Notes under the pieces: generated by a model
Told to the model about the DNA's origin: nothing
Seen by the model: only the letters and a program-made list of their open reading frames with translations
Databases searched by the model: none
Part shown: positions 1 to 64,000 of the stretch, piece after piece
Layout of the letters: the number at the start of each line of letters is the position of its first letter
Position numbering within the stretch: the stretch's first letter is position 1
Made by a program: the position numbers and the translations under genes
Source of the DNA: Chloroflexota bacterium
GTDB lineage: Bacteria; Chloroflexota; UBA11872; VXOZ01
Direction: 5' to 3'
Assembly: GCA_022824225.1 (NCBI GenBank)
Contig: JAJEAH010000007.1
Coordinates: forward strand, 46,613 to 110,612
Length of the DNA: 64,000 nt

Positions 1-427
1 TGGTATATGTAGGTCCCAACTTTCCGATTCCGCTCCGAGGTCGAACGTCCCTATTCCCAAATCCGCTCCGAGGTAGCGCGGGGGCATGTCCCCCGCGCTT
101 TCGCAGTGTGTGCCCTGAGCCCGGTAGCGCGAGGGCTTGTCCCTAATGCTGTCGCATCAAGTTCTTGCCTTGGGCTACCATGGTAATCTGTGTTGCTAAG
201 GCAATTGACACTCAGTTTCGCTGCCGTAGGGGCACGACATGTCGTTCCCCTACGGCAGCTTGAAAACCCAAGTGGGGACTGTCTATTGCTCGCTTTCAAC
301 TCTAATGCGTCACCATTGGGGATTGTCCCCCGCTCTTTCGCAGTGTGTACACTGAGCCCCGTAGCGCGGGGGCTTGTCCCCCGCCTCTTCACAATGCGTG
401 CATCCAGATCGAGAAGGGAAAACCCAG

Positions 428-1090
428 ATGCTCATCGACACCGCCCAATTCAAGACGAACCACCTCGCCAATGATGCCGTGCTTCCACCCGAGAAGACCG
501 CGCTCATCATCGTGGACATGATGCGCCGCTTCTGCGATCCCGCGTGGCTGTCCGGCGGCAATACCGAGAGCGAGCGCTGGTTTACTTCAAAGCTGCAAAC
601 CGTGATCCCCAATCTGCGCGCGATCCTCGATGCCTTTCGCGCTGCCGGGGGCCTCGTGGTCCACGTCGTAAACGCTAAGTGGACCGCGGCCGCCCGCGAG
701 GCCGTGCCCTACCAGCGGGGACGCGAATACGATTACTTTGACTCCCACGCCATGTCGGTGGTTGACGAGCTTGCCCCGCAACGCGACGAGATCATCGTTC
801 GCAAGCTGACGAGTTCCGCCTTCACGGGCACGGGCCTCGACTACATGCTGAACAATGCCGGCATACGGAACGTCGTTCTCACCGGCCAATACGGCGGCGC
901 GTGCGTCTTCTACAGCCTTATCCAAAGCCGGGAGTACGGCTTTACCAACTATTGGCCCACCGACGCCATCCTCCATGCCTCAGCCCTAGACCAAGCCATG
1001 ATCACGCCGCTGGTTGGCACGCGCTGGGCCACTTTGGCTACTGCAGCACAGATTTCGCAGGCAGTCACCGGCAAACGCGCCTTGGCATGA
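428..1090 (+). CDS. isochorismatase-family cysteine hydrolase
   Basis: ORF 374..1090, likely ATG at 428; motifs TALIIVDMMRRFCDP, NAGIRNVVLTGQYGGACV typical of the isochorismatase/nicotinamidase fold. Confidence 0.85.
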   Translation: MLIDTAQFKTNHLANDAVLPPEKTALIIVDMMRRFCDPAWLSGGNTESERWFTSKLQTVIPNLRAILDAFRAAGGLVVHVVNAKWTAAAREAVPYQRGREYDYFDSHAMSVVDELAPQRDEIIVRKLTSSAFTGTGLDYMLNNAGIRNVVLTGQYGGACVFYSLIQSREYGFTNYWPTDAILHASALDQAMITPLVGTRWATLATAAQISQAVTGKRALA

Positions 1091-1175
1091 CTTTTCGCAG
1101 GCAATCACCGGCCTATGCGCCCTGGCATGACTTTTGGCAGGCAATCACCGGCCAATGCGCCTTGGCATGGCTAAC
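1056..1175. repeat. three tandem copies of a 40-bp repeat (consensus CGCAGGCAATCACCGGCCAATGCGCCTTGGCATGACTTTT)
   Basis: near-identical units starting at 1056, 1096 and 1136; the first overlaps the 3' end of the isochorismatase ORF. Confidence 0.9.
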
Positions 1176-1214
1176 TGCGGCAGGCGCTTAAGCCGACTTC
1201 CGGCAAGCTGTTGG

Positions 1215-1450
1215 ATGTACGAGCGGCCCGCTCCGTTGCGAATGTACGGGCGGCCCAATCCGTTTCGAATGTACGGGCGGTCCGTCATTCCCGTGAAAAC
1301 GGGAATCCATCTTCTCTTCGCTCAACCAAGTTTCCCGCCCTGTGCCGCGCACCGAGAGTTCGCGGCCCTGCTCGCGTTCCCTTGACATTTCAAATGTTCG
1401 GGCAGCCCAATCCGTTTCGATCGTACGGGCGGCCCAATCCGTCATTCCCG
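1215..1450. repeat. 26-27-bp direct repeats (GTACGGGCGGCCCAATCCGTTTCGAAT) mixed with CATTCCCGTGAAAACGGGAATCC-type palindromes
   Basis: copies near 1217, 1243, 1270, 1394, 1422. Confidence 0.85.
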
Positions 1451-1711
1451 TGAAAGCTCACCCTCGCACTTGATACGGGGGCGGGAATCCATCTTCTCTC
1501 ATCTCAACCAACTTTCCCACCTGTGCCGCGCACCGAGAGTTTGCCGCTCTGCTCGCGTCTCCTTGCCGCACCAACAGGCTCCGGACATACTGCTTGCTGC
1601 AACGTCAGCATCCACACTTCGGCACAACTCCTTCCCGCCTTGACACTCGGCACACGTACTGTTAATCTGCAACCAACCGGCTGGTTGGAGCATCCACAAA
1701 GGAGCAGTCCT

Positions 1712-3097
1712 ATGACACGGCGCAAGATGCTAATCGGACTCGGATCCGGCGCGGGACTGGCGCTGCTGGCGGCCTGCGGTCAGGCGGCAACCCTGGCCGA
1801 AGCGGCTCCCGAAGACGCAGAAGAGATGGAGCCCAAGGCTGCCGCGGAAGAAGCCCCTGAAGTTGAAGCCTATGAGATTAGAGTCTTTACGACTTCGGTT
1901 TGGCGCCTCGACGAGGGCATCGGGCTAGAGGTGGTGCAGGAGATAGAGGCACTGAATCCCGGCATCACCGTGAACGCGACTACCGAGAGCGGCAATCGCA
2001 TGGATAAGATGGTTACCGCCGTTTCCGGTGGATTTCCGCTCGACGTAGGTCAGGCGGGATTCTGGCAGGCGCAGACCGTCGCGGTCTTGGGCGCGGCGCA
2101 GCCGATAGATCGCTTTATGCGGACTTCAGAAGTCATCAAGCGCGAAGAGATTTGGCCCGCCCTCTTGCGGGCGCTTACCTGGGAAGGCGAGACGTACGGT
2201 ATGCCGTTTGGCCCGGACGTGCGTTTTCTCTACAACAACGACCAGGTCTACATTCAGAGCGGTCTCGACCCGGAGGTCTTGCCCGAAACGTGGGAGGACC
2301 TGGAGGAGGTCGTCAAGGCCACGTTTCGCAAGAGCGGAGACCAGATTGAAGTGATGGGTATCGACCTGCTGCGCGGCACCGGCGGCACCCACCTGTGGCT
2401 CGTGCCCATGTGGCAGCTTGGTGGCGAGACTACTGCCGAGGACGGTCGCACCATCACCATCGATACGCCGCAGGCCCTGGAAGCCCTGACGTGGATCAAG
2501 CAACTCTACGATATGCAGGACGGCTTCGCGGCGCGCGACGCCTTCTGGGGAGATCTGGGCCGCTATCCACAGTATCACCAGTTGTGGGCCGATGGCCGCG
2601 TTGCCAACCAATTCATCACCGGCTCCGAGCGGAACACGATCATCAAGCCCAATTACCCGGACGTGGAATTCCATTGGGCCCCGTTGCCGCGGCCTGCTAC
2701 GGGAGAGTACCGCACGTACGGCGGCTGCCATACCTGGTTCCTCACCGTGGCTTCCCCAGACCCGGACAAGGGTTGGAAGTTCCTTGAGCACTTTGGCGCG
2801 CGCGACGTGAACATTCGCTGGTCGCGGCACTTTGACCGCTTGCCAATCAGACCCGACGTCGCCGCCGACCCTGAGTATATTCAGGGCGACGACTTTGTGG
2901 AGTTCCAGGGCCAACTGATGGAAGGCCACCGCTTCATCCTCTACGCTCCCGGCGCTCCCGGCATCTTGCCGCTCAACAACCGGTTTATCCCGGATGTGCT
3001 CACCGGCGCAATCACTGCCCAGGAAGCGCTCAAGGAAGCGCAAGTGGCAATGCAGACGGTGCTTGATGACTTCCTGAGTGAGCACGGCGCATCCTAG
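1712..3097 (+). CDS. extracellular solute-binding protein, family 1-like, Tat/lipoprotein signal (MTRRKMLIGLGSGAGLALLAACG)
   Basis: ORF 1523..3097; twin-arginine followed by LLAAC lipobox; SBP-like body. Confidence 0.85.
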   Translation: MTRRKMLIGLGSGAGLALLAACGQAATLAEAAPEDAEEMEPKAAAEEAPEVEAYEIRVFTTSVWRLDEGIGLEVVQEIEALNPGITVNATTESGNRMDKMVTAVSGGFPLDVGQAGFWQAQTVAVLGAAQPIDRFMRTSEVIKREEIWPALLRALTWEGETYGMPFGPDVRFLYNNDQVYIQSGLDPEVLPETWEDLEEVVKATFRKSGDQIEVMGIDLLRGTGGTHLWLVPMWQLGGETTAEDGRTITIDTPQALEALTWIKQLYDMQDGFAARDAFWGDLGRYPQYHQLWADGRVANQFITGSERNTIIKPNYPDVEFHWAPLPRPATGEYRTYGGCHTWFLTVASPDPDKGWKFLEHFGARDVNIRWSRHFDRLPIRPDVAADPEYIQGDDFVEFQGQLMEGHRFILYAPGAPGILPLNNRFIPDVLTGAITAQEALKEAQVAMQTVLDDFLSEHGAS

Positions 3098-3385
3098 CTG
3101 CCGGCGAGTTGCGGATTATTCCGCCGCTGCTTGCGAAACGGCACAGCCTCAAAGGCGAAGCGCGATGGTCAAGCCGGCCGCGGTTCGCCACGGTTCGAAT
3201 TTGACGTGAGCTAGTAGCGCTTCACACCATGCCGGGCAGAAAGATCTCTCGGGCGGCCTGCTCCCTTGCTGCTGGCACGTGCCTGCCGCTAGGCGGGGAT
3301 GAATAGGTATTCCTTGACAGTAACGAAAACCAGTGGTAGCCTGCTACCAGCTAGTTACAGCATGCAGATTGGGAGGCCATTTAGC

Positions 3386-4774
3386 ATGATGACACGACGT
3401 AGAATGCTACTCGGACTGGGTTCCGGCGCCGGTCTGGCGTTGTTGGCGGCCTGTGGCCAAGCGTCAACTATGACCGAAGAGGCGCCGGCAGCCGAGGAAA
3501 AAATGGAGCCCAAGGCGGAAGAACAACCCGCCGCTCCCGAGGCGTATGAAATCCGAGTCTTCACGACTTCACGGTGGGACCTTAGCCAAGGACTTGGCTT
3601 GGAAGTCGTGCAGGAACTCGAGGAAGCCAACCCCGACATCACGGTCAATGCCACCGTTGAAACCGGCAACCGCATGGACAAGATGGTTACGTCCGTGGCC
3701 GCCGGTTTTGGGCTCGACGTAGGTCAAGCGGGATCGTGGCAAGCGCAGACTCTGGCCGTACTCAAAGTGCCCCACGGCCTCGACTCCTACATGGCAACCT
3801 CCGACGTCATCAAGAAAGAAGAGATTTGGGAGTCCCTGCGCGGTGACTTGCAGTGGAAGAACGTGGTCCAGGGCATGCCGTTCGGCCCGGACATCCGCTT
3901 CCTCTACGTGGGGAACAAAGCCTATCTGGACGCCGGCCTCGACCCTGAGAGTCCACCGGCATCTTGGACGGACCTCGAGGACGCGATTTCTACGATCTAC
4001 ACCGTGAGCGGCGATAAGATCGAGAAGCTGGGGTTCGATCCCTTGCGCGGCACGGGCGGCAACCACCTTTGGATGGTGCCCATGTGGCAGTTGGGCGGCG
4101 AGACTACCTCGCCTGAGGGTCTGGTCACGCTCGACACCCCCGAAGCTGAAGAAGCCTTGAACTGGCAGAAGCGGAACATCTTCGACGCCCAGGGCGGGTA
4201 CAATCAGGTGCTGGAATTCTGGGGCGAGGCCGCGGGCTATCCCGCGTATTTCCAGCCCTTCTTCCAGGGCGTGGTCGGCAACATGCACCTCACCAACTCT
4301 GAGCGCGCCGGTCAGATTCTGCCCAATCAGCCGGACTTCGAGTTTTCCTATGGCCCCTATCCGGTGCCCGAAGGCGGACGCCAGGCGGGCTACGGCGGCT
4401 GCCACACCTGGTATCTGACCGTGGACTCGGCCCAACCGGAAAAAGCCTGGAAGTTCCTGGAGCATTTCGGCAGCAGTGACGTGAATATTCGCTGGGCGCT
4501 CCACTTTGATCGTCTGCCCATCCGGGCCGACGTTGCGGAGTCCGAGGAGTACCACCAGGGCGACGACTTCGTGCGCTTCTCCGCCGGCATGATGCAGCAT
4601 CGCCGGTTCGTCATCCCGTTGCCGGGCGCGCCCCAGGTGCTTAGTTTCGTCAACGGCTTCGTGCCGGACGTCATGGCCGGCAACCGCACGATCCCCGAAG
4701 CGCTCAAGGAAGCCGAGGAGCAGGTCCAGACCATCCTCGACGACTTCCTGGAAGAGCACGGCGAAACGCGGTAG
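3386..4774 (+). CDS. extracellular solute-binding protein, tandem paralogue of 1712..3097
   Basis: ORF 3299..4774; MMTRRRMLLGLGSGAGLALLAACGQ and shared NIRW..HFDRLPIR.DVA...QGDDFV motif. Confidence 0.85.
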   Translation: MMTRRRMLLGLGSGAGLALLAACGQASTMTEEAPAAEEKMEPKAEEQPAAPEAYEIRVFTTSRWDLSQGLGLEVVQELEEANPDITVNATVETGNRMDKMVTSVAAGFGLDVGQAGSWQAQTLAVLKVPHGLDSYMATSDVIKKEEIWESLRGDLQWKNVVQGMPFGPDIRFLYVGNKAYLDAGLDPESPPASWTDLEDAISTIYTVSGDKIEKLGFDPLRGTGGNHLWMVPMWQLGGETTSPEGLVTLDTPEAEEALNWQKRNIFDAQGGYNQVLEFWGEAAGYPAYFQPFFQGVVGNMHLTNSERAGQILPNQPDFEFSYGPYPVPEGGRQAGYGGCHTWYLTVDSAQPEKAWKFLEHFGSSDVNIRWALHFDRLPIRADVAESEEYHQGDDFVRFSAGMMQHRRFVIPLPGAPQVLSFVNGFVPDVMAGNRTIPEALKEAEEQVQTILDDFLEEHGETR

Positions 4775-4804
4775 CAGGTTCCAGAAGCTTGACCGATAGT
4801 CAAC

Positions 4805-4834
4805 GAGGGAGGAGGCCACGCGGCCTCCTCCCTT
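4805..4834 (+). terminator. strong hairpin GGGAGGAGGCC-ACGC-GGCCTCCTCCC followed by TTT
   Basis: perfect 11-bp stem just after the SBP stop codon. Confidence 0.75.
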
Positions 4835-4857
4835 TGCACGAAAAGGGAAGGTGGCGC

Positions 4858-6000
4858 GTGGAAAGCAAAGACCCTATCCTCACCGGCGCTGACGTAGAAC
4901 CGTACCGGCGTCAACTGTTCGAGTCGTATGACGGCTGGCTTATGCGCCAGTGCCGCGAACGCTACGATGCGCGCGGCGAACGCTGGCAGCGGGACTATTC
5001 CAGTCCGCAAGCGTATTCACGTTCGGTTGCCCCCAATCGCGAGCGTTTGCTTGCCCTGATCGGCGGCTGGCCCTGGGAGCGCGTACCGCTGCAACCGCAG
5101 ATCGAGGAAATAGCCGTCACGGATTCCTATACGGCATCGCGGGTCTACTACACGTCATTCGACGACGTGCGGGTAGACGCCATCCTCATTCGGCCCCATG
5201 GCGACGGCCCGTTTCCGGCGGTGCTCGCCCAGCATGGTGTCAACCACACACCGGAGCAGATTTGCGGCTTCTGCGATCCGGAATATAGCGCCGCGTACCA
5301 CGAGATTGGCGTGCGCCTTGCCAAGCACGGCTACGTCGTCATCGCGCCGCGCATGATCGGCGGGTACGGTGAAGATCGCTACAACGTGCCGAATATCCCC
5401 TCGCTCCGCACACAGGAACAGGGACGTTCGCAGAACCAGATTCACCGCAAGGCGCTTCTCATCAGCCAGACTATCCAAGCGCTGGAGTACTTCACGCTTT
5501 CCCGCGCCGTGGACTACCTGGAATCCATGCCTGAAGTGGACAACGACCGCATCGGCCTCTATGGGCTTTCGCGGGGCGGCCGCGCTGCCCTTTGGGTGGG
5601 CGCGCTGGAGGAGCGCTTGCAGGCGGTGGTCTCATCGGCGTGGTTCAATGAGCGCTTCAGCAAGATGCTGCAGCCGGACATTGTCAACGGCGGGTCATTC
5701 ATCGAGACCTCGTCAGAGTTCCAGTTCATTCCCGGTCTCTTTCATGAGTTTGGCGACGCCGACATCGCCTCGCTCATCTGCCCGCGCGCTTTCTTTGTCG
5801 AGGACGGCAAGCACGACGGCGCGGTGTGGTGGCCCAACGCCATTCAGGAGTTCAAGCTCGTGGAGGAATTCTACGCGCAACTCGGCATCCCGGAAAAGTG
5901 CGGCATCCGCATCCACGAGTTCGGTCACGAGACTGAACCGGAAGACGAGATCACCGACATCCAGGCCGTGGCGTTCCTGGACCGCTGGCTGAAGAGCTAG
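4858..6000 (+). CDS. alpha/beta hydrolase (acetyl xylan esterase/dienelactone hydrolase-like)
   Basis: ORF 4789..6000; nucleophile-elbow GLSRGG; GTG at 4858 preceded by GGAAGG; the upstream TTG at 4789 lies before the terminator hairpin. Confidence 0.8.
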   Translation: MESKDPILTGADVEPYRRQLFESYDGWLMRQCRERYDARGERWQRDYSSPQAYSRSVAPNRERLLALIGGWPWERVPLQPQIEEIAVTDSYTASRVYYTSFDDVRVDAILIRPHGDGPFPAVLAQHGVNHTPEQICGFCDPEYSAAYHEIGVRLAKHGYVVIAPRMIGGYGEDRYNVPNIPSLRTQEQGRSQNQIHRKALLISQTIQALEYFTLSRAVDYLESMPEVDNDRIGLYGLSRGGRAALWVGALEERLQAVVSSAWFNERFSKMLQPDIVNGGSFIETSSEFQFIPGLFHEFGDADIASLICPRAFFVEDGKHDGAVWWPNAIQEFKLVEEFYAQLGIPEKCGIRIHEFGHETEPEDEITDIQAVAFLDRWLKS

Positions 6001-6026
6001 CACGGCCGGGGCGCATGTGCGGGAGC

Positions 6027-6300
6027 TTCGGTAGCGTAGGTTTGGAACCTACAGCTTCCTGCCGGTGCCCGTAGCGCAGGTTCGCTAACTGCGGCTTCCC
6101 ACCGGCTCCGGTAGCGCAGGTTTGTAACCTGCGTCTTCGTCCTAGCCCCAGGGCCATTGCCCCCGGACATTTACCTCAAACGCCACACAAGAAACCACCA
6201 TGCCGCGCTTACGAAATCTCTTCATCGATCCCCGCGTCGTGCTCAAACGCGACGAATCAATCGGCACGACTTCCGGTAGCGCAGGTTCGGAACCGGCGCG
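6027..6300. repeat. four dispersed copies of a palindromic GGTAGCGCAGGTTNGNAACCTGCG repeat
   Basis: copies near 6030, 6069, 6110 and 6274; the last lies inside the HMA ORF. Confidence 0.8.
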
Positions 6301-6565
6301 TGCCGGAGAAATGGACGTCCACGTCGCCGGCCTCGCCTGCACGAGCATATGAGTGCGCCGCACGCAAGAGGGCCTGGCGTCACTCCCGGGGGTCCAGGAC
6401 ATCACCTTCGATCCCGCTGACGATACGTTCACCGTCCGCTATACCGGCGCTGAACTCACGCGCGCCAGGGTTGAGGCAGCTATGCGCGCCCAGGTGGTAG
6501 CCAAGCCGGTGCGGAAATTGCTCGATCTGATTGGCCGACCTTTTCGGCATGATGCGGACGCCTGA
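6200..6565 (+). CDS. small HMA (heavy-metal-associated) domain protein with in-frame TGA at 6350-6352; candidate selenoprotein or pseudogene
   Basis: MDVHVAGLACTSI[TGA]VRRTQEGLASLPGVQDITFDPADDTFTVRYTGAELT...; same frame upstream and downstream of the TGA. Confidence 0.5.
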
Positions 6566-6949
6566 CTGCGGTGCGTCCGGCCTCCTAGTTGCGTTTTGCT
6601 CACATTCAACAAAACCAGCCGCGCACGGCGGCCTGCTCCCCCGCTCACACTGCGACAAGCTCAGTGCGAACGGGGGAGCAGGTCGTCCTGCCGGAGTGGT
6701 GGAAGCTCCGCATTGCCGTGTTAAAGTTGAAGAACCAGCGCGCCGACTTGCCGGTGTGGTGGAACCAGCGCGCCGCAATATCAGAATTGTGGCATGAGCG
6801 CCCCGCCATGTCGGAGCGTTGACACTTGCGCGTCGCCAAGTCTCGCGCCATGCCCAGCACGACCTCGCGCTGCAGCAATGAACAGTTGCAGGCCTGGTTT
6901 TGAAACTGGCAGGACACGTGGGGAACACTCAGCCCAAACGAACCGCCAA

Positions 6950-7335
6950 CTGTCATTCTGAGGAGCGCAGCGACGAAGAATCTAGTGTGCTGGGTTCACG
7001 AGATTCCGCGAACCTTGTTCGACGCTCCGCTCGGAATGACAGACGACGCGGCCCTCGCGTTTCCCTCTCAGATACGCTCATTCGCCCGCCTCTTTCAGCA
7101 CACAAATGGCATATTCGCGCTCGGCATAGCTCGGCTCGGCTCCACTCGGCATGGCACGCCTTCGCTCGGAATAACAATACTGCGCACAACGCGGCACGGC
7201 TCCACTCGGAACGACAATTCTGCGCCCGGCAAGACACGGCTTTGTTCGGAGTGACATCTTCACGCTCACCGTGGCGGGACCCGTCCGAAACGACATCTTC
7301 ACGTCCGGCATGGCACGGCTCCACTCGGAACGACG
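6950..7335. repeat. composite repeat region: CATTCTGAGGAG...CTCGGAATGACA core, ~75-bp module and degenerate CGGCATGGCACGGCTCCACTCGGAACGACA array
   Basis: direct reading; the module recurs at about 33555-33640. Confidence 0.75.
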
Positions 7336-7448
7336 GGTACGCCGCCTGCGTGACCTGCAAGCCTACATGCCCGTAACCCCCACGCCGCTTGTGTCTGCTC
7401 GCGATAGGGGCTACAGTGAGGCAGACGGCGATACTCCCGCGCCAGCCC

Positions 7449-8567
7449 ATGCCGCCAGCGCCGGTCATCCAGGTTCCGCAGCGAAGCCAGACAGGACGAA
7501 CTTCCGTGCCACCAGACTCAGTCCCAGCCAGCGACACGCCCGCTAAACCGGCGCGCCAAGCTCCCATTCAGACCACGGTCGTCGGCAGTTACCCGGCTCC
7601 GGCCTGGTTGCTCGCCCAGCCTAGCAAACCCGCCCTGCGTGACGCCATGCTAGCGGTGTTCAAGACGCAAGAGCTTGCCGGTATCGACGTGGTGACCGAC
7701 GGCGAACTCTCCCGCTTCGACGTCAGCCATCCCGAGACCCAAGGCATGATCGAGTACTTCATCTCGCCGCTGGCGGGTGTGGACACGGCTTTCTCGCGCG
7801 CCGAGGCGGCGGCGTTCCGCGGGCAGCCCGGCATGCAGTTTCGCAGGCAGCCGGCCGGCGTGGTGCGAGCGGCCATCGGAGAGGGCACCCTGGACCTGCC
7901 GTCCGCCGCGGCCAACGGCGCCCTCACGGCCAAGCCTTACAAATTCACGGTCACCAGCCCCTACATGCTGGCGAAGTCCTTGCTGGACCTCCATTACCGT
8001 GACATCCGCCGCCTTGCGTTCGCCATCGCCGACGTCTTTCAAACGCAGGCCGCGGAGATCCCGGCCGCCGTGCTGCAAATCGATGAAGCCAATCTGGTGG
8101 GTTCACCTCACGATGGCGAGTGGGCGGCGGACGTGCTCAACCACGTGTTCGCGGGCTTTGGGGGACAGAAAGGCGTCCACCTTTGCTTTGGCAACTATGG
8201 GGGGCAAACCATCCAGCAGGGCCTTTTCAAAGACCTGCTGCCCTTCTTCAACCGTCTGGCCTGCGACCACTTGATCCTGGAAATGGCGCGGCCCGGCGAC
8301 GCCGATCTGCCGGTGTTTCGCGACCTGAAGCCGGAGATTGCGCTCGGTATCGGCGTCATCGACATCAAAGACAACGCCGTGGAGACCCCGGAACTCATCG
8401 CCCGCCGCATCGAGCGGGCCGTGCATGTGTTGGGGCCGGAGCGGATCAAGTGGGTGCACCCCGATTGCGGTTTCTGGATGCTCTCCCGCATCGTTGCCGA
8501 CCGGAAGATGGCCGCGCTGGCGGCGGGACGCGATCTCTACCTGGGACAGACTATACGCGAGGAGTGA
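7449..8567 (+). CDS. cobalamin-independent methionine synthase (MetE) C-terminal-domain-like protein
   Basis: ORF 7389..8567; TTVVGSYPAP, IDVVTDGELSRFD, HPDCGFWMLSR. Confidence 0.8.
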   Translation: MPPAPVIQVPQRSQTGRTSVPPDSVPASDTPAKPARQAPIQTTVVGSYPAPAWLLAQPSKPALRDAMLAVFKTQELAGIDVVTDGELSRFDVSHPETQGMIEYFISPLAGVDTAFSRAEAAAFRGQPGMQFRRQPAGVVRAAIGEGTLDLPSAAANGALTAKPYKFTVTSPYMLAKSLLDLHYRDIRRLAFAIADVFQTQAAEIPAAVLQIDEANLVGSPHDGEWAADVLNHVFAGFGGQKGVHLCFGNYGGQTIQQGLFKDLLPFFNRLACDHLILEMARPGDADLPVFRDLKPEIALGIGVIDIKDNAVETPELIARRIERAVHVLGPERIKWVHPDCGFWMLSRIVADRKMAALAAGRDLYLGQTIREE

Positions 8568-8570
8568 CCG

Positions 8571-9629
8571 ATGAGTGAAGCAGCTCGCATTGCCGTCATC
8601 ACCGCCCCATCGGGCACCATGCACGTTAGCGGCTTTCTGGAAATCCTGGCGGCGCTGCCGGAGGTGGCCCAGGTCGCCCTGGTAACGGAGGGGGCCGACG
8701 ACGTGGCAGCCCTGGCGGAGTCCCAGCTCGGCGACCGCCTCGTCGGCATATTTCCCAACGCGGATGCTCTGCTCGCGGGCTTCCAGCCCGATCTGAGCAT
8801 CGTCAGCCTGGAACCGCGCACTGCGCCCGGCGCAATCGCCGCCTGCCTGCGCGCCGGCAGCCACGTGTTGGCCGAAAAACCGGCTTGTTTGCAATGGCAG
8901 GAATTCGCCGAACTCGCTGACCTGGCGGAGAAACAGCAGCGCAACGTCGGCCTGGCCTTCGCGGCCCGGGGCTTTCCTTTCCTGCGGGACGCCAGAAGTC
9001 TTGTCGCCAACGGCACGCTCGGCACGCTCTACGGCGTAGATACCTACTTCATCGCCGACCAGACTCGGGTGCAGCAAGCCGAATGGCAGGCCTCTTGGTT
9101 CTCCCAGAAGGCTCACGCCGGCGGCGGGCACCTCATGTGGCTGGGCATTCACTATGTCGATTTGCTGCACCACCTCACCGGGCAACGCATCGTCGAAGTG
9201 GGCGGTTTGACAGCCGTCGTCGGCGGCGCGCCAATCGATACGGAAGACGCCGCGGTCGCGGTGCTGCGTTTCGCGGACGGCATGGTTGGCACACTAACCT
9301 CGGCCTACTACCTGGACCGCAACAAGCAGTCGCATCTCCACCTATGGGGGTCGCACGGCTGGCTGCGCGGACGCCCCAACGACTGGGAGAGCCTGGAGTG
9401 GTACAGCACCCATCCCGCCGAACGCTCCGCCCCCTGCCGCACCATTCGCTACGACTCCATCACCGGCGATACCATGTCTACGTACTACGGTCTGGTGCGG
9501 TCGTCGGTGCACGGGGCATTGGGTCTCGCCGCCCATCCAGTGCTGACTGAGGAGGCGCTCCACGTCCTCAAGGTTGTCCACGCTATCTACCGGGCCGCGG
9601 AGACCGGGCAAACGCAACGAGTCGAATGA
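8571..9629 (+). CDS. Gfo/Idh/MocA family oxidoreductase
   Basis: AGSHVLAEKPACLQWQE and GGGHLMWLGIHYVDLLHHLTG motifs. Confidence 0.85.
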   Translation: MSEAARIAVITAPSGTMHVSGFLEILAALPEVAQVALVTEGADDVAALAESQLGDRLVGIFPNADALLAGFQPDLSIVSLEPRTAPGAIAACLRAGSHVLAEKPACLQWQEFAELADLAEKQQRNVGLAFAARGFPFLRDARSLVANGTLGTLYGVDTYFIADQTRVQQAEWQASWFSQKAHAGGGHLMWLGIHYVDLLHHLTGQRIVEVGGLTAVVGGAPIDTEDAAVAVLRFADGMVGTLTSAYYLDRNKQSHLHLWGSHGWLRGRPNDWESLEWYSTHPAERSAPCRTIRYDSITGDTMSTYYGLVRSSVHGALGLAAHPVLTEEALHVLKVVHAIYRAAETGQTQRVE

Positions 9630-9749
9630 CGGGGTCGGGGCCTCAGCGGCTGTAGTTGCACGCAGATCTTTGTTGCTGTCGGCTTGGCACACCTGTTTTG
9701 GGTAGCCTTGCTGCCGGCGGACTGCCAAAGGAAGCGAGGAATTGGGTTG

Positions 9750-10862
9750 ATGAAACGGTACCGGGCAGCGCTCATCGGCTGTGGGAACATGAGCACGGCG
9801 CATCTCTCGGCGTTGCATGAGATTCCGGAAATCGACGTCGTTGCGGTGTGCGACATTGACGAGAGCCGCCTCCACGCGGTAGGTGACGCTTTCAACGTGG
9901 CAAACCGCTACACCGATTATGTCGCGATGTTTCAAGCCGAACGACTGGACACCGTCTCTATTGCCACCCAAGGGCCGCAGCACTGCGCGGCCACCGTGGC
10001 CGCCGCGGAGCACGGTGTGCACGTGCTCTGCGAAAAACCCATGGCGCTCGACCTTGCCGAAGCCGACCGCATGGTGGAAGCGTGCGCGCGCAACGGCGTA
10101 AAGCTGGCAATCAACCATCAGGCCACGGTGCGGCCATCCCTCAAACGCATGCGCGCCATGATCGAAAACGGCGACATCGGCGACGTCATTCTCGTGCGCG
10201 GCAACAATAAGAGCGGACGCAAGGCTGGCAACGAACTCATGGAAATGGGCACCCACGTCTTCGACCGCATGCAATACCTGGGTGGAGCGCCGCAGTGGTG
10301 TTTCGCGCACCTGACGTGGCAGGGCAGAGCGGCTACCGCCGACGACGCCATGGATTCGCAAGCGATGAGCCCCAGCGACCGCGCCTCCGGCCTGGTGCTC
10401 GGCGAGCGCGGCTACGCCCTGTTCGGCATGACCCGCGCGCCGGTGGGGGAATGCCAGTTCTTGGGCTACGAGCGCACGGTCAAGCAGGTCTACAGCGTTG
10501 ACGCGCTGGGCACGAAAGGCCAGCTATCGCTGCGCGGCACCGGCACCCAGGGCGGCGACAGCGATCTCTACCACCTGCCCGTGCCCGCCTTCTATCCGCC
10601 GGACCTGCAGTACGAGGCGCTGTGGCAGCGGGTGGACGTGCCGGAAGAGCTCGACCCGGGCCTGGGGCAGCACAGCATCACGCCCATCGTGCGGGAATTG
10701 CTCGCCTGCATTGAGAGCGGCGCGGAGCACACGTGCAGCGGCGTGGCAGGCCGCTACAACCTGGAAATGGTGATGGCCATGTACGCCTCGCACCTCAGCG
10801 GCCGCCGCGTCGATATTCCCCTCGCCGACCGCGCGCACCCACTGGCGCGCTCAACGGTTTAG
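9750..10862 (+). CDS. Gfo/Idh/MocA family oxidoreductase
   Basis: MKRYRAALIGCGNMSTAHL... and HGVHVLCEKPMALDLAEADRMVEA. Confidence 0.9.
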   Translation: MKRYRAALIGCGNMSTAHLSALHEIPEIDVVAVCDIDESRLHAVGDAFNVANRYTDYVAMFQAERLDTVSIATQGPQHCAATVAAAEHGVHVLCEKPMALDLAEADRMVEACARNGVKLAINHQATVRPSLKRMRAMIENGDIGDVILVRGNNKSGRKAGNELMEMGTHVFDRMQYLGGAPQWCFAHLTWQGRAATADDAMDSQAMSPSDRASGLVLGERGYALFGMTRAPVGECQFLGYERTVKQVYSVDALGTKGQLSLRGTGTQGGDSDLYHLPVPAFYPPDLQYEALWQRVDVPEELDPGLGQHSITPIVRELLACIESGAEHTCSGVAGRYNLEMVMAMYASHLSGRRVDIPLADRAHPLARSTV

Positions 10863-10896
10863 GGGCACCATCCGCCCAGTCGCCTCCGGATAAACC

Positions 10897-10937
10897 AACC
10901 AGCCCCGGTGCAGCAAAGCTGCTCACCGGGGCTGGTT
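10897..10937 (+). terminator. strong hairpin AACCAGCCCCGGTG...CACCGGGGCTGGTT
   Basis: 14-bp perfect stem 35 nt after the oxidoreductase stop; no T tract. Confidence 0.65.
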
Positions 10938-10971
10938 GCGCTTTCGTCGCAATGGCGGGAGGACTGCGCGA

Positions 10972-11195
10972 TTGGTAGGTATTGACCTAGGCTACTCAGG
11001 TATAAGTGTCAACGTAAATGGCTGATCCTCGAATTGTCATTCTGAGGAGTGCAGCGACGAAGAATCTAGCGCCCGGCGAACGCTAGATTCCGCGTCTTTG
11101 ACGAAGTCAGCGAACCCTGTTCGACGCTCCGCTCGGAATGACATGAGATCCAGCACAGCAAGATACTCAAGCGTAATTCCACTAGTTCCCGACAA
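10972..11195 (+). mobile_element. MITE-like element, copy A
   Basis: TGGTAGGTATTGACCTAG left end, GTCATTCTGAGGAGTGCAGCGACGAAGAATCTAG core, CTCAAGCGTAATTCCACTAGTTCCCGA right end. Confidence 0.65.
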
Positions 11196-11202
11196 CTGCG
11201 CG

Positions 11203-11400
11203 ACTAGTAGGTATTGACTTGGGCTGCACAGGTATAAGTGCCAACGTAAACGGCTGCTCCTCGAATTGTCATTCTGAGGAGTGCAGCGACGAAGAATCTA
11301 GCGCCCGGCGAACGCTAGATTCCTCGCTCCGCTCGGAATGACATGAGTTTATAGCCCAGCAAGGAGTTCAAGTCTAATTTTGCTAATCCCCGAGAACTGA
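11203..11400 (+). mobile_element. MITE-like element, copy B (tandem to copy A, internally shorter)
   Basis: CTAGTAGGTATTGACTTGGGCTGCACAGG left end; same core; TTCAAGTCTAATTTTGCTAATCCCCGAGAACTG right end. Confidence 0.65.
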
Positions 11401-11517
11401 GCACTTGCGTACGTCATGCGCACGTCAACTGCGTTCGCAACGTATCCGGGCTCGCCGCGTTAGGTCCCGCGCCCAGACTGGGGCAAGCCCCCAAATTCAG
11501 TCACTCACACCCGCCGC

Positions 11518-12345
11518 CTACGGCCATGTGATGGTGACCAGATTGCTCTGGACGCGCGACCCGTCGGACCTCAATGCCCTAATGGAAATGAAGAGCGACT
11601 GCTGGCCTTCCAAGATATCCAGTTTGCGCAGGTTGAACGTTCCGCCGGCGTTGGGGTTGTTTTCCGGCGCTTGCGCGCTATGCAAAACGCTCCCATCAGC
11701 CCGTACGACATCAAACGCCACGACGTTGGTTACGCTGACGCTCAATTGCACGGTGTCTGCCGTTGCCTGGAATACGCCCTCGGACACTTTCGTTGCCGTA
11801 TTTTCCGCCGCCACAAACGTAAACGTCACGTCGCCGGCCGCGGGCGGCGGGACAGGTGTTGCGGTTCCCTGGAAGAACGGCGCTTGGGTCGCTGCCGGAG
11901 CCGGCGTGGCTTCGGGTTCAGGCTCTTGCGATTCCGGCTCTTGCGGCACCCGCAGTGATTGACCCTCAACTAAGCGATCGGGGTCAGGCAGGCAGTTGGC
12001 CGCCTGTATGGCGTTCACCGTCGAATCGCTGCGAATCGCGATGCTATAGAGCGTGTCACCCGACTGCACCGTGTACACGGGCCAGTCGTTGCGCGGCGTG
12101 CACGCCGGTGGCGGACTCGTCGCTTGCGCGGCCGGACTGGGGGCCACGATGATCGTAGGCACCGGAGAGGCGCTGGCTTCTTGCGTCGGGCGTGTGACCG
12201 GAATTACCGTGGGGATTTCACCGGGTGTCGGCGTAGCGTTCTCGTCTTCGGGCCCGTCGCCGACAAAGGGCAGGCACGCAGTCGTGGAAATCATGAGTCC
12301 CAGCAACAGCAAGATGACCCGCAGGCTCGTTAGGCTGGTCTTCAC
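11518..12345 (-). CDS. LysM-domain lipoprotein
   Basis: lipobox STTACLP; YTVQSGDTLYSIAIRSDSTVNAIQAANCLPDPDRLVEGQSLRVP. Confidence 0.85.
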   Translation of the reverse strand: MKTSLTSLRVILLLLGLMISTTACLPFVGDGPEDENATPTPGEIPTVIPVTRPTQEASASPVPTIIVAPSPAAQATSPPPACTPRNDWPVYTVQSGDTLYSIAIRSDSTVNAIQAANCLPDPDRLVEGQSLRVPQEPESQEPEPEATPAPAATQAPFFQGTATPVPPPAAGDVTFTFVAAENTATKVSEGVFQATADTVQLSVSVTNVVAFDVVRADGSVLHSAQAPENNPNAGGTFNLRKLDILEGQQSLFISIRALRSDGSRVQSNLVTITWP

Positions 12346-12608
12346 TGGCCGAAATCCTCCTCTAGCAATTTACGTGCGTCCCGGCCCGCAAGCTGCAAGC
12401 AAGCCGCAAGAGCCGTGGTTCTCCCACTTCATACCTTAGAATAACAGCGGCGTCTACTCAGGCTACACCGCACCTGTGCGGAAGTGGGGATTAATGCACC
12501 GCACCCAAGAAACAATGCTGTGGGAATAGAGCATTTGGGCGCTCCTTCCTATCATGCCTGTATCCACGATTTAATTCAAGCCTGCAGGCGGCAGCCAGAG
12601 ACAGAGGG

Positions 12609-13562
12609 CTAGAGCAGGCCGCGCGCCTTGGCCGCGATGTGCGCAGCCGTCAGTCCGTACTTTTCGAGCAGAGCTTCGGCGTCACCGGACTCAGCGTAGG
12701 TGTTTTCCACGCCCACAAACGCCATCCGGCAGGGCGCGTGCTCGGCCACCGCCATGGCCACGACGCTTCCCAGTCCGCCCTGCACCAGGTGCTCCTCGGC
12801 GACCACGATCTTGCCGGTCTCCCGAGCCGCCTGCGTCACCGCGGCTACGTCCAGCGGACGCACCGTGTGCATGTCCAGGACGCGCGCTTCCACCCCCTCG
12901 TCCGCCAGGTCCCGCGCCGCCTCCAGCGCCGCGGCAACCATGATCCCGTTGGCGATGAGGGTCACGTCATCGCCGTCGCGCAACTGGTTCGCCTTGCCCA
13001 GCGTAATTTCGGGGTCGTCGCCGTAGACTACCGGCACGTCGGGCCGGCCCACCCGCATGTAGGCGGGGCCTTCGGCTGCCAACATCGCCGCCACGGCTTT
13101 GTGGGTTGAGGGTTCATCCGCGGGCACGACTACCGTGAACGTCGGCATGCCCAACGCCAGGGCCACGTCCTCGATTGCCATCTGCGACGGGCCGTCCTCG
13201 CCAATGCTGATGCCGGCGTGGCTGCCCACGACCTTCACGTTGAGGTTGGGAAACGCCACGGACATGCGCAACTGATCGTAGCCGTTGCACATGATGAAGC
13301 AGGCAAAGCTGGCAATTACCGGCAGTTTGCCGCTGGCTGCTAGACCCGCCCCAATGCCAACGAGGTTCGACTCGGCAATGCCCACGTTGATGAATCGTTC
13401 GGGAAACTCCTGAGCGAACCACTCGGTCCGCGTTGAATTATTGACATCCCCGTCCACCACCACGATATTCGGGTTCGTCCGGCCCGCCTCGCGCAGGGCC
13501 TCGCCAAATGCGTCCCGGGTGGCCTTGCCCATGGGAAAGCCGGCTTTGGGTTCTACTGCCAT
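12609..13562 (-). CDS. transketolase, C-terminal (pyrimidine-binding/C) subunit
   Basis: GIAESNLVGIGAGLAASGKLPVIASFACF; split transketolase partner directly upstream on the minus strand. Confidence 0.88.
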   Translation of the reverse strand: MAVEPKAGFPMGKATRDAFGEALREAGRTNPNIVVVDGDVNNSTRTEWFAQEFPERFINVGIAESNLVGIGAGLAASGKLPVIASFACFIMCNGYDQLRMSVAFPNLNVKVVGSHAGISIGEDGPSQMAIEDVALALGMPTFTVVVPADEPSTHKAVAAMLAAEGPAYMRVGRPDVPVVYGDDPEITLGKANQLRDGDDVTLIANGIMVAAALEAARDLADEGVEARVLDMHTVRPLDVAAVTQAARETGKIVVAEEHLVQGGLGSVVAMAVAEHAPCRMAFVGVENTYAESGDAEALLEKYGLTAAHIAAKARGLL

Positions 13563-14371
13563 CCCAGTTCCTCCAAGGCGCGTCCTTCTTCCTCTTTCGT
13601 CAACGACTTGCCATGATATGAGTAGTCCGCCTCAACAAAGGAGACGCCTTTGCCCTTGACTGTATGGGCGATGATGCAAGACGGGCGACCTGCCGTTGCC
13701 TTGGCGCGCGCCAGGGCGTTTGCCACGGTGGCCATGTCGTGGCCGTCGATTTCCTGCACGTCCCACTGGAACGCCCGCCACTTCTCGGCTAACGGCGCGT
13801 AGTCCAACACGTCGCGCACCCAGCCGGTCTGTTGGGCCTTATTGTGGTCCACGATGGCAGTCACGTTGTCCAGTTTGTAGTGGGCGGCGGTCATGGCCGC
13901 TTCCCACACCTGGCCCTCGTCCTGCTCACCGTCACCCAGAATCACGAACACGTGGAAGTCTCTCTGCTCCATGCGGGCGGCAAACGCGTGGCCCAAGCCA
14001 ATGGAAAGGCCCTGCCCCAATGAACCCGTGCTCGCTTCCACGCCGGGCAGCCGGGTCATATTCGGGTGCCCCTCCAGCGGGCTCCCAATCTGCCGCAGCG
14101 TTGGGAGCAGGTCAGTCGAAAAGTAGCCGGCATGCGCCAGAGCCACGTAGAGCAGCGGGCTTGCGTGGCCCTTGCTCATGATCAGGCGGTCCCGGTCCGG
14201 CCACTGGGGCGCGGCGGGATCATGGCGCATGATACCCCCAAAGTAGAGCGCCGCCATGATCTCCACGCCGGAGAGGGAGCTTGATGGATGGCCGGAACCC
14301 GCGACGGTAGTGCACGTGATTATGTCACGTCGCAAAACGCGGGCCTGCTCCTCCAGTTCCGCAATTGACAT
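13553..14371 (-). CDS. transketolase, N-terminal (TPP-binding) subunit
   Basis: MSIAELEEQARVLRRDIITCTTVAGSGHPSSSLSGVEIMAALYFGG; GDGEQDEGQVWEAAMTAAHYKLDN. Confidence 0.9.
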   Translation of the reverse strand: MSIAELEEQARVLRRDIITCTTVAGSGHPSSSLSGVEIMAALYFGGIMRHDPAAPQWPDRDRLIMSKGHASPLLYVALAHAGYFSTDLLPTLRQIGSPLEGHPNMTRLPGVEASTGSLGQGLSIGLGHAFAARMEQRDFHVFVILGDGEQDEGQVWEAAMTAAHYKLDNVTAIVDHNKAQQTGWVRDVLDYAPLAEKWRAFQWDVQEIDGHDMATVANALARAKATAGRPSCIIAHTVKGKGVSFVEADYSYHGKSLTKEEEGRALEELGWQ

Positions 14372-14905
14372 CTTCGCTTCTACGCTCACGACTTCAACAT
14401 TCCTTGCTGCTGTATTGCTATACTCTCTGCCTGCCGCCCGCACGCGCCGGACTTCACCGGCAGCCTTTGCGCAGCGGCATTCCCGCGGCATTGCGCCACG
14501 CTGCGCGGATGCCACAGGAGAATTCGCCAAGCACACCACGTCTATTGTATCGAGTCCATGCCCTCGGCGCGAACCGGGTCCCGCGCAGTGCCCGGCAAGC
14601 GCTAGGCGACGGTCCGCCCGGCGGGCACAGGCCGCCTCTCCCACAGACCGGCAGCTTCCGGCGCGCGCCGCCTGGACGGTGGAAACGTGCTGGGCGGTTA
14701 GCTCAGTGCCGTGCCGTCTCCCACGCAGGAAAATTCAAGGGTGCTACACTGGCATTGGGCGATGGCATGCTGCGCACCTCGTTGCTTTGGCGTGGTGTAC
14801 GAACGAGTATCACGCAGCGACGTGCAACTGAAGGGGAGCTTCCAGCAAGCCAGGAGCCGCACACTGTGTGCGCATCCAGGGAATTCCCAACGGTTAGGGA
14901 GAACG

Positions 14906-15784
14906 ATGGCGGAAGAAGTCGAACGCAAGTCCACCCGGAAAACCCGCAGCTTTCCCACCGTCTGGCAAGCGCTGTTGCTGCTGGGCCTGCTTTTGCTGCT
15001 GCAAATGGGCGCCACCGTAATCGTCAGCGTCTATCAGATGGTGCAGTCCATTCCCATTCAAGACCTGACCGCCACCCTTGCCATCATCAACGTCTCGACA
15101 TTCGGCGCGACGGCCATCGTAGCCGTTGCGTGGTCGCGCCGCCCCGCCCGTCAAATCTTCTACGTGCGCGGCTTCCCGGCAGTCCAGGTGTTGCCGATGC
15201 TCGTCATGGCGCTGGGTGTCATCGTCATCGTTTCTGAGCTTGACAACGTGCTGCAACGCTTCTTGCCCGTGCCGGACTGGTTCATCGACATGCTGCGCGA
15301 ACTCGGCCTGGGCGAAGGTTTTGCCCTGAGCACGTTCATTTTGCTCGTCGTTGTTGCGCCCCTCACCGAAGAGCCCATCTTCCGCGGCGTGCTATTGCAC
15401 GGCTTTACCCGCAACTACGGGACCAAGTGGGCGGTCTTTGGCACCGCAATACTGTTCGGCGCCATCCACCTGAATCCCTGGCAATTCTTGGGAGCCTTCT
15501 GCTTGGGCCTCGTCTTTGCCTGGTGGACGTTGGAGACGAAATCGCTGCTGCCGGCTCTAATCGGACATGCGCTGAACAACGGCATGGTCGTAATATCGGC
15601 GGATGTGCTGAACATTGAGATTCAGGGCTTCAACGCGTGGGAGGAAGGCGTGCACGTACACCAGCCCTGGTGGTTTACATTAGCGGGTGTCGTGCTCACG
15701 CTCTGTGGGGGCGCGATCCTGCATCGGCAATGGTCCCGGCGGAAGACGCAACGAGCGCTTCAGACCGAACCCGAAACCGCCTAG
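14906..15784 (+). CDS. CPBP family intramembrane glutamic endopeptidase
   Basis: multi-TM; EEPIFRGVLLHG and HALNNG motifs. Confidence 0.85.
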   Translation: MAEEVERKSTRKTRSFPTVWQALLLLGLLLLLQMGATVIVSVYQMVQSIPIQDLTATLAIINVSTFGATAIVAVAWSRRPARQIFYVRGFPAVQVLPMLVMALGVIVIVSELDNVLQRFLPVPDWFIDMLRELGLGEGFALSTFILLVVVAPLTEEPIFRGVLLHGFTRNYGTKWAVFGTAILFGAIHLNPWQFLGAFCLGLVFAWWTLETKSLLPALIGHALNNGMVVISADVLNIEIQGFNAWEEGVHVHQPWWFTLAGVVLTLCGGAILHRQWSRRKTQRALQTEPETA

Positions 15785-15964
15785 TTGCGGCGCGGTAGAC
15801 GGGCCACGACTTGCGACTTTTCCAGCGGACGGAACGGTTGGGGCCGGGCAGCGCTTGATGGCGAATAAGCGCCCAAGATCAGCCCGCTTCCCCCAAATTG
15901 GCTTCGTTGCGATTCGCCTGTGCCGGATTTCGCATGGCGCCGCGCTTTCGCCTCTAAACTCGTC

Positions 15965-16340
15965 GATTTATCGGGGACGCACTTCGACAAGCTCTGAACG
16001 AACGGACTGCTGCTGCCTCGTACACCTTGTGGCGCCGGGGGCGCACTTCGACAAGCTCAGCGCGAACGGATCTCGCCATCGCACACTTCGGACCGCCGGG
16101 GGCGCACTTCGACAGGCTCAGTGCGAACGGTTCGCTGCCTCGTACTCCTTGTGTAGCCGGGGGCGCACTTCGACAGGCTCAGTGCGAACGGACTGCTGCC
16201 TCGTACTCCTTGTGTAGCCGGCGACGCACTTCGACAGGCTCAGTGCGAACGGATCTCGCCATCGCACACTTCGGGCCGCCGGGGGCGCACTTCGGTGGGC
16301 TCAGCGCGAACGGATTGCGCCATCGGACACTTCGGGGCCG
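15965..16340. repeat. six ~60-bp tandem units containing GGGGGCGCACTTCGACAGGCTCAGTGCGAACGG with two kinds of spacer
   Basis: direct reading; spacers ACTGCTGCCTCGTACTCCTTGTGTAG and ATCTCGCCATCGCACACTTCGGGCC. Confidence 0.9.
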
Positions 16341-16342
16341 CC

Positions 16343-17476
16343 TTAGAGTAGGTGGCCGTCGTCATGGAGCCGCCAAGCGGCATCGACGAGGGCCCACAGG
16401 CCGCCGCTCACTGCCGCGTTGCCGCCCATCACAATCGGGTAGTCGGCCTGCCATGCCGCCGCGGCCAGGTCCCGGGTCGCGTCATCACGAATTTCGCTTA
16501 CCAGACCCAAGTCGGCGGCAAACCGGTCGGCGCCGCTCACGTCCCGCCTAGCGTGGGCAAACAACACCCGCGTATCCAGAAAGAGCGCGTTTCCCATCTG
16601 CGCAAATGCGTCGCAGAACGCCGCCGGCCCCACCGCGTCCAGATAGAAGCCCAAGAGCGAGCGCACCAGACGCGTGCTCGTGCTCATGCCCCGCTCTTCG
16701 GAAAACACGCGAATGCGGCAAGCCATGTCCCGCCGGAGCAGCGGCCAAAGCTGCGCGCTGACCCGGCCCGCGAGAACGACTTCCTCGTGGGGTCGAACGA
16801 AGGTCGGCATCGCCGCGCGCAGGCGCCGCGTAAGGGGCGCCAACGCGCCTGTGACGGTCGGCTGCGCCAGATACGCGCGTGTTGCCGGACCGCAAAGCGG
16901 GTGCTGTGCCAGCATCGCAAGATCGGTGGGGGTGTCGACGTCGAACATGCCGGCGATGTGGGGTTCCCGGGGTGCGTGTGCCAGGTTGCCTTCCAACGCC
17001 AACTGCCGGGCCAGACCGTTGTCGCGCTGGCGCGGCAGCTTCACCAGCGTGAGCGCGCTGCCGGGATGAAAGCCGATGTAGTCCGCGGAGAAGAAGTTGT
17101 TGGCGATAACGCCGTGGTCCAGACCGGACACCGCATCGCGCAACTCCGCGAGTTCGGCTACGGAAAGCAGGGGGCCGCTGCCGCCGCCAATGTAGAGCAC
17201 ACGCTCGATACGGTGGCTCGCCACAATGTTCGCCAGCGCGCTGCCGAACCGGAAGCCGGCGCCGCTTCCCGTTGGCTCGACAACTGCCTCAGGCCTCAGA
17301 TCGTCGAATGAGTCCGCCTGCGAGGCGGCGACGACGATGGGCGCGAAGCCGCCGGCGGCCTGCGCCTTGGCAATGACGTCGCGGGCAATGGGCACGTGGC
17401 TGTCATAGACCAGCCGCTCCGGTTCGCTGTCCCCTTGCTTGCCGGCAAAGAGTACGAGACCTACGTTCTTCGCCAT
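16343..17476 (-). CDS. nucleotidyltransferase-fold protein (MobA/CofC-like), uncertain function
   Basis: N-terminal VPIARDVIAKAQAAGG...IERVLYIGGGSGPLLS...NNFFSADYIG...FDVDTPTDL. Confidence 0.5.
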   Translation of the reverse strand: MAKNVGLVLFAGKQGDSEPERLVYDSHVPIARDVIAKAQAAGGFAPIVVAASQADSFDDLRPEAVVEPTGSGAGFRFGSALANIVASHRIERVLYIGGGSGPLLSVAELAELRDAVSGLDHGVIANNFFSADYIGFHPGSALTLVKLPRQRDNGLARQLALEGNLAHAPREPHIAGMFDVDTPTDLAMLAQHPLCGPATRAYLAQPTVTGALAPLTRRLRAAMPTFVRPHEEVVLAGRVSAQLWPLLRRDMACRIRVFSEERGMSTSTRLVRSLLGFYLDAVGPAAFCDAFAQMGNALFLDTRVLFAHARRDVSGADRFAADLGLVSEIRDDATRDLAAAAWQADYPIVMGGNAAVSGGLWALVDAAWRLHDDGHLL

Positions 17477-17719
17477 TCACCCGCTGCGCTTCCCAAAGCG
17501 AACCCCCGAGTCTGCGCCTACGCCCCGGCGTACCCCGCAGCCTACTCGTCGTCCGCAACGACTATCTTCTGCCGACCTGCCGGATCAGGTAAACTCCAAC
17601 GAGTCTGCCGCGTTTCACAGACTCTGCCTTTATACCGGTGTGGGCCAATGCCGCGCGCAAGCTCTCCCGGCCCGGAGACCCCGCATCACACTGGCGCAGA
17701 CCACTACCTACCGCATCGC

Positions 17720-18757
17720 TTACGCCGGGATAACAGTGGTCTCCTTGCCTTCCCGCAGCGCCACGGCGTCGGCCACCATGCGGTGGAAGTCATGCTGGGG
17801 CGCGTACTTTACCCGCGACTTGGCGGCGCTGTTGTCGGCCCAATACCGCCAGCACGCCGGGGCCTCCCAGTCCAGCACCGGCAGACCCAGCAGATCGCTC
17901 AGCACCGGCGTCGCCTCGCTGAATGGGATGGGATAAGGTCCGTGCATGTTGAGGGTCTGGCCGACGGCGCCGTCCTCTTCCAAGGCCTGCACAATGCCGT
18001 GCACCACGTCGCGGGCGTCCGTGCGCTGCCAGAGCCAGGAATTGCCTTCGCGGTCGTGGTAGTTTACCAGCAGCTTGCTGGGATCGTCGGTGCGTTGCCG
18101 CACGGCCTCTTCTAGTTTGGCGACGTTTTCGGCCATTTCGGGGTGATAGAGGGGGCCGCGCCGGGCGAAGTTAGCCTCCTGGTGCTGACCTCCCGCGATG
18201 CCCGACGACCAGCCATTGAAGATTTCCTCGCCCGCCAAAATGGCCCCGGGCCGGATGATGGTCGTCTTCAGCTCGTACTCACGCCGGTAGTGCTCCACCA
18301 ATTCCTCGTTGAGCACTTTGATCATGCCGTACTCTTTGACCGGCAGGCGCGGGTGTTGCTCGTCAACCGGCGAGTAGAGCAACGCCGGCATGGGGTACAC
18401 CGTGTCGCTGCTGATGTGAATGAACCGGTGCAGCCGGTCGCCTTGCTCCGCCACCGCCTGCAGCAGGCGCATGGTGCCGGTGGTGTTGATGTCGTAGTAC
18501 GTGAACTTCTCCATGGCCGGCGGCCGCGACATGACACAGGCCGTGTGGACCACGGCTTCTACGCCGACGGCGGCCTGGGCGATTCCATCGGTGTCGTCCA
18601 GCCCCACGTGCGCGATCTCCACGTCGAAGGCGTCGAGTTTGTCCGCCTTGGGATCTCCGGGGAACACCATGCCCCGCACCTGGTGGCCCCGGGCCAGCAG
18701 TTCCTTGGTCAGGTTCGTGCCCACGCGTCCCGACGCGCCTGAGACCAGTATTCTCAC
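17720..18757 (-). CDS. NAD-dependent epimerase/dehydratase family protein
   Basis: MRILVSGASGRVGTNLTKELLARGHQVRGM Rossmann motif; YGMIK active-site motif. Confidence 0.88.
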   Translation of the reverse strand: MRILVSGASGRVGTNLTKELLARGHQVRGMVFPGDPKADKLDAFDVEIAHVGLDDTDGIAQAAVGVEAVVHTACVMSRPPAMEKFTYYDINTTGTMRLLQAVAEQGDRLHRFIHISSDTVYPMPALLYSPVDEQHPRLPVKEYGMIKVLNEELVEHYRREYELKTTIIRPGAILAGEEIFNGWSSGIAGGQHQEANFARRGPLYHPEMAENVAKLEEAVRQRTDDPSKLLVNYHDREGNSWLWQRTDARDVVHGIVQALEEDGAVGQTLNMHGPYPIPFSEATPVLSDLLGLPVLDWEAPACWRYWADNSAAKSRVKYAPQHDFHRMVADAVALREGKETTVIPA

Positions 18758-18843
18758 CGGATGTCCTCCTCGTTACGTGCCGGATGTCTTGAACGATAAT
18801 ACGCAAGCCGCGGCCTGGGCGCAATTTGCCCCCGTACACAAAA

Positions 18844-18882
18844 TGAGCCGCCCCGGCGCGAAATCGCGCAAGGGGCGGCTCA
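18844..18882 (-). terminator. strong hairpin TGAGCCGCCCC...GGGGCGGCTCA
   Basis: 11-bp perfect stem downstream of the minus-strand SBP gene. Confidence 0.65.
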
Positions 18883-18925
18883 ATGACTTCAGCGATCAGT
18901 TTGGCTCGCGACTTTGCAGCGGCCC

Positions 18926-20332
18926 TTACTGAAGCACGGAGTTCTCCAACGCTTCATCCAGGACTTCCTGCGCCAGTTGGTCGGCTTCTTTCAGGGCCTC
19001 CTGGATCGTCGTCTCTTTCCTGAAGATGGCTTCCGCCATGTTCCGGTGAATGCCAATGAGGCCGATGCCGCCCGGCGCGCCGACGACAAAGCCCGCAACC
19101 GCCATCGAGTTCACGGCTTCCTGGCGCAGCGCGTCGCCCTGGATGAAGTCCTCACTGCGCGCAACGGACTTCCGCATGGGCAAACGGCTCTTGCCTAAGG
19201 CATGGCGCAGGTCTTGCGGGGCTTGGAAGAGCCACTCGATGAATGTAAAGGCCTGCTCAGGATTCTTGGAGCCGTTGGGGATGATGTTGTCGCCGCAACC
19301 GCTGTACGTCGCATTCGAGCCTCCCGGCGGCAACGGCGGGGAGGTAGCGCTGTAGTCGAGCTTGTCAAACCCAGCCTTGTAGTTGGGCTGGTGCGGCGTG
19401 TCATAGATCGTGTAGAGCATGCTGGCGCCGCGGTCCGTAAACACGATGCGCGGGTCGGTGTCCCCACGGAACTCATCTGTCGCGTCGAAGCCGTCCTGCA
19501 GGTCGTAGATGCGTACCAGATGCTCGAACGCGTTCACGGATATTTCAGTGTCAAGCGTCGAAGTCCGGTCGTCCGCGCTGATGATCGCGCCACCGAGCTG
19601 CCAGATTGCCACCATCCAGCACGCCCAGACGCTGCCGGGGCCCCAGTGCGGTACGTAGCCAAGCTGCGTGATCTTCTGGCCTTCTCGCTTCACCATCCTG
19701 CCAACAGCGCTGTAGAGATCGTCCCACGAGGCGGGCGGACTTCCGGGGTCCAGACCGGCATCGATCATGTTGTCGTGGCCGATGAAAAGCGTGCGGGCGT
19801 CGGGTGTAAAGGGCATCCCGAACTGCCGCCCCTGCCACACGGCATCATTCAGGATCTCATCCCACATGTCGCTGGTATCTATCGTGGAAGAGGCCTTTAC
19901 CATTTCTGTCATTTCCGAGGCCAGGCCGGCGTGGGCGAGGGTTTTGATGGTGAAACGGGGCGCAAACGACATATCGGGCGCGGCGTCAGCCGCCACCGCC
20001 GCGGGCAGTTTCTCAAACGTCTCGCCCCACGGCGTGGGCATCGTGTTGATGACGATGCCATCCTGCATCTCGTTGAACTCGTCGCGCAGTTCCAGGCCCA
20101 CACCCTCGGTGAACGAGGCCCAGAAGCCGTTCAGGGACCAGAAGTCCACCTGCACGGTCTCCATTTGCGGCGCTTCCGCCTCTGCTTCCTTTTCCTCCAT
20201 CTCCGGCGCTTCTTCAGCGACCGGCGCCGCTACCTGTCCGCACGCGGCCAGCAGGCCGACGCCGCCCACCATGCCGGCGCCGATGCCCAACATCCCCCGG
20301 CGGCTTACGTTCATAGATTTCACCTTAGACAT
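18926..20332 (-). CDS. extracellular solute-binding protein (third SBP paralogue in the window)
   Basis: ORF 18926..20344; MSKVKSMNVSRRGMLGIGAGMVGGVGLLAACGQ Tat/lipobox signal. Confidence 0.85.
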   Translation of the reverse strand: MSKVKSMNVSRRGMLGIGAGMVGGVGLLAACGQVAAPVAEEAPEMEEKEAEAEAPQMETVQVDFWSLNGFWASFTEGVGLELRDEFNEMQDGIVINTMPTPWGETFEKLPAAVAADAAPDMSFAPRFTIKTLAHAGLASEMTEMVKASSTIDTSDMWDEILNDAVWQGRQFGMPFTPDARTLFIGHDNMIDAGLDPGSPPASWDDLYSAVGRMVKREGQKITQLGYVPHWGPGSVWACWMVAIWQLGGAIISADDRTSTLDTEISVNAFEHLVRIYDLQDGFDATDEFRGDTDPRIVFTDRGASMLYTIYDTPHQPNYKAGFDKLDYSATSPPLPPGGSNATYSGCGDNIIPNGSKNPEQAFTFIEWLFQAPQDLRHALGKSRLPMRKSVARSEDFIQGDALRQEAVNSMAVAGFVVGAPGGIGLIGIHRNMAEAIFRKETTIQEALKEADQLAQEVLDEALENSVLQ

Positions 20333-20568
20333 TATTTCCTCCACACTTGTGTTCGTTCCTAAACTACCTACCAGCGTAGCCGCTCTGAGCCGCCGTTACG
20401 GCGCTCCGGACGCCACGCGCCCGCCTTGCGCACGCAGACCTTTAGCCTATGAAGACCGCTAGCCCTGCCCTCCTTCCCGCATAGCCTCAAACTCGCTTGC
20501 ATTATATCCACTGCCGAATATCGCGACAAGATTGACAGGCGGGCCGGACTTCACACTTTGGGCTGCAG

Positions 20569-21606
20569 CTAGCAGGCCGCGGCTTCAACGATGCTCACAA
20601 CCGCGTGCGTGGGAATAACCCGCGTGAGCGATAGACCCGCAGCGGTGAATAGTTCCGCATACTCGTCTTCGGTGCGCTCCCGCCCACCAGCGGTCAACGC
20701 CAGCATGACCACGTCCCAGAGCTTGCTATTCGACGGCTCGTTGCCGGGGGGCATGACCCCTTCGATCACGAGCACCTTGCCGCCGTCGTTCATTGCCTCG
20801 CGGCAATTGCGCAAGATGGCTACCGAACGTTCGTCGCCCCAGTCATGGATGATGTGCTTGAGCAGATAGGCATCTCCCCCGGTGGGGGCGGTCTCGAAGA
20901 AGTCGCCGCCGATCACCTTGCACCGGTCGGCGGTCGACGCAACCGCCAACTCCCCCTTGGCGGCATCAACGACGTTGGGCCGGTCGAAGAGAATGCCGCG
21001 CATATCCGGATACGCGGCAAGTATGTCCGCGAGCAAACGGCCGTGACCTCCGCCCACGTCCACCACCGTGCCGCAGTCTGAGAAGTCGTAGGCGGCGCAG
21101 ACGCCGGCGGCCTCGAAGCGGGAGAGCGCCGTCATCGAATCGTTGAATTCGGCGGCCGCCGTGGGATTCTGCTCCATGAAGTCGAAGAGCGACAGCCCGC
21201 ACGCCAGGTCGAACGCGGGTCTGTTCTGCTCAACACTGAAAAGCAGGTGCGCCCATGCGCGGTTGTACCATTCGCTGCCGTGCACAATCGCGTAGTCGCG
21301 GAAGGAGCACGGCGCGTCGGCCTGCAGCAATTCCGCCATGGGCGTGAGCCCGAACTGCCGCGGCTCCAGTTCCACAAAGACCTCGTGGCTTGCCAGCAGG
21401 CGCAAGACCCGATAGAGGGCCTCAGCGTTGGTCTTGGTCGCCGCCGCCAGGTCGGCTACGGACTTTGGCCCATCCGCCAGCAGGTCGGCGATGCCCAGCT
21501 TCGCCGCAACGAAGAGGCACTGGGTGTTGGCCTTGCCCCACACCAATTGCTGAAGGCGGGGGACAAGCGCGGGATCGGGGAATGAGTCCGGCCAGTCCGG
21601 CGTCAT
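20569..21606 (-). CDS. SAM-dependent O-methyltransferase (acetylserotonin O-methyltransferase-like)
   Basis: GTVVDVGGGHGRLLADILAAYPDMRGILFDRPNVV; LLKHIIHDWGDERSVAILRNC. Confidence 0.88.
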   Translation of the reverse strand: MTPDWPDSFPDPALVPRLQQLVWGKANTQCLFVAAKLGIADLLADGPKSVADLAAATKTNAEALYRVLRLLASHEVFVELEPRQFGLTPMAELLQADAPCSFRDYAIVHGSEWYNRAWAHLLFSVEQNRPAFDLACGLSLFDFMEQNPTAAAEFNDSMTALSRFEAAGVCAAYDFSDCGTVVDVGGGHGRLLADILAAYPDMRGILFDRPNVVDAAKGELAVASTADRCKVIGGDFFETAPTGGDAYLLKHIIHDWGDERSVAILRNCREAMNDGGKVLVIEGVMPPGNEPSNSKLWDVVMLALTAGGRERTEDEYAELFTAAGLSLTRVIPTHAVVSIVEAAAC

Positions 21607-21809
21607 AGCATACTCCGCATGTGCAATTTCCGGTCAGGCAATGTGGGGGCGCGCCACTAGCGGCGTGGGTAGACTGCGCCTATGCAGGCCACAGAATCAC
21701 AGGCTTCTCTGGGTAAAGCGGTCACGCGTAAATCACGCGGTCGCCACGTTTGGGCGCTCCGCGCAAGCCCACACAAACGTCTTACGCCAAGCCATACGCC
21801 TGCTACGCA

Positions 21810-23555
21810 TCATCTACCCATCGCATACGGCGACATCGTGCGCGGCGAGGCCGCGCCCTCGATTAGGCCCGTATCGGGATTGAAGCGCACGCCGGTCACC
21901 TGGCCGTGCGCCCAGTCATTGCCCACCACGACTTCATGGCCGCGGGCTTCCAATTCCTCACGCACCGCATCCGGTATGCGGCCCTCCACCACCAGTCGTT
22001 TTGGATACGCCGCCCGCGGGTAGAACGAACTGGGGAAGTGCATGCTGTGGAACGTCGGCGCATCGATAGCCTCTTGCAAGCCCATGCCAAAGTCGACCAC
22101 GTTGAGGAAGAACTGCAGCGTCCACTGGTCTTGCATATCGCCGCCGGGCGTGCCAAAGACCATGTGGGGCCGTCCGTCCTTCATCGCCAGCGACGGCGTG
22201 AGTGTGGTGCGCGGGCGCTTGCCCGGCACGAGCGCATTGGGATGCGCCGGGTCCAGCGAGAACATCTGTCCGCGCGTGCCCAGCGGGAAGCCCAAACCGG
22301 CGACAACCGGCGAGGACATCAGCCAGCCGCCGCTCGGCGTGGCCGAGAACATGTTGCCGGCGGCATCGATCACGTCCAAGTGCGTGGTGTCATACGAGTA
22401 CACGGCGGGATCCCCCGACCGGGCCTGGAGCGCCGACGCCGGCACGTCGCCGGGCCGCAGGTCCGGCGAGGCCACCGCCGGATCGATCAACCCTACGCGC
22501 TCTTGCGCGTACGCTTTGTCCAAGAGCCGGTCCAGCGGCACGTTGGCAAACGCCGGATCGCCGTAGTACGTCTCGCGGTCGGCAAAAGCCAGCTTGGCAG
22601 CTTCCACCACGGTGTGGATGTACTCCGGCGAATTGTGGCCCAGGGCGGCCAGGTCAAACTGCTCGAGCAGCGTGAGTTGCTGCAAGAACACGGGGCCCTG
22701 GCACCACGGGCCGCACTTGTAGACGTCCACGCCGCGGTAGTTTACGGTCACCGGTGGTTCGACTTGCGTGCGGTGCGCGGCAAAGTCCTCCGCCGTGATA
22801 AGTCCACGGTGCCGCTGGCCGTTGGCGTCGAGCACCTCGGTATTGGCCGCAAACGCCGCGGCCTTGGCGGCCACGTCGCCGCGGTAGAAGTAGTCGAGCG
22901 CGGCACGCAAGCCCGCTTCCCGACCGCGCTGCCGCTCCCGCATTTCGGCGTCGATGGCGCCCCGGAACGTGCGGGCCCAATCGGGTTGCCGCCAGATGGC
23001 GCCCACCGCGGGCACGTCACCGTCGGCCAGGAATGCCTGGGCCGAGGTGGGCCACTGCGTGCGGAACTTTTCCGCTTGGTTACCCAGGCTGCGGCTCAAT
23101 TCCGGGTACATGGGAAAGCCGCCCTGGGCCATGTCCACCACCGGGCCCAATGTATCCTTGAGGCTCAGCGTGCCAAAGCGCAGCAGCGAAGTCACCCAGG
23201 AGCCGAACGCGCCCGGCACCGTTGCCGGCAGGAAGCCGTCGCCCGGTATCAGCTCGATGTTCTGAGAGCGAAACCACTCGATGGTCGCCCTTTTGGGGGC
23301 TATGCCCTGTCCGTTGACGGCAACGACCTGCGACCCGTCGGCCGCGGCCCGATGGATGAGAATCGGACTCTCGCCGCCAATTCCGTTGGCGTGGGGTTTC
23401 AGCAGGTTCAGCGCAAAGCCCGCCGCCACGCCGGCGTCGATGGCATTGCCGCCCTGGTCAAGCACCCGCATGCCGATGGCCGTCGCCAAATAGTGCCCCG
23501 TCGTGATGACGCCGTGGGTTCCCATGATTACGGGGCGTGTGGTGAATTCCGCCAT
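21810..23555 (-). CDS. gamma-glutamyltransferase family protein
   Basis: GGNAIDAGVAAGFALNLLKPHANGIGGESP; YDTTHLDVIDAAGNMFSATPSGG. Confidence 0.9.
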   Translation of the reverse strand: MAEFTTRPVIMGTHGVITTGHYLATAIGMRVLDQGGNAIDAGVAAGFALNLLKPHANGIGGESPILIHRAAADGSQVVAVNGQGIAPKRATIEWFRSQNIELIPGDGFLPATVPGAFGSWVTSLLRFGTLSLKDTLGPVVDMAQGGFPMYPELSRSLGNQAEKFRTQWPTSAQAFLADGDVPAVGAIWRQPDWARTFRGAIDAEMRERQRGREAGLRAALDYFYRGDVAAKAAAFAANTEVLDANGQRHRGLITAEDFAAHRTQVEPPVTVNYRGVDVYKCGPWCQGPVFLQQLTLLEQFDLAALGHNSPEYIHTVVEAAKLAFADRETYYGDPAFANVPLDRLLDKAYAQERVGLIDPAVASPDLRPGDVPASALQARSGDPAVYSYDTTHLDVIDAAGNMFSATPSGGWLMSSPVVAGLGFPLGTRGQMFSLDPAHPNALVPGKRPRTTLTPSLAMKDGRPHMVFGTPGGDMQDQWTLQFFLNVVDFGMGLQEAIDAPTFHSMHFPSSFYPRAAYPKRLVVEGRIPDAVREELEARGHEVVVGNDWAHGQVTGVRFNPDTGLIEGAASPRTMSPYAMGR

Positions 23556-23788
23556 TGCGTTCGTTCGCTCCTTGCACCGCCTGACCGCACGCTGCGCCGG
23601 CTCGCGCAGCGGCGCACACCCAGACGGGAATCAGCTTTGTGACCGAGTAAAGAATTGCTGCAATGAACGTAGCATGTTGCTGTCAAAACCGCAAACCCCC
23701 GCAGGTGGATAGCGTGCGTGTAGCCGGTGCATTCCACTCGGTGGTACGATTGGGCAAACTCTTTCCCAGCAGCAAACCACAGAAGCCC

Positions 23789-25141
23789 ATGCAGCAGTCT
23801 AACAAGCCCCCTCTGCCAGCGACGCCTGTTGACCTCGGCGACGGTCTGCGCTTGCGCTTTGCCGCGCCTGAAGACTTCGACGCCTTGGTTGACTACATCA
23901 AGCGTGTTCCCGAGTACGACTCGCCCGTAGACTCCGTAGTCGAGTGGGCGCACGAGTTGATGTCCGGCAGGCATCCCACGACTCGAGCCGGCGACTTTAC
24001 CGTTGTGGAGGATACGCGCACCGGTAAGATCGTTTCGTCGCTCTGCCTCATCCCGCAGACCTGGTCGTACGGCGGCATTCCGTTCGGCTGCGGCCGCATC
24101 GAGCACGTGGCCACGGACCCGGCCTATCGCCGCCGCGGTCTGGTCCGCGCGCAGATGGACCTCATTCACGGGCTCAGCGCGTCCAAGGGCGACTTGATGC
24201 AGTCCATCACCGGCATCCCGTGGTACTACCGGCAGTTCGGCTACGCGTACGCCATGGATCTCTACTGCGGCCGAAGAGTGCGCGCGCCAATGCCCGAACC
24301 GCAACACACGCCGCGCTATCGCGTCCGACCTTTACGGAATTCCGACCACGGGTTTGTGCGTTCCGTTTACGAGCATGCCGCCCAACGGCAGCCCTTTAGC
24401 GTGGTACGCTCTGACGCGCATTGGGAATGGGAGTTCTCCGGCCGCTCTCCCACCAGCGAGGTCTACCGGCCGTGGCTCATCATCGAGGACATGGCGCAAA
24501 CACCGGTGGGCTACCTTCAGCACCACCCACTCGCCGTCAAGCCCGATCCGTGGCGGCTCGAGGTGCGCCAGTGCGCGCTTGCGGCGGGGGTCAGCCACTT
24601 GAACGTCGTGCCGGAACTGCCGCCGGCCCTTGCGCTCTATGTGAAAGCACTGCGGGCGGCGGAAGGGGTGGCGGAAAGCGCCCAGCCGGGCGAAATCGCG
24701 TTCACGTTAGGCCGAGAAAACCCCGTATACGCCGGCCTGTCGGATGCATTGAAGTCTCACAGTTGGGGGTACGCCTGGTATATCCGCATCCCCAATCTGG
24801 CGGCGTTTCTGCGCCACGTGCGCCCGGCATTGGAGAGCCATCTCCGGGGCACGCCCGCGGAAGGCTACACCGGCACGCTGACGTTGGACTTCTTTCGCGG
24901 CGGTCTGCGGCTCGCGTTCGAGGAGGGCCGGATAGTTGACGTGGCTACTTTAAGCCACAGTGAGGTTGACCCCAGCGACGCCGCGTTCCCGGACCTAACC
25001 TTCCTGGAATTGCTGGGCGGACGCCGCACCTATGCCCAGATCAAAGAGAGCGACCCCGACTGCCGTGCATCGGACCGGGCCCAGGCGCTGCTGGCCGCGC
25101 TCTTTCCGCCGTTCACGGGCAATCTGTGGCACTCGGACTAG
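23789..25141 (+). CDS. GNAT family N-acetyltransferase (Eis-like, long form)
   Basis: IPFGCGRIEHVATDPAYRRRGLVRAQMDLIH. Confidence 0.85.
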   Translation: MQQSNKPPLPATPVDLGDGLRLRFAAPEDFDALVDYIKRVPEYDSPVDSVVEWAHELMSGRHPTTRAGDFTVVEDTRTGKIVSSLCLIPQTWSYGGIPFGCGRIEHVATDPAYRRRGLVRAQMDLIHGLSASKGDLMQSITGIPWYYRQFGYAYAMDLYCGRRVRAPMPEPQHTPRYRVRPLRNSDHGFVRSVYEHAAQRQPFSVVRSDAHWEWEFSGRSPTSEVYRPWLIIEDMAQTPVGYLQHHPLAVKPDPWRLEVRQCALAAGVSHLNVVPELPPALALYVKALRAAEGVAESAQPGEIAFTLGRENPVYAGLSDALKSHSWGYAWYIRIPNLAAFLRHVRPALESHLRGTPAEGYTGTLTLDFFRGGLRLAFEEGRIVDVATLSHSEVDPSDAAFPDLTFLELLGGRRTYAQIKESDPDCRASDRAQALLAALFPPFTGNLWHSD

Positions 25142-25243
25142 TATGGGCGCGCGCATGTGCCGGCGTCCGGCGACTGGCGTCACGAGTATGAGGTGGACGG
25201 CAAGGCAGCAGACTTGGTAGCCAGGGAGAGGGTGCAGGCGCTT

Positions 25244-26017
25244 CTACTGGGCCGTGTAGCCGCCGTCCACCGGCAGGGCCGCGCCGGTCACGAACGACGC
25301 CGCGTCTGAGCAGAGCCACGTGACCACGGCGGCCACTTCCTCCGGGCTGGCGAAGCGCTTGTTCGGTTGCGACGCCTTCAGTTTCGCGCCCACCTGCGGA
25401 TTGCGCGTTACCAAGGTCTCGAGCATGGGGCTGAAGACCGCGGCCGGGCACACGCAATTCACGCGAATGCCCTGCGGGGCGTACTGAAGCGCCGCCGTCT
25501 TGGTGAGACCCACCACGCCGTGTTTGCTGGCGGCGTAGGCGGGACTGTGCTGGCTGCCGACCAGACCGGCGATTGAGGATGTGTTCACGATCGCGCCGCC
25601 GGACTCCAGCATCGCCGGTATCTCGTACTTCATGCTGAGCCAGACACCCTTGAGATTGACGTCCATCACGTCGTCCCAATCGGCTTCGGTGAAATCGACC
25701 ATGGGCGCGCCGCCGCCCAACACGCCGGCGTTGTTGAAGGCAAAGTCCAAGCGCCCAAAGCGCTCGCCCGCGGCAGCTACCATCGCCTCGACATCGGCGG
25801 CCACCCGCACGTCGGTCTTGACGAAAACGCCCGTGCCGCCTTCCGCTTCCAGCAACCGCACCGTCTCTTGTCCGCCAGCCGAACTGACATCGGCCGCTAC
25901 CACGCGGGCGCCGCCCCGCGCGAAGCCGAGAGCTGCCGCGCGGCCTATGCCGGAGCCCGCGCCCGTTACCAACGCGACCCTGTCCGCAAACTCTCGTGAC
26001 ACGCTACCGCTCCTCAC
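25244..26017 (-). CDS. SDR family oxidoreductase
   Basis: ALVTGAGSGIGRAAALGFARGG; NNAGVLGG; YAASKHGVVGLTKTAALQYAPQGIRVNCVCPAAV. Confidence 0.93.
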   Translation of the reverse strand: MRSGSVSREFADRVALVTGAGSGIGRAAALGFARGGARVVAADVSSAGGQETVRLLEAEGGTGVFVKTDVRVAADVEAMVAAAGERFGRLDFAFNNAGVLGGGAPMVDFTEADWDDVMDVNLKGVWLSMKYEIPAMLESGGAIVNTSSIAGLVGSQHSPAYAASKHGVVGLTKTAALQYAPQGIRVNCVCPAAVFSPMLETLVTRNPQVGAKLKASQPNKRFASPEEVAAVVTWLCSDAASFVTGAALPVDGGYTAQ

Positions 26018-26275
26018 GCTTGCCGTGCTGCCTTATTTGACTCCAGTTTGACGCTCACACTTACAGGGGAGCGCGAGCCCAGATATGTCGCTGCAGCGCC
26101 ACTAGGCCGCGTTCTCTTGCGAGCGTAACCGCGTCTGCTTGCGCCCAGCCCTCTGCGCGGGTCCTGCAGGACAAACGAGTGCCCTGGACGGGCGCCGGCA
26201 TGCCTTCTGTCACCTGCCCCGGGCTACCTACATCGGACGGGCAGCGCACGCCCGCAACAAGGGACGGCGCTCCGG

Positions 26276-27235
26276 CTACCTCACGCTCCCCTGGGCCGAA
26301 TCAGCGTTGGGTACACCGAACATCTCACCAAGCATGGGCCGCACCAACTCCCAGTCCGGCAGCAGCACGTAAGCGCCGCCCTCGGTCACGTAGTCATAAA
26401 CTAGCGGCGGTTCGATCACCCGCGCGTCGATTGGTTCGTCTCGCAGCAGGTAAAGGTCGCGCAGCAAGAGAAGCTGTTCGGCGTGAGACAGGTCGGTCTC
26501 GATAATCTCATTGAATCGCTGGTAAAGCAGCGGAAACAGCGCAACCATCTCATCGCGAAACAGGCCCGCGTGGGCCGATGCAATCACATTCTGCTGGCGG
26601 CCCATGCGCCGGAAGTCGTTGTCCGGATGCCGCGTACGGGCGTAGATGAGAGCGGTTTCGCCGTCCATGTGTTGCGGGCCCTTGGGAATGAAGATGCTGG
26701 TATAGCCATAGTCCATGGTGGGATAGGTATGATCGACGAGGTCCTTGGCTACCGTAACGTCAATACCGCCAAAGGCGTCGACGAGGTCGATGAAGCCGGC
26801 AAAGTCCACCGCCACCACGGCGTGCACCGGCACGTCGAAGACGGCTTCCACCGTTCGGCGCGCCAACGCCGCCCCGCTCTCTTCGTACACTTCGCCAAAG
26901 AAGTAGGCGGCATTGATGCGGTACCAGCCATAGTCGGGGATGGGCACCCACAGATCACGGGGGATGGAAAGCAGCGAAAGCGAACGGGTCTTGCGCTCGA
27001 TACTGAGCAGCATGATGACGTCGCTGCGCGATTGTTCATGGGGCGCTCGCCGGTCGAGCCCCACGAGCAATACGGTGAAGCGCTCGCCGGTTGCCAAGTC
27101 GGGCTGGGCGCTCTCGGCGCGGGCGACAGGCGCGGCCGCGAATGCCAATAGCGCCCACAGGAGCGCCGCGCCGCAGAGCGCCAATGCCCGCGGCCGCAGG
27201 AGAGAAGGTATGTCACTGCGGAACGGCGCGATCAC
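26276..27235 (-). CDS. LytR-CpsA-Psr (LCP) family protein
   Basis: FTVLLVGLDRR...RSDVIMLLSIERKTRSLSLLSIPRDLWVPIP; YARTRHPDNDFRRMGRQQNV. Confidence 0.92.
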   Translation of the reverse strand: MIAPFRSDIPSLLRPRALALCGAALLWALLAFAAAPVARAESAQPDLATGERFTVLLVGLDRRAPHEQSRSDVIMLLSIERKTRSLSLLSIPRDLWVPIPDYGWYRINAAYFFGEVYEESGAALARRTVEAVFDVPVHAVVAVDFAGFIDLVDAFGGIDVTVAKDLVDHTYPTMDYGYTSIFIPKGPQHMDGETALIYARTRHPDNDFRRMGRQQNVIASAHAGLFRDEMVALFPLLYQRFNEIIETDLSHAEQLLLLRDLYLLRDEPIDARVIEPPLVYDYVTEGGAYVLLPDWELVRPMLGEMFGVPNADSAQGSVR

Positions 27236-30200
27236 GTAGCCGCCTTTCGTAGAGGGGCCGTTCCCAAGAGGTCCTCGATTTCGTCCTCTACTTCCGGCGT
27301 GAGGGCGATGAGGTCATGGGTATCGATGCGCACGTGCACGCCATTGAGAATGATCCGCAGCGCCACCCGGGTGTCCCCGGGATTGCGGCTCAAGACGTTC
27401 GCGAGTCGCTGCAAGCGACCCAGGTCTTCCGACTCATCCTGCGTGCGCTGCAGGACCAGTTCCACCGCCGGCCCCGACGGCACGGCGTCCTCGACCGGCG
27501 CGAAATCCTCTGCCGCAGCATCTGCTGCCCCAGTCTGGGCAGCGACGGCGCCTGCTGCCGGCGACCCGGCATCGATTTGCGTATCTGAGCCGGCTGGCCC
27601 GTCCGTAGCGGCGGCCGCCCCGGCCGGGACTCTTGGCTCGGAATCTTGGGGAGGACCCGCTTGTTCGGCGGGCGCGGCCGGATCGGCAGACACAGCCTCG
27701 TCCGCGGCCGGCGCAGTTGACTTTGCGGCTGGCGTACCCACATCGGTGCCCGCAGATTCGGCCCCCGTATCACGGTCGTCCCGCAACCAGGCCGGCAGTT
27801 CGCCGTCCCGCACGGATGGCGGACCGTCGCCATTGACCGGCGCGACGCCCGGCGGCAGTCCGGCGGTCGATTCCCCAACTGTTGTAGAAGTCGTTCCCGC
27901 CGCTTCGTCCAGCGGCGTGACGGCCTCCGCCAAGACGCGCAGCGCCTCGTCGCGGCTGTCCTGTTCAACGCGTCCGTTGACGACGAGAAAGGCGCCGTCC
28001 TCCAGCAACCCCGCGCACTGGCCGTAGAGCTTGGGAAAGACGATGATACCCATCTGTCCGCGTTCGTCTTCCAACTTGACCTCGGCCATGTACTGCCGTT
28101 TACGGGTGAAGATCTTGCGCACCGACTCCACCCGGCCCGCCAGCGTCACGCGCTTGCCTTCACGCTCTTTGGTGACATCTGCGGTCGTGGCATTGGCCGC
28201 GGCCCGCATCCGTTCGCTCTGCGCCTTGAACGGATTCTCGGTGAGGTAGTCGCCGAGCAACTCCTTCTCCCACAGGCCCTTTTCTTCCGGCGTGGCCGGA
28301 TCGGCCTGCGGCAAGGTAAAGCGCGTCAATTCCGCCACCTGCTCCTCACCCAAAAACGTTTCGAACAGCGTGGGGCCCTGGTTGCTGGCGCTCTGCGCCC
28401 GCTGTGTGGCCGGCAGCACGTCGTCGAGACTCTTGAGCAACGCCGCGCGATCGCCCATACCGTCCAGCGCGCCCACTTTGATCAGGCTTTCCAGGGCGCG
28501 CCGGTTCACGAGGCGTTGATCGATGCGCAGGCAGAAGTCGTAGAAGTCTTGATACGGCTCAGCGGCGCGCTGGGTAGCGATTGCCTGGGCCGCCGCCGTA
28601 CCCACGTTCTTCACCGCGGCCAGGCCAAAGTAGATTGTGTCGTCCTTGATGGCGAAATTCGCCTCGCTGGCATTCACATTCGGCGGCGCCACGTTCACGC
28701 CCAGCCGTCCGCACTCCCGCACCGCATCGACCATACGCTCCGTGTTGCCCAATTCCGTGCTCAAAACGGCCGTCATGTACTCAGCGGGGTAGTTGGCTTT
28801 GAGATAGGCGGTCTGGTAGGCGATGGTGCCGTAGCACGCCGCATGCGCCTGGTTGAAACCGTAGCGGGCGAACGGTTCGAAGTCGTTGAAGATTTCTTCC
28901 GCAACCTGCTTGGCAACACCGTTAGCCACCGCGCCCTGCACAAATCGCTCGCGGTGTTCCTGTAGCTCGTGAGCAATCTTCTTGCGCACGGCGTAGCAGA
29001 GCTTGTCCGCCTCCGCCAGGGTGTATCCCGCCACGGCCTGGGCCACGGCCATCACGTCTTCCTGGTAGACCATGATGCCGTAGGTGCGCTCGAGCACTGA
29101 CGACATCAGCGGGTGGCGGGACGAAATCTCCTGCCTGCCGTGCCGGCGGGCGACGTAGTCCGGAATGTACGCCATGGGGCCGGGACGGTACAGCGCCACC
29201 AGAGCCATTACGTCCTCGATGCGGTTCGGCTGCAACTCCTTTACGTGGCGGCGCATGCCGTCGGATTCCAACTGAAACACACCCGTCGTCTCGCCGGAGG
29301 AGAGCAGGGCGAAGGTCGCGCTATCGTCTACGGGAATCTGCTTGAGGTCGAGTTGCTTGCCCCGCGCCTCCGCTATGAAGCGCACGGCGCGGTCGAGCAC
29401 GGTGAGGTTGCGCAGGCCCAGGAAGTCCATCTTGAGCAAACCGATTTGCTCGATGGCGTTCATCTCGAACTGGGTCATGACGCCGTCGTCGCCGATATTG
29501 CGCTGCAGGGGCACGTACTCGGTGAGGGGTTCCCGGGAAATCACCACGCCTGCCGCATGGGTGGAAGCATGACGCGCCACGCCTTCCAGCCGCTTCGCCA
29601 GTTCCAGCAGACGCGAAACTTGCGGGTCCTCCTCAGTGAGGCGTTGCAGATCGGGCGAATTCTCCAGCGCGTCGTCCACGGTGGACATGGCCGGCACGAG
29701 CTTTGCCACCCGGTCCACCTCGCCGTAAGCCATGCCGAGTGCCCGGCCCACGTCGCGCACCGCCGCTTTCGCCTTCATCGTGCCAAAGGTGATGATTTGC
29801 GCGACGTGATCGGCGCCGTACTTTTCCGTTACGTAGTCGATGACCTCATCGCGGCGCACGTCCATGAGGTCTACGTCGATGTCGGGCATGGTGTAGCGCG
29901 AGGGATTCAGGAAGCGCTCGAACATCAGGCCGTAGTGCAACGGATCGATGTCCGTTATCCCGGCCGTATAGCAGGCCAAGCTGCCCGCCGCCGAACCCCG
30001 CACGGTGGTAGGTATGCCCTGCTCCTTGGCCCAATTCACGAAGTCCGCCACGATGAGGATGTAGGACGCGAACCCCATCTCGCAGATGACGTTGAGTTCG
30101 TATTCCAGCCGCTCCTGGGCTTCGGCATGGCCGTCAGGATAGAGCTTCGCCAGACCCGCCGCGCACACTTCGTGCAGGTACGACCGCTCCGTATGCCCTT

Positions 30201-31122
30201 CCGGCACCGCAAAGTGAGGCAATATGCGCTGGTCCAGGGCCAATTCCACGTTGCACGCGTCGGCGATCTTCATCGTGTTTTCTAGGGCTTCGGGCAGGTC
30301 GGCGAACTGCTCCCACATCTCCTTGGCGCTGCGCAGATAGAACGTCTCCGAGCCCATGCGCATCCGGTTGTCGTTGTCCATGTTGCTGTTCGTCTGGATG
30401 CAGAGCAGCACCTCGTGGGCTTCGGCATCTTCGGGCCGGGTATAGTGCCCGTCGTTGGTTGCCACCAACGGCACATCGAGCTCCTGGGCCAACGCCACCA
30501 GCTTTTCCCTGACCTCGCGTTCCCAGTCCATGCCGTGGTCTTGAATCTCTATGTAGTTGTTGTCCGGTCCGAAGAGGTCGCGGTAGAACTGCGCCGCTTC
30601 CCGGGCCTTCTCCTCATTGCCGTCCTGGAGCGCCCGGGGCACTTCGCCGGACGGGCAGCCGGACAAGCAGATGAGGCCCTCGTGGTACTGGGTTAGCAGT
30701 TCGCGGTCCACCCGCGGCTTGTAGTAGAAGCCCTCGAGCTGGGCCAGCGTGGCCAGCTTCACCAGGTTCTGGTAGCCCTGGTTATTCTTGGCGAGGAGGG
30801 TCAGGTGGTACTGCCGGTCGTCCACTTTCGGCTCACGGTCGGTGCGCGTGCGCGTGGCAACGTATACTTCGCAGCCAATAATCGGCTTGATGCCCCGGCT
30901 GCGGGCCTCTTGGTAGAACTCGATCGCGCCATAGAGCACGCCGTGGTCGGTGAGCGCGATGGCGGAAAACTCCAGTTTCCGCGCCCGGTCCATCAATTCC
31001 GGCATGCGGCTCATGCCGTCCAGCAGACTGTAGTGGGTATGCAGATGCAGGTGGGTAAACGGCTGCTTCAAGTGAGCGGACTCCTCAGGGTGCGTTGCGG
31101 GACGGCGCGCGGTCTCCGGCAA
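27232..31122 (-). CDS. dnaE: DNA polymerase III alpha subunit
   Basis: PHP motif [89 protein letters not shown]. Confidence 0.96.
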   Translation of the reverse strand: [1296 protein letters not shown]

Positions 31123-31708
31123 GACCTAGGATACCTGGACTGCGGAGGGAAGGAAAGCCAAAACTGGCCCGGCGCAAAGCGCATACTTAGGGCGCAAAAC
31201 AGCCCGATTCCGCCTGCCGCAAGGGTCTCACAGCGGCGGGAAGAAGAGCAGAAAAGTTGCGCCGATTTCGACTGCGCTGGCGCAGTTTCGAACTTACGTC
31301 TACTTGGCGCTGTGCTGCGGCGAAACCCGCTGCGCCTGCGTGTAGCCGGGGCCGCTCATTCCTCCGGACGGAGAGTCGTCTCATTCCGAGGTGCGCGCGC
31401 CAATACGAGCCGGAGCCCCACGCACGGCCACAGCTATTTGAGCCCCCTGCTGCCCGCGGGCGCCGCGACCGGCCGTGTATGCGCGCACTGCCGGTCAGAA
31501 TGCCGTCTGCTTCTGCTATGTGCACGCCAGCGCGGGCCGCCGCACGCACAGCCGCAAATTTCCGAGTCTCCTGCTGCCGTGTTGGCGCCCACGTTGACCG
31601 CGTCCGCGCGCACCGCCGGCCAGAGTGCCGTCTGATTCTCTAATTTGCTCGCAAACGCGGTCCAGGCCCGCAACCCGGCGCAGAGCGCCGGTCTCCCGGC
31701 GCAAAGCA

Positions 31709-31736
31709 AAAGCCCCGCTCTCGAGCAGCGAGGCCT
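31709..31736 (-). terminator. imperfect hairpin downstream of the ErpA-like gene
   Basis: AAGCCCCGCTCTCGAGCAGCGAGGCCTC stem, directly 3' of 31763. Confidence 0.4.
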
Positions 31737-31762
31737 CACTGGTCGTATTGTCGTCGTTTCGG

Positions 31763-32122
31763 TCAGGTGCTGCAGGGCCGCGCCGTGCCGGCGCTTTCGG
31801 CCGTATCGAACGACTGGCCGCACGAGCACGATTGGGCGGCATTGGGATTGAGGATCGTAAACCCGCCGCCAATGAGCGAATCGCTAAAGTCGATCTCCGA
31901 GCCGCTGAGGTACATGAGGCTGAACGGGTCCACGAACACGCGCACACCCTCGTTCTCGATCACCTCGTCACCGTCGTCGGCGCGCTCCTCCATGGACATG
32001 CCGTACTGAAACCCGGAACACCCGCCCGGCGACACAAACACCCGCAGCCCCGCATCGGGACTCTCATGCTCCGTCAACAAGCCCTGTAGTTGTTCCACCG
32101 CCGTCGCAGTCATTGAAAGCAT
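31763..32122 (-). CDS. iron-sulfur cluster insertion protein (ErpA/IscA/HesB family)
   Basis: VTPGGCSGFQYGMSMEE-like core SPGGCSGFQYG and C-terminal SCSCGQSF. Confidence 0.93.
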   Translation of the reverse strand: MLSMTATAVEQLQGLLTEHESPDAGLRVFVSPGGCSGFQYGMSMEERADDGDEVIENEGVRVFVDPFSLMYLSGSEIDFSDSLIGGGFTILNPNAAQSCSCGQSFDTAESAGTARPCST

Positions 32123-32327
32123 CGGATTTAGCCCTAATTGAACGGCCCTAATGAGAAATCAACGGCCACAATCAACCTGCACTTGGAATCGTACTGTTTC
32201 TCCCGTCACTAGTCAAGTAGTGCCGAAGTCGACTGGATGGACTCGGATAGGCAGAAGTTTCACCAAATCAGCCGTAATCCCAGTGCAGCGGCGTCTCCAA
32301 CGTAGCTACAAGTAAGCGGATCGGTGC

Positions 32328-32357
32328 TTGACGCTGTGGCTTGGTGTTGCGTAGCAT
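32328..32357 (+). promoter_or_regulatory. sigma70-like promoter for the SRP RNA (TTGACG-N18-TAGCAT)
   Basis: -35 at 32328-32333, -10 at 32352-32357, predicted start ~32364 matches the 5' end of the SRP RNA. Confidence 0.6.
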
Positions 32358-32363
32358 GGGAAA

Positions 32364-32642
32364 TGGAGGCCGTGCTAGGCGGGGAGTTAGCGGTGCCCTG
32401 TACCCGCAATCCGCTATAGCGGGGTCGAAGGCTTTCCGTGAGGTTCTAGTTTCTTCGGAGGCTGCTGCGTGGTATGCGGTGTTGATGGTTGGGTCTTGCG
32501 CGGCGAGAGCCCGTGAACCCCGTCAGGTCCGGAAGGAAGCAGCGGTAAGCGGCCACTTTCGGGTGCCGCAAGGTAGCTTGGCCGGAGCTAGCGCCGCGTG
32601 GGCGCTTCGGAGAACTGGATCGAAGGAAAGGCACGGCCTCTC
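32364..32642 (+). ncRNA. ffs: signal recognition particle RNA, large (Bacillus scRNA-like) type with Alu domain
   Basis: GTGCTAGGCGGGGAGTTAGCGGTGCCCTGTACCCGCAATCCGC Alu domain; GTCAGGTCCGGAAGGAAGCAGCGGTAAG S-domain loop; terminal helix GAGGCCGTGC(32366-75)/GCACGGCCTC(32631-40). Confidence 0.93.
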
Positions 32643-33399
32643 TCTGTCTCATTCACTGCGTCGATGCGGGTAGCCGCCGGCAGCCAAGCACAGCCGGACG
32701 CTGCCTGCGATTCCGATCCCTGGTCAATTCTGCCGACCCTCTGCCTGCGCCTGTACGGCGCACACTGACGAGGCGAAAATCCTGCTGCGCCATGGCCGCC
32801 TTTGCCTGCGCCTGCGCGGCGCACCCATTGATTGCTTTGCCCTCGCGTCAAAACGGAATTTGGCTTGCCTGTGCTTCACTTGGGGCCGTGTCCGGCGCGC
32901 GGCGGGAAGTTTGATTTGCGCCCCTTTGATTTGCGCCCCCTTGCAGACCACACAGCGGAGTGAACGGGCGCGGCCGGCTTCCTGATGGCCATTCCGGCGA
33001 AGGCCGGATTCCAGGCGGGAGCGGCGAAGATGGATTCCGGCTTTCGCCGGAATGACGGACCGGGCGCTCTGTTTGCAGAGCAGTGACGCGAACCCTGGTG
33101 CGCTCTTCACTTCCCCACAGCGGGAATTCCAGCAACACCGGGAATCCAGTTACATTGGACGGCGCTCTCTTCAGAGCCTGTTTACGATCTTCTTTGGGGG
33201 GGTCTGCAAGTCTGATGTTAGCCATTCGCGCTGAGGGCTGCGCGAAGCCCCTGTCGAAGCACTAACGGCTATTTGGCAACTTGCGGCGGTTTCATTCCTT
33301 CTCCAAGAAGCTCTGGAAGAACGGCATTCGGAGGAAAGATGAATGTAAACAGGCTCTCAGAACGCCTGGTTTACCGCAGCCTGAAGCAAACGAGACGCC

Positions 33400-33750
33400 G
33401 TGAACATGGACTCTAGATTCCTCGCTGCGCTCGAAATGACACAACGCTGTGCCCGGATTGACACAACGCTGTGCCCGGATTGACACAGCGCTTTCCCCGG
33501 ATTGACACTGTGCTGCGCCCGGCATGGCCCAGCATGACACGGTGCTGCGCTTGGAAAGACAGACGACGCGCCCCTCGTGTTTTCCTCTCACATTCACTCA
33601 TTTTCCCATCTTTTTCAGCATATAAGTGGCGCGGTGCTGCTCCCGGAATTACACGATGCTGCCCCGAAATTACACAGTCCTGCGCTCGACATGACACGGT
33701 GCTGCGTCCGAATTGTCGCAGTGCCGCGCCCGGACTGACATGAAGTTCAA
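33400..33750. repeat. composite repeat region: TGACACAACGCTGTGCCCGGAT short tandem units, ~75-bp module, then CGGTGCTGCGCCCGGAATTACA-like units
   Basis: direct reading; shares module and architecture with 6950-7335. Confidence 0.75.
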
Positions 33751-34161
33751 CTGCTGCCCAGTGGGGAAAGGTCTTACGCCAACGGATTGTTCGAAGCAAA
33801 CTCCCCTTGGGCTCACGGGCATCGTGGGCTGCATTCTGCGACGCGTCCGGTCCGGCAGCGCCCCGGCGCCATAGCTGGGCAAGCTCGTTTCGCGCAGGAA
33901 TCCACTGCTGGCCCGAAAGGGCGATTGACGTGCTCACAAGTAACACAGCCGTTGAGTTTGGCGGCATTGTATCGCCTCTGGCGGGACGCTAAGCTATAAC
34001 CTGCCGACCTTGGCGCAGCGTGGCCGGACCCGGGTGGGGGACGTACGCTTGCCATCGCCAAAAGAAAAACCACGCGCGTGGGCCCGAGGATGCGGCCAAA
34101 CCGCCACGCTTGCCATTGCTCACAGTGAGACCGCCTCAGACGCACCCAAGGAGTGTACAGC

Positions 34162-35028
34162 ATGTACGAGAAGATTAGCGGTTTTGGCGACGAAATCACC
34201 GATGACTTTGGGTCGCAACTCGATGCGATGCAGGAGATGGGTATCAACTATATCGAAGTCCGCAACCTGGCCCTCGGCGGCGGCGCCAAAGCGGTTGTCG
34301 TCGATCTCTCGGATGATGAGTTGCGCGCCGCGAAGCGGGAACTCGACAGCCGCGGCATGCGCGTGTCCGCAATCGGCTCGCCGATCGGCAAGATCTCGAT
34401 CAACGACGACTTTGCCGCGCACCTGGAACGCTTCAAAGGCGCATTGCGGGCCGCCGACATTCTGGAAACCGACTACATCCGCATGTTTTCGTTCTTCATG
34501 CCGGAGGGCAAAGACCCGCAGAGCTACCGCGATGAAGTGATGCGCCGCTTGCGGGCGCTGAGCGACGCCGCCCGCGCGCACCGAGCCGAAATCATGCTCC
34601 TGCACGAGAACGAGAGTGACATCTACGGTGATACGGCCGACCGTTGCCGGGACATCTTCGAGTCGGTTGGCACTGAGAACTTGCGCCTGACCCTGGACCC
34701 GGCGAATTTCGTGTCCTGCGGGGTGCGGCCCTTCAGCGAGGCGCTGCCGGCGCTCCGGCCGTGGCTGCACTATGTGCACGTGAAAGACAAGGAATCACCC
34801 AAAGGCAAGGTCGTGATTGCCGGGGAAGGCAGCGCCGAGTGGCGGGAACTGCTGGGCGCGCTGAAGGAACAGGAATACGACGGCTTCTTCTCGCTTGAGC
34901 CGCACTTGCAGGTGGCGGGCCGCTCCTTTGGCTACACGGGACGCGATCTCTTTGCCAAAGCCCACGCCGGGCTCATGAACTTGCTGGCGGAGACCGGTTG
35001 GCAGAGCGCCGGGGCCAACGCGTCGTAA
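34162..35028 (+). CDS. sugar phosphate isomerase/epimerase (xylose isomerase-like TIM barrel)
   Basis: MYEKISGFGDEITDDFGSQLDAMQEMGINYIEVRN; LTLDPANFVSCG; HVKDKE. Confidence 0.85.
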   Translation: MYEKISGFGDEITDDFGSQLDAMQEMGINYIEVRNLALGGGAKAVVVDLSDDELRAAKRELDSRGMRVSAIGSPIGKISINDDFAAHLERFKGALRAADILETDYIRMFSFFMPEGKDPQSYRDEVMRRLRALSDAARAHRAEIMLLHENESDIYGDTADRCRDIFESVGTENLRLTLDPANFVSCGVRPFSEALPALRPWLHYVHVKDKESPKGKVVIAGEGSAEWRELLGALKEQEYDGFFSLEPHLQVAGRSFGYTGRDLFAKAHAGLMNLLAETGWQSAGANAS

Positions 35029-35082
35029 GCGTTGTTTGCGCGAACACCGGGCCGTGCACCCTTCAGCCCCCGCGCGCCGGCT

Positions 35083-35457
35083 CTAGACGTCCTCAGCGGC
35101 GGGCAATTGCGCCTGCGCTTCGGCTTTGGCTTGAAAACTGGGGGGCTTGCCGTGCCGCTGGGCCAGTTCGGTGTACACGTCGTCCGGCGACAGACCGCTG
35201 TCCGCCAGCAGCACGATGCAGTGGAACCATAGGTCTGCCACTTCCGCCGTGAGTTCGCCGCGCGTTTGGTTCTTGGCGGCCAACACCACCTCCAGCGCTT
35301 CCTCGCCCACCTTGCGGGCGATGCGGTCCACGCCGCCCTGCAGCAGGTGTGTGACGTACGACCCCTCCGGCAGCGTCCGTTGCCGCTCCAGAACAGTCTG
35401 GAACACCTCATCCAGAATTGCGGCGTTGGTCGCAGCTCGTGCATCGTCAGCGCCCAT
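35083..35457 (-). CDS. hisE: phosphoribosyl-ATP diphosphatase
   Basis: VFQTVLERQRTLPEGSYVTHLLQGGVDRIARKVGEEALEVVLAAKN...EVADLWFHCIVLLAD. Confidence 0.94.
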   Translation of the reverse strand: MGADDARAATNAAILDEVFQTVLERQRTLPEGSYVTHLLQGGVDRIARKVGEEALEVVLAAKNQTRGELTAEVADLWFHCIVLLADSGLSPDDVYTELAQRHGKPPSFQAKAEAQAQLPAAEDV

Positions 35458-35459
35458 GG

Positions 35460-35804
35460 CTACTCCTCCGCCAGCAACCGAAAATAGCACGACACGTTTC
35501 CCGTGTGGCAGGTCGGCCCTTCCGGCTTGGCCAGGATGAGCAACGAGTTGTCCTCGCAGTTGCGGTACACATCCACCACATTCAGGAAATTGCCGCTGGT
35601 TGCGCCCTTAAGCCACGGTTCCTGGCGGCTGCGACTCCAAAACCACACGCGCCCCGTAGCCAGCGTCTTCGCCAGCATCTCTTTGGTCATGAAGCCGAGC
35701 ATGAGCACCTGCGTAGTGCTCGCATCCTGCACCACCGCGGGCACAAGCCCTTGTTCGTCGAAGTGCAGGCGCTCGATGGCGCGCTTAGTGGTAGTCTCGC
35801 TCAT
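35460..35804 (-). CDS. hisI: phosphoribosyl-AMP cyclohydrolase
   Basis: LHFDEQGLVPAVVQDASTTQVLMLGFMTKEMLAKTLATGRVWFWSRSRQEPWLKGATSGN. Confidence 0.94.
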   Translation of the reverse strand: MSETTTKRAIERLHFDEQGLVPAVVQDASTTQVLMLGFMTKEMLAKTLATGRVWFWSRSRQEPWLKGATSGNFLNVVDVYRNCEDNSLLILAKPEGPTCHTGNVSCYFRLLAEE

Positions 35805-36069
35805 AGCCCCTATCGTTTAGTTGCCAATCCAGAATCTGGACCTGAATCTAGAGAACTTACAACCTCAATGCTACCCGCGCGGCGAGTGCTGCCGGCCGCC
35901 GCGCCGGGCAATCGCGGCACCACAAGTATACCGCAGGGCAAGTGCCGCCGTTCGGAGCGAAAGCGTGTAAGGGACGGGCGTAGCGGCGTCCGGTCTCGTC
36001 AGGTCCGCCCCGTCAGGGAGGCCGGCGCGGGGAATTGTACGCCAGTCGCCACGCGCGGTAGTACGCATC

Positions 36070-36900
36070 TCAGCGCTCAACCTGCGCGTGCAGGGCCCGC
36101 CGTTCACGGGCCAGGGCCGACGGCCGGCCGCCCACGGCGTCGAGCACGTGCACCAAGGCGGGATTGCGGCCCAGCCCGCGCATAATCAACGCAAAGTCCG
36201 GCGCGCGGTCGAGTTCAAGCTGCAACGGACGGTCGGGGTCCGTGACCGGATTGGCGTTCGTCCAGCGAATAGCCGCCAAGCGGTCCGCAAACCGCGCCGC
36301 CTTGCGCACGTAGCGCGCGAGCTGGTCGTTGTCCCACATGACCGATTGAAACGCGCGTCCCGTGTGCATGACGAAGCGCAGGGCCGGAAAGGCGTCCAAG
36401 AACGTGAGAAAGTCGTCGGGAAAATGCAACACGGTCTCACGCCCGCCGTTTTCGATGGCCAGCGGCACCCCCGGATAGAGCACCTGCAGCGCCTCAAACG
36501 CCTCGTAGAGCGCCTTGATATGGTCGTCCACGTGCGTCCGGCGCCGCCCCGCGTGCACGATGTAAAGGGACATGGGAGCATATGCCTCGAAGAACTCGAC
36601 GGTCTGCACCAAGCGGCGCAGATAAACGGACCGCGCCATGGGAGTCGTGTCGCTTGGCGCCTCCTCGAAGCCCTCGTCCGGAAAGATGTTCACCTGGAAT
36701 TGCAACGGGCCGCGGGTCAAAATCGTGAGCACGTCTTGCGTAAACGTCTCCCAGAGGCCGCTGCGATAGATTACTTCATCGACACTGACCTCAACAACCT
36801 CGAATTCCAGCCGGTCTGCCGTATGCACCGTTGCCTGCATTTGCTCGGCCACGGTCACACGCCGAAACGGCTGCAGACGGGGATTAAAGCCAACACGCAT
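36070..36900 (-). CDS. TIM-barrel sugar isomerase/endonuclease IV-like protein
   Basis: SLYIVHAGRRRTHVDDHIKALYEAFEALQVLYPGVPLAIENGG pattern. Confidence 0.6.
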   Translation of the reverse strand: MRVGFNPRLQPFRRVTVAEQMQATVHTADRLEFEVVEVSVDEVIYRSGLWETFTQDVLTILTRGPLQFQVNIFPDEGFEEAPSDTTPMARSVYLRRLVQTVEFFEAYAPMSLYIVHAGRRRTHVDDHIKALYEAFEALQVLYPGVPLAIENGGRETVLHFPDDFLTFLDAFPALRFVMHTGRAFQSVMWDNDQLARYVRKAARFADRLAAIRWTNANPVTDPDRPLQLELDRAPDFALIMRGLGRNPALVHVLDAVGGRPSALARERRALHAQVER

Positions 36901-37291
36901 AGTTCACACCAACACGCAGATAGTCTTCATTCTGTTCTCAACGCACTAAATGCAGCAGCGCCGCACCTGCTTAGACGCTCCAGGCGCCAGACCCCATCAC
37001 TGCCGACGGCCGGGCACCCCAAAATTGAGAGCAGGCAACTCACAGCGCAACGCCTCATTTCTTGATACCGAACAAGGCAAGGGACTGTCAAGAAAGCCCG
37101 GCTCTATTCTGGCGCGCTGCAGAGACGCATCTCGCCCAGATTTCGACTAAACCTGCCATATTTTTGTCAACCGTCTGCAGGGACAGCCAAAGCAAGTGCA
37201 GCTAGACAAGCCCCGACACATGCGAAACGATGCGCGGAGAAACGGATGGCCCTCATTTGCACTCCCTCGAGGGGCTGCTAGACTTAAGCGT

Positions 37292-37391
37292 GGAGGCGCT
37301 CGGGTCCCGGTGGGCCTCGCGGTCTTCAAAACCGTCTGCGGGGCGGGCTACTCCCGTCCTGGGTGGGTTCGACTCCCATGCGCCTCCGCCA
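37292..37391 (+). tRNA. selC: tRNA-Sec (anticodon TCA)
   Basis: 8-bp acceptor GGAGGCGC/GCGCCTCC, anticodon loop CTTCAAA, long variable arm, GGTTCGACTCCC T-arm, encoded GCCA end. Confidence 0.95.
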
Positions 37392-37667
37392 CAACTGCGC
37401 AACGGCAGGCGGTCCCAGCCGCTGAATGGCGTGCTGCTGGAGGGCCGTGCCGTTGGCTCGACCCGGTGCGGCCCGGAAGGTGGAAACGAACGCGCCCCCG
37501 ATTCGCCGCCGGTCCGGCGTCCGTGGTTGCGGACTGTGCCAGTCTCTCTCGCTGCGGGCTTGACCGCAACACGTGGTCCGGCGCATACGCCCCACAGCGG
37601 CTCTCACTGGCTTTGGCCCGGCAGGCACTGGCGCTCTGCTTGTGATAGCTCTATCGTGCCGGTTGCA

Positions 37668-38474
37668 TCAGGCGAGGGCCGCGCGCAGATACGCTTCGTT
37701 CAAGCGGGCGATCTCAGCCGTCGGGCGATCCGTCGTCGGGTCGCACTGCGACCATTCGTAGACCACCCAGTGCGGGTAGTTTTCTTCCCGGAGCACCCCG
37801 AATATGTCGTCCAACCCCGCGTCGCCCTCGCCCATGGCTTCCACGCAGGCCGCATCGTTGACGGTATCGCGAACGTGCAGCATGCGCAGGCGCTCGTAGT
37901 ACTCTTCGAGCACTGCCACACCGTTCGCGCCGCCCCAAATCGCCCAGTTGATGTCCAGGCAAAGGCCCAGCCGCTCGGCAGGAATGCCGTCCATGATCCC
38001 GCGAAAGACCTCGGCGCCGTGGTGAAACTCGTGCTGATGGTTGTGGAGCAACGGCGTCACGCCCTGTGCGGACGTATGGGCGCACAGTTCGCCCAGGTGT
38101 TTGACCTGCAAGCCGATGTCCGCCGGCGTCAACCGGCCGTTCTGCTTCCTGCCGGTGCTGATCACCAGGTATTCAGCGCCTACGGCGGCGGCGAAATCGG
38201 CCGCGGCCCGCGCCTGGGGCAGGGACTTCTCACGCGCCGCAGCCGCATCGTGCCAGGCGCCGCCCACGTGAATCCCCGCGGTCTTCAGGCCGTTCGCGTC
38301 CACCGCTTGACGATAGGCCGCGACATCATCGGGGTCATTGACGTAGGCAAAGCCGATTTCCACACCGGCGTACCCGGCCGCGCCCAATTTTCTGCCGATG
38401 GTGGGCAAGACGCCGCCCAGGTCTTGAGTCTCGCGCAACCAGAGCCGGGCCTGGCATCCAATCTGTGCTGCCAT
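37668..38474 (-). CDS. sugar phosphate isomerase/epimerase (xylose isomerase-like TIM barrel)
   Basis: LLHNHQHEFHHGAEVF; LCLDINWAIWGG; HVRDT. Confidence 0.85.
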   Translation of the reverse strand: MAAQIGCQARLWLRETQDLGGVLPTIGRKLGAAGYAGVEIGFAYVNDPDDVAAYRQAVDANGLKTAGIHVGGAWHDAAAAREKSLPQARAAADFAAAVGAEYLVISTGRKQNGRLTPADIGLQVKHLGELCAHTSAQGVTPLLHNHQHEFHHGAEVFRGIMDGIPAERLGLCLDINWAIWGGANGVAVLEEYYERLRMLHVRDTVNDAACVEAMGEGDAGLDDIFGVLREENYPHWVVYEWSQCDPTTDRPTAEIARLNEAYLRAALA

Positions 38475-38602
38475 GGTAGTGCTGCTCCTCAGGTCTCAGT
38501 TTACTGCCTAACTACTGTACCGGCGCGATGCCGAACACAACCGATGCGGGCCCCACGCCCGAGCCCAAACTCAGCGGCCACAAAGGGCAAATCGATTCGC
38601 GA

Positions 38603-38816
38603 TCAGTAGGTATTGACTTGGGCTGCACAGGGATGAGTGTCAACGTAAACGGCTGCCCCTCGAAATGTCTTTCTAAGGAGTGCAGCGACGAAGAATCTAG
38701 TGTCGGGAGCATTTTAGAATCCGCGTCTTTGACGAAGTCAGCGAACCCTGTTCGACGCTGCGCTCGGAATGACATGATATCTAGCCCAACAAGGTGATCA
38801 AGTCAAGAGCTACTGA
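38603..38816 (+). mobile_element. MITE-like element, copy C
   Basis: TIRs TCAGTAGGTATTGACTTG (left) and CAAGTCAAGAGCTACTGA (right), 16/18 complementary; same internal core as copies A, B, D. Confidence 0.75.
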
Positions 38817-38951
38817 TTCCCGACCGATTTGCAGGTGCGGCGAGAGCCGAATTGGTGTACCATAGTGGCTGTTGCCAAAGCAGGCTGCGCCGCCAAAGCG
38901 GGGCCCGCCGCCACTACCGCATGTGGTAATGACACTCGGAGGATCGCCGAA

Positions 38952-39104
38952 ATGATGGATATCGTGCTGCGCCTGATCGGGTTTGTCGTTTGGGGCTTCT
39001 TTTCGGGTCTGCCGTTCGTGGTAGCGCCCATGATCGCGATCTTGACCTGCCTCACCATCATGGTTGCCGTGCGCGGCATTGCGCGCGGGATGTCCAGCAA
39101 GTAG
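38952..39104 (+). CDS. small membrane protein, unknown function
   Basis: MDIVLRLIGFVVWGFFSGLPFVVAPMIAILTCLTIMVAVRGIARG; two hydrophobic segments. Confidence 0.5.
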   Translation: MMDIVLRLIGFVVWGFFSGLPFVVAPMIAILTCLTIMVAVRGIARGMSSK

Positions 39105-39115
39105 GCGCTTTCGTC

Positions 39116-39571
39116 CTAGTCCACCTCGATTGAGACCCTCCGGCCCGCGTCTTGGTTGGCCAAGCCGTGTTCCAGGGTCGTCCACGCCAGCAGGGCGCAC
39201 TTTACGCGCAGCGGGAAATGCGCCACGCCCTTCAGGGCTTCCAGGTCTTCCATTTCTTCAGGCAGCGCCACGTCTTCGCCGTGCATCATGGCCTTGAAGA
39301 GATCCCCGATCTCCTTGACCTCGTCCTTTGTCTTCCCTTCCAGCACCTCGCTCATCATCGATGCCGCCGCCAGGCTAATCGCGCAGCCAGCGCCGTCGAA
39401 CCGCACTTCTTTCAGGCGCTCGCCGTCCAGCACGACATAGACCTCCACGTCGTCGCCACACAGCGGGTTGCTGCCTTCCGCCTCGATGTCGGCGTGCGGC
39501 GGCCGGCCCCGGTTATGGGGGCTCTCGTAGTGGTCGAGGATTATGTCCTTATAGAGATCGTTCAACTGCAT
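39116..39571 (-). CDS. sufU: SUF system NifU-like Fe-S assembly scaffold
   Basis: LNDLYKDIILDHYESPHNRG; NPLCGDDVEVYV; GAGCAISLAAASMMSEVLEGK. Confidence 0.94.
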   Translation of the reverse strand: MQLNDLYKDIILDHYESPHNRGRPPHADIEAEGSNPLCGDDVEVYVVLDGERLKEVRFDGAGCAISLAAASMMSEVLEGKTKDEVKEIGDLFKAMMHGEDVALPEEMEDLEALKGVAHFPLRVKCALLAWTTLEHGLANQDAGRRVSIEVD

Positions 39572-40802
39572 GCCCAAAAACCCTCTGTGCCTTGTGAATG
39601 CCGTCAATCAGCGCGTCTACTTCCTCTTCCGTATTGTACGCGTAGAAGCTCGCCCGCGCCGTGGCCGCCACGTTGTAGCGGCGCATGAGCGGCTGACAGC
39701 AGTGGTGCCCCGCCCGGATTGCGATTGCTTCGCTATCGAGAATCTGGGCAATGTCGTGGGGATGGACGCCATCCAACACGAATGAAACGACACCGCCCCG
39801 CGTCTGCGGTTCCCACGGGCCGAACATCCGCAGGCCGGTGACCTCCCGCAGCGCGTCCAGGGCGTACTGCGTGAGGCTCAACTCGTGCTCGCGCACGTCG
39901 TCCATGCCGAGTTCGTTGAGATAGTCTACGGCCGCGCCCAGGGCGATGACGTCCGCGATATTCGGCGTGCCTGCTTCGAACTTCTGCGGCGCATCCGCCC
40001 ACGTAGACTCCGACAGCATGACCTTGCGAATCATGCTGCCGCCGCCCATGAACGGGCGCATGGCTTCCAGCAGGTGCGGCTTGGCGTACAGTACACCCAC
40101 ACCGGTCGGGCCCATCATCTTGTGGCCGGAAAACGCCAGGAAGTCGCAGTCCATTTCCTGCACGTCCACCGGCATGTGGGGCACGCTCTGCGCGGCGTCC
40201 ACCAGGACCAGCGACCCAAACTTGTGCCCCCGTTTCACGATGCCCTTCACCGGGTTGATAGTGCCAAGCACGTTCGAGACGTGAGACACGGCAATCAGAC
40301 GTGTCCGCTCGGTGATGAGCACGTCCAGGCCGTCCAGCATGAGGCGGCCCTCGTTGTTGACACGCAGGTAGCGGAGTTCCGCCCCCCTATCCTGCGCCAG
40401 CAACTGCCAGGGCACCAGATTGGAGTGGTGCTCCATTTCCGAAATCAAGATTTCGTCATTGGCCCCGACGTTGTCGAAACCCCAGGCAAACCGCACCAGG
40501 TTGATGGCTTCGGTGGTGTTGCGGACGAAGATGATGCACTCCGGCGAAGGCGCATTGATAAAGCGCGCCACCTTGGCCCGGGCGTCTTCATAGGCCGCCG
40601 TCGCCTGTTCGCTCAACGTGTAGATACCCCGGTGCACATTGGCGTTGTACCGCGTGTAATAGTCCACCAGGCTGTCGATGACCGCTTGGGGCTTCTGCGA
40701 CGTAGCCGCGCTGTCCAGGTACACCAGGGGCTTGCCATGCACCTGCACGTCCAGGATTGGGAAGTCCTGCCGCACCGCCTGTACGTCAAATCCGTTTTGC
40801 AT
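39549..40802 (-). CDS. sufS: cysteine desulfurase
   Basis: YLDSAATSQKPQAVIDSL; FLAFSGHKMMGPTGVGVLY; RAGHHCCQPLM. Confidence 0.95.
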   Translation of the reverse strand: MQNGFDVQAVRQDFPILDVQVHGKPLVYLDSAATSQKPQAVIDSLVDYYTRYNANVHRGIYTLSEQATAAYEDARAKVARFINAPSPECIIFVRNTTEAINLVRFAWGFDNVGANDEILISEMEHHSNLVPWQLLAQDRGAELRYLRVNNEGRLMLDGLDVLITERTRLIAVSHVSNVLGTINPVKGIVKRGHKFGSLVLVDAAQSVPHMPVDVQEMDCDFLAFSGHKMMGPTGVGVLYAKPHLLEAMRPFMGGGSMIRKVMLSESTWADAPQKFEAGTPNIADVIALGAAVDYLNELGMDDVREHELSLTQYALDALREVTGLRMFGPWEPQTRGGVVSFVLDGVHPHDIAQILDSEAIAIRAGHHCCQPLMRRYNVAATARASFYAYNTEEEVDALIDGIHKAQRVFGHAVERSL

Positions 40803-40848
40803 TCCGGAGTTTCCTATCTAGCCGGTGAACGCGTACCGCAGGGCATCC

Positions 40849-41160
40849 TCAACTGAAGTCCACCAAGAGATCCTGGCCGTCGACGGTGACGTCGTAGGCT
40901 TCCACCGGCACCACGGCGGGAAAGCCGAGCGCGCGGCCGGTGCAGACGTCGAACTTGGCGCCGTGCCGTGGGCACTCCAGGGCCGTGCCGTCCAATTCAC
41001 CCTCACCCAGCGGCCCGCCGTCATGGGTGCAGACGTTGTCGATGCAGTAATAGGCGCCGTCCACGTTGGCAACGGCCAAGCTCTCGCCGTCTATCTCTAC
41101 CACGATGGCCCGGCCTTCCGGCACGTCGTCTACGGACGCGACTCGAACCAAGTTTGCCAT
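40849..41160 (-). CDS. Rieske-type [2Fe-2S] ferredoxin (non-heme iron oxygenase ferredoxin subunit-like)
   Basis: CTHDGGPLGEGELDGTALECPRHGAKFDV Rieske motif CxH...CxxH. Confidence 0.92.
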   Translation of the reverse strand: MANLVRVASVDDVPEGRAIVVEIDGESLAVANVDGAYYCIDNVCTHDGGPLGEGELDGTALECPRHGAKFDVCTGRALGFPAVVPVEAYDVTVDGQDLLVDFS

Positions 41161-41163
41161 GCC

Positions 41164-42528
41164 TTAATCCTCTACTTGCCAACCGCTCATCTTCTGTCGG
41201 ATTCTGGCCGCGAGTTGTGCCCGCACACCCTCCAGCGGCGCATGCTGTGTCACCTCGTTGAAGAACCCCTCCACCAACATGCGCGCCGCGCTGTGCTTGT
41301 CCAAGCCGTGGGACATCACGTAGAAGAGCTCATCCAGGTCCACCTGCCCGGTGGCCGAGCCGTGGGTGCAGCGCACGTCGTCGTTGTCGATCTCCAGGAT
41401 GGGGATGGAGTCGGAGCGCGCCCGCTTGCTCAGCAGCAGATTGCGGTTTTCCTGGTAGGCGTCGGTCCGCTTCGAGCCCTTGCGAACGTTGATAACGCCG
41501 GTAAACACGGCGCGGGAGCGGTCGCGCAGCGCGCCTTTGATGAGGAGATCGCTCGTGCTATAGGGCGCTAAGTGGTCCTGCACGGTCTTGTAGTCCATGT
41601 GCTGTACGCCGTCCGTGAAGAAGAACCCGCGATGGAACCCCTCCACGCCCGAGCCGACGAAACTGTTATCCACATAGTTCTTCACCAGCTTGCCGCCGGT
41701 GGCCGCCACGATGGTGTGCAATTGGCCGTCGTTTGCCACACGCAGGCGTTGGTAGCCAAGCTCGATGACGTGGTCGCCCCAGTCCTGAATCGTCACGTGG
41801 CGGACCTGGGCGCCGTCTTTCACGACGACCTCGGTCGCGGGGCAAGAAAACGCCGGCGCCTGAAGCGTCTGGCTGGCGTAGCGTTCCACGAACGTCACCT
41901 GACTTCCCTGGTCGGCCACCAGCAACACGTGTGGGAAGACGGCGATGTTCTCGGCGCTCATCCAGTTGAGCATTTGAATTGGCAGCTCAACCGCAGTATC
42001 CGGGGGGACATAGCAGAAGACGCCCCCCGCGCGAAACGCGCCGTGCAGCGCCGGGAATTTGCCGTCCGCCGGCGCCACTATCTGCCCCAGGTGCGGCCGC
42101 ACCAGTTCCGGGTGCGCGTTGACGGCCTCGGCCAGCGGCGCGAGAATGACGCCTTGCGCCCGCAGGGACTCATCGAGGCGCGTACAGACAACTTCGGAAT
42201 TGACCTGCACCGCCAAGCCGCCCCATTCGTCGCCGGAATCCAAACTTGACCGCAGCGCTGCCGGCAAGTCTGCTTCGCTGGCCGCGTCCAGACCGGCCGG
42301 CATGTAGAGCAACAGGTCGTCCAGGGCCAATTCGCGATAGTCGGTGCGCCGCCAGTCCTCATCCTGCAACGTGGGCATGGGTGTATCCACGTACGCTTGC
42401 CACGCCTCTTGGCGGAGGTCTCGCACCCACGCCGGCTCGGCGCAGGCCTGGGAGATCTGTTCCCACGCTGCGGCTGTCACGCCCTGCAACGCCGTCAACG
42501 GTACTTGCTCAACAGATGATTGACTCAC
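41164..42528 (-). CDS. sufD: Fe-S cluster assembly protein SufD
   Basis: SRAVFTGVINVRKGSKRTDAYQENRNLLLSKRARSDSIPILEIDNDDVRCTHGSATGQVD; GTG start with GGAAAGGT upstream. Confidence 0.93.
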   Translation of the reverse strand: MSQSSVEQVPLTALQGVTAAAWEQISQACAEPAWVRDLRQEAWQAYVDTPMPTLQDEDWRRTDYRELALDDLLLYMPAGLDAASEADLPAALRSSLDSGDEWGGLAVQVNSEVVCTRLDESLRAQGVILAPLAEAVNAHPELVRPHLGQIVAPADGKFPALHGAFRAGGVFCYVPPDTAVELPIQMLNWMSAENIAVFPHVLLVADQGSQVTFVERYASQTLQAPAFSCPATEVVVKDGAQVRHVTIQDWGDHVIELGYQRLRVANDGQLHTIVAATGGKLVKNYVDNSFVGSGVEGFHRGFFFTDGVQHMDYKTVQDHLAPYSTSDLLIKGALRDRSRAVFTGVINVRKGSKRTDAYQENRNLLLSKRARSDSIPILEIDNDDVRCTHGSATGQVDLDELFYVMSHGLDKHSAARMLVEGFFNEVTQHAPLEGVRAQLAARIRQKMSGWQVED

Positions 42529-42702
42529 GCTTACCTTTCCTGATCTTTGTAGTGTTCTCGCGGCCCGCCCGGCGGGGTCTGTCCCCGCCGCTCTACAGCA
42601 ATCGCGCCAGACAAGAGGCATCACCGGCATGCTTCGTTGTCTGGCGCTGCGCGCCGCCGCGGCAAACCGAGTTTGCCAGTAGTCCGGACCTGTGTTCCGC
42701 CT

Positions 42703-44118
42703 CTAACCTACCGCCTTGTCCATTTGCAATTGAATGAGACGGTTCATTTCCACCGCGTACTCCATGGGGAGTTCTTTCACGATGGGCTCGATGAAGCCGC
42801 TCACGATCATGCCTGCCGCCTCGGATTCGCTCAGACCGCGGCTCATGAGGTAGAACAGTTGGTCCTCGCCAATCCTGCTCACCACGGCCTCGTGCCCGAG
42901 GTTCACCTGCTCCTCTTCGATTTCGATAGTTGGGTAGGTGTCCGACCGCGATGCGGAATCCAAGATGAGCGCATCGCAGCGCATGGCCGACTTGGCGCTC
43001 TCCGCGCCCTTGTATATCTTGAGCAAGCCGCGGAACGACGTGCGTCCGCCGTGCTGGCTGATGGACTTGGAAATGATCTTGGATGACGTGTTCGGCGCGA
43101 CGTGCACCGCTTTGCCGCCCGCGTCCAGCACCTGGCCGTCGCCGGCGTAGGCGATCGAAAGAATGTCGCCCTTCGCGCCCGGCTCCATCAGGTAGACGCT
43201 GGGGTACTTCATCGTGATGCTCGACCCCAGGTTGGCGTCCACCCACTCCATCACGCCGCCTTCATAGACCGCGGAACGCTGGGTCACCAGATTGTAGACA
43301 TTGGTGGACCAGTTCTGAATGGTGGTGTAGCGGCAACGGGCGTTCTTCTTGACGATGATCTCGATGACGCCGCTATGGAACGAGTCCGTTGAGTAAACCG
43401 GCGCCGTGCAGCCCTCCACGTAATGGACGTACGCGCCTTCGTCTACGATGATGAGCGTGCGTTCGAACTGTCCCATCTGCTCGGCGTTGATGCGGAAGTA
43501 CGCCTGGAGGGGAATGGTAACTTGCACCCCCTTGGGCACGTAGACGAACGACCCGCCACTCCAGAATGCCCCGTTCATGGCCGCGAATTTGTTGTCCGCC
43601 GAGGGAATGACCGTGCCAAAGTACTGCCGGAAGAGCTCGGGATGCTGTTCCAGACCTTCCTCTGTGCTGAGGAAGATGACGCCCTTGGCTTCCAGGTCCT
43701 TCTGGATGGAGTGGTAGACCACTTCCGACTCGTACTGGGCGGACACGCCGGCGAGGAACTTGCGCTCCGCTTCCGGAATGCCGAGCTTATCGAACGTGTC
43801 CTTGATGTAGTCCGGCACGTCTTCCCAGGTTGTGCCCTGTTTTTCCGTGGTGCGCACGAAATACGAGAGGTCGTCGAACGGAATATGGGAGAGGTCCGCG
43901 CCCCATTCTGGCACCGGCTTCTTATTGAAGATCTCCAGCGACTTCAGCCGGAACTCCAGCATCCACTCCGGCTCATTCTTCATGCGGGAGATTTCGATCA
44001 CCCGCTCCGGGTCCAAGCCTTTGGGGGCCTTGTAGATCGCCTGCTCCGGGTCGGCAAAGCCGTACTTTTCCTTGTAGACCCGCTTGCTTTCCTGGATGTC
44101 TTTCTCGGTAACCGCCAT
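42703..44118 (-). CDS. sufB: Fe-S cluster assembly protein SufB
   Basis: [75 protein letters not shown]. Confidence 0.96.
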
Positions 44119-44134
44119 CGCTCAATCTGCCTTC

Positions 44135-44917
44135 CTAGGCTTGCTGCGTCTGGGTGGACGCTACCATGACTTCCTTGAGCAGCACGTCGTAGCCCTTCGC
44201 CTCAAGTTCTTCCGCCAGCTCGAAGCCGCCCGATTGCCGGATTTCGCCATCCACCATGATATGCACGTAGTCCGGCTTCACGTAGTGGAGAATGCGCGGG
44301 TAGTGCGTAATGATCACGATGGACATGTCCGGATGCATGATGGAGGAAATGCCCTCGCCCACGGCGCGAATGGCGTCGATGTCGAGGCCCGAATCAATCT
44401 CGTCCAGAATGGCGAGTTGGGGTTCCAAGACCGCCATCTGCAGGATCTCCATCCGCTTCTTCTCACCGCCGGAGAAGCCGTCGTTGAGGTAGCGGCCCGC
44501 AAACTCGCGGTTGATCTTGAGCATATCCATCTTGTCCAGCAGGTGTCTGCGGAACTCCCGGGCGCTAATCTCCTCTTGCTTCACCGCCTTTAGGGAGGTG
44601 CGCAGGAAATTGAGCGTGCTCACACCGGGAATGGCCAGTGGATACTGGAATGCCAGGAAGATGCCGAGCTTGGCGCGGTCGTTTGGGTCCCGCTCCAGGA
44701 TGTCCTCACCGTTGTAGAGCACCTGTCCCGCGGTAGCCTCGTAGCTTGGGTGCCCCATGAGGGTGTGGGCCAGCGTGCTCTTGCCGGAGCCGTTTGGCCC
44801 CATGATCGCGTGAATCTCACCGCGCTTGACGGAAAGGTCCACGCCGCGCAGGATTTGGTTTTCTTCGATCTCCACGTGGAGATCGTCAATCTGAAAGAAC
44901 GGTTGCTCAGTTGCCAT
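44135..44917 (-). CDS. sufC: Fe-S cluster assembly ATPase SufC
   Basis: IMGPNGSGKSTLAHTLMGHPSYEATAGQVLYNGEDIL; FSGGEKKRMEILQMAVLEPQLAILDEIDSGLDIDA. Confidence 0.96.
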   Translation of the reverse strand: MATEQPFFQIDDLHVEIEENQILRGVDLSVKRGEIHAIMGPNGSGKSTLAHTLMGHPSYEATAGQVLYNGEDILERDPNDRAKLGIFLAFQYPLAIPGVSTLNFLRTSLKAVKQEEISAREFRRHLLDKMDMLKINREFAGRYLNDGFSGGEKKRMEILQMAVLEPQLAILDEIDSGLDIDAIRAVGEGISSIMHPDMSIVIITHYPRILHYVKPDYVHIMVDGEIRQSGGFELAEELEAKGYDVLLKEVMVASTQTQQA

Positions 44918-45196
44918 CGTGACCTATTTACTGCCCTTCCCTGTTATCGCAATGCCTGCAAAAGCTTCTCGCCAATTGGTTCTTCGGTCTGCCGGCGAGC
45001 CATATTCGTTGGGCCTCTCGGCCTGCCGACCTCAGTACAATCGTTTACTTCCCCGATCACCGCGTGGTCGGACTTTCCGCCCATCACCGTGTGCTTGGGC
45101 GTTTTCATCCCGGGTTAGTGCCCGCGCCGCAGGTCCTTAGCTGTGGCGCACAGCCGCGTTCCCCTCTGCTAAGTTGCGGCGCGCAGCCCAATGGCG

Positions 45197-45664
45197 TCAC
45201 CCCAAGGGCACCGCCCGCATCTGCGCCAGTGCCGCCCGGTTGCCGGTCTGGCTATGGCGGGCCAAGTCGGCGAGTGTGGTGTCGCCCAGCGCAAGGCTGA
45301 GTTGCTGCTCCAAGCGTCCCCACAGGAACACGGTGGGGCAGTAATCCACCCGCTCGCAGCATGCGCCTTCTTCCGGCTGCAGCGAGCACGAAATCGGCGC
45401 GATCTCTCGCTCCGTCGCCAGGATTATCTGCAGCGCCGTAATCTGCGACGCCTCTCTGCGGAGCACGTAGCCGCCTTTGGCGCCGCGCACGCTCTGCACC
45501 AGCGCATTCTCTTTGAGCGAAGAGACGATTTGCTCCAGGTAGCCCAGCGAAATGCCGGTCTCTTCCGCGACCCGCGCCAACGAAAGCGGCTTGCCTTCCG
45601 CCGCCAGCGCCAACGCCGTCATGACTACGAGACCGTAATGGCCGCGCGTTGAAATCCCCAGCAT
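45197..45664 (-). CDS. Rrf2 family transcriptional regulator (suf operon regulator candidate)
   Basis: MLGISTRGHYGLVVMTALALAAEGKPLSLARVAEETGISLGYLEQIVSSLKENALVQSVRGAKGGYVL. Confidence 0.92.
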   Translation of the reverse strand: MLGISTRGHYGLVVMTALALAAEGKPLSLARVAEETGISLGYLEQIVSSLKENALVQSVRGAKGGYVLRREASQITALQIILATEREIAPISCSLQPEEGACCERVDYCPTVFLWGRLEQQLSLALGDTTLADLARHSQTGNRAALAQMRAVPLG

Positions 45665-46179
45665 ACTCGTATTCGCTTGCGTCCCAGCACTGCGCGGAAA
45701 CACCCGCAGACGCTATACCCTAGTCAAGTTCTAGGAATTAGCGTAGCACGCGCGCGACAACGCGTCAAACGATGGCTGGCACAGCGCGGTCTCCGAAGGC
45801 TTCTAGCGTTCTGGCCCATGGCGCGAGCCCCAAGCTCTCACGGCCTCGATGGTGGCCGGCGACTGACGGGCGCTTGCCCGGATATGGCAGAGCGCTCACG
45901 TCAGGCAACTGGAATTCAGGCCGCGGTCATTTGACGGCCTGACTTAAGGAACCTGCGGCGACTGGTCGGCACACCACTGACTCTACATGGCCGTGCCCTC
46001 GGCGCTGCAAGCGGCGGGCAATCCAACGACGATCCGGCTACGTCAAACCCGGAGCGGACCTCGAACTCGAAACTGTCAAGGCCATGCACGCTTGCAGGCA
46101 AAGCAAAAGGCGCAGTCCTGGGAAAAGGCCACGCCTCGATGCTCGAATGATAAGTCTGCGGTGTGAGCGGGAAGCTCAC

Positions 46180-46455
46180 CTAGCCGTCTACAGACTTGCG
46201 GAGGGCCGTACCCGCGGTGAAGACGGGCGCTTTGCGGGCGGCTACCTGCAACGGTTCGCCGGTGCGGGGATTGCGCCCGGCCCGCGCCGCGCGCTGGGCC
46301 ACGCGAAAAGTGCCGAAGCCCGGCAGCGCAACGCTCTCTCCCCGCTTGAGAGAGTCCTGTACAGATTCAACAAACGCGTCGAGGAAGACTTTCGCCGACT
46401 TCTGCGTTGTATCCGTCCGCTCCGCAATATCCTTGATCAGATCGCTTTGGGTCAT
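46180..46455 (-). CDS. HU family DNA-binding protein
   Basis: MTQSDLIKDIAERTDTTQKSAKVFLDAFVESVQDSLKRGESVALPGFGTFRVAQRAARAGRNPRTGEP. Confidence 0.95.
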   Translation of the reverse strand: MTQSDLIKDIAERTDTTQKSAKVFLDAFVESVQDSLKRGESVALPGFGTFRVAQRAARAGRNPRTGEPLQVAARKAPVFTAGTALRKSVDG

Positions 46456-46982
46456 GTTCGCTACCTCCAACTGAAAGCGGGCGCCCCGTACTACAAACTG
46501 TTGCAAAGCACCCATATGCCTAACTGTACCATGGCGCCCACCCCTCAAAGAGCGCCCGCTGAGAGTAACACTATCGCAAAAAGGCGACAAGCCGCCAAGC
46601 TGCGGCAACCGGCACCCAAGCCTCACCCATTTGCGCCCACGACCGGGCTTTCCGGAGACGGCGCAGGGCCAGAGCGGGCGACCGGGCGGCAGCGGCGGCA
46701 ATTCGCCAACGGCGGCATGTGGTAATGGGGACTCGCGTCTAGCCGCGTCGGCGAATGTCTAAGATTCCTATAAGTTTTCACTTGACAGCCTAGCTACCAA
46801 TAGACAGTATGCATAGGATATAGTTAGACTCCACTACATACCTAGCGAGAGTCACCGCATACGTTGTGCCCAAGCGGCAACCGCACATCCGTCGGTCTGG
46901 TGCCCGTGGACAAGAGGCGGGTGCAACGTGCCATTAACCCAAGCGAACATCACTACTTGCAGTTTGATGAGGTAAGAGCCGC

Positions 46983-49061
46983 GTGAATACTCGATCTACC
47001 CTTGCCGTCTTGCTCAGCGGAATGCTGCTGTTCACGGCCTGCGTGCCGTCGCTCCCATTCCTTTCCGACGATGAAGAGGAAGTCGTAGTCGCCCGTCCGG
47101 TGACTACAATCGAACGCCCCACCGTAACCGTGGAACGCGGAGCAATCATCGACGCCGTGCGCGTGCTGGGCCGCGTGGTTGCCGAGAGCGAAGAGAGCCT
47201 CTTCTTCAAGCAAAACGGCCGCCTGAAAGGCATATACATTCAGTATAACCAGCCGGTAGTCGCCGGCACGCTGCTAGCCGATCTGGAAATCGGCGCGTTG
47301 GAAACGCAGATCGAGAACTCGGAACTCTCCCTGGAAGACTTGCAGCGCAACTTGACGAAAGCGCGTTCCCAAGCCGCGTCCAGCCAGGCCGACGTGACAC
47401 TGGCCGAACTCGCGGTTGAACAGGCGGAACGAGACTTGGAAAAGGCGCAAGAAGCCTTGACCATCACCCAGGGCGGACCTACCGCCACCGAGTTTGCCCA
47501 GGCCCAAACGGCGTACACGAAAGCAGCAGCCGACCTTGCGGCGGCGGAGAATGCCGTGCTGCTGGACCAAGAAGCCTTTGACAAAGCCCAACGAGACCTG
47601 AACAACTTCCAAGCCGGCGCGCCGGTTGACCTGCGTGTGCAACGGGAGATCGCGTTGAGCAACGCCGAGCAGGCCTACAGCGCGGCCCAGGCGCGTGTCA
47701 GCCAACTGCAGTCCGGCGGCGCCGACACCAGCGTCTTGAACGCGCAGAACGCCCTCACCGACGCGCAGAACGCCGTGGTAGTGGAGCGCAGCAAGCTGCT
47801 CAACGAAATCGACCACCAGAATCTGCGGCTGAAAGGAGCGGAAGACCGGCTCAACCAAGCGAAGAGCGACTATGGCGAGGACTCTGACCAGTATCGAGAC
47901 GAAGAGAGACGTCTTGCGGCGGTCGCCCTCGAGGTCCGGTGGGAAACGAACATCCGGCTCTGCCAACTGGTAGACCCGCCAGCGCCCGGCTGCTTTGAAA
48001 TCAGAGACGGGCAAGTGACTGACAATCCAGTAACCGTGACCGCGCCGTTGCCGAATACGCAAATGGCCAAGCTGTGGAACGCCCTGCAAGCCGCGCAAAT
48101 CAACTTCGACCTGGCGCAGGCCCAGTCCGCGAATCCGCTGCCAGAGGCCCAGGCCAACTTGGAGCAGGCCCGCTTCGACTTGGAGCAAGCCCAACAGGCG
48201 CTCGCCGCAGTCGGGGACGATCTGACCATAGCCTTGGCCACCGCCGAATTGACGTTCAACGCCGCTCAAGCCGCCGTGGCGAAAGCCAGGGCCGATCTGG
48301 ACGTGGCCCGAGAAGCCTGGGACATCGTACAGTCCGGTGTGGACGATGACGCGGTGCGCGAGGCCCAACTCTTGGTGGCGACCAGGGAAGCGAATCTGGT
48401 GAAGGTCAAGGCCAATCTAGAGCAAGCGCTCATCAATGCCGCCGACGCCGGAAACGTGGCGAAATTGGAAAATGACCTGAAACGCTCCCGCGCCAACCAT
48501 GCCTTGTTGTTGGAGCAACTTGCCGACTCTCGGCTGGTGGCCCCCTTCGACGGCGTCATCCAGTTCATCCAGGGCAAAGCAGGCGAGACCGTAAGCGCCT
48601 ACGGGCCCATCATTGGTCTGGCAGACCCCAGCAAGCTCATCATCACCGCCGACCTTTCGGAGGACGACTCAGCCAAGGTCGCGCTGGAGCAGACGGCCGA
48701 CCTCACCTTGGATGCGTTTCCGTCAGTGGTGCTCCAGGGCGTCATCACGAAACTGCCTACGTCGTTGGTAACCACCCAGGGCATAGTCCAAGACCGCTCC
48801 ATACGCATAGAGGTGGACTGGCCGCAAGACGGCGCGGAAATCGGCATGCTCGCCCGGGTCACCATTACGGTGCAGCACAAGGACGATGTCCTGAAGGTGC
48901 CCATAGAGTCGGTGAAACGCTCTGGCCGGCGCACGTTCGTAGAATTCATGGACGGCGACATCAAGCGCGCCAAGAATGTGGAAATCGGCATTCAGACTGA
49001 AACCGAAGTTGAAATCCTCAGCGGTTTGGAAGAAGGCTTCGTGATCTTGCAGGGCCAGTAG
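46983..49061 (+). CDS. HlyD/RND-type efflux periplasmic adaptor
   Basis: lipobox FTACVP; long coiled coil; RLVAPFDGVIQFIQGKAGETVSAYGPIIGLADPSKL. Confidence 0.88.
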   Translation: MNTRSTLAVLLSGMLLFTACVPSLPFLSDDEEEVVVARPVTTIERPTVTVERGAIIDAVRVLGRVVAESEESLFFKQNGRLKGIYIQYNQPVVAGTLLADLEIGALETQIENSELSLEDLQRNLTKARSQAASSQADVTLAELAVEQAERDLEKAQEALTITQGGPTATEFAQAQTAYTKAAADLAAAENAVLLDQEAFDKAQRDLNNFQAGAPVDLRVQREIALSNAEQAYSAAQARVSQLQSGGADTSVLNAQNALTDAQNAVVVERSKLLNEIDHQNLRLKGAEDRLNQAKSDYGEDSDQYRDEERRLAAVALEVRWETNIRLCQLVDPPAPGCFEIRDGQVTDNPVTVTAPLPNTQMAKLWNALQAAQINFDLAQAQSANPLPEAQANLEQARFDLEQAQQALAAVGDDLTIALATAELTFNAAQAAVAKARADLDVAREAWDIVQSGVDDDAVREAQLLVATREANLVKVKANLEQALINAADAGNVAKLENDLKRSRANHALLLEQLADSRLVAPFDGVIQFIQGKAGETVSAYGPIIGLADPSKLIITADLSEDDSAKVALEQTADLTLDAFPSVVLQGVITKLPTSLVTTQGIVQDRSIRIEVDWPQDGAEIGMLARVTITVQHKDDVLKVPIESVKRSGRRTFVEFMDGDIKRAKNVEIGIQTETEVEILSGLEEGFVILQGQ

Positions 49062-49365
49062 ACTGCTACCGGCCCGGTGGCGACGTTCGCCGGCCAGCCT
49101 TCTCTAATCGGGACTGGCCGGCCGCGAACGCACAAGCGGGTTGTCGCTTGCGGCCTCAGAAGGCGCACTCTGGAAGTCCTCTGTATTCGGGGCGCATAGA
49201 GTACGAGACGAAGGAGAGTGACGTTATGCCGAATGCCAAGTTGCGTCTCTGCGGCCAACGCCGACGCCATTGCGCCCAGACATTCTTCGTCGCCACACTC
49301 ACCAGCGCTTCAGGGGTCCAAGACCCGCCGCACGGAATCGTCAATCCGAAAGAATAGATAGCTTC

Positions 49366-52155
49366 ATGACCTATTCGATTCTTGTCCTCGTTACCAAGCG
49401 CCTGCTCAACAACATCAACATCGTCTTCTCCACCATTCTCGGTCTGGTGGTTACGGTCACGCTGGTTTCCAGCGTGCCGCTCTATTCCGAAGGCATGAGC
49501 GAGATGTTGTTGCACCGCTCCTTGCGGGACACGGAATCCCGCCAGGCGCAGCCGCGGGCCAGCCTGCTCATTCGCAAGTTCGAGGATAAGAACGAGGCGA
49601 ATATCTCGCTCTTGCAGTACAACCAAGCGGATGAGTACATGCGGGTGACGGCGCCAACGGAGATGGGCATACCGCTGCTGCTCTCCACGCGCTACGGCCA
49701 GACCGAGCACATGGCCATTCTCACTGATGAAGACGAAGTCAACCTGGCCTCGCGTCAGTTCGCCGATTGGGGCTTCATTGCCTTCGCGACGGACTTTGAG
49801 AATCACGTCCGCATTTTAGAGGGACGCTATGCCAATCCGGCCAAGTCGGGGGATCCCTACCTCGAGGCCGTGATCATGACCGAGAAGCTGGACGCCATTG
49901 GCGCCGAAGTCGGCGACCACTTATTCGTCCTATTCCGGCAACCGGGCGGTGAACCGGAGCCCATCGAAGTGAAGGTGGTGGGCCGCTGGTTCCCCAACGA
50001 CCCCAACGAAATCTACTGGTTCTACCACCCGCAGTACTTTAAAGAAGGCCTCATGGTGCCCGATGAGACCTTCATCGACGTGATCCTCAGCGACTACGAG
50101 GAAATCGGCTACGAGTACACGTGGTTCTCGGTCTTCGACGTGGATGCCATCAACGCCACGAACGCCCGCGCCATCGTGACGGGCATCAGCGAGATTCGTT
50201 CGAACCTCGGCAACATCATGGGCCGGGTCAAGATCGACATTTCCCCCGAGGACATTCTGCTGCGCTATTTGCGCGACCTGTTCTTCCTCAAGATCCTGCT
50301 CTTCATCTTGTCCGCTCCCGTCATTGGCATCGTGCTCTACTACATTGGCATCGCGTCCTCAATGGTGGTGGACCGCCAGCGTAACGAGATCGCGGTGCTC
50401 AAGAGTAGAGGGGCGAGCACGTGGCAGATCATCGGCATCTATTTGCTGGAAGGCGGCATGATCGGCATCTTGGCCTTGGTGATCGGGCCGGTGCTCGGCG
50501 TCTACCTGGCGCAACTCATTGCCCGCACGTACACGTTCTTGACGTTCATCGGTCGCGATCCGCTGCCCATCACGATTACGACCAGCACGTTCAACTATGC
50601 ATTGGCGGCGGTGGCGCTCTCCATTGGCGCGGCGCTCATGCCGGCCGCCGCTACCGCGCGCTACAGCATCGTAACGTTCAAGCAAGAGGCGTCCCGCAAG
50701 CTCAGGCGTCCGTGGTGGCAACGTTTCTTCTTAGACTTCGTCCTGCTCGGCCTATCGTTCTACGGCTATCGTTTGCTGCAGGACCAGCGCCAAGTGATCG
50801 TGCTTGGCGAGGAAGGCGACGTATTTTCCAATCCGCTCCTGCTCATCGTCCCGTCAGTCTTCATGTTCGGCCTGGCGCTGCTGTTCGTGCGGCTCTTCCC
50901 ATACATCGTGGAACTGGTCACGATAGTGGGCAACCGCTTGTGGGGCGTAGCCATCTTGCTCGGCCTCCGCCACATTTCCCGTTCCGCCGGCCAGTACAAC
51001 AGTCTGCTCCTGTTGTTGGTGCTCACCCTGTCTATCGGCACGTTCAGCGCGTCGGTGGCGGCTACGCTTACGCGCAACCACTCGGATTCCGTCTATTACC
51101 GCGTGGGCGCCGACATGGCTTTCTACGAGTCCGGCGACTACGATGAGGAACTGGAACAATGGTACATCGCGCCGTTCTCGGACCACCTGCTGCTGGAGGA
51201 AGTCCAGGCCGCGGCCCGGTTCTGGGATAGCAAAGGCAACGCTATCTTGCCCGATCGCGCTACGCCGGAAATCCAGATCGTCGGCATCGATCCCTGGGAT
51301 GCCGTAAACGTCATGTACTGGCGTGAGGACTTCGCCCGCCGTTCCCTGGTCACGCTGATGAATGAACTCGCCGCGCAACCCGATGCGCTGCTGGCAAGCG
51401 CGGACTTCATGATCGACCACAAGCTGAAGGTGGGCGACCGGGTGCGAATCAGCCTGCGTCAGCAACAAATCGACTTCGTCATCGTAGACTGGGTGGACTA
51501 CTTCCCGACCCAGTTTCCCGATACCGACTATTTCGCGGTGGCTAACCTGGACTACATCTTCGACAACATCGGCATCGGCCCCTACGATGCCTGGATCAAG
51601 ACCAACGCCGGCGCCGATATCGAAGAGATGGAAGACAAGCTGCGTGACCTCGAATTCATCGTGGTGCGCACCGTCGATACCCGAGAAAGAGTTATCTCGC
51701 AACGAGACGACCCCCAACGCACCGGCGTATTTGGCATGCTCACGGTGGGGTTCTTGATTGCCATCTTGCTCACCATTCTGGGTTTCCTTACGTACTCACT
51801 GCTCTCATTCCAGCGCCGCATGCAGGACTTTGGCATCCTGAGGGCGATGGGGCTATCAATCCGCCAACTCGTCAGTCTCTACATCTTCGAACAGGGCTTT
51901 CTCATTACCATGGGTGTTACGATTGGCACCATCATCGGCGTGGCTACGGGCCGCATCTTCATTCCGTTCCTGCAAATCAAGACGGGCGATCACGCCAATA
52001 TCCCCTCGTTCGTCGTCGTGACAGCCTGGAGTGACATCGGCAAGATCTACCTGATTCTGGCCGTGATCCTGGCCATAGCCGTGCCGATCATCATCTCCAT
52101 GCTCACGCGCATGCGCATCCATGAGGCAATCAAGTTTGGGGAAGAGCAAGGATGA
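49366..52155 (+). CDS. FtsX-like ABC transporter permease
   Basis: TM segments, IAVLKSRGASTWQIIGIYLLEGGMIG and FGILRAMGLSIRQLVSLYIFEQG. Confidence 0.88.
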   Translation: MTYSILVLVTKRLLNNINIVFSTILGLVVTVTLVSSVPLYSEGMSEMLLHRSLRDTESRQAQPRASLLIRKFEDKNEANISLLQYNQADEYMRVTAPTEMGIPLLLSTRYGQTEHMAILTDEDEVNLASRQFADWGFIAFATDFENHVRILEGRYANPAKSGDPYLEAVIMTEKLDAIGAEVGDHLFVLFRQPGGEPEPIEVKVVGRWFPNDPNEIYWFYHPQYFKEGLMVPDETFIDVILSDYEEIGYEYTWFSVFDVDAINATNARAIVTGISEIRSNLGNIMGRVKIDISPEDILLRYLRDLFFLKILLFILSAPVIGIVLYYIGIASSMVVDRQRNEIAVLKSRGASTWQIIGIYLLEGGMIGILALVIGPVLGVYLAQLIARTYTFLTFIGRDPLPITITTSTFNYALAAVALSIGAALMPAAATARYSIVTFKQEASRKLRRPWWQRFFLDFVLLGLSFYGYRLLQDQRQVIVLGEEGDVFSNPLLLIVPSVFMFGLALLFVRLFPYIVELVTIVGNRLWGVAILLGLRHISRSAGQYNSLLLLLVLTLSIGTFSASVAATLTRNHSDSVYYRVGADMAFYESGDYDEELEQWYIAPFSDHLLLEEVQAAARFWDSKGNAILPDRATPEIQIVGIDPWDAVNVMYWREDFARRSLVTLMNELAAQPDALLASADFMIDHKLKVGDRVRISLRQQQIDFVIVDWVDYFPTQFPDTDYFAVANLDYIFDNIGIGPYDAWIKTNAGADIEEMEDKLRDLEFIVVRTVDTRERVISQRDDPQRTGVFGMLTVGFLIAILLTILGFLTYSLLSFQRRMQDFGILRAMGLSIRQLVSLYIFEQGFLITMGVTIGTIIGVATGRIFIPFLQIKTGDHANIPSFVVVTAWSDIGKIYLILAVILAIAVPIIISMLTRMRIHEAIKFGEEQG

Positions 52156-53093
52156 AGCGAATTCCGGACCTGCCAGAGCGCGGCGAACCCTTTATCGTCT
52201 GCGACAATCTGGTCAAGATCTACAAAGTCGCCGACCTGGAGGTCGTCGCCTTGCAAGGCCTCGATCTTGATGTGGCGTGTGGTGAAGTCATGGCCATCAT
52301 CGGGAACTCCGGCAGCGGCAAGTCGACGCTGCTCAATACGCTGGGGGGCCTGGACCGGCCAAGCGCGGGCAAGCTGACGGTCTCGGGCCTGGACCTGATC
52401 AAGTTTTCGGACAGAGACCTGGTTTGGTACAAGCGGCATATGGTCGGCTTTGTGTGGCAGCAGAGCTCACGCAACCTCATCCCCTACCTTACGGCGCTGG
52501 AAAACGTGCAGATGCCGCTGATCATTTCCGGTATGTCCACCCGAAAGCGCGAGGCCCGCGCAACGGAACTGCTGGAAACCGTGGGCTTGGGACACCGCTT
52601 GCGCCACCGCGTGGGCCAACTCTCCGGCGGTGAACAACAGCGCGTGGCTATTTCCATTTCGCTGGCGCACTCGCCGCCCCTCTTGCTGGCGGACGAGCCT
52701 ACCGGTGAGGTGGATACCCAGACCGCCAACACCATCTACGACACGTTTCGCAGCGTGAACGAGGAGTTTGGCACCACCATCATCATCGTCACCCACGATC
52801 CCAACGTGTCCTATCGCGTGGACCGGGTGGTGGCAATCCGCGACGGACGGACGAGTACGGAGACAATCACCCGCATCAATCTGGAAGAGGGCGAAGAGGC
52901 TATCAGCCACGATGAATTCGTGGTGCTGGACTCCGCCGGCCGGCTGCAAATTCCCAAAGAGTACCTGGAGCAATTTGGCATTCGCGACCGGGCAGTCGTG
53001 GAACTGGCCGACGACGGCATCGTGGTGAAGCCGGCCCAGGCTTCTGAAGAGGAAGACGAACGACGGGGTCTGCGGGGCTTGTTGCGCCGTTAG
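52152..53093 (+). CDS. ABC transporter ATP-binding protein with C-terminal AbrB/SpoVT-like domain
   Basis: Walker [19 protein letters not shown]-terminus [40 protein letters not shown]. Confidence 0.9.
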
Positions 53094-53167
53094 GGGCGCA
53101 ACGCCGCCGCGACCGCTCTGTGGAAATCATGCATCCGCAATTAGACTAGGGAAGGCGAGACAGCGCT

Positions 53168-53965
53168 ATGGCAGAACCGATCGCTGTTGCCGAAGGGGTA
53201 TCGCGGGTCTATCACGTGGGTCGTGAGGACGTGTATGCCGTGCGTGAAGCGAACTGGCAAATCGACGCCGGCCGCCTCATCGCGCTGCAGGGCCGCTCCG
53301 GCAGCGGCAAGACGACCTTGCTCAACCTCACGGGAGGCCTGGACCGGCCCACAGCGGGCACGATTCGGATCATGGAAACCGATACCCGCCTGCTGAACGA
53401 TCGTGAACTCACTATGCTGCGGCGGCACAAGATTGGGTTCATCTTTCAAGCCTTCGCACTCCTGCCGGTGCTTTCGGCCTATGAAAACGTGGAGTTGCCT
53501 ATGCGCATTGCCGGCGTCGGTGCGCGCAAGCGTCACGAGCGGGCGCTGGAACTCCTCGATCTGGTCGGCCTATCCAAGCGCGCGAGCCACCGCCCTTTCG
53601 AACTATCCGGCGGCGAACAAGGCCGTGTCGCCATCGCCCGCGCCCTTGCCAACGAACCTGCGCTCCTCTTGGCAGACGAACCCACCGGCGACCTGGATAG
53701 CGTCACCGGCCTGCAAATGATGCTCCTCTTCTCCCGCATCGTCCGCCAGGAAGGCGTCACCGTTGTCATGGCTACCCACGACCTGACAGTCCGTGACATC
53801 GCGGACGAGACGTTTACCATGAGCGACGGTGTGCTTTCGCGTTGGGACCCCACCCAGGAAGATACGACCGAGACGATCAGCTCGCTCATGCGCGAAGCGG
53901 AAGAGGGCCAATGGCAGCAAGGCCGGACGCAACCGCCCCCACAGCCGCCGCCTCCCCGCAACTAA
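53168..53965 (+). CDS. ABC transporter ATP-binding protein (MacB/LolD type)
   Basis: [55 protein letters not shown]. Confidence 0.93.
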   Translation: MAEPIAVAEGVSRVYHVGREDVYAVREANWQIDAGRLIALQGRSGSGKTTLLNLTGGLDRPTAGTIRIMETDTRLLNDRELTMLRRHKIGFIFQAFALLPVLSAYENVELPMRIAGVGARKRHERALELLDLVGLSKRASHRPFELSGGEQGRVAIARALANEPALLLADEPTGDLDSVTGLQMMLLFSRIVRQEGVTVVMATHDLTVRDIADETFTMSDGVLSRWDPTQEDTTETISSLMREAEEGQWQQGRTQPPPQPPPPRN

Positions 53966-54125
53966 TCACGGCACGAAGCCCCACTCCTGGGTCCCGCACT
54001 TCATCCGTGCCTTGCCGCATGCGCGTGCATTTGCCGTGTCTGTGGGCGCTGCCGGAGCTTCGGGCAAACCACCACACGCCACGTGAAGACTGCTGCACGC
54101 CTGCCAAGGGCCGTCTGTTCGGAAA

Positions 54126-54366
54126 TCAGTAGCTCTTGACTTGAACACCTTGTTGGGCTAGATCTCATGTCATTCCGAGCGCAGCGTCGAACAGGGTTCG
54201 CTGACTTCGTCAAAGACGCGGAATCTAGTGTGCTCCCGACACTAGATTCTTCGTCGCTGCACTCCTCAGAATGACACTTCGGCTGAACTCCTCAGAATGA
54301 CATTTCGGGGAGCAGCCGTTTACGTTGACACCCATACCAGTGCAGACAAAGTCAATGCCTACTAGT
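54126..54366 (-). mobile_element. MITE-like element, copy D (reverse orientation, partial core duplication)
   Basis: TCAGTAGCTCTTGACTTG left end, GACTTTG-type inverted right end (CAAAGTCAATGCCTACTAG); CTCCTCAGAATGACA repeated twice. Confidence 0.75.
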
Positions 54367-54601
54367 CGCAGTCTGTACTGCGAGGACGCCGTCCGCCGGC
54401 CGGTTTCCGGCCTTTCCCCAAGCTCAGTAACGTGGGGCCGTGCGGTCGCCGGACTACCGGACGCCGCCTGTGCCAAACGCCGAAACCCAAACGCGATTGA
54501 CTGGGCGCAGTGTCGAAGTCGTCGCCTGCGTGCGGCGCGCTTTGCGCCGTCCCGGTTGTCGCGCAGACCGGGTTTCGCTATCGTATTAACTATCAACCCT
54601 A

Positions 54602-54693
54602 GGAGAGGTGTCCGAGTGGTTGAAGGAGATCGTCTCGAAAACGATTACGCCCCCAAAAGGGTGTCGTGGGTTCGAATCCCACCCTCTCCGCCA
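54602..54693 (+). tRNA. tRNA-Ser (anticodon CGA)
   Basis: acceptor GGAGAGG/CCTCTCC, anticodon loop CTCGAAA, long variable arm, GGTTCGAATCC, encoded CCA. Confidence 0.95.
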
Positions 54694-54747
54694 AACTCAC
54701 GTGAGCGCACGCCAACTGCGTAGCGCGCTCACATTCATGCTTGCCCG

Positions 54748-55146
54748 ATGCGGCTCAACACAATGTCCGGTACAACCCCAACGTTTATCCGGCTCATTCC
54801 TATCCTTCACGTGCGAGATCTCGACGCGGAAGTTGCCTTCTACCAGCATCTCGGCTTAGAGATCTCCTACCAGGGCGATGAGTTTCCCGGTTTCGTCGCC
54901 TTGCGCTGCGCGGCTTTCGAATTTGGGTTGCAGGCGCAGGACGACTTCACTCCCCACCGCGCCAACACATGCTTTGCGTGGCAAATGGAAGTGGATAGCT
55001 TCCAAGCTGTACTGGATGTGTGCCGAGCGAACGGTTATGCGTTCAGCGAGCCCCACTGCTACTGGGAGGAAAGAGACTCTTGGGAGATGCGAATTCAGAC
55101 CCCCAACGGTTGGACTTTGTGCCTGGAGACGTACGGGTGGAAATAG
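54748..55146 (+). CDS. VOC (glyoxalase/bleomycin-resistance) family protein
   Basis: FIRLIPILHVRDLDAEVAFYQHLGLEISYQGDEFPGFVAL. Confidence 0.85.
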   Translation: MRLNTMSGTTPTFIRLIPILHVRDLDAEVAFYQHLGLEISYQGDEFPGFVALRCAAFEFGLQAQDDFTPHRANTCFAWQMEVDSFQAVLDVCRANGYAFSEPHCYWEERDSWEMRIQTPNGWTLCLETYGWK

Positions 55147-55396
55147 CGCGGCCGGAGGGCTCTGGCGACCATCGCCTTTAGCTGCGACATGCGTGTCGAC
55201 CTCAAAGTCGGGCGAAGGGTGAACGGCGATAGCTCCGCAAATGCCACACAAGCCACCGGTGGGCGCTGCAAGACGGCCAATCCAAGTAAGCGGCGCGCCG
55301 GCTCTACTTCCCCCGGCTAGCCGCAATTCCCTGCCCCCCACGGGGCGCGAAGAGACGAACGATTCAGATTAGGCCGCGGAAACGGAGTTTCGGCCC

Positions 55397-55813
55397 GTGA
55401 ATCGGACAGCCAAGGCTACACTGCCCACCCTCTTTCCGTACCTGAGCTATCAAGACCCTGGCGCCGCGCTTGACTGGCTGGCCGAAGCCTTTGGCTTCGT
55501 GAAATTGCTGGAGTTCCGCGATCCCGCGGGGTACGTCGTGCACGCGGAGATGGGTTTTGGCAACGGCGCGATCATGCTTGGCGCCGCCGTCCACACGCCA
55601 ACTGAACACACGCGCCGCACAGCGCCTGCCAAGCACGGGGTTTATGTCTATGTAGAAGACGTGGACGCCCACTGCGCCCGGGCGCAGGCCGCGGGCGCGC
55701 GCATTGTCATCCCGCCGGAAGACACGGAATGGGGCTCGCGCCGGTACCGCGCCCTGGACCCGGAGGGCTACGAGTGGAGTTTCGGCAATTACCGCCCAAC
55801 GCCGCAGGCCTAG
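55397..55813 (+). CDS. VOC family protein
   Basis: LFPYLSYQDPGAALDWLAEAFGF...PEDTEWGSRRYRALDPEGYEWSFGNY. Confidence 0.9.
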   Translation: MNRTAKATLPTLFPYLSYQDPGAALDWLAEAFGFVKLLEFRDPAGYVVHAEMGFGNGAIMLGAAVHTPTEHTRRTAPAKHGVYVYVEDVDAHCARAQAAGARIVIPPEDTEWGSRRYRALDPEGYEWSFGNYRPTPQA

Positions 55814-55901
55814 TCTGCCATCCAACCGGGCTCCGGATCGGCAACAGCACTCGGCGGAACGCACCGGCTAGCAGGCGGGCAGGCAGGAACAGGACGTACC
55901 C

Positions 55902-56474
55902 ATGCCACCAGAACCGCACCCACAGCAAGACCTTCGGACGTACGTCGCCTTATTGCGGGGCATCAACGTGGGCGGTCGCCGGAAAATCAAGATGGCTGAC
56001 CTGCGCGCCGCCTTTGCCGACCTGGGCTATGCAAACGTCAAGACGGTGCTCGCAAGCGGCAACGTGCTCTTCGACGCCGCAGACCAAGAGTGCTCCACCT
56101 TGGCCCGGACGCTCGAGCAGGGCCTGCGCCCAACGCTTGGCGACGGGTTGCGCATCCTGGTGCGCACTATTGCCGAGATGGCGGACCTGCTGGCTGCCGA
56201 CCCCTTTCGGGACCTTCCGGCCGGCGCACAGACGAAGTTCTACGTGACCTTCTTGCCGGTCCCGGCGCGTCCCGCGCCGCCCCAGCCTGCTGAGCGTTCT
56301 GCCAGCGCCGCGGCGTTCGTTGGGTCCGCCAAGCGAGAAGTGTTCAGCGCCATAGACGTCTCGCGCGGGCGCGGCTCGATCGACCTCATTGCGCAAATCG
56401 AGCAGCAGTACGGCAAGGTCGTCACAACCCGCACGTGGCAGACTGTGGCGCACATCGTTGCCGCAGCCTCTTGA
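55902..56474 (+). CDS. DUF1697 domain-containing protein
   Basis: TYVALLRGINVGGRRKIKMADLRAAFADLGYANVKTVLASGNVLFD. Confidence 0.92.
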   Translation: MPPEPHPQQDLRTYVALLRGINVGGRRKIKMADLRAAFADLGYANVKTVLASGNVLFDAADQECSTLARTLEQGLRPTLGDGLRILVRTIAEMADLLAADPFRDLPAGAQTKFYVTFLPVPARPAPPQPAERSASAAAFVGSAKREVFSAIDVSRGRGSIDLIAQIEQQYGKVVTTRTWQTVAHIVAAAS

Positions 56475-56706
56475 CCCGCGTCCGAGTTGCCGCGAACGAT
56501 CCAATAGCAAGGGAATGTGGATGGGCGGCAATGCCGGCTCGGGGCGCAAGCCGTCCAACGGCCGGGCGCAAAGCAACCGGTGAAACCGCAAACGCAGAGC
56601 CGCTCAGAAGGACCGTCACAGTTTTGGCCGTGTGGCAACACAACAGCGGCCCGGCTTGCCGCCTGAAGGCAAAGCCGGCACACAGCACAGGAGGAGAGTG
56701 CGAATT

Positions 56707-57096
56707 ATGTCACGTATAGTCCACTTCGAAGTCCATGCCGCCGAACCGGAGCGCGCCATACGCTTCTACACGAGCATGTTCGACTGGGATTTCATCAAGT
56801 GGGAAGGGCCGGTGGACTATTGGCTCATTCGTACCGGCCCGGAAGACGAGCCCGGCATCGACGGCGGTCTCGCGCGGCGGCGGGGAGTGCCGCCGGAGGA
56901 AGGCGCTGCCGTGAACTGCTACACGTGCGTCGTGCAGGTCGCGGACCTGGACGCGTGCCTGAAGAAGATCCCGGCGGCGGGCGGCTCCATCGCCTTGCCC
57001 AAAATGGCAGTGCCAGGGGTGGGGTGGACCGCCTACGGCAAGGATACGGAAGGGAACATCTTTGGCATGATGCAGCCCGACCCGAACGCGGCATAA
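56707..57096 (+). CDS. VOC family protein
   Basis: MSRIVHFEVHAAEPERAIRFYTSMFDWDFIKW. Confidence 0.92.
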   Translation: MSRIVHFEVHAAEPERAIRFYTSMFDWDFIKWEGPVDYWLIRTGPEDEPGIDGGLARRRGVPPEEGAAVNCYTCVVQVADLDACLKKIPAAGGSIALPKMAVPGVGWTAYGKDTEGNIFGMMQPDPNAA

Positions 57097-57165
57097 TGTC
57101 AGCCGTCGGGCCGGTTGCCTGGGGCGTGCGGCTGCGGGAATTCCGGCCCGGTCGAAGCGCTAGCG

Positions 57166-57612
57166 TTACGTAGCCGCGACCGGAACCTGCTCGCCCTGCA
57201 CTTTGGTATAGACCCGCCGGGCCAGGTCGCCTGCGATAGGCGCCGGTTGACCCAGCCGGACGCTCTCTTCCACGTAGTCGTAGAGTTCGTCGATGTCTTC
57301 CTTGGCATTCAAGCGCTGGAACCACAGACCCCTGCCAAACAGGTAGAGAAACGCATTGTTGCCCAGGGCGCAATTGCCCAGACAGCCGCCGCCGTCGTCT
57401 GCCGTGAACACAATGTCCACCTGGCCCGCTATGCCGCGGCGGCGCGCTTCCCGGAGATAGTGGGCCTTATCGATCTTTGGAAACGTAATGCCGTTGCCGC
57501 AGCAACACGCCTCGCAAACGAAGAGGACACCGGCAATCGTTTGGATTACTTCCTGGTCTCCATCCAGCGTGGGCACAATCATGAGATCGGGACGACCGGG
57601 GATACCCTTCAT
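57166..57612 (-). CDS. (2Fe-2S) ferredoxin-domain protein
   Basis: VCEACCCGN and GGGCLGNCALGNN cysteine motifs. Confidence 0.7.
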   Translation of the reverse strand: MKGIPGRPDLMIVPTLDGDQEVIQTIAGVLFVCEACCCGNGITFPKIDKAHYLREARRRGIAGQVDIVFTADDGGGCLGNCALGNNAFLYLFGRGLWFQRLNAKEDIDELYDYVEESVRLGQPAPIAGDLARRVYTKVQGEQVPVAAT

Positions 57613-57681
57613 TAATTCTTCCTTACCTTGCGGGCTGCGCGCTCATTTCGAGCCGGCTGATTCTGTAAAGTGTAAGAACCT

Positions 57682-57729
57682 CGGTCGAGCGAGCGCTCGG
57701 TCGAGCGAGCGCTCGGTTGAGCGGTCGCC
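57682..57729. repeat. 16-bp tandem repeat CGGTCGAGCGAGCGCT (2 perfect + 1 degenerate copy)
   Basis: direct reading, 57682-57697, 57698-57713, 57714-57729. Confidence 0.9.
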
Positions 57730-57829
57730 GGTGAGGGCAGGACACCCACACCCATCGCGACGAGCCGGGGATCTCTTCCCAAAGCTACCAGAATCTGCGA
57801 ATGGTTGTCAACTACGGCGGGCCGCGCTC

Positions 57830-57859
57830 TTGACGATTCTCCCCGCCTCATGGTATAAC
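57830..57859 (+). promoter_or_regulatory. sigma70-like promoter TTGACG-N18-TATAAC
   Basis: -35 57830-57835, -10 57854-57859; predicted start ~57866. Confidence 0.7.
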
Positions 57860-57909
57860 GTACTAGCCGTACGCTGGGATAGGATAACCGGAGAATAACA
57901 GAAGCTGCT

Positions 57910-58005
57910 GTGAACCCCGCAGGGATTGCCAAGAGCCTCGCGCTACGCGGCGGCCACAAGCCTGAGTTGTGGCCGGTCGTATTGATGATTCTTGTAGCCG
58001 CCTAG
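57910..58005 (+). CDS. candidate attenuation leader peptide (M)NPAGIAKSLALRGGHKPELWPVVLMILVAA*
   Basis: GTG start; C-terminal run GTC GTA TTG ATG ATT CTT GTA GCC GCC TAG upstream of ilv/leu operon. Confidence 0.45.
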   Translation: MNPAGIAKSLALRGGHKPELWPVVLMILVAA

Positions 58006-58195
58006 GCGGCATGAGAGCATATTACACAACACACACGCAACAACGGAACGGCAGCACTTCCCAGCAGCGCGTAGAGAATTGATGCATTCACAGGACTAGG
58101 GTCGCCAAACGGACGGCACATTCAAGCAGGCGGCTGTGATGCACACCACTGATAGCGACAACGCACACTGTACGCAGAGCAGAAGATCTTGGGAA

Positions 58196-58227
58196 TGCCC
58201 GTTCCAGGCTAAGGAACGGGTTTTTTG
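58196..58227 (+). terminator. intrinsic terminator CCCGTTCC-aggctaa-GGAACGGG-TTTTTT
   Basis: 8-bp perfect stem 58198-58205/58213-58220 followed by T6. Confidence 0.9.
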
Positions 58228-58263
58228 TTGCTTTGGGGCCCAGGACGCAAGGATTGCCAAGCA

Positions 58264-58608
58264 GTGTTGAGCGATTATTCGGAGACATCCGCAGACATCG
58301 GCGCAGACGTTGAGCACGCGCCGCCAGCCATGCGCTGGAGCAGGCGGGCGCTGCTCATGGCCGGCGTGGCGTTCTCGGCTGCCATACTGGTGCTGGGGGC
58401 GCTTGCGATCGCGCTGCTGGGCACATCCATCGCGCTCATTACCGGCCTGGTGGAGGGGAACCGGGAAGCGGCCGCGGTTGCCCTGGCAGAAATCTGGCGC
58501 CTGAGCCCGCTCTTGCTGGCGGCGGAATTCGTGCTGGCGTGGCTGCTGGTAGCGCTCGTGCTCATCGTGCGCCGCGCTCTAGCCAAGTATGGCATGGAAG
58601 TTCCCTGA
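58264..58608 (+). CDS. small multi-span membrane protein (DUF1634-like, tentative)
   Basis: ORF 58225..58608, internal GTG start with AAGGA upstream; three hydrophobic segments. Confidence 0.55.
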   Translation: MLSDYSETSADIGADVEHAPPAMRWSRRALLMAGVAFSAAILVLGALAIALLGTSIALITGLVEGNREAAAVALAEIWRLSPLLLAAEFVLAWLLVALVLIVRRALAKYGMEVP

Positions 58609-58877
58609 GACCGGCCCAGCACACGCCGCAATCCCTTAACAGCGGCCGGTTGGACGAGTATCATGAAGTGGATGAAAACTGTGACACTGATGGAGGCAGG
58701 AACCTATATGGTAGAGCGCAGCCCCTCGCCGGGCGTCGCTGTGCCTTATGGGGCAGTAGGCTGCGGCCAGACCCAACTGGGCTGAATGCAGCCAAGGAGA
58801 TGGCGCGCACGCCGCTCTCCCTCGATAGCCGATTTCGATAATTCTGGTGAACGAGCGAAGCAAGAGGTAGGAAACTG

Positions 58878-60581
58878 ATGAAACGTACCGGAGCAGAGAT
58901 CATCCTGGATAGCCTGGTGGCGCACGGGGTGCATTCGGTCTTTGGGTATCCGGGCGGCGCGTGTTTGCCGCTCTACGACGCCCTGTACCACTACCAGGAC
59001 AGGCTCAACCACATTCTCGTGCGCCACGAACAAGGCGCGGCTTTTGCCGCGGACGGCTATGCCCGCGCCAGCGGCGACGTCGGCGTCTGCATCGCCACCA
59101 GCGGTCCCGGCGTCACCAACCTCGTCACCGGCATTGCCGGCGCCCACATGGACTCCGTCCCAGTGGTCGCCCTGACCGGCCAGGTGCCCCGCAACCTGCT
59201 CGGCACCGACGGGTTTCAGGAGACCGACGCCACCGGCGTGATGCTGCCAATTACCAAGCACAATTGGCTCGTGATGAACGCGGAAGAACTGCCGCGCGTG
59301 ATGGAAGAAGCGTTCCACATCGCCAACACGGGCCGCAAAGGCCCCGTGCAGGTGGACGTCCCGAAGGACGTGTTCTTGGAAGAGGTAGAATTCGACGGCT
59401 TCCCGCCCCCCCGCATTCCCGGCTACAATCCCGATGAGGGGACCCAACCCGATCCCACACAGGTGCGCGCAGCCGCGGAAGTTATCTACGGCTCGGAAAA
59501 GCCAATCATCCTGGCAGGGCACGGGATCCACTATTCGGACGCCTACGACGAACTCCTGGCTTTCGCCGAGAAAGCGAATATCCCGGTCATTACCACGCTT
59601 CACGGTGTTTCGTCCTTCCCGGAGAGCCATGAGCTTTCATTCGGCATGGTGGGCATGCACGGCAACCTCTACGCCAATTGGGCCGTGGATCGGGCGGACC
59701 TGCTCATCGCATTGGGCATGCGCTTCGACGACCGCGTCACCGGCCGGTTGGAGGACTTTGCCACCAACGCCCGCATCATACACGTGGACATCGACCCCGC
59801 GGAGATCGGCAAGAATGTCGCCACCGACGTGGGCATCGTGGCCGATCTCAAGCCCACGATTCGCGCGCTCACTGACGAAATCGAGCGCCTGGACCACACG
59901 CCTTGGGTCAAGCAGATTTGCCAGTGGCGCGAAGACCATCCCAGCTTGGCGATCCGGGAGACCGAAATCGTGCTGCCGCAATGGGTTATTCGCCAGATCT
60001 ACCACATAACGAACGGCGAGGCGATTGTGGTCACCGACGTGGGCCAGGCCCAAATGTGGGCGGCGCAGCACTTCTGGTACGACCGGCGCAACACGTTCTT
60101 CTCGTCGGGCGGCCTCGGCGCTATGGGCTACGCCTTCCCCGCGTCCATCGGCGTCAAGTATGCGCGGCCCAACGAGCAGGTCTGGTGCATCATTGGCGAC
60201 GGCGGTTTCCAAATGACTCTCCAAGACCTCGCGGTGGTCCGCGAGCACGACGTAGACGTCAAGATTGCCATCATCAACAACAACCATCTCGGCATGATCC
60301 GCCAGTGGCAGACGCTCTTCTACGAAAGCCGCTTCATGAGCGCCAAGCTGGAGAATCCGGACTTCGTCAAGCTGGCCGAAGCCTACGGCATTCCCGGCCT
60401 GCGCGCGAGCACGAAGAGCGATGTCGTCAAGGTGCTGAAAGAGGCTGAGAAAATACCCGGTCCCGTGTTGATGGACCTGGTTGTGGACGAAGTTGAGAAA
60501 GTCTACCCGATGGTCCCGGCCGGCTCCAGTCTGGCCGAAACTATCGAGGGCGATGAAGTGGAAGAGGCACGCTACGCATGA
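58878..60581 (+). CDS. ilvB: acetolactate synthase, large subunit
   Basis: MKRTGAEIILDSLVAHGVHSVFGYPGGACLPLYDAL; GDGGFQMTLQDLAVVREHDVDVKIAIINNNHLGMIRQWQ. Confidence 0.96.
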   Translation: MKRTGAEIILDSLVAHGVHSVFGYPGGACLPLYDALYHYQDRLNHILVRHEQGAAFAADGYARASGDVGVCIATSGPGVTNLVTGIAGAHMDSVPVVALTGQVPRNLLGTDGFQETDATGVMLPITKHNWLVMNAEELPRVMEEAFHIANTGRKGPVQVDVPKDVFLEEVEFDGFPPPRIPGYNPDEGTQPDPTQVRAAAEVIYGSEKPIILAGHGIHYSDAYDELLAFAEKANIPVITTLHGVSSFPESHELSFGMVGMHGNLYANWAVDRADLLIALGMRFDDRVTGRLEDFATNARIIHVDIDPAEIGKNVATDVGIVADLKPTIRALTDEIERLDHTPWVKQICQWREDHPSLAIRETEIVLPQWVIRQIYHITNGEAIVVTDVGQAQMWAAQHFWYDRRNTFFSSGGLGAMGYAFPASIGVKYARPNEQVWCIIGDGGFQMTLQDLAVVREHDVDVKIAIINNNHLGMIRQWQTLFYESRFMSAKLENPDFVKLAEAYGIPGLRASTKSDVVKVLKEAEKIPGPVLMDLVVDEVEKVYPMVPAGSSLAETIEGDEVEEARYA

Positions 60582-61099
60582 GACACGTCATCATCGTAGA
60601 CGTTGAGGACCATCCCGGCGTCCTCAACCGGATTGCCAGCCTCTTCCGCAAGCGGGCGTACAATATCGAGAGCTTGGCCGTCGGGCACTCGCACCGCCCC
60701 GGTATTTCCCGTATGACGATTGTCGTCGCAGCGGACCACAATGAGGCGCTGCAGGTCGTAAAGCAGTTGGATAAGCTCATCGAGGTCGTGTCCATCACCG
60801 ACGTCACGGAACAGCGCCATGTCTCCCGGGAGATGGCTCTGGCCAAAGTGGCGGCGCCGGAGATGAAACGCACTGAGATCTTGCAGCTCGCAAATGTTTA
60901 CCGCGCGCAAGTGGTGGACGTATCGCCGGGCAGCATCATCTTGGAAGTAACCGGCGATGAAGACAAGATCGACTCATTTGTGGAGATCATACGCCCGTAC
61001 GGTATCCTGGAACTGACCCGCACCGGCGAAGTCGCCATGGTGCGGGGCCGGGCGATGCCAACGCCCCACGTCCTTGTGGAGGAAGGGCCGGCGGCATAG
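60578..61099 (+). CDS. ilvN: acetolactate synthase, small subunit (ACT domain)
   Basis: MRHVIIVDVEDHPGVLNRIASLFRKRAYNIESLAVGHS; 4-nt overlap with ilvB. Confidence 0.96.
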   Translation: MRHVIIVDVEDHPGVLNRIASLFRKRAYNIESLAVGHSHRPGISRMTIVVAADHNEALQVVKQLDKLIEVVSITDVTEQRHVSREMALAKVAAPEMKRTEILQLANVYRAQVVDVSPGSIILEVTGDEDKIDSFVEIIRPYGILELTRTGEVAMVRGRAMPTPHVLVEEGPAA

Positions 61100-61185
61100 A
61101 CCGCTCAGTGTTCGCACGCCGTAGGGGCCGCCCAGGCGCGCGTAGGAACGTCAAAAGAGTGAATGCAGCGTGAAGAGAGGGCACA

Positions 61186-62181
61186 GTGGTTCAGGTCTAC
61201 TACGACGAAGATGCAAACCTCGATCTGCTCAACGATAGGACCATCGGCATCATAGGGTACGGCAGCCAGGGACACGCCCACGCCCTGAACTTGCGCGATA
61301 GCGGGTGCTCGGTGATGGTCGGCCTCTACGAAGGGAGCAGTTCCTGGTCGAAGGTGGAGAGCGACGGTCTGCAGGTCGGAACGACGGCCGCGGTGGCGCA
61401 GCAGGCGGACCTCGTCATGATGCTGACGCCGGACACCGTGCAGCCCAGCCTCTACCAAGAGTCCATCGCGCCGCACCTGCGGGCGGGACAAGTCTTGCTC
61501 TTCGCCCACGGCTTCAACATCCACTTTCAACAAATCGTTCCCCCAGATATGGTCGACGTGAGCATGGTCGCCCCGAAAGCGCCCGGCCACCGCATGCGCG
61601 CAACGTTCGAAGAAGGCAACGGCGTGCCGGGCCTGATCGCGATCCAACAGGACGCCAGCGGCAATGCCCGTGAGTTGACCCTGGCGTACGCCAGGGGCAT
61701 TGGCTGCACCCGCGCCGGCGTGCTCAACACGACGTTCAAGGAAGAGACCGAAACCGACCTCTTCGGCGAGCAGACGGTTCTCTGCGGCGGCGTGAGCGCG
61801 CTGGTGAAGGCGGCGTTCGAGACTCTGGTCGAGGCCGGCTATCAGCCGGAAATCGCCTACTTCGAGTGCATGCACGAGCTCAAGCTCATCGTGGACCTCT
61901 TCTACCAGGGCGGCCTGAACTACATGCGCTATTCCGTAAGCGAAACGGCCGAGTACGGAGACTACAGCCGCGGCCCGCGCGTGGTAGACGACCACGTCCG
62001 AGAAACCATGCAAGAGATTCTGCGCGAGATTCAGACCGGTGAGTTTGCCCGCGAGTGGATTTTGGAGAACATGGCCGGCCGGCCCGCCTTCAACGCCCAC
62101 CGCGAAATGGACAAGGAACACCAGATAGAAACCGTGGGCAAGAACCTGCGGGCTATGATGCCATGGCTCGACCCAAAGTAA
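61186..62181 (+). CDS. ilvC: ketol-acid reductoisomerase
   Basis: [70 protein letters not shown]. Confidence 0.97.
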
Positions 62182-62412
62182 ACACCACCAGTGAGTTGCC
62201 GGCGCCGGGCGCACCGCGCAGCCGGTTGCTCCCTGGGCAGACGCTGGGACAAGAGCAACAGGAGAGTGGTCTCAGGCCCATCCGGCGCCAAGGTTTCTCT
62301 GCCTTGGTCTGCTGGCGGGCCTGCACGCTTGCCGTGCCCCGCTCCTATTCCGGCTGAGGTGTGCGGTCCGGCATACCGTGTGTTTACTTTGGCAATGAGG
62401 GTTTAAGTCACG

Positions 62413-63978
62413 ATGCGAACCATACAAATCTTCGATACAACGCTGCGCGACGGTGAGCAAGCGGCGGGCGGCTCCCTGACGGTAGACGAAAAACTCTACC
62501 TGGGCCAGCAACTGGAGCGCTTGGGCGTTGACATTCTGGAGGCCGGCTTCCCCCGCACGTCGCCCGGCGACTTCAAGGCGGTGCAACTCCTGGCGGAAAA
62601 GCTGCGAGACGTACAGATATGCGCCCTCTCCGGCTTCAAGCCCGATCAGGTGGAAGCGGCGTGGGAAGCAATCAAGGAAGGCGCGGCCCCACGTATTCAC
62701 GTCTTCATCTCGTCCAGCGACATTCACCTGGAACGCCAACTGCGCATGTCGCGCCAGCAGGTCCGCGAGGCTGCGGCGGCGTGTGTGCGGCAAGCGGCCG
62801 GATACTGCGCCAACGTCGAATTTTCGGCCATGGACGCGACACGCAGCGACTGGGACTTTCTCTGCCTGTTGTTCGGCGACGCCATCGCGGCGGGTGCGCG
62901 CGTAATCAACGTGCCCGACACCATGGGCTACACACAACCCCATGAGTTTGCCGAACTCCTCCAGTACTTGCGCGCCAACACGCCCGGCATCGAGGACATC
63001 ACGCTCTCCGTGCACTGCCATAACGACCTCGGCCTAGCCAACGCCAATTCTCTGGTGGCCATACTGAACGGCGTCGACCAGATCGAATGCACCATCAACG
63101 GCGTCGGTGAGCGTGCGGGCAATGCCTCCCTGGAAGAGGTGGCGATGAACACCACCGTGCGCAAGGACTTCTTCCAAGTGACCCACGGCATCAAGACGGA
63201 AGAAATCCACCGCTCCAGCCGCATGGTGAGCGAACTCATGAACATGCCGGTGCAGCCCAATAAGGCGATTGTCGGCGCAAACGCGTTTGCCCACTCCTCC
63301 GGCCTGCATCAGGACGGCATGCTGAAAGACCGGCAAACGTATGAGATCATGACGCCCCAGAGCGTGGGCATGGGCGGCAGCCGCATCGTCCTCGGCAAGA
63401 CCAGCGGCCGCCACGCGTTTCGCGATCAGCTCGCCAAGATGGGCTATCACCTCAGCGAGCAGGATTTCCAGGAGGCGTTTGACCGCTTCAAGGATCTCGC
63501 CGATAAGCGCCGCAACGTGACGGCCCGCGACATCGAGGCGTTGCTCTCCAGTGACGTGCTGCAAGCCAAGGAGTACTTCCACCTGGACCACGTGCAGGTG
63601 AGTTGCGGCGACCACAGCATCCCTACGGCCACGGTGCGGATTACCGACGTGGAAGGGCAGACGATGGAAGATGCGGCTCTGGGTGATGGGCCGGTGGATG
63701 CCGTCTGCAAAGCCATCAACCGCATCATCGACGTGCCCGCGGAACTCACCGAGTTCCGCGTCCAGGCCGTTACCGAAGGCATAGACGCGCAGGGCGAGGT
63801 GAGCATCCGCCTGGAGAGCGAGGGAGTGTCCGTTACCGGCTACGGCGCCGATACGGACATCATCGTTGCCAGCGCAAAAGCCTATATGAACGCCCTGAAT
63901 AAGCACATCTACGCCCAGAATAGCAGGGCTACACAGGAAGAACAGGCACCGGTCGGGGCGACAGGTTCGCCGTCGTAG
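62413..63978 (+). CDS. leuA: 2-isopropylmalate synthase
   Basis: IQIFDTTLRDGEQAAGGSLTVDEKL; LSVHCHNDLGLANANSLVAI; C-terminal LeuA allosteric domain. Confidence 0.96.
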   Translation: MRTIQIFDTTLRDGEQAAGGSLTVDEKLYLGQQLERLGVDILEAGFPRTSPGDFKAVQLLAEKLRDVQICALSGFKPDQVEAAWEAIKEGAAPRIHVFISSSDIHLERQLRMSRQQVREAAAACVRQAAGYCANVEFSAMDATRSDWDFLCLLFGDAIAAGARVINVPDTMGYTQPHEFAELLQYLRANTPGIEDITLSVHCHNDLGLANANSLVAILNGVDQIECTINGVGERAGNASLEEVAMNTTVRKDFFQVTHGIKTEEIHRSSRMVSELMNMPVQPNKAIVGANAFAHSSGLHQDGMLKDRQTYEIMTPQSVGMGGSRIVLGKTSGRHAFRDQLAKMGYHLSEQDFQEAFDRFKDLADKRRNVTARDIEALLSSDVLQAKEYFHLDHVQVSCGDHSIPTATVRITDVEGQTMEDAALGDGPVDAVCKAINRIIDVPAELTEFRVQAVTEGIDAQGEVSIRLESEGVSVTGYGADTDIIVASAKAYMNALNKHIYAQNSRATQEEQAPVGATGSPS

Positions 63979-64000
63979 CGCTTGGACTTGAGTCTGATGC

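Follow-up and report, generated by a model that had tools for sequence, protein, structure and literature searches.

A probable leader-peptide transcription attenuator upstream of the ilvB-ilvN-ilvC-leuA genes in one genus of the Chloroflexota

Layout of the ilvB upstream region

The window, by which we mean the whole 64,000-nucleotide stretch of Chloroflexota contig JAJEAH010000007.1 that was analysed, carries genes of branched-chain amino acid synthesis near its right-hand end, preceded by a compact module that runs from a promoter to an intrinsic terminator. Conservation was judged across six genomes of the genus, the window and L002-L006, among which L002-L004 are close relatives. The outer features of the locus are as follows.

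57830-57859, plus strand: promoter P1, TTGACG-N18-TATAAC with an extended -10; TTGACGA and TG.TATAA invariant in six genomes
58198-58226, plus strand: intrinsic terminator, CCCGTTCC-loop-GGAACGGG-TTTTTT, found by consensus scan; stem 100% paired in six genomes
58264-58608, plus strand: small probable membrane protein of 114 amino acids, the first gene after the terminator; homologues in five congeners
58636-58664, plus strand: promoter-like site P2, TTAACA-N17-TATCAT, found by scan; TTRACA and WATCAT kept in six genomes
58878-60581, plus strand: ilvB, acetolactate synthase large subunit (Pfam TPP_enzyme N, M and C domains)
60578-61099, plus strand: ilvN, acetolactate synthase small subunit (Pfam ALS_ss_C, ACT)
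61186-62181, plus strand: ilvC, ketol-acid reductoisomerase (Pfam KARI_N/KARI_C; TIGR00465)
62413-63978, plus strand: leuA, 2-isopropylmalate synthase (Pfam; TIGR00973)

P1 consists of TTGACG at 57830-57835, an 18-nt spacer and TATAAC at 57854-57859, with TG one base 5' of the -10 element, and transcription from it would start near 57866. Our consensus promoter scan requires T as the last -10 base, which is the sole reason that it missed P1. The terminator, with arms at 58198-58205 and 58213-58220 followed by TTTTTT, is the only terminator-like site that the consensus scan found in 57600-59000; 0.9 such sites are expected in shuffles, so that the scan result taken by itself is unremarkable. 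All six genomes keep every pair of its stem, around a loop without any invariant base. The promoter, hairpins, terminator and upstream copy GGAACGG claimed by the first-pass annotation could all be read in the sequence at the positions claimed for them, including the hairpin arms GGCCACAA/TTGTGGCC at 57952-57974 and GGAACGG at 58045-58051.

That annotation had placed an attenuator upstream of the ilvB genes, and this placement is supported with a qualification, as the first gene after the terminator encodes the small membrane protein and ilvB possibly has a promoter of its own as well. The 114-aa protein is 51-59% identical in the five congeners with dN/dS well below 1 among relatives, has no more than marginal matches elsewhere in the class, and is without a Pfam or NCBIfam match. 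It occupies this place, between the putative attenuator and ilvB, in this genus only, and its co-regulation with branched-chain amino acid synthesis appears to be implied. No terminator was found by consensus scan between this gene and ilvB. P2, which like the 58264-58608 ORF had gone unmentioned in the first-pass annotation, lies directly upstream of ilvB; since it is conserved there, ilvB transcripts may arise directly from P2 as well as through the attenuated route.

The surroundings offered several further observations. On the minus strand, 57166-57612 encodes a 148-aa protein that is 72-78% identical within the genus, carries a cysteine-rich CEACCCGNG stretch, has no Pfam or NCBIfam match and is always divergent from the ilvB leader in the genus. 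Just 5' of P1 a block, CTGCGAATGGTTGTCAACTA (57785-57815), is nearly invariant in the six genomes; it has a minus-strand TTGACA (57806-57811) in a TTGACA-N17 promoter-like arrangement, and this site is probably the divergent promoter of the 148-aa gene. An imperfect tandem repeat with a 16-base unit (CGGTCGAGCGAGCGCT) occupies intergenic positions 57681-57726 and was not seen in the relatives. Elsewhere in the window are a bacterial large SRP RNA (32370-32636; RF01854, 200 bits) and a selenocysteine tRNA (37292-37387; Rfam RF01852, 67 bits), the latter of which suggests selenoprotein synthesis in this organism.

Occurrence of the module and its leader open reading frame

When homologous ilvB-upstream regions of related genomes were collected, every one of the six genus genomes proved to carry the conserved module before ilvB, as a single copy, and in L002-L006 the leader unit sits between the same divergent gene and ilvB as in the window. 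A covariance model of the leader, run against 301 genomes of the phylum, matched the genus members and gave one extra weak match (G259, E = 0.003), which we took as chance since it lies antisense within a protein-coding gene; the module was found nowhere else credible among these 301 genomes. A search of genome contigs for IlvB returned distant relatives only and no genus member. The IlvB matches in three related genomes (G029, G021 and G037) have one in-frame TGA each, which may be assembly error, an artefact of search frame or recoding.

Conservation within the module is uneven. Invariant columns across the six genomes make up 2% of the 5' UTR, 55% of a leader ORF, 71% of segment 2 (described below), 22% of the spacer, 75-88% of the terminator arms and 0% of the terminator loop. 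The leader ORF was absent from the first-pass annotation; its features are these.

57910-58005, plus strand: leader peptide ORF of 31 codons and TAG, VNPAGIAKSLALRGGHKPELWPVVLMILVAA; start, frame, stop and length kept in six genomes
57951-57975, plus strand: hairpin A, arms CGGCCACAA/TTGTGGCCG, inside the leader ORF; pairs kept in the six-genome alignment
57976-57996, plus strand: probable control codons 23-29, GTC GTA TTG ATG ATT CTT GTA (V V L M I L V), from conservation and codon rarity
57997-58010, plus strand: hairpin B, GCCGCCTAGGCGGC, which includes the leader stop codon; pairs invariant in six genomes

The ORF starts with GTG in the window and with ATG at the same column in the five relatives, and it has the same length with zero indels in all six genomes; the relatives' peptides end in LVAA, or PVAA in L004, immediately before the stop. 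The stop codon TAG forms the middle of hairpin B. When the alignment columns were shuffled 5000 times, a conserved ORF with 25 codons or more arose once. No good Shine-Dalgarno sequence was found 5' of the start, and the window has a purine-rich GGAGAA about 17 nt upstream of it. Leader dN/dS is only moderately below one, as expected if the peptide matters through its codons and not as a product. Part of the leader's middle (RGGH..LW) is also constrained at the RNA level by hairpin A, whose pairing is maintained through G-U swaps that fall in one arm or the other depending on the genome.

The Ile, Leu and Val codons of the leader ORF in the window (ATT, CTC, CTA, TTG, GTC, GTA, TTG, ATT, CTT and GTA) are mostly rare synonyms, namely GTA, CTT, CTA and TTG: in a small reference of eight window genes (2432 codons), which was applied to all six genomes, Val is encoded by GTA in 7% of cases, and Leu by CTT, CTA and TTG in 4%, 2% and 13%. 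By this reference the rarity of the Ile/Leu/Val codons, given the amino acids, has a P of 0.00005 for the window and no more than 0.0007 for any of the relatives, and the remaining leader codons are ordinary (P = 0.18-0.67). Ile, Leu and Val account for six of the seven residues at codons 23-29 in the window and for 3-5 of the seven in the relatives; GTA29 is invariant in all six genomes, and CTT28 and GTA26 in five of six. Since noncoding DNA read as codons would also give rare codons, controls were scored for the combination of at least seven Ile/Leu/Val codons that are rare with other codons that are ordinary. None of 507 in-frame gene stretches had this combination; it was present in 43 of 7240 six-frame stretches and in 9 of 1750 stretches of shuffled leader.

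Alternative pairings of the leader RNA

Between the leader ORF and the terminator lies a sequence that could pair with the terminator's own 5' arm.

58045-58059, plus strand: segment 2, the antiterminator 5' half, GGAACGGcaGCActt; pairs with 58194-58205 in six genomes
58194-58205, plus strand: segment 3, the antiterminator 3' half, by alignment pairing; 58198-58205 doubles as the terminator 5' arm

The two segments form 12 pairs with a two-base bulge, and 97.2% of the cells are paired across the six genomes, with one two-sided change. None of 300 column shuffles matched this pairing (observed -18.1 kcal/mol, shuffle mean -11.7). The first-pass annotation had proposed that 58045-58051 and the terminator 3' arm compete for the terminator 5' arm in mutually exclusive states, and the complementarity found in all six genomes, unequalled in the shuffles, bears this out. 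It had also named compensatory changes between 58045-58051 and 58199-58205 as support, and one such event is seen, a three-way change in which positions 58047, 58203 and 58215 are A/T/A in the window and G/C/G in the five relatives; because the three bases change jointly, both alternative structures are kept. Pair counts alone are not significant (153 of 500 shuffles were as good), there being six genomes, of which L002-L004 are close, and a single compensatory event. The strength of the case for the predicted antiterminator thus lies in conserved complementarity and not in pair counts.

Segment 2 begins 40 nt past the leader stop, and about 135 nt separate it from segment 3, distances that exceed those of textbook attenuators. 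We sought a conserved anti-antiterminator (a 1:2 pairing) in the six-genome alignment, and the best candidate, at columns 139-154, was equalled by 61 of 300 shuffles; it overlaps hairpin A and codon 24, which would fit the classical scheme, and its details vary between genomes. Partition-function folding with ribosome footprints gave a shift in the expected direction that was clear in L002 and L005, weak in the window and absent in the others. Two other candidates were set aside. Codons 9-12 pair with segment 2 in the alifold structure, but two of these pairs are broken in the window; and L003, L004 and L006 may have a further ORF between segments 2 and 3, which is not kept in the window.

Known regulators of ilvB and the proposed mechanism

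Rfam 15 at gathering score has no family at the leader, including riboswitches, 6S, tmRNA and RNase P as Rfam holds them, and a permissive scan (E ≤ 10) gave chance-level matches only, the best with E = 0.18. Neither of two outcomes that the first-pass annotation had named as refuting it, a module without conservation and an Rfam match to an unrelated housekeeping RNA, was seen. The earlier description of the leader as belonging to no known class is correct for Rfam families, but functionally the module would be of the well-known leader-peptide attenuator type.

The T-box (RF00230) was searched for at ilvB and not found in any of the six genus genomes (at E ≤ 10 in the window and E ≤ 0.01 in L002-L006). 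In four other families of the class 22 ilvB loci were searched, and 21 of them have a T-box upstream, 12 at gathering score and nine more by E-value (two of the nine, L050 and L049, reach the gathering score too); L044 had none. Within the genus a T-box lies upstream of a trpE-like gene in five of the six genomes, and the sixth (G005), which gave no match, is 69% complete. The T-boxes of the sister families and of the trpE site served as positive controls for the negative result at ilvB. The terminator resembles parts of leaders in family f3; these are T-box terminators and not the same element.

Attenuation of ilvB through a leader peptide is established or has been suggested in Corynebacterium, Mycobacterium, Streptomyces and other bacteria (PMC1262725, PMC10272879, PMC11857589), and our search of an open-access library found no leader-peptide attenuator for this phylum. 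The Corynebacterium ilvBNC attenuator is the ilvB-II motif, with the C. glutamicum leader peptide MTIIRLVVVTARRLP (PMC10272879, PMC11857589), and its named control codons are CUU and GUA (PMC11857589, PMC10272879); CTT-GTA are likewise the last two branched-chain codons here. By a title cited in PMC10272879 the C. glutamicum peptide is formed without a ribosome binding site, as is apparently so here. Both systems have a leader ORF with Val/Leu/Ile codons before ilvB, a terminator with a competing antiterminator, and a single copy per genome. Judged by the published layout (PMC10272879), our module does not fit ilvB-II, whose consensus sequence and structure have a uORF of 15-17 codons overlapping P1 and a terminator P2 (both in that motif's own labels). 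Unlike in Corynebacterium, the ORF here has 31 codons, a hairpin surrounds its stop codon, segments 2 and 3 are about 135 nt apart, and a membrane-protein gene precedes ilvB; no sequence similarity to the Corynebacterium element was detected, and no ilvB-type motif came out of the Rfam scan. The leaders of enterobacterial ilvGMEDA, ilvBN and leuABCD have control codons in a leader peptide, an antiterminator and a terminator. Our module shares their control-codon logic, but it has fewer control codons and no 1:2 protector hairpin was found in it. The ilvB-OMG and Leptospira ilvB motifs are suggested uORF-based ilvB attenuators (PMC10272879), and neither gave a covariance match here, so far as Rfam holds them. 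The T-box at ilvB in the other families is alike in position, in the choice between terminator and antiterminator and presumably in induction on starvation; unlike our module, it reads uncharged tRNA directly without a ribosome, and no T-box sequence is present here.

We consider it likely that the ilvBNC-leuA operon is under ribosome-mediated transcription attenuation, with the module as its leader-peptide attenuator. Sequence comparison establishes a leader ORF that is conserved and biased in its codons, a terminator, and an antiterminator predicted to be mutually exclusive with that terminator, and the first-pass claim of an attenuator gains from the conserved terminator/antiterminator, the compensatory change and the rare-codon leader ORF as its likely input. 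The attenuator reading is favoured because the downstream genes are those of branched-chain amino acid synthesis, and because sister families have the T-box, another amino-acid-starvation device, at the same place. Weighing against it are the poor match to a Shine-Dalgarno sequence, the long distances around segment 2, the anti-antiterminator candidate that does not surpass shuffles, the uneven footprint folding, the single compensatory event and the second promoter-like site. Transcription would start near 57866 and a ribosome would translate the 31-codon ORF. With charged Val, Leu and Ile tRNAs scarce, the ribosome would slow at rare codons 23-29 (VVLMILV), segment 2 (58045-58059) would pair with 58194-58205 and block the terminator, and polymerase would read into the membrane-protein gene and then ilvBNC-leuA; with fast leader translation the terminator (58198-58226) would form and the transcript would end. 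Translation of the ORF, stalling as the signal and this direction of the response are inferred; some sequence presumably holds segment 2 back during fast translation.

There is a small chance that the attenuator is non-canonical, in that, with no 1:2 protector hairpin and with halves about 135 nt apart, a ribosome at the rare Val/Leu codons would act by another route, for example through hairpin A and the nascent LALRGGH..LW or through ribosome-polymerase coupling, an ancestral T-box having been displaced. It is improbable that an RNA-binding protein or small ligand drives the switch, with the ORF incidental or merely exposing RNA. The antiterminator/terminator pairing is indeed the best supported RNA feature, modelling of ribosome position is mixed between genomes, and in the S. 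coelicolor ilvB leader regulation was unaffected when candidate control codons were changed (PMC1262725); however, such a switch would not be expected to show a conserved frame, start and stop with a rare-synonym bias restricted to Ile, Leu and Val, and no Rfam riboswitch or T-box matches. Because the S. coelicolor case warns against deducing function from anatomy alone, we file the module under known leader-peptide attenuators with its switching step as predicted. Less probable still is an independent 360-nt unit, a small RNA or a dual-function RNA with a 31-aa peptide, that ends at an ordinary terminator and leaves the membrane protein and ilvB to other promoters. The closed span from promoter to terminator and the second conserved promoter-like site before ilvB would suit it, but the membrane-protein ORF begins 38 nt past the terminator with no other promoter-like site before it by scan, a plain end-of-unit terminator is not expected to have a conserved exact antiterminator copy, and the position upstream of ilvB is fixed in six genomes. 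A degenerate or unusual T-box is hardly credible in spite of the T-boxes upstream of ilvB in sister families and their similar terminator arms (CCCGTCCC/GGGACGGG), as the searches at ilvB were negative at E ≤ 10 in the window and at E ≤ 0.01 in L002-L006, although an ordinary T-box precedes trpE in the genus, and the leader does not contain the conserved TGGNACCGCG motif.

On the leader-peptide attenuator reading, the attenuator probably replaced a T-box at ilvB in this lineage; this is the simplest history suggested by the comparison, and its direction is a supposition. One starvation sensor, in which a T-box reads tRNA directly, would then apparently have been swapped for another, a ribosome on rare codons, at the same operon in families of one class, and the exact bases involved are named here for testing. 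Whether rare synonyms are confined to the sensed amino acids is also a simple test that can be reused wherever leader ORFs are sought in GC-rich genomes.

Follow-up and report, generated by a model that had tools for sequence, protein, structure and literature searches.

The stretch of DNA analysed here (the window, 64,000 nt) comes from a 3.37 Mb genome whose ilvB has its nearest named relatives in Dehalococcoidia and other Chloroflexota MAGs, and it carries a run of forward-strand genes for branched-chain amino acid synthesis. These are ilvB at 58878–60581, encoding the large subunit of acetolactate synthase (Pfam TPP_enzyme N/M/C), ilvN at 60578–61099, encoding the small subunit (ALS_ss_C and ACT), ilvC at 61186–62181, encoding ketol-acid reductoisomerase (KARI_N/KARI_C), and a leuA-type gene at 62413–63978, encoding 2-isopropylmalate synthase (HMGL-like and LeuA_dimer). 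They are preceded by a gene for a 114-aa membrane protein of unassigned function at 58264–58608 (+), in which two hydrophobic stretches are visible by eye. This protein is 50–59% identical among congeners, has no counterpart in the other 35 genomes of the class and matches no Pfam or NCBIfam family. Throughout, the genus sample consists of the window species (G000) and five further species (G001–G005), and the order membrane protein, ilvB, ilvN, ilvC is the same in the congeners. On the reverse strand, a divergent gene at 57166–57612 encodes a 148-aa protein that has its cysteines in clusters (CEACCCGN and CLGNC), looks ferredoxin-like by eye and has no Pfam or NCBIfam match, and a short tandem or inverted repeat, GGTCGAGCGAGCGCTCGGTCGAGCGAGCGCTCGG, occupies 57680–57725 between the divergent genes. 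An Rfam scan of the whole window returned an SRP RNA, a selenocysteine tRNA and one further tRNA, all away from the region described below; the selenocysteine tRNA (RF01852, 37292–37387) indicates a capacity for selenoproteins.

The nearest gene upstream of the ilv region points the other way, and the leader must therefore have its own promoter. A sigma-70-type promoter, TTGACG-N18-TATAAC, is located at 57830–57859 (+), with its hexamers and spacing kept in all six species (the −10 reads TATAAG in the others), and would place the start of transcription near 57866. It is missing from the list produced by a consensus scan because its −10 hexamer does not end in T. Upstream of the −35 hexamer, a 34-nt block at 57781–57814, AAGCTACCAGAATCTGCGAATGGTTGTCAACTA, is nearly invariant in the six aligned species, and its core, GCGAATNGTTGTCAAC, occurs without mismatch once per genome, only at this site. 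The block contains GTTGTCAAC (reverse GTTGACAAC) and may be an operator, a divergent promoter or the −35 of the divergent gene. A possible second promoter, TTAACA-N17-TATCAT, was found by scan at 58636–58664 (+), before ilvB, and is conserved in the alignment. From this promoter-like site, the region 58636–58760 continues into a stretch that is almost free of gaps and contains an ATG (MKWMKTV...), which may represent an internal promoter or a second small ORF. A small ORF starting at 58663, with its ATG within TATCATG, was considered as a second leader peptide and rejected, as its ends and its peptide are variable despite about 30 gap-free codons in the congeners.

Between the first promoter and the membrane protein gene, a short ORF at 57910–58005 (+) runs from GTG to TAG over 31 codons and reads VNPAGIAKSLALRGGHKPELWPVVLMILVAA*. 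An earlier note on this DNA had pointed to a short ORF with a branched-chain tail at this place, and the ORF is indeed there; it is the only one of 12–50 codons, on either strand of the 64 kb window, with at least six Ile, Leu or Val residues among seven near its end. All six species of the genus have the 31 codons followed by TAG, the start codon is ATG except in the window species, which has GTG, and in all six the ribosome-binding site is weak, as the earlier note had remarked for this one. In the six-species alignment, the 96 columns of the ORF contain no gap, compared with 10 gap columns among the other 277 leader columns, and the ORF frame is free of stops in every species, compared with 5–15 stops in the shifted frames. 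Of the 36 pairwise codon differences within codons 9–16 (SLALRGGH), 26 leave the amino acid unchanged, compared with 26% in column shuffles (p = 0.005), while codons 2–8 and 17–22 vary freely. A test of synonymous bias over the whole ORF was not significant (p = 0.11), in part because the bases concerned are also constrained by RNA stems. The ORF is predicted from these patterns to be translated. The earlier note had asked whether related genomes keep an Ile/Leu/Val-rich ORF here: the ORF, its frame and its stop are kept in six of six, but the share of Ile and Leu in the tail varies.

Ten of the 30 residues after the start are Ile, Leu or Val in the window species, six of them among the seven residues of the tail, which is encoded by the run GTA TTG ATG ATT CTT GTA at 57979–57996 together with a GTC at 57976. 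Leu10, Leu12, Leu20, Val24 and Val29 are invariant in the six species, and in G003 the tail drops to three of seven, all Val. The earlier note had described the control codons as disfavoured, and a calculation of codon usage, based on 28 long ORFs of the window of which a few may be spurious, bears this out: GTA accounts for 10% of Val codons and CTT, CTA and TTA for 7%, 3% and 1% of Leu codons, though the bias against ATT (24% of Ile) and TTG (18% of Leu) is mild. With the same usage table applied to the congeners, the joint choice of Ile, Leu and Val codons is improbable in the window species (p = 0.0015) and in the other five (p = 0.0003–0.006), the six tests not being independent of each other. 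GTA, CTT, CTA and TTA recur in the leader ORFs, and CTG never occurs.

An intrinsic terminator conserved in the six species lies at 58197–58226 (+), ahead of the first structural gene. Its 5′ arm falls in a segment at 58193–58205, GAATGCCCGTTCC (segment 3), which is delimited by alignment, pairing tests and duplex energies and would also serve as the 3′ arm of an antiterminator; its 3′ arm, GGAACGGG, and U-tract occupy 58213–58226 (segment 4). In the terminator stem, which begins at 58197, 100% of alignment cells are paired across the six species, with a z score of −3.61 in the window. The 5′ arm of the antiterminator, GGAACGGCAGCACTTC (segment 2), is found at 58045–58060 (+), about 130 nt ahead of the terminator, and its consensus GGRACGG(CA)GCAUUC (GCACUUC in the window) is complementary to the terminator 5′ arm, GAAUGCCCGUYCC. 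Segments 2 and 3 can pair in all six species at −20 to −24 kcal/mol, compared with −15.5 to −17.4 kcal/mol for the terminator. In the congeners the antiterminator helix comprises 7 bp, a 2-nt bulge and up to 6 further bp, and the window variant is slightly longer. Its seven-column core is perfectly Watson-Crick paired in six of six species, whereas the next best stretch anywhere upstream pairs at 69%. In 2000 column permutations, 100% pairing of the core was never attained. In the antiterminator 96% of cells are paired, falling to 33–55% when the 3′ arm is slid by 1–3 columns. One position changes jointly in segments 2, 3 and 4, reading A/T/A in the window and G/C/G in the five congeners. Shuffle-based covariation was not significant in this set of six similar sequences, in which the stems are mostly invariant.

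Two hairpins and a candidate third stem lie upstream of, or reach into, segment 2. Hairpin A (57949–57977, +), formed by GGCGGCCACA and TGTGGCCGGT, lies inside the ORF, with 96.7% of cells paired and a z score of −3.46 in the window. Hairpin B (57985–58020, +; z −4.05 in the window) holds the Val/Leu tail in its 5′ arm, places the stop codon in and next to its CUAG loop and has an invariant GCCGC/GCGGC core. Codons 9–12, encoding Ser-Leu-Ala-Leu at 57934–57945 (segment 1, +), form a candidate anti-antiterminator arm: an unconstrained RNAalifold consensus pairs them with segment 2 in a stem that encloses hairpins A and B (to 58042–58052, 96% of cells). For the congeners this 1:2 stem is calculated at −9 to −11 kcal/mol, compared with only −1.4 in the window species, where 57904–57911 (GCTGCTGT) offers an alternative 8-bp partner for 58048–58055, and it is the least certain element of the switch. 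The earlier note had proposed that two GGCGGC blocks, at 57949–57954 and 58005–58010, compete for the same GCCGCC at 57997–58002. All three blocks are present, but the proposal holds only in part: the first GGCGGC forms the 5′ arm of hairpin A with 57968–57977, and GCCGC/GCGGC forms hairpin B. The decisive competition lies farther downstream, between 58045–58060 and 58193–58221, and the GGCGGC blocks as the main switch were replaced by the scheme of segments 2, 3 and 4. A scan of ribosome positions by equilibrium folding was noisy and gave no clean on/off pattern per codon; when the leader up to the stalled ribosome is removed, so that no pairs form across the ribosome, most simulated positions favour the antiterminator in each of the six species.

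Taken together, the features at 57910–58226 very probably attenuate transcription of the ilv-leu operon by the classical, ribosome-mediated mechanism. This reading draws on what can be seen in the sequence, namely the ORF, its rare codons, the terminator, the antiterminator complementarity, their conservation and the operon context. A leader peptide for a branched-chain amino acid operon, as suggested in the earlier note, gains support from the ilvB, ilvN, ilvC and leuA genes downstream, from conservation in six species and from the terminator and antiterminator, which that note had not noticed. From the same features we infer that the ribosome stalls within the ORF, which codons are decisive and in what order the RNA folds, with Val and Leu as the probable amino acids sensed. 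In this scheme, a ribosome would follow RNA polymerase through the leader ORF. With sufficient Val-tRNA and Leu-tRNA, it would complete the ORF and depart, hairpins A and B would re-form, and the antiterminator arm would be concealed by pairing of 58042–58055 with codons 9–12, a role that the start region 57904–57911 may play in the window species; segment 3 would then pair with segment 4, forming the terminator and switching off the operon. Under a shortage of Val or Leu tRNA, the ribosome would stall either at the rare codons for Leu10 and Leu12, where it would cover segment 1, or in the Val/Leu tail, where it would disrupt hairpins A and B, and the freed segment 2 would pair with the emerging segment 3, block the terminator and turn the operon on. 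Segment 1 contains the invariant Leu10 and Leu12, an arrangement known from textbook attenuators, and the Val/Leu tail adjoins hairpins A and B and extends into their arms. With segments 2 and 3 so far apart, a ribosome that has finished the ORF may have time to leave before the terminator is synthesized.

The same terminator and antiterminator could also belong to a structured RNA switch, either a riboswitch or a protein-controlled terminator, that works independently of translation, the ORF being incidental and conserved through the stems. The best-conserved stretches of the ORF do coincide with stems, the whole-ORF coding test is not significant and the tail residues are variable, all of which would suit such a switch. 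However, it would not be expected from a gapless ORF with conserved start and stop and a stop-free frame, from synonymous changes in codons 9–16 or from rare Ile, Leu and Val codons in six of six species; moreover, the leader matches no Rfam family and contains, besides the stems, no conserved unpaired block resembling a ligand pocket. We consider this explanation improbable.

Lower still is the probability of a leader that carries no more than an ordinary intrinsic terminator, in which the antiterminator match arose by chance and the operon is driven only from the second promoter at 58636–58664. This account, which we regard as very unlikely, can call on the conservation of the promoter-like site before ilvB and on the position of the terminator ahead of the membrane protein gene, but the nearest upstream gene points the other way and supplies no transcript for the terminator to stop, the promoter at 57830–57859 is conserved, and the permutations never reproduced the antiterminator complementarity. 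It is hardly credible that the peptide acts instead as a nascent-chain arrest sensor, with SLALRGGH...LW..V....VAA stalling the ribosome in response to a metabolite and not to codon supply: Ala11, Arg13, Gly15, His16, Trp21, Ala30 and Ala31 are invariant without being Ile, Leu or Val, and synonymous changes underlie some of them, but most of these residues lie in RNA stems and sensing of codon supply is the simpler account of the rare Ile, Leu and Val codons.

The element appears confined to the genus. A covariance model spanning the ORF to segment 2 gave one match in each of the six species, none in the 35 other genomes of the class (41 in all) and none beyond the genus in a sample of 301 genomes of the phylum, in searches run with strict filters that can lose weak matches. 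In other families of the class, no conserved equivalent was found in front of ilvB, where T-boxes occur instead; T-boxes have been reported in Chloroflexota (PMC2494555). Among the 34 other class genomes with an ilvB ortholog, 32 have a T-box 49–941 nt upstream of ilvB, and one of the two without has a contig end about 200 nt upstream of the gene. The specifier triplets of these T-boxes, read by eye, appear to be CTC (Leu) or GTC (Val), and because T-boxes with Leu and Val specifiers occupy the same position in relatives, control by tRNA is to be expected at this operon. The window leader gave no match to the T-box family (RF00230) at the gathering score or at E up to 1, and no T-box was found near ilvB in the six species of the genus, which keeps one elsewhere, before a gene that looks trpE-like by eye. 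Compared with 4227 families of Rfam 15 at E up to 1, a search that covers motifs catalogued in Rfam, the leader gave only two chance-level matches, the ilvB-linked and ppGpp-sensing classes being unmatched. Since 32 of 34 other class members have a T-box before ilvB, it seems likely that the T-box was exchanged for a leader peptide, and the simplest reading is that the genus lost the one and gained the other at the same operon. In a narrower version, only the tRNA-sensing part of an ancestral Leu/Val T-box was replaced by the leader peptide and the terminator was kept. The terminator sequence GCCCGTCCC...GGGACGGGTTTTTTGTTG of the window leader recurs in the ilvB T-box terminators of G027 and G030, and at loci L109 and L111 (about 1220–1255) the T-box terminator ahead of ilvB closely resembles that of the attenuator in sequence; we regard such a swap of the sensor alone as unlikely. 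Within 500 nt upstream of ilvB, loci L088 and L090 each contain two tandem terminator-like units, with two GGTGGTACCACGGGAG T-box blocks in L090. The T-box of the class and the attenuator described here occupy the same genomic position and would respond to the same amino acids, but the T-box binds tRNA directly whereas the attenuator would sense it through the ribosome, without T-box sequence.

In the attenuators of the enterobacterial ilvGMEDA and ilvBN operons, stalling on branched-chain amino acid codons selects the antiterminator over the terminator. The leader described here would follow the same principle, with fewer control codons (7–10 of 30) arranged in two zones and in an unrelated phylum. 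It also resembles the Corynebacterium ilvBNC attenuator (ilvL peptide MTIIRLVVVTARRLP; ilvB-II motif), which has a branched-chain-rich ORF before ilvB, a terminator, an antiterminator and an anti-antiterminator, and CUU and GUA as control codons (PMC11857589, PMC10272879). However, by eye the ilvL peptide has no similarity to the one encoded here, the Corynebacterium terminator and antiterminator overlap closely whereas 132 nt separate segments 2 and 3, and the present system differs in its 31-codon ORF and in having a membrane protein as the first gene. Candidate ilvB leaders in Mycobacterium and Streptomyces likewise combine a short ORF that carries an Ile/Val/Leu run with a terminator ahead of ilvB, but there the run overlaps the terminator hairpin, whereas here the terminator lies about 190 nt past the stop codon (PMC1262725). 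The ilvB-OMG and Leptospira ilvB motifs are ilvB-linked RNA motifs that were reread as leader ORFs (PMC10272879); the present leader has no Rfam match at the gathering score, nor any beyond chance level at E up to 1. A literature search, with subscription papers mostly outside it, found no branched-chain leader-peptide attenuator described in Chloroflexota. Attenuation of ilvB by leader ORFs has been argued to be common (PMC10272879), and the leader would be a further case of that known principle, one in which a 31-codon ORF bears control codons while being constrained by RNA stems. Its likely exchange with a T-box is the unusual point: a replacement limited to one genus lets two sensors of tRNA charging that share their input and output be compared in nature, and offers an example of one regulatory RNA taking the place of another.
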